A stretch of DNA of 32,782 bases from Candidatus Thorarchaeota archaeon (GCA_030612005.1 JAUWOU010000022.1:1-32782); one strand, 5' to 3'; counted from the stretch's first letter, positions 1 to 32,782 are shown. The notes: generated by a model not told the origin, from the letters alone. Program-made: numbers and translations.

Positions 1-3000
1 CTTTCTTCTTCATGTAGATGATGATGCCCACAGCAATTACTGCACCACCTGCACCCATTATGATTAGAATCATAGTTGTATCCAGTCCAGATACAACAGT
101 GACCACAACGGTATCAGTGACACTATTGCTACCAATATCGATCACTGTCAAGACAAAGGTATGTACACCCACATCCAGACCATCAGCAGAGTAAGTAATG
201 TTCTCAGCGGTTGAGTTCCAAGCTCCAGACATTACTACTACTCCATCGAGAGTGAGACTATAGGTTGCAGGACCCAAATCATCGGGAATCCAGGAAATCA
301 GACGACCAGTTTGACCCACAACATAGTTGAAGTCATCAGGTCCAACAATCGTTGGAGCAATTGTATCTGCTACTGTCACGTTGAAGAATCCACTGAGAGA
401 GTGTCCATATATGTTGATTACACGCACTTCTAACAGATACAATCCTAAATCAAGAGCCACACTACTTGTGATTACACCATCATCGACATCAAAGTCTGGG
501 TCGTCAATCCACCACTCAGATATCGGTGCAATTCCTGTTGGTGATAGTACTTCAACGGTGTACTCGAAGTCATGACCATACTCGTGATCCTGATCCTGAG
601 GTTCAATTACCCATGTTGGCAGGGTTGGATAGAATACAAGTGGATGGGTGTCATTGTTGTTTGCAGATCCAAAAATCGGATGTGGAGTGTCTCCAATCCC
701 ATCACTGTCTGCATCAACACCTGTGTAGTTTGACCAATAGTTGTAATCGATGATAGATGTCGTTGAATTATCGACGCCGTTGTGAACATTATCTTCGAAG
801 ATGTTCCATGAAACTGTTGCATTTGCACTTGTTATAGTAAGCCATATTGATTCACTATTTCCATGAACTGTGTTATGGGCAATATACGCATCTACACCAC
901 CATCGACAAATATTCCAACAGTGCTGTTATCACAGAGATTGTATGTGAAATCGTTGTCGTATCCACGACTGCATAGAGCCCAGCCTTCCCAACCGCTGAT
1001 ATTGGCGATATGATTCCTACTCACGAAGTTGTGATCAGAGTCCCACACACCAATTCCGTACCCCTGACCCATTGTGATATAGTTGTCAGTGATTATAGTA
1101 TGGTTCGACCCGCTAAGAACAATACCATCAATTGTGTCTGTTATGACGTTGTGAGTGACATTACAGTGATGAGATGTTTCGAGATAGATTGATGGAAACT
1201 CGTTTCCAGTCAAATTATTTCCTGAAATCAAGCTGGACCCACAGTTTAAGAGATGGATACCGGTCGGACCCTCAATATTGTCGATGACAACGTTATCCAG
1301 AATATCAACAAAGAATGATGTTTGAATACCGATTCCAGTTTCTCCTTCTTGTACATGATTTCCAGAAATCGTCGTGTAATTCGATCCCCAAACTTTGATT
1401 CCCACTATATAGTCAAAACAGAAGTTATCCTCAATCAAGATTCCTTCACAGGCATCCACATCAAGTGCGACTAGACCACCTGTAATATTGTTACCAGTAA
1501 CAATAGCATAAGGAGAATCGAAAACACCAATTGATGGATCGCCCTGGTGAAATAGTACTGTGTTATTATGAATAACAAGGTCATGGGCTTCTACGCCTAT
1601 GATTCCCACTTCTCCGTATTGACACAGATTGTCTTGGATTGTTGTTGAATTTGACCCTAGGTTGATAATACCACCCATGTATTCGTCGCAGAAGTTCCCA
1701 ATGATATCAACAGTTTCACAGTCCTCTAAATAGAGCTGCGTTTCTGTCCTTAGAAAAGAACTACCTATGATATCCAGATTAGTGGTATTAACTGCATGGA
1801 TTCCTTCTGTGTTGTAAATGCTATCAAAGTAACAGTCTTGGACTAGAATGTCGTCACCAGCCAAAATCGTAAGTCCAAAGTCGAAGTGGGTACAGTTGTT
1901 ATCAAGTAGGTCAATCCTTGCGGATACACCTGTTATGAAGATAGCAAGCTCAATTGTAATGAGAAGATTATTGGTGAGCAAAGTATCTGTATTGTTTACA
2001 AGTAGTATACCATAAGAATGCGTTGACATTACAAGCGTATTGTTGTCAATCACATTGAATTCTGTTTCCAGAAGATGAATGTGACCAGCGTTAATCTCAG
2101 CATAGTTCTTCAGAATAGTATTCTCATCTGAATCTTCCAAGTATATTCCCCAGTCACCATTGCCCGTTAGAGAATTCAGCTCAATTGTATTAAGAGTGCA
2201 CTCTAGAGTGAGAAGGATTCCATCCTGAGTATTGGAGTTCACTGTGTTATTGAACACATCATTCTCGTTTGACATCCAATAGAGGTCTATACCCCAATTG
2301 TTACCAGCACAAAAGTTTTCATCAACGAAGTTGAGGTTTGATCTCTCAAGGTAGATACCATTCCAATTGTCAGTGACTATATTGTCATGAATCGTATTAT
2401 CATCAGACCTGTCAAGGTAGATTCCAGCCGTCGTCATCGAATAACATTGATTCTCGATGACAGAGATTCCGTCAGTCTGGTTCAAGAGAATTCCAATATC
2501 ACCTTCGAAACAGGTATTATTGTAGATTAATGCATTCGCAACGGAATTCAAAACAATACCCGTGGAAACTTCATAACTTCCATTGATTATACAATCACTG
2601 ATCACGAAGTATACATCAGTTCCCGTAATTGAAATACCAGGATTTGCTGCTGTTGCATTGATCTCAAGGTCATCTATCAAATAGGGGGTACCGATAGAAC
2701 CGTCCCCTGGCCATCCTTGAGTGTCGAAATCATCATTGCTATCTATCAAAATTGTGGTATGTGGAGTTCCAGGACTCAGAATCAATGATTCCGATTGATA
2801 TGGTTCTCGCTCTGGTTGTTCTACATTCCACTCTTTAGAATCTGTAAATTGTGAATCATAATTGTAAGTTGCGTCGATTACTCGCGCGGGAGAATATACT
2901 TCTCTCATGTTTGATGTTTCGATACTTTCCTGACTTGTAAAACTCTCACTCGATTGTTTCACCACAGTATTTACCGATGTAGCCTCAGTGATAATAAAAG

Positions 3001-3088
3001 GCGTTATCGAGATACTGAATGACATTGTCAAGATGAATAAAATAAGAATCGAAGCACCAAGTGTATTTTTGGATTTCACTTTTGTCAA
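1..3088 (-). CDS. Secreted right-handed parallel beta-helix (NosD/PbH1-like) repeat protein with Ig-like C-terminal region and C-terminal TM; 3' end truncated by the window edge
   Basis: Reading the minus strand from TTG at 3088 gives an open frame to the window edge (about 1029 codons): LTKVKSKNTLGASILILFILTMSFSISI (signal peptide), then many PbH1-like turns (e.g. GIYLDRSDDNTIHDNIVTDNWNGIYLERSNLNFVDENFC, GIVLSGSNHTIITDNYITMGQGYGIGVWDSDHNFVSRNHI), then NYWSNYTGVDADSDGIGDTPHPI, and a terminal hydrophobic segment MILIMGAGGAVIAVGIIIYMKKK. GGAG-like RBS upstream. Absent from the ORF track because it is open at the edge. Confidence 0.88.
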   Translation of the reverse strand, partial: MTKVKSKNTLGASILILFILTMSFSISITPFIITEATSVNTVVKQSSESFTSQESIETSNMREVYSPARVIDATYNYDSQFTDSKEWNVEQPEREPYQSESLILSPGTPHTTILIDSNDDFDTQGWPGDGSIGTPYLIDDLEINATAANPGISITGTDVYFVISDCIINGSYEVSTGIVLNSVANALIYNNTCFEGDIGILLNQTDGISVIENQCYSMTTAGIYLDRSDDNTIHDNIVTDNWNGIYLERSNLNFVDENFCAGNNWGIDLYWMSNENDVFNNTVNSNTQDGILLTLECTLNTIELNSLTGNGDWGIYLEDSDENTILKNYAEINAGHIHLLETEFNVIDNNTLVMSTHSYGILLVNNTDTLLTNNLLITIELAIFITGVSARIDLLDNNCTHFDFGLTILAGDDILVQDCYFDSIYNTEGIHAVNTTNLDIIGSSFLRTETQLYLEDCETVDIIGNFCDEYMGGIINLGSNSTTIQDNLCQYGEVGIIGVEAHDLVIHNNTVLFHQGDPSIGVFDSPYAIVTGNNITGGLVALDVDACEGILIEDNFCFDYIVGIKVWGSNYTTISGNHVQEGETGIGIQTSFFVDILDNVVIDNIEGPTGIHLLNCGSSLISGNNLTGNEFPSIYLETSHHCNVTHNVITDTIDGIVLSGSNHTIITDNYITMGQGYGIGVWDSDHNFVSRNHIANISGWEGWALCSRGYDNDFTYNLCDNSTVGIFVDGGVDAYIAHNTVHGNSESIWLTITSANATVSWNIFEDNVHNGVDNSTTSIIDYNYWSNYTGVDADSDGIGDTPHPIFGSANNNDTHPLVFYPTLPTWVIEPQDQDHEYGHDFEYTVEVLSPTGIAPISEWWIDDPDFDVDDGVITSSVALDLGLYLLEVRVINIYGHSLSGFFNVTVADTIAPTIVGPDDFNYVVGQTGRLISWIPDDLGPATYSLTLDGVVVMSGAWNSTAENITYSADGLDVGVHTFVLTVIDIGSNSVTDTVVVTVVSGLDTTMILIIMGAGGAVIAVGIIIYMKKK

Positions 3089-3434
3089 TTGGCAAATCTC
3101 CTAACTGGTCTATTTCGGTGCAGATGTGGTTAAGACTTTTGTGAGAGATTTATTGGAAAGTAGCATCAATGATAAAAAAGCCTAATATCACGCTCACAGC
3201 AAATTTGGTATTATTAGATTTTGTGAGAAATTGGTTACAAAGTGAAATCAATGAAAAAAAGAAGAATCGACTCTACGCAAAGTAGGGTTTCTTTTATTTA
3301 GTCGCCAAGTCTATCACAAAATGAAACAAACGCATAATTCGCTAGAATTATTCCTTCTTATTCCCAAATACCTTATCTTGATTAACGTTTCAAAAAGCAT
3401 AGAGTATACTCCAAAGACGATGAGGAGGAAAAAT

Positions 3435-3902
3435 GTGACGTATACCAAGAAAGAGTTGAAGAACTATCTAAAAGACCTCTTGAAGAAGAAGGCGGAATTG
3501 TCAAGTTTTTCGTTTGAGTATGAATCGGGGCATATGGAGTTTCAAGCACGACTCAGAATCATCTTGTCCTCAGGCAAAATCATCCAGTGGAAGATTCCAA
3601 AAAAGACTCCTCTGGATAGAGAGAGAGAGGATGAGGCGGCAAAGATACGAGAGGTTGAAATCTCTGAAGAGAAAATATCGGTCTTTATAGAAAGTATAAG
3701 AAAGAGAAAAATCTGGGATTTAGAAAATTGTACGCAGAAAGCGCTCCCTGACACTCCTCTACTCACATTCAGAATAAAATGCGATGACCAACTAGCATTT
3801 GAACAACAAGTCTGGGAGAATTGTCGAAATGACTGCAAACGAACAAAGGAACTGATCAGGACTCTTGAAGCACTTCTACCTCTAGACTGGTCCCCACCAT
3901 AA
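3435..3902 (+). CDS. Hypothetical charged protein of unknown function (track ORF 3321-3902; likely start at GTG 3435)
   Basis: In-frame GTG at 3435 is preceded by GAGGAGG at a good SD distance; the region upstream of it in the 3321 ORF reads like non-coding sequence. Lys/Glu-rich soluble protein, no recognised motif. Confidence 0.6.
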   Translation: MTYTKKELKNYLKDLLKKKAELSSFSFEYESGHMEFQARLRIILSSGKIIQWKIPKKTPLDREREDEAAKIREVEISEEKISVFIESIRKRKIWDLENCTQKALPDTPLLTFRIKCDDQLAFEQQVWENCRNDCKRTKELIRTLEALLPLDWSPP

Positions 3903-3998
3903 GAACTGTGAATACATACCCAAGTGTCAGCATAACTCTGGAACTGTTATCAAAAAGGAAGAATGGACCCTACACAAAGTAGAGTCTCTTACATTCGC

Positions 3999-5315
3999 CT
4001 ATAGAAGTTCATCCAGTACTTCCAGTAACTCAACAACTTCAAGCTTTGATCCGAGTTTGGAGAGGTCCTTACCGGTCTCCTCTTCCTCCTTCTTCAGAGC
4101 CTTGATCCCGTCGTTAAAGTTTGTTATACAAAACGGACACGAGGTCATGAGTACGTCAGCACCAGTGGATGCGGCTTCCCTCAGACGCTCCAATGAAGTC
4201 TTGATTGCCATGTCTGGGAACTGAGCCTTAACTCCTCCACCAGCACCGCAACAGAATGAATCACCCTTGATACGGTACATCTCGATAAGTTCCAGACCAG
4301 GAATGGCATTTAGAACTATTCGTGGAATGTTGTAGTGAGCTTCCTTTGCCTTGGTAGCTGCACGACTATCCAGTAACCAATTCTTGGATTCATTGAGAAT
4401 CTTCTTCTCGATGCCAAGACCAACATGACGGACACTATGACAAGGGTCGTGCCATGTGACTTTCTTGTTGTAAGACTTTTCAATCTTCAACTTACCTTCC
4501 GAAATCAAATCGTAGGCAAGCTCGACAGTGTGACGAACCTTGAAGGGTAGCTCCTTTCCGCTATGATTGACATAGTCGTTCCTGAATGTCTTATAGCAAC
4601 CTGCACAGCTGAAAACTAGCAGGTCAAAGTCCTTGAAAACCTCCAGGTTCTCATTCATGACATCCATGAACACTGGCTTCATTCCAGTTCTGAGAATTGG
4701 ACTTCCACAACATACCTCACCACTGACCACAGTATAATCAAATCCAAGCTTGTCAAGGATCTTGGTTGTCTTGTCTGCGATGTGCTGCTGTCTGTAAGCT
4801 CCAGTACACCCAACAAAGTATGCAACCTTTGCATCGGGATTGTCAACGACTCCTTGGAACCACTTTGTACGCTCTCCGCGTGGTTCCTTGTAGGGGTTCT
4901 TCAGTTCTTTGTCGCTCACCATCTCTCCAAACTTCTTGTGCTTGGGTAGAGGTTCAATTCCAGCCTCGATGATTGCAGCCCGTAGCTCTTCGATGATTTC
5001 TACCGTGTCGATTAGGTTTGGACATTGTTCAGCACAGAGCGCGCAAGTCGTGCAGGCTTCAAGGACTTCCAGCATCTCTTGGCTTGCCTCAATTTCCTTG
5101 TTCAGGAATGCTCGAGCAATCCACATTCTGCCAGAATTGAAATATCCCTCCCAAGCATATAGATTTCCTGAAGGACAGGACAAGAGCATACCAGTGAACT
5201 CTTCAGAATCACCTTCTCTATCAGGTTCGTTTGAGTATGCGTATTGACAGGCACGACAGTGAATGCATCGTGCATTGATTTTACGAAGTGCTTCAAGACT
5301 AGTCATGGCAATCAA
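3999..5315 (-). CDS. (Fe-S)-binding oxidoreductase subunit, GlcF/HdrD-like with CCG domains
   Basis: 4Fe-4S ferredoxin-type motifs (CIHCRACQYAY, CTTCALCAEQCP) plus CCG-domain motifs (CCGSPILRTG, CAGCYKTF, HDPCH, CCGAGGG). Immediately downstream of a FAD oxidase gene. Confidence 0.9.
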   Translation of the reverse strand: MIAMTSLEALRKINARCIHCRACQYAYSNEPDREGDSEEFTGMLLSCPSGNLYAWEGYFNSGRMWIARAFLNKEIEASQEMLEVLEACTTCALCAEQCPNLIDTVEIIEELRAAIIEAGIEPLPKHKKFGEMVSDKELKNPYKEPRGERTKWFQGVVDNPDAKVAYFVGCTGAYRQQHIADKTTKILDKLGFDYTVVSGEVCCGSPILRTGMKPVFMDVMNENLEVFKDFDLLVFSCAGCYKTFRNDYVNHSGKELPFKVRHTVELAYDLISEGKLKIEKSYNKKVTWHDPCHSVRHVGLGIEKKILNESKNWLLDSRAATKAKEAHYNIPRIVLNAIPGLELIEMYRIKGDSFCCGAGGGVKAQFPDMAIKTSLERLREAASTGADVLMTSCPFCITNFNDGIKALKKEEEETGKDLSKLGSKLEVVELLEVLDELL

Positions 5316-5355
5316 TCCTCATTGAATTGGTAAGTTTTGTAGATGTTTTCATTTT

Positions 5356-6873
5356 CTACTCCTCCAATGGATTTGGTAGATCTGTAACAGAAGCCCACGG
5401 GATGGCTAACCGTCCGGGATGCAAGATAAGATTCGGGTCGAGTACTTTCCTGAACTTGACCAGCATCTTGTAGTACATCTTCGACTTTCTGAAGGTTTCG
5501 GGAGCATGTACGAAGGGATCGGGTCTGTAATTGATCCAACCCTGCTTCAAGAAGCTCTTAGTGGTTTCCAGGTTGAATTCTCTGATTCTGTCAAAGACTC
5601 CTTTCTCATCAGAGTCAAAACAAAGTATGGGCATCACGATGGCTTGTCTCGCGTGGTCTATGGAGGCAACCCACATGGTGGGAGCGAATCCGTGATTCTC
5701 CATCGCAGCACAGTACTCCTCCATCATTTTCGCACTCTCGAGCCATGGACAGTACCAAGTTATGAAGAGAAAGCCAGCCTCATAGAGCCCGTATGGAACT
5801 GCAATCAGGTTTGGTTTCTTAAGCCGAGAGGCAACTTGTTTAGGATGCAAACTCTGCGGAGGACATTTGGTGTTCTTCTTGATTTCGTATTCTTTGTAGG
5901 TTTCATCTATTCGCTTTAGTGCAAAATCAAGCTCTTCTTGAGAATGTGCCCACACTTCACTGTTCATCCAATACTCATCTATACCGATTTTCTTGTAGAA
6001 TTCATAGTCGCGTGGAACATTCGTCTTAGGCCATCGTGTCATGACCAGAGGCCAATTACCACCTTGCACCATCACTGTATTTTCAGCGACACCCATCTCC
6101 TGCTTACCAATTTCCCAGGCTGGCCCAACGATGTTTTCCCAGCTGTCCCCGCCATAAGCAACAATTGTCTTAAAATGCGGGTGAGGAATAATCTTGATTG
6201 CAGCCTTTGTTACTATTCCCATAGAACCTTGAGAACCGAGGAATAGACCATCAGGATTCGGGCCAACGCCCCACCTGTAGAAAGCCTTCGCATCATCAAG
6301 CGCCCATGAACCGGTTCGGAATGTTTCTCCAGAGGGTAAGACGACTTCAAGACCAATGATCATGTCAGCTTGTGGTCCATATCGACCTGTGACAAGTGAG
6401 AACCCGCGCTCTATTGCATCTCCTAGAATTGTAGCTCCCGGAGGAGCCCCGTCAGGAATCGGCGGTGCCCAGTCAGGCCATCTTTTCTTGAAGATACGCC
6501 AGGCATCGCCACACCGAACTCCTGGTTCAACCACCATGACTCGGTTTTCTGTGTCAACTGTCATTTTGTTCATTCGGGTTAAATCCATCAAGATACCGCC
6601 GGGTTGAATTGTTGGAAGGGCAAACCCTCCGCTCAAGCCGCCAGCAGCTGGTGTGATTGGACTGAGATTCTCGTTTGCTACTACGAGGATTTTGGAGACC
6701 TCCTCAGTATTGGAGGGTCTCACGATGACCTCGGGTAATTCCGCTTCGAGGCCCATTATACCTCGTGCCATGTAACTGTGAAGAAGGGGTTCGCTGGTCG
6801 TGACGAATTCATCGCCACATATTGCGACCAGTTTTTTAACCACTTCATCCGTGACCTTATTGTAATTGCTCAC
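5356..6873 (-). CDS. FAD-binding (PCMH-type) oxidase, GlcD / lactate dehydrogenase / VAO-like
   Basis: FAD_binding_4 pattern PEVIVRPSNTEEVSKILVVANENLSPITPAAGGLSGG, GILMDLTRMNKM, VEPGVRCGDAWR, GSQGSMGIVTKAAIKIIP; C-terminus DPNLILHPGR. GTG start with GGAGG upstream. Confidence 0.9.
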   Translation of the reverse strand: MSNYNKVTDEVVKKLVAICGDEFVTTSEPLLHSYMARGIMGLEAELPEVIVRPSNTEEVSKILVVANENLSPITPAAGGLSGGFALPTIQPGGILMDLTRMNKMTVDTENRVMVVEPGVRCGDAWRIFKKRWPDWAPPIPDGAPPGATILGDAIERGFSLVTGRYGPQADMIIGLEVVLPSGETFRTGSWALDDAKAFYRWGVGPNPDGLFLGSQGSMGIVTKAAIKIIPHPHFKTIVAYGGDSWENIVGPAWEIGKQEMGVAENTVMVQGGNWPLVMTRWPKTNVPRDYEFYKKIGIDEYWMNSEVWAHSQEELDFALKRIDETYKEYEIKKNTKCPPQSLHPKQVASRLKKPNLIAVPYGLYEAGFLFITWYCPWLESAKMMEEYCAAMENHGFAPTMWVASIDHARQAIVMPILCFDSDEKGVFDRIREFNLETTKSFLKQGWINYRPDPFVHAPETFRKSKMYYKMLVKFRKVLDPNLILHPGRLAIPWASVTDLPNPLEE

Positions 6874-7110
6874 CTAGTAATCCTCCGTTATCAGCCACAC
6901 TGGCTGAATCGTGAATTGTCGATAGTATGTCCTCGCCTGCGAACACCCTAATAAATAGGCATCGACTGAACCAAGAAAGTTACATTTTGAAATGAATTAG
7001 TTTTCCCTCATTGGAGTTAATGTAGGGGGGGTAAGAAGTAGCACACGAAAGTTATATTTGCTTGAGACGACGAGAATAATCTGAAACCGCTCTCGGAGGT
7101 AATACCTGCA

Positions 7111-8172
7111 ATGCTAAGAAAAAAACATCTCATGTTACTCTTCTTTGTGTTTCTATTTGCGGCTGTTGTATATCAACCGCAGCCAGTAGATGCACTTCCA
7201 TTTGACGATGAGTACACAAATCAAGAGATACTCGCAGGTAATTGGTTCAAAGTCTTTGATACAATGACTACTGGAGATGAGATCACTGGATATTTTGAAA
7301 CCCATTCGGATACACAGGGATTGAAGTTTTTCATCTGTGACTCAGCGAATTTACTTCACTGGGAAGGCGGATTCTCAGCCACAGTATACGAAATTGAAAC
7401 AGACATGCATACTTTAGGTTTCACATTCACAGTTCCGAATTCTGATACGTGGACTTGTGTATTCAGCAATGATGAGGGTTCAACAACAGTTACAGTGGAT
7501 ATTGGTGTCGATGTAAATGGTGATAACATTCCGTATTACGCCCCATCATCCTACACTGAAACAGGATATGGAATAGTGCTAGAGGACGATGAGTATTACA
7601 TTGTTTACGATACCTTCGCAGCAGGAACGGATATTGATGGACACTTCTCAACATTCTTTTCAACTGATGGTTTGGATTTCTTCATCTGTGATCAAGAAAA
7701 CTTTTATCAATGGGATGCAGGAAACTCAGCAACAGGATTTAGCATTGAAACTGATATGCACCAAACCTCCATTGACAAATTCACAATTCCAACTGCAGGA
7801 GTATGGTATTGTGTATTCGTAGCAACCGATGAAGTAGATACTGTGACTTTCTCCTTTGGAATAGATGTTGATACATCGGGAGCAATAACTACTACAAATG
7901 GAGAACTTCAAACTTCTCCAGTAATGCTTGGCGTATTAGGTGCGGTTTTCCTCATCATTATCCTTGTGTGTGTTGTTTCAAGAAGAAGAAGAGGTGACAC
8001 TGGACAAGCACCAACTGTCGATCACTATACAGCACCGCCGTCCACACCTGCTTCATCTAGAACAATTAGAGAGCGAGAGATAACAACAAGAGTTCTTGTA
8101 GTCTGCCCGTACTGCGGGGCGAAGAACGAGCAAGGTATCCTGAATTGTCATAATTGTGATGCTGAGCTCTAA
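7111..8172 (+). CDS. Membrane protein: signal peptide, two tandem beta-sandwich-like repeats, TM helix, cytosolic C-terminal zinc ribbon
   Basis: N-terminal hydrophobic leader; internal repeat (GLKFFICDSANLLHWEGGFSATVYEIETDMH... / GLDFFICDQENFYQWDAGNSATGFSIETDMH...); TM MLGVLGAVFLIIILVCVVSRRRR; C-terminal CPYCGAKNEQGILNCHNC. GGAGG RBS upstream. Confidence 0.88.
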   Translation: MLRKKHLMLLFFVFLFAAVVYQPQPVDALPFDDEYTNQEILAGNWFKVFDTMTTGDEITGYFETHSDTQGLKFFICDSANLLHWEGGFSATVYEIETDMHTLGFTFTVPNSDTWTCVFSNDEGSTTVTVDIGVDVNGDNIPYYAPSSYTETGYGIVLEDDEYYIVYDTFAAGTDIDGHFSTFFSTDGLDFFICDQENFYQWDAGNSATGFSIETDMHQTSIDKFTIPTAGVWYCVFVATDEVDTVTFSFGIDVDTSGAITTTNGELQTSPVMLGVLGAVFLIIILVCVVSRRRRGDTGQAPTVDHYTAPPSTPASSRTIREREITTRVLVVCPYCGAKNEQGILNCHNCDAEL

Positions 8173-8195
8173 ACGAATGACCTACGCACAGCACG

Positions 8196-8229
8196 GGCTA
8201 GTATGTTTGCAATTGCAAGCATACTGGCT
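8196..8229. repeat. Near-perfect loopless inverted repeat (core 26 bp, 8200-8225) in a convergent intergenic gap
   Basis: agtatgtttgcaa|ttgcaagcatact: 13 arm pairs, one of them a T.G wobble; flanked by ggct...ggct giving further G-C and wobble pairs. Lies between the end of the 7111-8172 (+) gene and the end of the 8303-8716 (-) gene. Confidence 0.75.
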
Positions 8230-8302
8230 TCGTCGTTCTTTTTGATTACGGTACAGAAACATCAGCATAAAGGCCATAGAATCAGCAGTTGGTAAGTGTT
8301 GA

Positions 8303-8716
8303 TTAAACCCCAACGAAGTTACAACGGATAGTACGACTCCTAGGACCATCAAACTCAACAAAGAGCACCCGTTGCCAAGTACCCAGACCAAGAGATTTTG
8401 ATACCACAGACAGAGTCGCTGAAGATCCAATCAGTGTTGCAGCAATGTGAGCATGGGCATTATTGTCAACCTTATCATGCAGGTAACCAGCTCCTTTTGG
8501 AACAAGTTTGGAAAGATGCATTCCAATATCCTCCATCAACCTGCTTTCTCCTTCATTGATTGTGACACCAGCAGTGGTATGTACGCTTGATACTGTCAGA
8601 ATACCATCAGAGAAACCCTCACTCCGTATCCAGTTTCGAATCATCTCGGTAACATCAATGACCTCAACGTCAGCTGCAGTCTTCACCGAAAGCTTAGTGT
8701 GCAATACTTTTGTCAT
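8303..8716 (-). CDS. YjbQ / UPF0047 family protein (secondary thiamine-phosphate synthase enzyme family)
   Basis: Family-typical motifs GILTVSSVHTTAGVTINEGE, HLSKLVPKGAGYLHD, DNNAHAHIAATLIGSS, LGTWQRVLFVEFDGPRSR. Confidence 0.9.
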   Translation of the reverse strand: MTKVLHTKLSVKTAADVEVIDVTEMIRNWIRSEGFSDGILTVSSVHTTAGVTINEGESRLMEDIGMHLSKLVPKGAGYLHDKVDNNAHAHIAATLIGSSATLSVVSKSLGLGTWQRVLFVEFDGPRSRTIRCNFVGV

Positions 8717-8900
8717 TTCTTCGACCTTCGTGATTCTTTTATTTTACCTTTGAAATCACATCAATGCTTCTACAACCGCAGATATCTATCACAAATAAGA
8801 TTCGGCTAACGATTGTAAATATGTATGAGGTGAAAAGTAAGATAAATTAGATACAGTAAATAACCAACTGATGTAATGGAATCAAGTTTGATGTGATAGA

Positions 8901-9761
8901 ATGAAAGCAAAGAGGTTGTATCAGAGTTTAGACAAAGAGTTTGAAATCGATAAAGTCAATGAAGGGGAGTGGGACTCCTTCGATCTTGGTGATTTTGCCA
9001 CCGAGAGTTTCAGAAAAACATACAAAGGTCTCGTTCTGGACAACTCATCAGAAATCAATAAGGTGTATACAGCTGTTTTTCCAAGTGAGTCTGTTCTTGA
9101 TTATATCATTGCATCCGGAGCAGAAGATTCTCTCATATTCACGCACCACCCGATGATATGGGATACATCATGTGAGGGTTTTCCGTTCAGGAATACTCCT
9201 ACTAAGTACTTAGAGGTTCTAAAGGAGAACAAAATTTCTCTCTATACGATTCATGTTCCTTTGGACCGGAATGGACCCTATAGTACCACGACATCCCTAG
9301 CTCGTGCATTGGAGATAGAAACTGACAGAGAATTCTTCGATTACTTCGGAGCAAAGGTTGGCATCATCGGTAAGACCGAATGTACCTCAACCTTCGAGCT
9401 TTCTGCAAAGGTCAAAGAAACAGTGGGACATCTCCCGAAGATTTACGTTAATGGTTCGAGCCAGATATCCAATCAAATGGTAGCTCTCGTTGCAGGAGGC
9501 GGCAACTATCCGGAGATTGTGGAGGAACTTGCAGAAACAGATGTGAAAATCTACATCACCGGAGTTACAATGAAGAATCCAGATTATAAACCAAGCCTGC
9601 GATTCCATGAGATATGTCAAGAGAACAAGATTACAGTCATTGCGGCAACTCACTATTCCACTGAGAAGTTTGCTTGCATTGCTATTCAGAAGTTCTTTGA
9701 TGAATTAGGTGTTGAGAGTGAGTTTGTGGAAGATGCCCCGTCATTCGAGGACTATGGATGA
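8901..9761 (+). CDS. Nif3-like dinuclear metal centre (GTP cyclohydrolase I type 2-like) protein
   Basis: LIFTHHPMIWD, YTIHVPLDRNGPYSTTTSLARALEI, VVALVAGGGNYPEIVEEL-like segment, ITVIAATHYSTEKFACIAIQKF are typical Nif3 family motifs. Confidence 0.82.
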   Translation: MKAKRLYQSLDKEFEIDKVNEGEWDSFDLGDFATESFRKTYKGLVLDNSSEINKVYTAVFPSESVLDYIIASGAEDSLIFTHHPMIWDTSCEGFPFRNTPTKYLEVLKENKISLYTIHVPLDRNGPYSTTTSLARALEIETDREFFDYFGAKVGIIGKTECTSTFELSAKVKETVGHLPKIYVNGSSQISNQMVALVAGGGNYPEIVEELAETDVKIYITGVTMKNPDYKPSLRFHEICQENKITVIAATHYSTEKFACIAIQKFFDELGVESEFVEDAPSFEDYG

Positions 9762-9875
9762 TTTGTGAGAAGCCACAAAAACTTGCGCTGATAAGTAAGA
9801 AATGATTTGATTGCAAGAAGATAAATTAGGGTAATCAACACAGCGCAGATGAATAAGAGATATTGGTGAATTGAT

Positions 9876-11735
9876 TTGAGGGGAACTAATCGTATTGCAA
9901 CTCTGTTTTTCGTAGTGTTACTATTAGTAATCTCATTTAGTGGAGTTCAATCTGTAAGTGGTTATTTCGGAGAAGATTTTCCTGCAAAAGGACCATACGT
10001 TGACGAAATCATCTTCAAGGTCATATCAAGTCAAGACCAGCGAGTTCTTGCACTCCAAAATGGCGAGATTGAAATGGACACCAGTTTCTTTGACCCATCT
10101 TACCTTCCCACATTGGCAACAGATCCAGACATTTCAATACACCAAGTAGACCGGAATGGATATGGGCAATTAACAATCAATTGTGCAAAATATCCTCTCA
10201 ACATAAGCGGATTCAGAAGAGCATTTGCATTTGCATTTAACAAAACAAAGCTTGCTTCCGAAGTAATGGATGGATTCGTTTTCGAACATGACTCCGTAGT
10301 ACCCCGACCTAATAGTTGGTGTGTAGAAGACGAGTTTGACTGGAATTACTATACAGCACTACCAGATGTAGGAAATCAGATTCTAGATTACCTTGGCTTT
10401 GAAATTAATGCGATCACTGGGTACCGACTTGCCCCAGATGATACTCCATTTGAGATAGTTTTTGAGCATTCAATAGTTAGCGCCAATCTTATTGCACTTC
10501 CAAATATTGTGCTGGAGGCATTGGAATCTTTGCATATTGATTGCAGAAAACAGTATGTTCAGTTCACTGACTATATGGATAGGGTACATCATCATGAGGA
10601 TTACGATATTGTCTTTTATGAAGCGGATTTCAACAACAATAATGTAGATTGGTTAGCATATGAATACGGGTCAGCTTATGCAGATGTTGACTTTCAGAAT
10701 CCCAGTAATTTTGTGAATGATACCTACGACGGTTGGTTAGATCAGCTCCTCTATGGTTCAACCTATGAAGAAGTGTATGAGGCTGCGGCGGAGATGCAGA
10801 AGATCCTGCACTACAACGTACCAAGGCTTGTCGTCTATGAGAACACCTACTTGCAAGGATACAGAAACGACCAATTCACCGGGCATGTGGAGGATCTTGA
10901 AAGATACATCTCAGGTCTATGGACCATGAGGAAAATACACAGACTGAATGATTCATTTGGTGGAACAGTTTCTATTGCTATCAGCGAAGATCCGGACAGC
11001 TTTAACTTCTTCACGGCTAATTCAGCTGACTCTGCATCAATCCTAGAAGAGCTCTGGCCTTCACTCTACAAATGTGGTCCAGATATGAATCCGATACCAG
11101 ACCTCGTTGAAAATATGCGGACAGAAACGCATAGTGACAATTCCATGGTACCTATAGGTCATATACGATATACTTTGGATATAATTAGAAATGCAACTTG
11201 GAGTGATGGAACAGCACTTACAGCCGAGGATGTTGCTTTTACTTACACTTATCAATTTGAGAGTGGATACTACGGAAATCCAGCCGCAAATGACCTGATG
11301 AAATTGTTTTCAGCATACGCCCCCTCTACATACAAAGTTGTCATAGAATTCTCAACAGAATCATACTGGCACTTCAGTAGCTTTGCATATGATTACATCA
11401 TTCCAAGTCACATCTTCAATGATGTAAGTGGAATTGGTTATGATGGATGGGACACTTGGAACCCAGTATTTGATTCCGCTGAGCCAAACGTGAATTGTGG
11501 TCCTTTCAATCTTACAGGTTACGTAGAAGAGGAATATTACAAGATAGAAAGGAATCCACTCTTTCACTATAAGGGGGATCCAGATGACCTAACTACTACC
11601 ACAAACCAGACGACTGTATCAAATGCGCTCTGGTTAACAGCAATCAGTACAGCACTGGTCGCAGGTTCAGGAATTCTCATCGTATATTGTATTTATTCAA
11701 AAGTTCAAGATCGCAAGAACGTTGAGAACGCTTGA
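9876..11735 (+). CDS. Family-5 extracellular solute-binding protein (SBP_5), permuted architecture, membrane-anchored (paralog 1)
   Basis: TTG start, signal peptide; canonical C-half motifs first (GPYVDEIIFKVISSQDQRVLALQNGEIEMD ... FRRAFAFAFNKTKL ... EMQKILHYNVPRLVVYENTYL), canonical N-half motifs second (FGGTVSIAISEDPDSFNF ... DIIRNATWSDGTALTAEDVAFTY ... GPFNLTGYVEEEYYKIERNPLFHY), Thr-rich linker, C-terminal TM. Confidence 0.88.
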   Translation: MRGTNRIATLFFVVLLLVISFSGVQSVSGYFGEDFPAKGPYVDEIIFKVISSQDQRVLALQNGEIEMDTSFFDPSYLPTLATDPDISIHQVDRNGYGQLTINCAKYPLNISGFRRAFAFAFNKTKLASEVMDGFVFEHDSVVPRPNSWCVEDEFDWNYYTALPDVGNQILDYLGFEINAITGYRLAPDDTPFEIVFEHSIVSANLIALPNIVLEALESLHIDCRKQYVQFTDYMDRVHHHEDYDIVFYEADFNNNNVDWLAYEYGSAYADVDFQNPSNFVNDTYDGWLDQLLYGSTYEEVYEAAAEMQKILHYNVPRLVVYENTYLQGYRNDQFTGHVEDLERYISGLWTMRKIHRLNDSFGGTVSIAISEDPDSFNFFTANSADSASILEELWPSLYKCGPDMNPIPDLVENMRTETHSDNSMVPIGHIRYTLDIIRNATWSDGTALTAEDVAFTYTYQFESGYYGNPAANDLMKLFSAYAPSTYKVVIEFSTESYWHFSSFAYDYIIPSHIFNDVSGIGYDGWDTWNPVFDSAEPNVNCGPFNLTGYVEEEYYKIERNPLFHYKGDPDDLTTTTNQTTVSNALWLTAISTALVAGSGILIVYCIYSKVQDRKNVENA

Positions 11736-11764
11736 TATTTGAAAATATATTGTTCAGCAGCAGC

Positions 11765-11853
11765 TTTCGATTTTTCGAATCCTAATGTGAGATTCCAAGA
11801 GGTTAAATGAGCATTTTCACACTATTAGTCTTGGATTGGAGGTTTAGGTGAAC
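11765..11853 (+). repeat. 89-bp upstream repeat, copy A (upstream of SBP paralog 2)
   Basis: Identical base for base to 15962-16050; begins tttcgatttttcgaatcctaatgtgag and ends ggaggtttaggtgaac just before the SBP start. Contains the small inverted repeat TTCGA-TTTT-TCGAA. Confidence 0.92.
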
Positions 11854-11857
11854 CTAT

Positions 11858-13759
11858 TTGAGGAAAGCTGTCCATACTACTGCACTGTTAGTAATAGTTG
11901 CTTTATTGGTAGTATTATTCGGGGGAACTCAGTTAATTAGTAGTTATTCAGAGTCAGATTCTCTTCTTACAGGACCATATATAGATGAGGTCATCTTCAA
12001 GGTCATAGTAGACCCAGGACAGACAGTTCTTGCCTTGCAAACAGGAGAGATTGAAATGGATACTGGCTTTATTCATCCAAATTATCTCCCACAATTGGAT
12101 ACAGATCCTAACATCGATATCTATAGATCAACTCGAAATGGTTATGGTCACATAACAATCAATTGTAGAAAATATCCACTCAATATCAGTGGTTTCAGAA
12201 GAGCCTTTGCATTTGCGTTTAACAAGACTAGAGTTTCTTCAGTAATATTTGATGGATTCAGCATTGAACACGACTCCATGGTACCCCAACCAAATAGCTG
12301 GTGTGCTGAAGACCAGTTTGACTATCATTATTATACCGCACAGCCGGATATTGGCAATCAGATTCTAGATGATCTGGGGTTCGCGATAGATGGTGAAACT
12401 GGTTATCGAAATGCCCCGGACGGAATACCATTTGAGATTGTTATAGAACATGGAAGTCCAGGGCCAGATAGGATTAGTACCCCGGATATTGCTGTAGAAG
12501 CGTTGCACTCGCTGCATATAGATGCCCATAGACAACCTGCAGACTGGAACGAGTACATCTCAAGGCTAGACAACCATGGTGATTATGACATGGTCTTCTT
12601 TGCCTCAAACTTCTTTGATAATGATATAGATTGGCTTGCATACGAGTACTGGTCTGAGTACGTTGATACACCCTATCAGAACCCAACCAACTTCAGAAAT
12701 GCAACCTACGACAGCTACAGAGATGCGCTCCTGTATGGTACAACCTACGAGGAAGTCTATGAGGCAGGTGCTGAGATGCAGAAGATACTGCACTACAACG
12801 TGCCAAGGCTTGTTGTCTATGAGAACGTCTACTTACAAGCATACAGGAACGATCAGTTCACCGGTCATGTTGAAGATCTTGGGAATCATATTTCTGGTCC
12901 ATGGACTATGAGAAATATCCACAACATCGATGGCACATTTGGTGGTACTGTTCCAATTGCTATTGGTCAGGAACCTGACAGTTTCAACATCTACGTAACA
13001 AACTCAGCTTACGCTGCAGCAATCAACTCTGAGCTATGGTCATCACTCTACAAATATAATCCAGACCTAGAGCCATGGCCGGATCTTGCTGAGAGTATGC
13101 TAACAGAAACCCATAGTGATAATCCAAGCATTCCTGAAGGGAATACACGATTTACTATCGATATCATAAGAAATGCAACATGGAGTGACGGAGAACCGGT
13201 TACAGCAGAGGATGTTGCATTTACATTCGTCTATGGATTAGAAACTGGCAACTACACTGATATGCATGATAGAGACCTGAGTGATCTCGAGGCCCTATAT
13301 TGTCCAGCACCATATCGTGTTGTCTTTGAATTTAAAACAGAATCATTTTGGCACTTCGGTAGATTTGCTTATGAGTATATAATTCCACAACACATTTTCA
13401 ACGATGTTACAGGAATTGGTTATGACAGATGGAACACCTGGAACCCAGTGTTTGATCCCGCGGAACCTAACGTGAACTGTGGTCCTTTCATCGTCACTGA
13501 CATAGAAGCAGGAGAATACTACAAAATAGAAAGGAATCCCCTTTTCCACTATGCTGCAGACCCAAATGCTCCGATAATAGAACCCACTTCCACTACAACA
13601 TCAAGTTCTACCACGACTTCACTTACAAACCAGTCGACAATACCGGAAATGAACGGGTCACTAGTATTCAGCATCACACTGATTTCAGGTGCAGGAATTG
13701 TAATTGTATTCTGCTTAGTAATTATAATGAAGGAGAGGCGGGCGCTGAATGATATTTGA
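11858..13759 (+). CDS. Family-5 solute-binding protein, permuted, membrane-anchored (paralog 2)
   Basis: Same permuted motif order as paralog 1; stalk EPTSTTTSSSTTTSLTNQST; TM near the C-terminus. Confidence 0.88.
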   Translation: MRKAVHTTALLVIVALLVVLFGGTQLISSYSESDSLLTGPYIDEVIFKVIVDPGQTVLALQTGEIEMDTGFIHPNYLPQLDTDPNIDIYRSTRNGYGHITINCRKYPLNISGFRRAFAFAFNKTRVSSVIFDGFSIEHDSMVPQPNSWCAEDQFDYHYYTAQPDIGNQILDDLGFAIDGETGYRNAPDGIPFEIVIEHGSPGPDRISTPDIAVEALHSLHIDAHRQPADWNEYISRLDNHGDYDMVFFASNFFDNDIDWLAYEYWSEYVDTPYQNPTNFRNATYDSYRDALLYGTTYEEVYEAGAEMQKILHYNVPRLVVYENVYLQAYRNDQFTGHVEDLGNHISGPWTMRNIHNIDGTFGGTVPIAIGQEPDSFNIYVTNSAYAAAINSELWSSLYKYNPDLEPWPDLAESMLTETHSDNPSIPEGNTRFTIDIIRNATWSDGEPVTAEDVAFTFVYGLETGNYTDMHDRDLSDLEALYCPAPYRVVFEFKTESFWHFGRFAYEYIIPQHIFNDVTGIGYDRWNTWNPVFDPAEPNVNCGPFIVTDIEAGEYYKIERNPLFHYAADPNAPIIEPTSTTTSSSTTTSLTNQSTIPEMNGSLVFSITLISGAGIVIVFCLVIIMKERRALNDI

Positions 13760-15647
13760 GAACAGAAGATTAAAGGTTCAAAAGAAAGCAATCTTTACAA
13801 TTTTTGTTTTGCTTCTGGTTTTTCTAACAAGTCCCAACAATGTACAAGGACTTGAATCAACTCTATCCAATCTCTCAACAGGACCCTACGTTGATGAGGT
13901 CATCTTCAAGGTCATCGAAAACCAAGACCAGCGTGTTCTAGCTTTGCTGGAAGGAGAGATTGAGATGGATACTAACTTTTTCGACCCTGTACATCTTTCC
14001 ACTCTGGATGCAGATCCAAATATCGATGTCTATACTGCATTGAGAAATGGGTATGGTCATATTACAATAAACTGTGAAAAATATCCGCTCAACATCAGTG
14101 GTTTGAGAAGAGCTTTTGCCTTTGCGTTTAACAAGACAAGAGTTACTGAAGAAATACTGGATGGATTCGGTATTGAACACGACTCACTGGTGCCCCGACC
14201 AAATGGTTGGTGTGTTGAAGACCAGTTTGATTATCATTATTATGCAGCACAACCAGATATTGGTAACCAGATATTAGATGCCCTGAATTTCACAATCGAT
14301 GCAGGAACAGGATTCAGATTAGCGCCTGATGGCACTCCATTTGAGATTGCTATCAAATACGCAGCCTCATCACCAGAGATTGCTGGGGGTACAGCCCAGA
14401 TTGCTGTTGATGCACTGCGTAGTCTTGGAGTAAAAGCAGAAACCCTTGCTTCAACCTTCGAAGAGTATGGCTATGGTCCATTGTGGGACTTTGACATGGT
14501 CTTCTATGCCGTAAACTTCCACACCAATGATGTCGACTGGCTTGCATATGAGTACTGGTCTGAGTACGCAGATGAACCATATCAAAACCCAACCAACTTC
14601 AGAAACGCAACCTATGACAACTGCATAGATCAGCTCCTCTACAGTACAACCTATGAGGAAGTCTTTGAAGCAGCTTCCGAGATGCAAAAGATTCTACACT
14701 ATAACGTCCCGAGACTTGTAGTATATGTCGATACCTACATGCAAGGGTACAGAAACGACCAGTTCACTGGTCATGTTGAAGACGTCGGTAGAAACATCGC
14801 AGGTTCATGGACTATGAGAAAGATTCACAAACTCGATGGCACATTTGGTGGTTCTATCCCAGTTGCTATTGGTCGGATTCCCGATAGCTTCAATTTCTTC
14901 GTCACAAACTCCGTCGACTCTGCATCAATCTTATCAGAGCTTTGGCCATCACTCTACAAATGGGGTCCAGACCTTAAGCCTTGGCAGGATATTGCAGAGA
15001 ACGTGTTAACAGAAGTTCATACCGATAATCCAGAAGTACCAGACGGGCATACTAGATTCACTATCGATATAGTTCACAATGCCACATGGACTGATGGAAC
15101 ACCAATCACTGGCACAGATGTCGTATACAGTATCATATATTCATTTGAAAGTGCAATTTATGGTAACCCAGCCGGTTCTGATATTGGTGATTTATTTGCA
15201 GCCTATACACGCTCCACATTTACTGTAATAATCGAGTTCAGTACAGAATCCTATTGGCACTTCAGTAATTTCGCATTTGACTACATTATTCCATACCATA
15301 TTTTCAACGATGTTACAGGAATTGGTTATGACAGATGGAACACCTGGAACCCAGTGTTTGATCCCGCGGAACCTAACGTGAACTGTGGTCCATTTACTTT
15401 CACAGACTATGAAGCAGGAGAATACTACAAAATAGAAAGGAATCCCCTTTTCCACTATGCTGCAGACCCAAATGCTCCGATAATAGAACCCACTTCTAAT
15501 ACAACAGGACATACAAACCAGTCTATAGTACAGGAAATGAATTGGTCATTAGTATTCGGCTTTACAATTGGCTCAGGCTCCACTATAGTCATTTTCTACA
15601 GCCTAGTAATGATCAATAAAAGTCGCAGAAACGTTGAGAGCAATTGA
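13749..15647 (+). CDS. Family-5 solute-binding protein, permuted, membrane-anchored (paralog 3)
   Basis: Overlaps the end of paralog 2 by 11 nt; same permuted motif order; hydrophobic C-terminal anchor. A later start may be used. Confidence 0.87.
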   Translation: MIFENRRLKVQKKAIFTIFVLLLVFLTSPNNVQGLESTLSNLSTGPYVDEVIFKVIENQDQRVLALLEGEIEMDTNFFDPVHLSTLDADPNIDVYTALRNGYGHITINCEKYPLNISGLRRAFAFAFNKTRVTEEILDGFGIEHDSLVPRPNGWCVEDQFDYHYYAAQPDIGNQILDALNFTIDAGTGFRLAPDGTPFEIAIKYAASSPEIAGGTAQIAVDALRSLGVKAETLASTFEEYGYGPLWDFDMVFYAVNFHTNDVDWLAYEYWSEYADEPYQNPTNFRNATYDNCIDQLLYSTTYEEVFEAASEMQKILHYNVPRLVVYVDTYMQGYRNDQFTGHVEDVGRNIAGSWTMRKIHKLDGTFGGSIPVAIGRIPDSFNFFVTNSVDSASILSELWPSLYKWGPDLKPWQDIAENVLTEVHTDNPEVPDGHTRFTIDIVHNATWTDGTPITGTDVVYSIIYSFESAIYGNPAGSDIGDLFAAYTRSTFTVIIEFSTESYWHFSNFAFDYIIPYHIFNDVTGIGYDRWNTWNPVFDPAEPNVNCGPFTFTDYEAGEYYKIERNPLFHYAADPNAPIIEPTSNTTGHTNQSIVQEMNWSLVFGFTIGSGSTIVIFYSLVMINKSRRNVESN

Positions 15648-15657
15648 TATTCGAGTA

Positions 15658-15890
15658 CTAGAAGATCTTCGGCTCGTGCCATTCACCCCACAGATTACGC
15701 CAGACTTCTAATTTCTTTCCAACAGTTGCATATGCTTTGACTGCATCAACAATATGAGGTATGACATTCTCGCTACTTTCTGAGGCTTTTGGAAAACCAG
15801 CAAGTGTTGCTTCAACTTTAAAGCTGTCACGCTCCTTTCGGACCTTCGGTGTTCGTTCAACCTCTGGGTCAATCTTGAAAACTGGATTTG
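15658..15890 (-). pseudogene. Truncated 3' fragment of a methylmalonyl-CoA mutase gene (homologous to 18005-18252)
   Basis: Minus-strand frame gives [75 protein letters not shown], versus [80 protein letters not shown] in the intact gene; one 15-nt in-frame deletion. Confidence 0.88.
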
Positions 15891-15961
15891 TCCGTCTTGG
15901 TCTTTTTGCAGTTGCTGTGCTTTTCGGTAGAAGGCGAGGCTCCGTTCCATAACAAGGTACA

Positions 15962-16050
15962 TTTCGATTTTTCGAATCCTAATGTGAGATTCCAAGAGGT
16001 TAAATGAGCATTTTCACACTATTAGTCTTGGATTGGAGGTTTAGGTGAAC
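15962..16050 (+). repeat. 89-bp upstream repeat, copy B (upstream of SBP paralog 4)
   Basis: Identical to 11765-11853 (offset 4197). Confidence 0.92.
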
Positions 16051-16054
16051 TGAT

Positions 16055-17983
16055 TTGAGGAGATCCGTTCGTACTGCGACTCTGCTGGTAATAACAGCTC
16101 TAGTGGTGGTTTCATTTAGTGGAGTTACTGAAGCTAGTGATTATTATGAATCAGATTCTCTTGTTACAGGACCGTATGTTGATTGTATAGAATTTCTTTA
16201 TATTGGTAACCAAAATCAGATAGTTCGCGCTTTGCAGGCAGGGAGTATACAGATGGCGTCGAATTACTTCATTCCATCTTACCTTCCAGCATTAGAAGAA
16301 GATCCAGATATCGAATTATATAACTCAACTCGGAATGGTTATGGTCATATTTCAATAAACTGTGCCAAGTATCCTCTGAACATTAGTGGTTTCCGTAGAG
16401 CTTTTGCCTATGCATTCGACAAACAATTGCTAAGAGTAAATATTATGGATGGGTTTTCACAGGACCATGATTCGTTAGTCCCATATTGTAATCAATGGTG
16501 TATTGAGGATGATCTTCCATGGCATTATTACACTGCCCAACCAGACGTAGGAAATTCAATACTTGATGAACTTGGGTTCGAGATAGATGGTGTAACTGGA
16601 TATCGGAATGCACCAAATGGCACACCATTTGACATTGCAATAGAAAGCTGGAGTTATGGTGGTGGCATATCACAAATTGGAGTAGATGCACTAAGTGCCT
16701 TAGGCGTGAATGCAACCACTAAATTTTCAGACTACATCGAATTAAGAGATCGCTTTGGTACGCATGGTGACTATGATATGATCGTCTCTAGTACTCAGTT
16801 CGACACGTTCGATATTCAATGGTTAGCAGATGAATACGGGTCAATGAATGCAAATATTGATTACAAAAATCCAACAAACTTCAGAAACGAATCCTTTGAT
16901 GCATGGATAGACCGACTACGATATAGTACAACACGAGAAGATATTCAAGAAGCTGCTGCTGCGATGCAACTAATCCTTCACGAAAATGTTCCAAGGCTTG
17001 TTGTGTATCAGCATATCTACAGGACAGCATACAGAGTTAGCGAATTCGCAGGTCATGTCGGTAGCAAGGTTTCAAGTATTACAAATCAATGGACATTTCG
17101 AAATATACACCCACAATCTGCAGACTTTGGCGGCACTGTATCAGTTGCACTGTATAATGATATAGTAAGTTTCAACCATTTCACACCAGACTATATGTCC
17201 GATGTCTATTTTCATTATAGGAGAGATGATGATGTCATAGTCCTTGACTTGATTTATTCATCGCTTTTCGATAGGGGACCAGATATGAAGCCAGTCCCAG
17301 ATTTGGTAGTAAGCATGTATGAAGAAACTCATAGTGATAATCCGAATGTCGCAAAGAATCGAATAAGGTTTACAATGGATATTGTACAAAATGCAACATG
17401 GTCTGATGGTGTTCCTCTCACTGCAGATGATATAGTGTTCACATTCCTCTACATGATGGAGAATGGAGTAGCTCATACACCTTTCAATTTGGACTGGTCA
17501 TATAGTGAAATCAATAGTCTTTGGTCTCCAACACCTTACAGAGTGGTCATAGAATTTTCCACGGAGTCCTATTGGCACTTCGAGAAATTTGCCTATGAAT
17601 ACATTCTTCCAATGCACATCATGACAAATGAAGAATTGATGGAAGGTTCAGATTACCTTTCATGGAATCCTGGAATTAACGCATCACAACCACTCGTTAC
17701 AAGTGGACCATTCCTTCTATCTGATTTCAGCCTAGATTACTACAACGATGTTAATGCTTGCGAATTCTCCTATAATCCAGCATTCTACTTTGCCCCTGAA
17801 CGTCCCTCTACTGAAACAACTACTACAACAACTACAACTACAACTATAACATTAACGACAACAAACGCAACGAATAATCAAAGCATGAATTTGCCCCTTA
17901 TCTTCATCACAGCTTCGATTTCATGTTCAGGAACTGTTATTGTATTTTACGTAGTAGTTAAGTTTCAGAACCGTAAGAGCTAA
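16055..17983 (+). CDS. Family-5 solute-binding protein, permuted, membrane-anchored (paralog 4, most divergent)
   Basis: Same permuted order (GPYVDCIEFLYIGNQNQIVRALQAGSIQM ... NPTNFRNESFDAWIDRL ... DFGGTVSVAL ... VQNATWSDGVPLTADDIVFTF); Thr-rich stalk STETTTTTTTTTTITLTTTNATNNQ; C-terminal TM. Confidence 0.87.
   Translation: MRRSVRTATLLVITALVVVSFSGVTEASDYYESDSLVTGPYVDCIEFLYIGNQNQIVRALQAGSIQMASNYFIPSYLPALEEDPDIELYNSTRNGYGHISINCAKYPLNISGFRRAFAYAFDKQLLRVNIMDGFSQDHDSLVPYCNQWCIEDDLPWHYYTAQPDVGNSILDELGFEIDGVTGYRNAPNGTPFDIAIESWSYGGGISQIGVDALSALGVNATTKFSDYIELRDRFGTHGDYDMIVSSTQFDTFDIQWLADEYGSMNANIDYKNPTNFRNESFDAWIDRLRYSTTREDIQEAAAAMQLILHENVPRLVVYQHIYRTAYRVSEFAGHVGSKVSSITNQWTFRNIHPQSADFGGTVSVALYNDIVSFNHFTPDYMSDVYFHYRRDDDVIVLDLIYSSLFDRGPDMKPVPDLVVSMYEETHSDNPNVAKNRIRFTMDIVQNATWSDGVPLTADDIVFTFLYMMENGVAHTPFNLDWSYSEINSLWSPTPYRVVIEFSTESYWHFEKFAYEYILPMHIMTNEELMEGSDYLSWNPGINASQPLVTSGPFLLSDFSLDYYNDVNACEFSYNPAFYFAPERPSTETTTTTTTTTTITLTTTNATNNQSMNLPLIFITASISCSGTVIVFYVVVKFQNRKS
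17811..17866 (+). repeat. ACT/ACA-type triplet-rich low-complexity tract encoding the poly-Thr stalk
   Basis: gaaacaactactacaacaactacaactacaactataacattaacgacaacaaac inside SBP paralog 4. Confidence 0.75.
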
Positions 17984-18004
17984 TGCGAATTTGTTATTCA
18001 AGTA

Positions 18005-19687
18005 CTAGAATATCTTCGGCTCGTCCCATTCGCCCCATAAATTACGCCAGACTTCGAATATCTCTCCAATAGTAGCATAGGCTTTGACTGCGTCAACAAT
18101 ATGAGGCATAACATTCTCGTCACTCTCAGATGCCTTCAGGAGACCCGCTAGTGCTGCTTCAACCTTGGTGTTATCTCGCTCTTTCCGTATCTTCTGAGTT
18201 CGTTCAACCTGACGTCGTTCTACCTCTGGGTCAATCTTGAGAACTGGAATTGTAATCTTTTCACCTTCAAGAACGTAATCATTGACACCAACGATTGTAC
18301 GCTCACCAGACTCAATCTCTTTTTGATAACGATAAGACGCCTCTGATATCTCACGCTGGAAGAAGCCTTTCTCGATTGCCTCGACTACTCCACCCATAGC
18401 ATCAACTTTGTCAAAGTACTTGTAGGCTTCTGCTTCCATATCATTCGTCAGAGCCTCTACATAGTAAGAACCAGCTAATGGATCAATTGTGTTTGCCGCT
18501 CCACTCTCCTGAGCAAGTACTTGCTGGGTTCTCAGAGCAACTCGAACTGCATCCTCGGTGGGTAGGCATAGAGCCTCATCCATTGAATTTGTGTGCAATG
18601 ACTGAGTACCTCCAAGTACTGCAGCTAGAGCCTGATATGCAGTTCTCACAACATTCACCGTTGGTTGCTGAGCTGTGAGTGAGCATCCTGCAGTCTGAGT
18701 ATGGAAGCGCATCCAGAGAGACCTCTCTTTCTTTGCACCAAAGGTCTCTTTCATCTCTCGCGCCCAGATACGTCGAGCCGCACGATACTTGGCCACCTCT
18801 TCGAATATGTCGTTGTGGGCATTGAAGAAGAATGACAGTCTAGGAGCAAATGAATCAACATCTAGACCTTGTTTCATTCCAACCCTTACATATTCCATTC
18901 CATTGATGAGTGTAAAGGCTAGTTCCTGCGAAGCCGTCGACCCAGCTTCCCGTATGTGATAGCCCGAGATCGAAATTGTGTTCCATCTCGGAATCTTCTT
19001 CGTTGCATATTCCATGATGTCACCGGTGATACGTAGAGATGGAGCAGGGGCAAGAATCCATGACTTCTGAGCCATGTACTCTTTTAGCAGATCATTTTGG
19101 ATTGTTCCTCCAATCTTGTCGGCGGACACTCCCTGCTTCTGTGCAGCGACCATGTACATCGCCAACAAAATTCCGGCTGGAGCATTGATCGTCATTGAAG
19201 TTGTGACTTGATCTAGTGGAATTCCTGCGAAGAGAATCTCAATGTCCTTGAGACTGTCTATAGCAACACCGAGTTTCCCAACTTCACCCATGGCATAGGG
19301 ATGGTCTGAGTCTCGTGCAAAGAGAGTAGGAAGATGAAAAGCAACACTGAGACCAGTCTGTCCATTGGCTAGTAGAAACTTGAACCGTTGATTTGTTTCC
19401 TCAGCAGAACCCATACCAGCGAACTGGCGCATTGTCCAGACACGACCACGGTACATACTTGGTTGAACTCCACGAGTATACGGATACTCACTTGGAAGAC
19501 CAAGGTCATTCATGTAGTCGAATTTTGGAACATCAAGAGGTGTATAGATTGCCTTGATTGGTCGACTAGATGTGGTCACGAAATCCTTACGACGGTCAGG
19601 ATGTTTCTTCTGGTGTGAACCTAGGGTTTCTTTCTCCCATGAATCATGGGCTTTCTGAATTTTGTCCAAGTTCTTCTCTGCACCCAT
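18005..19687 (-). CDS. Methylmalonyl-CoA mutase large (catalytic) subunit, without B12-binding domain
   Basis: [116 protein letters not shown]. Ends without the DxHxxG B12 module. Track ORF begins at 19732; ATG 19687 with an AGGAG upstream is the better start. Confidence 0.93.
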
Positions 19688-19755
19688 TCGGAGCTCCTCC
19701 GTGGTGAAACAAGTCTTCGAGCAGTGTATCAATTATTAACTGTTCGTTTCGAGTC

Positions 19756-20319
19756 CTAGAACTCAAAGCCTCTCCGAGCAGTAATCTTTCTTGTCGAATA
19801 GTAATGTTTGACCTCTCTCATTTCAGTAACAAGATCTGCAGCATCAAGTATCTCCTGCTTTGCATACCTTCCAGTCATAATGAGTTCTACATCTGAAGGT
19901 TTGATGTCCAAAAGTGCCAACTGGTCTTCAAGCGAGAACAGATTCCACTCTACAGCAACGTTGATTTCATCGAGGATTAGAACATCACAGGTATGATTCT
20001 GGAGCGCATCCTGTGCCATCTTGAGACCATCTTGTGCCATCTTGATATCGATCGGGTCAGGATTTTCCTTATCCACAAAGGTTTCTCGACCAACTGGTTC
20101 GATAGTGAAATTAGGAATCTGGTCCACTGAACGAAACTCGCCATAGTTGATATCATCACCATCGACACGCTTCGCAACCTTTGCCTTCATGAAAGAGATA
20201 ACTAATACTTCAAGACCATGCCCTGCAGCGCGAAGTCCTGCACCCAAGGCACAGGTTGTTTTTCCTTTTCCATTTCCTGTGTATATCTGTATAAGACCAG
20301 GTGAAGTTTTGTCAGACAT
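19756..20319 (-). CDS. cobO: Cob(I)alamin adenosyltransferase, CobO/BtuR type
   Basis: P-loop GLIQIYTGNGKGKTTCALGAGLRAAGHG, VLILDEINVAVEWNLF, LIMTGRYAKQEILDAADLVTEM. Confidence 0.93.
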   Translation of the reverse strand: MSDKTSPGLIQIYTGNGKGKTTCALGAGLRAAGHGLEVLVISFMKAKVAKRVDGDDINYGEFRSVDQIPNFTIEPVGRETFVDKENPDPIDIKMAQDGLKMAQDALQNHTCDVLILDEINVAVEWNLFSLEDQLALLDIKPSDVELIMTGRYAKQEILDAADLVTEMREVKHYYSTRKITARRGFEF

Positions 20320-20423
20320 TTGAAAACCTCTGTGTCTTTGATAACCTCTCCAACAGAAAGCTCCACTACAGGCTCCTTACTTCTGTCTTTCGTTATAGAT
20401 TTGAAACTAGCAGATTAGATAGC

Positions 20424-21158
20424 TCACATGAGTTTGTATAGAGAATGTGCAATTTCTCCAACAACAGCCACTGCACGCAGAGTACTCTCTGAAACTTGTG
20501 ATGCGACTACGATTGTCAGTGAATTTACTCTAAACATCTGAAGCTTGTAGTCACCAGAATTGACACTGGTTGGGGCGATATCCATTACTGGATTAATAAT
20601 TCCTTGAGAAATCTCTACTTCAATTCTAAATAGATGGGTATCAGGGATATTTCCTTGAATCATCTTTCCACCAGGGTTAAAGACTCCAACAAAGGCAATC
20701 TCTGGTTTCATCAGAGCTTTGTCAATCTGTTTCTCAATCTTCTTCAGCAATTTCTTACTCGGAGGTCCAAGATTAACCGAGATATACTGATCAATCAAGT
20801 CATCAATATCAACAATCTCAGACATGCTTCCACTCCACGACTTAATCATCTCACCAAACCGTAGAGAGATACTTCGACCCATTGAGAGCATCACCTTCTT
20901 CAGGTCAGCTGCGTTTTCGGATTTATCTGAAAGAGAAACAAGAACAAATGAATGAAAGAACGCATAAGCCCAGACAGATTCTTCATGTTCAAGAGTGTAG
21001 ACTCGCTCTGAAGAAGTGCTTGAACGTGAGTGGAAAAGTGCTACACTGTTTCGAACATACAAAGGGAGTGATTTCAGGTCGACTATATTCTCTTCCTCAA
21101 AAGATCTACCGTAAAGAGGATCACCATCACTCTTCAAAATGTACAGATAGCGTATCAT
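20424..21158 (-). CDS. Putative longin-like domain + roadblock/LC7-like domain protein
   Basis: N-terminus MIRYLYILKSDGDPLYGRSF ... WAYAFFHSFVLVSLSDK resembles a longin/profilin-like fold; C-terminal about 110 aa (KPEIAFVGVFNPGGKMIQGNIP ... LQMFRVNSLTIVVASQVSESTLRAVAVVGEIAHSLYKLM) resembles a roadblock/LC7 domain. Family calls by pattern only. Confidence 0.55.
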   Translation of the reverse strand: MIRYLYILKSDGDPLYGRSFEEENIVDLKSLPLYVRNSVALFHSRSSTSSERVYTLEHEESVWAYAFFHSFVLVSLSDKSENAADLKKVMLSMGRSISLRFGEMIKSWSGSMSEIVDIDDLIDQYISVNLGPPSKKLLKKIEKQIDKALMKPEIAFVGVFNPGGKMIQGNIPDTHLFRIEVEISQGIINPVMDIAPTSVNSGDYKLQMFRVNSLTIVVASQVSESTLRAVAVVGEIAHSLYKLM

Positions 21159-21169
21159 ATTGGCTCTCG

Positions 21170-21214
21170 ACCAGTAATAGTGAACGCTTTTCTCAAGACA
21201 TAAGAGTTACTGGT
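21170..21214. promoter_or_regulatory. 8-bp perfect inverted repeat (ACCAGTAA ... TTACTGGT) in a divergent promoter region
   Basis: Arms 21170-21177 and 21207-21214, between the longin/roadblock gene (-) and the winged-helix gene (+). Confidence 0.4.
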
Positions 21215-21294
21215 GGATAATGTAGCGCGCTTGAAAAGCAGATGACAGTAGACTTTAAACTGTGTAAGTACACATCTCCGAGAGGTTGGCAAGG

Positions 21295-21636
21295 ATGTCA
21301 GAAGAAGACAAAGCACCCGAAGCACCAAAGAAGAAAAAGAGGAAGAGAGAACTTCAGAAGCGTACACGCTATGACATCTATGCCGAATTACTTCGTGTCA
21401 TCTACATCTGGGGTTATTGTCCACTGACTCGAGCAGCCAGGTCAACCAATATGCCAGTTGATCGAGCAAAGGAGTCCATTGGAGAACTCTGTAAACGAGG
21501 TCTCTTAGAAGAAGATGATGACGAAGGCATGCGAGTCTATAAAGTTACAACGAGGGGTCATCAATACCTAGAATTGTACAAGAGAATGGCAGGTTTAGTT
21601 GGAATCCCAATTCCAAAACCAATTATTGGAATGTAG
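21295..21636 (+). CDS. Small winged-helix-like DNA-binding protein with basic N-terminal tail
   Basis: MSEEDKAPEAPKKKKRKREL basic tail, then YDIYAELLRVIYIWGYCPLTRAARSTNMPVDRAKESIGELCKRGLLEEDDDEGMRVYKVTTRGHQYLELY, typical archaeal wHTH pattern. Track start 21286 (TTG); ATG at 21295 is more likely. Confidence 0.72.
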   Translation: MSEEDKAPEAPKKKKRKRELQKRTRYDIYAELLRVIYIWGYCPLTRAARSTNMPVDRAKESIGELCKRGLLEEDDDEGMRVYKVTTRGHQYLELYKRMAGLVGIPIPKPIIGM

Positions 21637-21686
21637 AAAAACCGAATAAGCTAGTAACAATTTGTGACTTCATGTTGTGACTTTGG

Positions 21687-21697
21687 TATATATACTA
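21687..21697 (+). promoter_or_regulatory. Archaeal TATA-box-like element upstream of the bactofilin-like gene
   Basis: ggtatatatacta about 47 nt upstream of ATG 21743. Confidence 0.5.
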
Positions 21698-21742
21698 AAT
21701 CTGTGGAGTATATCTTAGAAAATATAATTGGTGAAGGCCAAA

Positions 21743-22984
21743 ATGGCAGAAAAATTAGAATACAAAAATGAAAGCGTTGTCGAACTCGGTTCTACCGAGG
21801 GTGATGTCGAAATTCGCAATTGCGGAGAGCTTGAGCCTCAACAGGGTGATGAGATATTAATCTTAGGAACTCTGACAGTTTATGGTGATCTCGATATCGA
21901 AGGATCACTTCAGTGTGAGAGCCTAGTATTGAAGACTAGGGATCAAGTTACAGTCAGAGGGAATCTCATCGCAAGAAGTTCTGTTGATGCACGAAAAGGA
22001 TCACTAAAAGTAGAAGAAGATCTTGAGTCTCGTACCGTTGAGGTTGGGTCTTCTCTTCGTGTTGGTGGAAATCTCAAATGTGTGTCCGCGAAAGCAGGAG
22101 CCTCAATCAAAGTTGTAGGTAATGCTGAAGCGCAGAGACTCACCGGCGGTGCATCAGTCAAAATTGAAGGAGACTGCAAGGTCGAAAGAATTGCTGGTGG
22201 CGGCTCTGTAGTTGTATACGGCACAATCGAAGCTGAAGAATTTGATGCAGGTGGAGCAGGTAAGGTTGTAAAAGGCATCATCAAGAAAGTTTCAGTTGGT
22301 GGATCATTCAAGGCTGTAGAATCTATTGAAATTGATGAACTAGATGTTGGGGGTTCAGCAAAAGTTGGCGCAGGCTCAAAAGTGGGCAACATCGATATTG
22401 GTGGTACGTTCAAATCTGAGGGAAACCTAGAGTTTGGTGATATTGATGTAGGTGGAGCCGTCAAATTAGGTGGTACTGCACGAGGAGATTCAATCGATGT
22501 CGGTGGTACAGTAAAGACCGAGGGTGATTTATTCCTAACCGGTGGACTAAACGTCGGTGGTACTGTTAAGGTTGATGGAAATCTAAACTGTGAAGATAAG
22601 ATCAAAGTTGGTGGTACTGTCAGAGTAGAAGGTAGAATCAATACATTCCGAATCATTGTCGGTGGTGAAATCGATGCAGAATACACAAAAGCCACGGATG
22701 GTGTGAGGATTGGAAAGCGTGCAGAAATCAGAGGACCTGTCGAATCCAAAGAAATTCTCATTCGGGAACGCGCAAGAACAGATTCACTCTACGGTGATGA
22801 CATTCGAATCGAAGAACGCTCACGAGTAGGCAGTCTCTATGGCCGCAAAATCTACATTGAACGTGATGTTATTGTAGAAGGTAAGACACTCTACACAGAG
22901 AGCCTCGAATCAGAGAATGGTGTAGAATTCGGAGAAGAACCAAAGAAGGTAGATAAATTACCTCCTCCGGAAGAACTTGAGTAG
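21743..22984 (+). CDS. Polymer-forming, bactofilin-like beta-helical repeat protein
   Basis: Repeats of the form VGGTVKxxGDL / VGGSxKVxxxIEIDELDVGG through most of the protein (e.g. IDIGGTFKSEGNLEFGDIDVGGAVKLGGTARGDSIDVGGTVKTEGDL). Track start 21728; ATG 21743 (MAEKLEYKNESVVEL) likely. Confidence 0.8.
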   Translation: MAEKLEYKNESVVELGSTEGDVEIRNCGELEPQQGDEILILGTLTVYGDLDIEGSLQCESLVLKTRDQVTVRGNLIARSSVDARKGSLKVEEDLESRTVEVGSSLRVGGNLKCVSAKAGASIKVVGNAEAQRLTGGASVKIEGDCKVERIAGGGSVVVYGTIEAEEFDAGGAGKVVKGIIKKVSVGGSFKAVESIEIDELDVGGSAKVGAGSKVGNIDIGGTFKSEGNLEFGDIDVGGAVKLGGTARGDSIDVGGTVKTEGDLFLTGGLNVGGTVKVDGNLNCEDKIKVGGTVRVEGRINTFRIIVGGEIDAEYTKATDGVRIGKRAEIRGPVESKEILIRERARTDSLYGDDIRIEERSRVGSLYGRKIYIERDVIVEGKTLYTESLESENGVEFGEEPKKVDKLPPPEELE

Positions 22985-23046
22985 ATTACTAAAATGTAGC
23001 CTTCACCCAATTTATTGTTTAGAGCAGGGGGTTCAATCCCCTCTCA

Positions 23047-23850
23047 CTACTTTTCTTTGCTCTTTTTGAGAATCAATATACGACGACCACTCTCTAACGA
23101 GTAGGATTGTCCATCAAATCCCCCAAGCTCATCCACGACCACAAATCCAGAGAAACTGATGAGGTGGTCAACGTCTTTATTGTAGAGGAGAGCTGCAGAT
23201 GACACAACTTCCACTTCTTCAATAATATTCTGTTCAGAGTCACGTACTATGTATTGTAATTTCACGGTCATAATCTGGTTCTGCATGTTTGAACGAATCT
23301 CACCATGACGTTCAACCGTTGTACCATCGTCCAGTGATACGGGATTTTCCTTGAATTCAGCATGTTCGTATTGCATCTCACCGGGATAGAAATCAAGTAT
23401 GAAGACCCCACTATCAGTAAGATGATTGCGGATACACTGAAGCGTGGATAGCTGTTCTTCAGTTGTAATTGCATGTACAAATGAGTTGGGAATAAGTACT
23501 AACTCGAATTTTCGTTCAAGATTGAAATTCGTCATGTCACCTTCAACGAGTGTCACTTTGTTTGCAATAACTGGACTAGCATGCTTCAGTTTCTGCTTTG
23601 CTACCTCAAGCATGGACTGAGAACTCTCGAGAGCTACAACCTCATGTCCATCTATTGCTAGGGCAAATGTGATTCTTCCAGTACCCGCAGCAATGTCCAA
23701 GATTGGAGACCCAATTTTCTTTGCATATTTTAAGAAGAAGGGAATATCAGAATTATCTGCAAAGAGATCATAAAAACGACCTACTCCCTCGTAACCAGAC
23801 CTTGCCTTTCCGTTCTGGTCACCTTTCTCTTCTTTCATCCTAGAACGCAC
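23047..23850 (-). CDS. Class I SAM-dependent methyltransferase
   Basis: SPILDIAAGTGRITFALAIDGHEVVALESSQSMLEVAKQKL, LVEGDMTNFNLERKFELVLIPNSFVHA, GVFILDFYPG. Confidence 0.88.
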   Translation of the reverse strand: MRSRMKEEKGDQNGKARSGYEGVGRFYDLFADNSDIPFFLKYAKKIGSPILDIAAGTGRITFALAIDGHEVVALESSQSMLEVAKQKLKHASPVIANKVTLVEGDMTNFNLERKFELVLIPNSFVHAITTEEQLSTLQCIRNHLTDSGVFILDFYPGEMQYEHAEFKENPVSLDDGTTVERHGEIRSNMQNQIMTVKLQYIVRDSEQNIIEEVEVVSSAALLYNKDVDHLISFSGFVVVDELGGFDGQSYSLESGRRILILKKSKEK

Positions 23851-24013
23851 TTACAATAGTAGTACTCCATTCCTATTAATCATTAGTCATCCATTTCACC
23901 TAAGCAAGAATGGATTATCTTAAGCATAGATTGGCAGGATGAAAGGCTTTATCAATTTAGATTCAGGGACTCGCCCAGAAGCTCTTAGTCATCATAAAGT
24001 AGTTGATTAGATA

Positions 24014-24988
24014 ATGGCAGTTGGCAAGAAGACGCTCAAAGAGTTATTCTCAAGAACTCTGAAAATAAGACTGTTCGAAGAGAAAGTCTGGGATTTGTTT
24101 GGAGAAAATATTGTCCCTGGAACACTACATCTGTATCTTGGACAGGAAGCAGTAGCAGCTGGTGTAACTACTGCACTCAAGAAATCAGACTGGATCCAAA
24201 GCTCTCACAGAGGACATGGGCATGTTGTTGCAAAGGGTGCAGACATGAATGCAGCCTTAGCAGAATTGCTGGGTAAGAAGACAGGTTCCTGTAAGGGAAA
24301 GGGAGGCTCAATGCACATCACTCAGCTAGATGTAGGCGTTTTAGGAGCAACTGGTGTTGTCGCATCAGGACTTCCAATTGCTGTTGGCGCAGCACTCTCG
24401 TGTCAGATGAGAAAGACAGACGACGTGGTGGTCTGCTTCTTCGGAGACGGAGCTTCAAACAATGGAACTTTTGGTGAATCATTGAATATGTCTGCAATCT
24501 GGAAGTTACCTTTAGTCTGGATTGTGGAGAATAATTTTTACGCCATGGGAACTCCGATAACAATGACCTGTCCCAGTTCAACTGTTGCACAGAGAGCTGA
24601 GGCATACTGTATTCCAAGTAAGGTGGTTGATGGGAATAACGCTGTCGAAGTGTATGAGGCAACCATTGAAGCCGTAAAGAGAGCCAGAGAGGGTGGCGGT
24701 CCAACTCTAATCGAATGTCAGACGTATAGAATGAAAGGACACTCTAGATTCGATCCTGCCAAGTACCGACCAAAAGAGGAAGTTGATTATTGGCTCAGCG
24801 AAGAGAAAGATGCGGTAAATGTCATTCAGAAGATTGCCATCGAGCAGGGTGCAATCACTGAGAAAGATGCTGATAAGATAAGAGAAAAACTACAGAAAGC
24901 TGTAGACAAGGCGGGAGAGTTTGCGAAAAATTCTGATTTTCCAGAGCCAGAAGAAGCCTTGGATGATGTCTATGCGGAGGCAATCTAA
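24014..24988 (+). CDS. Thiamine-dependent 2-oxoacid (pyruvate/acetoin-type) dehydrogenase E1 alpha subunit
   Basis: HLYLGQEAVAAGVTTALKKSDWIQSSHRGHGHVVAKG, GKGGSMHI, TPP motif GDGASNNGTFGESLNMSAIWKLPLVWIVENN, RMKGHSRFDP. Confidence 0.94.
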   Translation: MAVGKKTLKELFSRTLKIRLFEEKVWDLFGENIVPGTLHLYLGQEAVAAGVTTALKKSDWIQSSHRGHGHVVAKGADMNAALAELLGKKTGSCKGKGGSMHITQLDVGVLGATGVVASGLPIAVGAALSCQMRKTDDVVVCFFGDGASNNGTFGESLNMSAIWKLPLVWIVENNFYAMGTPITMTCPSSTVAQRAEAYCIPSKVVDGNNAVEVYEATIEAVKRAREGGGPTLIECQTYRMKGHSRFDPAKYRPKEEVDYWLSEEKDAVNVIQKIAIEQGAITEKDADKIREKLQKAVDKAGEFAKNSDFPEPEEALDDVYAEAI

Positions 24989-25963
24989 ATGGCGGAGATT
25001 ACATACAGAGAGGCACTCAAACAGGGACTCCGTGAAGAGATGCTCCGTGACGAGCGTGTATTCTTACTAGGTGAAGATATTGGATTGAACTGGGGCGGAG
25101 CTTTCAAGGTCACCAAGGACCTAGCAGAAGAGTTTGGTGAAGACCGAGTTCGTGATACTCCCATCTCAGAAAATACAATTGCAGGGGCTGCAGTAGGTGC
25201 AGCTATCACAGGGATGGTACCTGTGGCAGAGATTATGTTCGGAGACCTGATTACCCTAGCAATGGACCAAGTATGCAATCAAGCTGCAAAGATGCGCTAT
25301 ATGTTCGGCGGACAAACCTCTGTACCCTTAGTAATCAGGACCGTCTTTGGTGGAGGAAAGAATTTAGCGTCACATCACTCACAGAGCTTGGAGTCATGGT
25401 TCATGCATACTCCAGGTCTTAAGGTTGCAGTGCCCGCCTTTGCTTCAGATGTGAAAGGGCTAATTAAAACAGCAATAAGAGACCCTGACCCAGTTCTCTT
25501 TGCAGAACACAAGCTGGTTTATGATAGAAAAGAAGAAGTTCCAGATGATGAGTATCTGATTCCGTTTGGTCAAGCTAAGATTCGTCGAGAGGGAGCAGAT
25601 GTTACACTTTGGGGTACATTTCTCATGGTGCACAAAGCACTTGAGGTAGCTGAAGAACTCCAGAAGGAAGGAATCAGTGTTGAAGTGATTGACCCGAGAA
25701 CACTTGTTCCTCTTGATACGAAGACTCTCATCGAGTCGGTCAAAAAGACTGGAAGACTGGTACTTGTGACTGAAGAAACAAAGACCGGAGCAACAACTGC
25801 AGAAGTTGCTGCTATTGTTCAAGAAGAAGCATTTGACTGGTTAGATGCGCCAATAAAGAGAGTGAATGCACCGGACACACCAGTACCATTCAGTCCGCCA
25901 CTTGAACAGTACTTCATTCCCGACAACAAGAGAATCGCACAGGCAGTTCGAGATATTGTATAG
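24989..25963 (+). CDS. 2-oxoacid dehydrogenase E1 beta subunit
   Basis: ITYREALKQGLREEMLRDERVFLLGEDIGLNWGGAFKVTKDLAEEFGEDRVRDTPISENTIAGAAVGAAITGMVPVAEIMFGD; C-terminal VEVIDPRTLVPLDTKTLIESVKKTGRLVLVTEE. Confidence 0.95.
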   Translation: MAEITYREALKQGLREEMLRDERVFLLGEDIGLNWGGAFKVTKDLAEEFGEDRVRDTPISENTIAGAAVGAAITGMVPVAEIMFGDLITLAMDQVCNQAAKMRYMFGGQTSVPLVIRTVFGGGKNLASHHSQSLESWFMHTPGLKVAVPAFASDVKGLIKTAIRDPDPVLFAEHKLVYDRKEEVPDDEYLIPFGQAKIRREGADVTLWGTFLMVHKALEVAEELQKEGISVEVIDPRTLVPLDTKTLIESVKKTGRLVLVTEETKTGATTAEVAAIVQEEAFDWLDAPIKRVNAPDTPVPFSPPLEQYFIPDNKRIAQAVRDIV

Positions 25964-25972
25964 GTGATAATT

Positions 25973-27199
25973 ATGGTTACGACCATGATCATGCAGCGAA
26001 TGAGTGTCGCTATGGAATATGGAGTGATACTCAAATGGCTCAAGAAAGAGGGAGATAAAGTCAAGAAAGGAGACCTTGTTGTAGAGATTTTTGGAGAGAA
26101 GAACGAGTTCGAACTCGAAGCACCAGGGGACGGTGTCATCCTGAAGATTCTATGTGATGTCAATGATGAGATACCAATCAGTGAACCTATCGCATTCATT
26201 GGAAAAGAGGGTGAAAAGATTCCAGATGTCAGACCAAGAAAACTGAACGCGGCTACCTCAACTTCACCATCAACGACATCGGTAGCACCCAGTACTAAGA
26301 CTGCAGTTACTCAAACAGCTCCACCAAGTACTGAAACACGATTACCTGGTGGAAAAATCAAAGCATCACCTAGAGCTAAAAAGAAAGCAAAGGAATTAGG
26401 AGTGGACCTATCCGTAGTGGTTGGTACTGGTCCAGAAGGCCGAATCGTTGAGAAGGATGTCATTAGTGCAAAGGCTGCAACACCTCAAATTGATCTTTCT
26501 GATGACCGGAAAGTAAGCAAAGTAGAAACCATGACTCCACTAAGAAGAACAATTGCGAGAAGAATGACTCAGAGCGCTTTGAATCCTCATATCACCATGA
26601 TAACAGAGATTGATATGACTGAGGCAATCACTCTCAGAAAGGAACTCAATCTTCGCGTAGAGAAAGCTCATGGAATACGGGTTTCATTTAATGACATAAT
26701 TGTAAAGGCTGTAGCAGATACTTTGGAACTCTTTCCGAAATTCAATGCTACTCTAGCCGGTAATGATCTTCACGTGTTCGATGATGTGAATATTGGTGTA
26801 GCAATGGCTACTGATGATGGTTTGATAGTTGTTACAATCAGAGAAGCTAACAAGAAATCAATCACCGATATTGCTATCGAAACTAAGGAGAAGGGTAAGA
26901 GGGCTAAGAAGAACAAACTTACTTCTGAAGAGATGACTGGGAGCACATTTACTGTGTCCAATCTAGGACCGTTCAAAGTAGATTTGTTCATCCCCGTGAT
27001 CAATCCCCCAGAAACTGCAATATTGGCTCTTGGGCAGATTAAGAAGAAACCGGTTGTAGTTGACGATAAGATTGTAGTTAGGTCTATGATGATGGCTTCT
27101 TGCGCAGTAGACCATAGGATTCTAGATGGTGCACCTGCGGGTCAATTTCTTGCAGCTTTGAAGGAAACTCTAGAGAATCCCTACATGATGAAGATGTAA
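25973..27199 (+). CDS. 2-oxoacid dehydrogenase E2 (dihydrolipoamide acyltransferase)
   Basis: Single lipoyl domain (ILKWLKKEGDKVKKGDLVVEIFGEKNEFELEAPGDGVI), peripheral-subunit-binding domain (KASPRAKKKAKELGVDLSVVVGTGPEGRIVEKDV), catalytic CAVDHRILDGAPAGQFL. Track start 25964; ATG 25973 fits E2 N-termini and the upstream AGGTGAT. Confidence 0.94.
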   Translation: MVTTMIMQRMSVAMEYGVILKWLKKEGDKVKKGDLVVEIFGEKNEFELEAPGDGVILKILCDVNDEIPISEPIAFIGKEGEKIPDVRPRKLNAATSTSPSTTSVAPSTKTAVTQTAPPSTETRLPGGKIKASPRAKKKAKELGVDLSVVVGTGPEGRIVEKDVISAKAATPQIDLSDDRKVSKVETMTPLRRTIARRMTQSALNPHITMITEIDMTEAITLRKELNLRVEKAHGIRVSFNDIIVKAVADTLELFPKFNATLAGNDLHVFDDVNIGVAMATDDGLIVVTIREANKKSITDIAIETKEKGKRAKKNKLTSEEMTGSTFTVSNLGPFKVDLFIPVINPPETAILALGQIKKKPVVVDDKIVVRSMMMASCAVDHRILDGAPAGQFLAALKETLENPYMMKM

Positions 27200-27250
27200 A
27201 GCTCTGCAAAGCATTATGAGCTTTCAGAAATATATCTCAAATGAAAAGAG

Positions 27251-27556
27251 ATGATTAACTCAAGACAGTGTCCAAAATGTGGTGGTACGCAGATAGCGGG
27301 ACCACACAGAATTTTCGGTCAACATCATGTTAGAATAGACTTACCGGGAATGTCAACAGCTACACTTGAAGCATTAACCTGTGCTGATTGTGGGTATACT
27401 GAGTTGTATAGCGATAGAATGGGATTGAGTAATATTAAGAGATCTGGAAGATTTCTCCAAGGTCGTCAATCAGATTCCCCTCGTTCGTGTGCGTTTTGTG
27501 GAACTAAGGTTCGTACAGATGCAACATACTGTCCAGAGTGTGGAAATAGCATCTAA
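27251..27556 (+). CDS. Small protein with two zinc ribbons
   Basis: CPKCGGTQ...CADCGY and CAFCGTKVRTDATYCPECG. Confidence 0.75.
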   Translation: MINSRQCPKCGGTQIAGPHRIFGQHHVRIDLPGMSTATLEALTCADCGYTELYSDRMGLSNIKRSGRFLQGRQSDSPRSCAFCGTKVRTDATYCPECGNSI

Positions 27557-27634
27557 TTGAAATATTCAATAATTAGGTGTTTTCGTCAATTTGAATCAGG
27601 TGGACCTTAAATTGTAGAACCAAGACAATATCAT

Positions 27635-27750
27635 GCACGTACAAACGTGCCAAACCTCGATTACGACATCTGCTCCGCCTCAATTGTTGCTCTGAGGCTT
27701 TCCAGCCGGTGGTGAGCAACTTACTTTGGCCATCGGCTCTACAACAGATT
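27635..27750 (+). ncRNA. Candidate structured RNA / 5' leader upstream of lplA (three hairpins plus loop-loop complementarity)
   Basis: Hairpin 1 GCACGT-ACAA-ACGTGC (27635-27650); hairpin 2 GCCTCA/TGAGGC (27677-27682/27693-27698); hairpin 3 AGCCGGTGG/CCATCGGCT (27704-27712/27730-27738); loop 2 GTTGCTC (27686-27692) is perfectly complementary to loop 3 GAGCAAC (27714-27720). Locally GC-richer than surrounding intergenic DNA. Confidence 0.45.
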
Positions 27751-27755
27751 AATCA

Positions 27756-27770
27756 GATACAGAAAGTATC
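27756..27770. promoter_or_regulatory. Inverted repeat GATAC-AGAAA-GTATC just upstream of the lplA start codon
   Basis: Perfect 5-bp arms ending 8 nt before ATG 27779. Confidence 0.35.
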
Positions 27771-27778
27771 ACTATCTT

Positions 27779-28576
27779 ATGTCATGGCGCTTATTGAACA
27801 ATCAAGGTTCTGATGTTTTTCACAACCTAGCTGTTGATGAAGCGCTTGCGAAAACGTACCAACAATCTGAAAATACACTCAATACTCTGCGATTTTGGGA
27901 GTCTGACAAGGCAGTTGTTATTGGAAGATTTCAATGCGTACACAAGGAAGTGAATCTAGAATTCTGTAAGGAGAATAGTATATCGATTGCACGAAGATTC
28001 ACGGGAGGCGGCGCAGTTTTTCATGATTTAGGAAATCTGAATTATGCGATTCGTCTGCACCAATACCACGACTATGTACCTAGAGGTCTCAAAGAACTCT
28101 ATGAAACATTCATTGGAGCAATTTCAGATAGTCTGAACTCTATTAATATCCCAGCGAGTTTTGATCCGGTAGGGTCCTGTATAAGAATTGGAAAAAAGAA
28201 AATCGCTGGAACTGCGGGGTGGATTAAACAGGGTATTTCATTTATCCATGGAACGCTCCTTATTGATGCGGATCTTGAGATGCTTCAAGAAAGTCTGAAT
28301 CCTCCAGAGGGGCAACCAGTTTTTCTCCGAGATAAGACTAGAATTAGATGCATGAAGAGTAAGAGAGACACTGTTACAAATATTGCACATGAAGTAGAAG
28401 ATTGTCCCACACGGGATGAAATTTGTAGTGCAATTATTGAAACGTTAGCTGAATTGGCAGGAGCCTCAATTGATGAAGGAAGACTAACACAAGAGGAGGT
28501 CGACACTTCACAGACTTTATATCAATCACACTATAAACAGGCATCATGGAACATGGGAATTCTAGCCCATGAATAA
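27779..28576 (+). CDS. lplA: Lipoate-protein ligase A-like (BPL/LPL catalytic domain)
   Basis: LRFWESDKAVVIGRFQCVHKEVNLEFCKENSISIARRFTGGGAVFHDLGNLNYAI and IRIGKKKIAGTAGWIKQGISFIHGTLLIDADL are LplA motifs. Confidence 0.92.
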   Translation: MSWRLLNNQGSDVFHNLAVDEALAKTYQQSENTLNTLRFWESDKAVVIGRFQCVHKEVNLEFCKENSISIARRFTGGGAVFHDLGNLNYAIRLHQYHDYVPRGLKELYETFIGAISDSLNSINIPASFDPVGSCIRIGKKKIAGTAGWIKQGISFIHGTLLIDADLEMLQESLNPPEGQPVFLRDKTRIRCMKSKRDTVTNIAHEVEDCPTRDEICSAIIETLAELAGASIDEGRLTQEEVDTSQTLYQSHYKQASWNMGILAHE

Positions 28577-28595
28577 TTAGTAGAGGCACATAACG

Positions 28596-28940
28596 ATGAC
28601 CGACGACGTTGAAAAGACCCTGAAGAGTTTCATGAAACACTTTGGTGCATTGAACAGAGACATTCCTGATGCAAGGAATGCATATACAGATTTACAGAAG
28701 ACTGTGCACAAAGATGGAGCTCTACCTGCAAAATTCAAGGAGATGATTTGCATTGTAGCGGCCATCCTTTCACCCTGTGAAGAATGCATGGTCTACCACA
28801 CAAAACAGGCAATATCACTAGGTGCCACACGTGAAGAGATTATGGAAGCCTGTTCCGTGGCTATTGTAATGGGCGGCGGACCTGCTATTTCACATATTGC
28901 AGTAGTACAGGACTGCCTTGATGCGTGGGCCCCAAGATAG
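28596..28940 (+). CDS. Carboxymuconolactone decarboxylase / AhpD-like family protein
   Basis: KFKEMICIVAAILSPCEECMVYHTKQAISLGATREEIMEACSVAIVMGGGPA: AhpD-type CxxC followed by His. Confidence 0.9.
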   Translation: MTDDVEKTLKSFMKHFGALNRDIPDARNAYTDLQKTVHKDGALPAKFKEMICIVAAILSPCEECMVYHTKQAISLGATREEIMEACSVAIVMGGGPAISHIAVVQDCLDAWAPR

Positions 28941-28945
28941 TAAGC

Positions 28946-29989
28946 TCAATCAAATTCAGTGAATAGCACTTTGATTGCTTTCTGGCTCTCCATCAACTCG
29001 AATCCTTTCTCCCATTCAGCCAGTGAGATCCTATGAGTGATTAGTGGGGCAACATCAATCTTCTTTGAAGCCATTAGACGAAGTGTTGTCACCCATGAAG
29101 AAGGAAGAGTACCCCAAGTACCTGACATTGTTAGCTCCTTTATTGCCATGATGTCAAGATCAATATCTAGAGATTGACCTCGTATACCGAGAAGAGTTAC
29201 ATGACCAGCTACCTTGACGAAATCTAATGCCTGATTACACGCAATGCAAGCCCCAGAAGCCTCGATAACAACATCAGCACCACGCCCATCACTCTCATTC
29301 ATTACCGTTTTGACTGGATCAGAGTCTACTTGAACATCAATTGTCATATCAACTCCAATCTTCTTTGCAATATCGAAACGCCACTGGTCTGCTGACACCC
29401 CAGTCAAAATCACTTTACCAGCTCCCATGGATTTTGCAACTTGAGCGGCTAGAAGTCCCATCGTTCCAGGACCTTGAACAACAACAACATCTCCGGGGAT
29501 GATAGGAGATTTTTCAATAACAGAGTGAACAACGCATGCGGTAGGTTCAGCTAGTGCGGCTTCCTCCATTGATACACCCTGTGGAATTTTATGAATGATG
29601 TATTCTGGCGCAGTGAGAAATTTCGCAAAGCCACCATTAGCAAGGGATGTACCTAGGATCTTCTTTCCCTCAGCAGTGCATCTGTTCATGTGTCCTGTTT
29701 TACATTGGTAACAGATACCACAGTATTGAGTAGCTGGGGATACAACTAGATCACCGACAGCAACCTGTGACACATCAGGTCCAATTTCCACAACTTTTCC
29801 AGAGTATTCATGCCCGAGTACAACTGGTGGTGTATAGAATGCTTGGTCATGCTTGATATGGATATCAGTACCACAGATTCCAGCTGCAGCAACCTCAATC
29901 AATACTTCATCCTTCTTAGGACGAGGTTCATCAATTTCTTTCAGTTCTAGATTGCCTGGGCCTCGTGCGGTCTTCATAAGTCCTCTCAA
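28946..29989 (-). CDS. Zinc-dependent medium-chain alcohol / polyol / threonine dehydrogenase
   Basis: GICGTDIHIKHDQAFYTPPVVLGHEYSGKVVEIG, structural-zinc cysteines CGICYQCKTGHMNRC, Rossmann VVVQGPGTMGLLAAQVAKSMGAGKVILTG. Confidence 0.93.
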   Translation of the reverse strand: MRGLMKTARGPGNLELKEIDEPRPKKDEVLIEVAAAGICGTDIHIKHDQAFYTPPVVLGHEYSGKVVEIGPDVSQVAVGDLVVSPATQYCGICYQCKTGHMNRCTAEGKKILGTSLANGGFAKFLTAPEYIIHKIPQGVSMEEAALAEPTACVVHSVIEKSPIIPGDVVVVQGPGTMGLLAAQVAKSMGAGKVILTGVSADQWRFDIAKKIGVDMTIDVQVDSDPVKTVMNESDGRGADVVIEASGACIACNQALDFVKVAGHVTLLGIRGQSLDIDLDIMAIKELTMSGTWGTLPSSWVTTLRLMASKKIDVAPLITHRISLAEWEKGFELMESQKAIKVLFTEFD

Positions 29990-30058
29990 TTATTATGACC
30001 TCAAGTGAGCTGTAGAAAAAGTCCTATAGAATCTTATGGATGTATCTGAAAATTACAA

Positions 30059-30331
30059 TTAACGTTCGAGAGAATTGAAGAATTGGTCTGGTTCACTTCC
30101 TTCATCAAGTGACCTGACTCTGAAACCAGTACCTTTCTCCCCACGAAGTTTACTAGCTGTTTGTGCACCTACAAAGCGTTTTCTAGCTGGAGCCTCTTTG
30201 CCTAACCAGAGAAAGACATTCTTCCCTTCATCATCGATTACACAAAGCACACTATCTGAGGTCATACTGTTCCTGTTGATGCATACCTCGATAGAAGTTC
30301 CATCATCCTGCATTTCTAAAGCATTGACCAT
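30059..30331 (-). CDS. Single gelsolin-like domain protein
   Basis: MTSDSVLCVIDDEGKNVFLWLGKEAPARKRFVGAQTASKLRG ... VRSLDEGSEPDQFFNSLER matches the gelsolin pattern (xxSxDVFxLD..xxVFxWxGKxxxxxEKxxAxxxAxxL ... EGxEPxxFxxxL). Confidence 0.75.
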   Translation of the reverse strand: MVNALEMQDDGTSIEVCINRNSMTSDSVLCVIDDEGKNVFLWLGKEAPARKRFVGAQTASKLRGEKGTGFRVRSLDEGSEPDQFFNSLER

Positions 30332-30507
30332 TTAGGTTTCCTCAAGTCAGGTAGGTGACACCTCAACAGTTGGTTGCCTGTTGAATCCCCCACAAAATAG
30401 CTAGTGAAATACTTTACTCACGAATGTGTATATACTATCCTAGCATGTTTTCACAGGTGAATATAACTAAGAGTGTAGGTATTACCGAGTCAATACGTTG
30501 GAAATGT

Positions 30508-30885
30508 TCAAACTCGTTCAAACTTGGCTCGTAGGGTTCCCCCGCAATAGTTGCATTTGGCCTCAAGAGGTCCTGTCCAATCTATGCCTTCTTGACTTAT
30601 TGCCGCACCACAGGAGGGACATTTCTGAGGAAGTCTTACTGTAGTCATTTCGGAACCATCGGACCTGGTTTTTCCACGATGTCGGTCCGGAATTACGAAT
30701 GGTGGAGCTTCCATCGTGAAACCTCTGGCAACTCCTCTTGCAATACCTGCGCCCCCACGACATACTGTCACTGTAACGCCAATAAAGATTACAATGAAAA
30801 TAATGAAGATTATGAAAAACATGGTCATGAAGTTATCAAAGATACCAGTGAAGAAATCAAATGGGTCCATCATATCAAATTGCAA
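30508..30885 (-). CDS. Small membrane protein: one TM helix plus C-terminal zinc ribbon
   Basis: Hydrophobic FFIIFIIFIVIFIGVTVTV near the N-terminus; CPSCGAAISQEGIDWTGPLEAKCNYCGG at the C-terminus. Confidence 0.78.
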   Translation of the reverse strand: MQFDMMDPFDFFTGIFDNFMTMFFIIFIIFIVIFIGVTVTVCRGGAGIARGVARGFTMEAPPFVIPDRHRGKTRSDGSEMTTVRLPQKCPSCGAAISQEGIDWTGPLEAKCNYCGGTLRAKFERV

Positions 30886-30964
30886 CCTATCATCGCCTCA
30901 ATTAGTATTTTCAAGCCCACGCCTTATTATCCTTTTTACCAATCTATGAATCAGGATATTAAAT

Positions 30965-31972
30965 CTACCTAGCTACTTCCATTCCAGCTCTTAGTGAGAA
31001 TGCAGTTCTGATGAATCTTAGACTGATTGCAAGCATACCAAGTCCGAAGACAATTCCAAAAATCGTTGGAAATATCACGTCAGACGCAGTAAGGCCTAAG
31101 TATACCAGAAGCAGGCCGATTCCACCACCGATTACAAGATGAAGCAATCCACTTAGTAACGTCATTGCTCTGAACGCCATCTTTCTTGGAAACTCTAGAT
31201 AGACTATCCTTCCTGAGGCGCCATCTACAAGAGCATCATAGTTTCTGATCTTGTAACAGTATTTGATATGCCAGATTGGAAGGCTTACCAGGAAAACTGC
31301 AGGGGTCTTCATCTTTTCATCCATCTTTGTGATCGAATCAACTTCTTTCAGGGCTTCATTTCGCAAGATATCTGACATCATTTTCTTTGCTTTTTGTAAG
31401 GCTACTTTTTGTTCCATCTGAACAGGCTTTGTAGTTCCTCGCACTTCTAGAATCTGGTCCTTGTCAAAGAATTCCTTTCGCTTTGTCGGAATAATGTATT
31501 CCTTCAGGGAACGGGGTGTATCAAGATTTGCTGGGATGAAAATATCTTGTTCCATATCGAGCTTTCCGGTTTCAGTGATCTTATGCCACTTTAGCGTCCT
31601 CTGATAATCCCTGCCTTTGAAATCAGGTTTTTTCTGAACACCTGTGTAGTTAGCTTTAGCTTCTACTTCAACAACCCAGAAAGGCCAGAATACAAGTTTG
31701 CTCTCTACTACTTTGGACTGTTCAAGATTTTTGGGAGCTCCAAGCTGTTTCGTACCCCAACTATACATCTTGTCAGTTGCTAAATCTAAATCATATTGGA
31801 GGCGCATAAAGTAATTCTCTTTGAGAATTTCACCAGATTTTACGTTAACAGTCGTATTGCAATATCCACAGACGACTGTACTGCTCTGTTTAGGAATCTC
31901 TATCTGTCCATCACAGTTAGGGCAATTAATTTGAGTCAACTTACCGGTCCCCCATTTTCTTGAGTAAGCCAC
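30965..31972 (-). CDS. Membrane protein: N-terminal zinc ribbon, soluble middle domain, C-terminal TM pair
   Basis: CPNCDGQIEIPKQSSTVVCGYC; two hydrophobic segments near the C-terminus. Start may be TTG 31939, just after the upstream stop. Confidence 0.8.
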   Translation of the reverse strand: MAYSRKWGTGKLTQINCPNCDGQIEIPKQSSTVVCGYCNTTVNVKSGEILKENYFMRLQYDLDLATDKMYSWGTKQLGAPKNLEQSKVVESKLVFWPFWVVEVEAKANYTGVQKKPDFKGRDYQRTLKWHKITETGKLDMEQDIFIPANLDTPRSLKEYIIPTKRKEFFDKDQILEVRGTTKPVQMEQKVALQKAKKMMSDILRNEALKEVDSITKMDEKMKTPAVFLVSLPIWHIKYCYKIRNYDALVDGASGRIVYLEFPRKMAFRAMTLLSGLLHLVIGGGIGLLLVYLGLTASDVIFPTIFGIVFGLGMLAISLRFIRTAFSLRAGMEVAR

Positions 31973-32609
31973 CTAAATTGAAGCCGTTTCCTCGTTCTTT
32001 GCCTTCCTCGTTTACTTGAACCTCATATTTCAGGGCACTTCCTAGGACAGCTATTGAACCAGCCCATAATGCACCTGCAACAATTACTACAAAAACAGGG
32101 ATCATCCAAATTTCACCATCGTTCGACGAGTCGCCCTGTAAGAGGCCCCAGAGTAAGTATGGAAGTACTTGAAACAATAAACCAGACCCAATTAGTAATA
32201 CCATGCTAGTTAACCATTTCTTGAGTCTGTATCGTTTCGTAACTGGAAGCTCTCCCATGAGGATTTTACTTGTTGCGCCAGATACTGCAACACGGAAAGT
32301 TCCTTTCTGATAAGAATAACGAACTAGCCAGTATGGAGCGTGAGTGTAAGTACTTGAGTCAGGGGTCAGATTCAATCTGTGGTCAAGTAATTTATCCACC
32401 TTCTCAAGTAACTCAATTCGTTCTCGGTCCATCCTGGACCTATGGGCTCTTATTGAAGCATCTGAATCATCTATCTCTGCATTCAGGACTGGTGCACTGT
32501 CAGTAAGGTCGATTTCGAAATTTTTAGCCTTACTGTCATCAAGTGTCTGAATGAATTCATCAATTCCGAAAGTGGCAGCATGCCTTCTCGCAATAACCCA
32601 TTCTGTCAA
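31941..32609 (-). CDS. Membrane protein with two TM helices (possible partner of 30965-31972)
   Basis: LTSMVLLIGSGLLFQVLPYLLWGLL and IWMIPVFVVIVAGALWAGSIAVLGSAL; start assigned at TTG, see findings for a disrupted upstream frame. Confidence 0.7.
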   Translation of the reverse strand: MTEWVIARRHAATFGIDEFIQTLDDSKAKNFEIDLTDSAPVLNAEIDDSDASIRAHRSRMDRERIELLEKVDKLLDHRLNLTPDSSTYTHAPYWLVRYSYQKGTFRVAVSGATSKILMGELPVTKRYRLKKWLTSMVLLIGSGLLFQVLPYLLWGLLQGDSSNDGEIWMIPVFVVIVAGALWAGSIAVLGSALKYEVQVNEEGKERGNGFNLGGLLKKMGDR

Positions 32610-32782
32610 TTCTCCAGAGTCACGATTCTCGATTTTGTAATGCCTAGCGCTATCACCGCTTCCCTCTTTCTATGAGTGCACTTCTAGACTTTGAGTTATT
32701 CAAGTCACTGAACTTGCACTCTGTCTTTTTCTCTGCATCACCTCTTGAATTGCCATGAATGCCTCCTCTGTCCCATATCTAT

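Follow-up and report, generated by a model that had tools for sequence, protein, structure and literature searches.

The window analysed here is contig C234 (32,782 nucleotides; GCA_030612005.1 JAUWOU010000022.1:1-32782) of a Candidatus Thorarchaeota genome of 3.64 Mb in 271 contigs. Between positions 9876 and 17983 it carries an array of four intact open reading frames, all on the + strand and with uninterrupted frames (Table 1). The reading frames of proteins 2 and 3 share 11 bases, where the former ends and the latter starts. By eye, each translation begins with an N-terminal hydrophobic signal and ends with a C-terminal hydrophobic segment. Between them, the canonical C-part of a family-5 solute-binding protein (SBP) opens with GPYxD, at residue 39 or 45, and the canonical N-part spans about residues 361-565 (FGGTVxIAI...NPLFHY), followed by a short stalk and the hydrophobic end. 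An earlier, sequence-only reading had given all four proteins a Thr-rich stalk; only proteins 2 and 4 show it clearly, and in proteins 1 and 3 it is short. No permease or ATPase gene lies within the window.

Table 1. Features of the tandem array (window coordinates; PF00496 ranges are profile positions)
Feature	Position	Strand	Remarks
Permuted SBP_5 protein 1	9876..11735	+	619 aa; signal, C1-C2, N, short stalk, TM
Protein 1 canonical C-part	9990..10955	+	PF00496 143-362
Protein 1 canonical N-part	10956..11570	+	PF00496 19-149
Permuted SBP_5 protein 2	11858..13759	+	633 aa
Protein 2 canonical C-part	11972..12937	+	PF00496 146-363
Protein 2 canonical N-part	12938..13552	+	PF00496 3-166
Protein 2 Thr-rich stalk and C-terminal hydrophobic (membrane) segment	13553..13756	+	from translation
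Permuted SBP_5 protein 3	13749..15647	+	632 aa
Protein 3 canonical C-part	13881..14843	+	PF00496 146-364
Protein 3 canonical N-part	14844..15458	+	PF00496 10-146
Permuted SBP_5 protein 4	16055..17983	+	642 aa; most divergent of the four
Protein 4 canonical C-part	16169..17125	+	PF00496 144-362
Protein 4 canonical N-part	17126..17791	+	PF00496 2-128

Order of the parts in the four proteins

SBP_bac_5 (PF00496) was the sole Pfam match of the four proteins, at 137-157 bits (E 1e-39 to 1e-45; the gathering cut-off for this profile is 32.4 bits), and in each it fell into two stretches. Profile positions ~143-364 came first and ~2-166 second in all four; for protein 2, window positions 11975-12658 correspond to profile 146-363 and 13076-13624 to profile 3-166. 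With the canonical chain written as N-C1-C2, none of the four has this co-linear order and all have the order C1-C2-N, termed type A here (type B denotes C2-N-C1).

The same order emerged from a rotation scan, in which each mature domain was rotated in five-residue steps and scored with a canonical profile built from 16 Asgard SBP_5 proteins (573 positions). The best single-domain score rose from 96 to 178, 112 to 207, 107 to 171, and 85 to 159 bits for proteins 1 to 4, respectively. All maxima fell within residues 343-383, close to the junction picked out by eye. The canonical controls peaked at zero rotation and gained nothing. In BLASTP against a canonical Asgard protein (L164), residues 37-338 of protein 2 aligned to 218-529 and residues 361-564 to 32-217. 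Because of this alignment, the opening can be set at one point, between canonical residues 217 and 218, where the sequence-only reading had placed it. That reading also had the old ends joined almost without a linker, and the linker is indeed 3-4 residues long in the four proteins (2-10 in 48 relatives when measured from the profile edges). PDB relatives likewise appeared in the alignments as two stretches in swapped order. With 4pfu (TM1226), for instance, phmmer matched query 99-262 to chain 261-427 and query 437-516 to chain 73-151.

The swapped order in the four proteins is far beyond chance. A co-linear PF00496 match is ruled out by the stretch coordinates, the rotation scan and the L164 alignment, and the HMM alignment of the halves is not co-linear. 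An unrelated first half is ruled out too, since this half corresponds to the C-part of SBP_5; the second half is likewise of this family. Unpermuted homologues occur in the same lineage. The window's genome has a canonical SBP_5 at C224 (L020) and a canonical fragment at C155, and canonical copies are present in other genomes of the family; a C2 fragment at C25 could belong to either order.

Predicted fold

The AlphaFold2 model of protein 2, obtained as the sequence-only reading had suggested, is confident (546 aa, pLDDT 89.4, pTM 0.88) and shows one compact domain. The 50 best Foldseek matches were all cluster C (SBP_5) structures (E 1e-15 to 1e-19). Coverage reached ~300-345 of 546 residues, about 60% of the chain, with TM ~0.4-0.5, and DppA (1dpe) aligned to the model with an rmsd of 2.5 over 317 columns. 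Foldseek is a sequential aligner, and such partial coverage is therefore expected if the order is permuted. The folded protein would be expected to form the usual two-lobed clam-shell closing on its ligand; a domain-swapped oligomer is possible.

Distribution of type A

The order C1-C2-N was found in 48 of 48 first-round relatives and in 66 proteins of a larger set, in which fetched loci were scanned with segment profiles. Similar records come from Candidatus Thorarchaeota, the chromosome CP070761.1 among them. The junction model A3 matched 45 of the 47 genomes of the window's family, 44 at E <= 1e-40 and one (G023) over the N-part only; matches of A3 to the N-part alone reach at most about 58 bits. 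Completeness is 52% and 67% for the two family genomes that A3 did not match. Outside this family, matches across the junction came from families f9, f12 and f10, where segment profiles confirmed the order. The proposed survey of Asgard genomes found the same order in nearly every genome of the window's family and in no fewer than three further Asgard families. The window's genome has eight type A copies (four in the window, three at C208 and one at C264), and arrays of at least seven exist elsewhere (G212:C173).

The source genome is an assembly of 271 contigs, and faulty assembly, faulty gene calling or gene decay could be invoked. However, the four reading frames are full-length and uninterrupted, share one order and are strongly conserved, and the same order recurs across dozens of independently assembled genomes, complete or single-contig ones among them (CP070761.1, G076). 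An artefact can hence be given almost no weight. Profile order, rotation test, pairwise alignment, single-domain model and wide conservation all bear out the circular permutation claimed for the four proteins.

A second rotation

The claim of a permuted order, made for the four proteins, stands, but its scope proved wider: a second rotation occurs in Asgard archaea, haloarchaea and bacteria. In type B the cut lies near PF00496 position 288 rather than ~145. It was found in the Asgard families f4, f6 and f12, on plasmids of Alphaproteobacteria (Nitratireductor, Maritalea, Ketogulonicigenium) and on plasmids of haloarchaea (Halobaculum, Halarchaeum, Haloprofundus, Halomarina). Type A was not found in bacteria among the plasmids, where the two-piece full-length matches were canonical in six of six cases (L215-L220). 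The rotation scan raised the scores of type B proteins from 212 to 270 bits (L205), 167 to 200 (L207) and 136 to 177 (L213). For L206, in which C2 falls below the profile threshold, the order comes from Pfam's two stretches and a rotation gain from 179 to 191 bits; L210 and L214 showed no gain and are called type B from segment order alone. Both parts of L205 were swapped in the PDB alignments shown, so no solved structure among them is co-linear with it.

Type B proteins (for example WP_113156578.1 and WP_222609512.1, and the Asgard L182, L183 and L227) resemble type A in family, in the join of old C- to old N-terminus, and in the permease genes that adjoin them in many loci. They differ in the position of the cut, in their presence in bacteria and haloarchaea, and in their separate origins on the tree. 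The Asgard protein L227 (G091:C5) is the clearest case, a recent event inside a canonical operon. It aligns with the canonical protein of C224 at 57% identity over 206-557 (to 69-411) and at 52% over 35-197 (to 416-577), and in both operons the SBP gene is followed by two permease and then two ATPase genes. A near-identical copy of the G091:C5 SBP in G089 has an in-frame TGA.

Origin of the permutation

In a tree built from the rotated sequences (92 rows, 499 columns), type A forms one clade (SH-aLRT 99, a starred branch), with the canonical Asgard L164 group as its nearest neighbour (84, not starred). On this tree type B requires four changes, of which the starred branches force at least two; the f12 type B copy sits amid canonical orthologues on a starred branch of 100.

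In this permutation the canonical chain N-C1-C2 is open between N and C1, a linker of 3-10 residues connects the old ends, and the new ends carry the signal peptide and the membrane anchor. The probable route would be a tandem duplication, with the copies fused in frame and the outer halves lost. A predicted protein of the same lineage but a different subfamily, L054, is a fused canonical double protein (N-c1-c2-N-c1); its sequence shows that the kind of intermediate needed for duplication and trimming exists in the lineage.

With such an intermediate possible and a tandem array in place here, of a kind that grows to seven or more copies elsewhere, the permutation could be thought to have arisen at this very locus through tandem duplication within the array. 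We regard this as highly improbable: type A is one clade in at least four Asgard families, single-copy loci included, and the permutation therefore predates the array. The tandem-duplication route drawn from the array in the sequence-only reading thus holds in part. The array is real, but the permutation is older, and local duplication only multiplied a gene already permuted.

Alternatively, the C-part of one SBP gene and the N-part of another, that is, two truncated SBPs, might have been fused into a chimera. A quick N-half tree, which splits type A in two groups, would favour this; however, trees of the halves (200-300 columns) resolve deep branches poorly, and for the N half holding type A together gave the higher likelihood (p-AU 0.64). 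Type A is one group in the C-half tree, and both halves permit it to be joined to the same canonical L164 group. The half trees are compatible with one type A clade and show no chimera. Furthermore, the parts are complementary and together give one complete fold in the high-confidence model, the alignment has no gap at the breakpoint, and a fusion that rebuilds one fold would still be circularly permuted in topology. We therefore consider a chimeric origin improbable, though less so than an origin within the array.

Function and membrane tether

Taken together, we regard the four genes as encoding secreted, C-terminally membrane-tethered, naturally circularly permuted SBP_bac_5 proteins (cluster C, Opp/Dpp), with a probability of about 0.9. 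The ligand, probably a peptide, would be handed to a Dpp/Opp-type ABC importer. Dpp/Opp permease genes adjoin both types, and type A genes end permease gene sets at L025, L033, L039, L042, L043 and C264 (L023), with the order permC-permB-SBP at L043, from the same genus as the window's host. Since the window has no permease, the array would supply extra receptors for an importer elsewhere, such as that at the C264 locus. It is common for orphan SBPs to serve a shared importer.

The proteins might instead have a role outside import, as surface sensors, adhesins or substrate-docking modules that keep the cleft. The window's lack of a permease would agree with this, as would the fact that only one of the eight permuted copies in its genome stands beside permease genes. 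Several type A proteins, moreover, are fused to subtilase (Peptidase_S8) or Ig/PKD-like domains; five long ones (L029, L056, L057, L058, L059) carry the subtilase domain. Against such a role, a type A gene is the last gene of a permease operon in several genomes, among them one of the same genus and the window's own (C264); we hold such a role to be unlikely, though less remote than the alternatives above. Under the preferred reading, as receptors that feed an importer, the subtilase fusions would fit capture and digestion of extracellular protein.

On alignment to DppA, the type A cut falls at ~207 and the type B cut at ~340. By the published domain limits of DppA, the former keeps the ends in lobe I and the latter moves them into lobe II. 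The two cuts thus place the ends in different lobes, and the tether changes place. Rotation may serve to shift the membrane tether between the lobes of the receptor. However, the bacterial type B proteins that we looked at lack a membrane segment at the C-terminus, and the case for tethering as a general cause is weaker for it.

Comparison with known systems

Like DppA, OppA, AppA, NikA and TM1223 (SBP_bac_5, cluster C), the window proteins have a putative signal peptide, and their relatives are linked to Dpp/Opp permeases; sequence and fold comparisons with the PDB both placed DppA, AppA, TM1223 and the like at the top. In contrast to these proteins, the window proteins run C1-C2-N rather than N-C1-C2 and carry an anchor after the N-part.

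A natural circular permutation has been reported for another membrane-tethered ABC-type SBP, TpMglB-2 (Tp0684) of Treponema pallidum, assigned to 'cluster Bc' (PMC4990184). It has the cluster B (type I) sugar-binding fold, with ~100 N-terminal residues now at the C-terminus, and its authors named tethering as a possible reason for the permutation (PMC4990184). The window proteins differ in family and in breakpoint; their top fold matches are to cluster C and not to the cluster B (type I) fold. Engineered permutants of periplasmic binding proteins share the permuted binding-protein topology but are laboratory constructs from other SBP clusters (for example PMC6335823 and PMC9815098).

We found no report of natural permutation in SBP_5 or cluster C in the open-access literature, and a survey of Asgard transporters does not mention it (PMC7997004). 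The sequence-only reading knew of no described permuted SBP_5; this holds for the open-access text, although the cluster B case had been published (PMC4990184). Permutation is probably recurrent and largely unnoticed in Opp/Dpp-type SBPs: all three rotations (N-C1-C2, C1-C2-N and C2-N-C1) occur naturally, with type A as a highly expanded, Asgard-wide receptor family and type B probably arisen several times in archaea and bacteria.

Implications

Few natural cases allow the evolution of protein topology to be tested on a circular permutant together with its intact, unpermuted orthologue. The orthologous operons of C224 and G091:C5, whose SBPs are 52-57% identical and differ by rotation, are close enough for experiment. 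Automated annotation hides such rearrangements; the bacterial type B genes, for example, bear no other label than 'ABC transporter substrate-binding protein'. In Asgard archaea, type A represents an expanded family of tethered receptors, sometimes fused to subtilases, that would be suited to scavenging extracellular protein and peptides.

Permuted SBP_5 proteins outside and within the Asgard archaea

The type B order (C2-N-C1) was also seen in SBP_5 proteins of bacteria and haloarchaea, at L205, L202, L207 and further loci. These proteins are annotated solely as 'ABC transporter substrate-binding protein', and each of their genes is followed by genes for a permease or for an ATPase and a permease. 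The type B copy on contig C284 of genome G089 carries an in-frame TGA in its C2 part, which may reflect a sequencing error, a pseudogene or recoding; a near-identical copy in genome G091 has an open frame without interruption.

For type A (C1-C2-N), the SBP gene comes last in the permease gene sets of L025, L033 and L039, which hold an uncommon combination of three permease genes (permC-type, permB-type and permC-type). Furthermore, Thorarchaeota have very large secreted proteins, 1647 to more than 2500 aa long, in which a permuted SBP domain and a subtilase (Peptidase_S8) are fused (L029, 1-7704; L056, L057, L058 and L059). On contig C1 of genome G023, one partly masked 975 aa chain holds canonical SBP domains in tandem (L054), and a protein of more than 3100 aa contains SBP and repeat-like extracellular parts (L053).

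Gene coordinates and surroundings of the SBP array

Coordinates of type B genes and of other genes in the window
Feature	Location	Strand
Type B SBP_5	L205:2626-4254	
Type B SBP_5	L202:2599-4359	
Type B SBP_5	L207:2701-4377	
Type B SBP, in-frame TGA	L198 (G089:C284), upstream of 7611	-
Methylmalonyl-CoA mutase, ATP:corrinoid adenosyltransferase	window 18005-20319	-
418 aa protein, bactofilin match (PF04519) at residues 259-351	window 21728-22984	+
Pyruvate/2-oxoacid dehydrogenase complex (E1 alpha, E1 beta, E2), then lipoate-protein ligase	window 24014-28573	+

The mutase and adenosyltransferase genes adjoin the array. In the bactofilin-match protein, similar glycine-rich repeats precede the PF04519 region. 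The host of the dehydrogenase complex and ligase genes is an archaeon.
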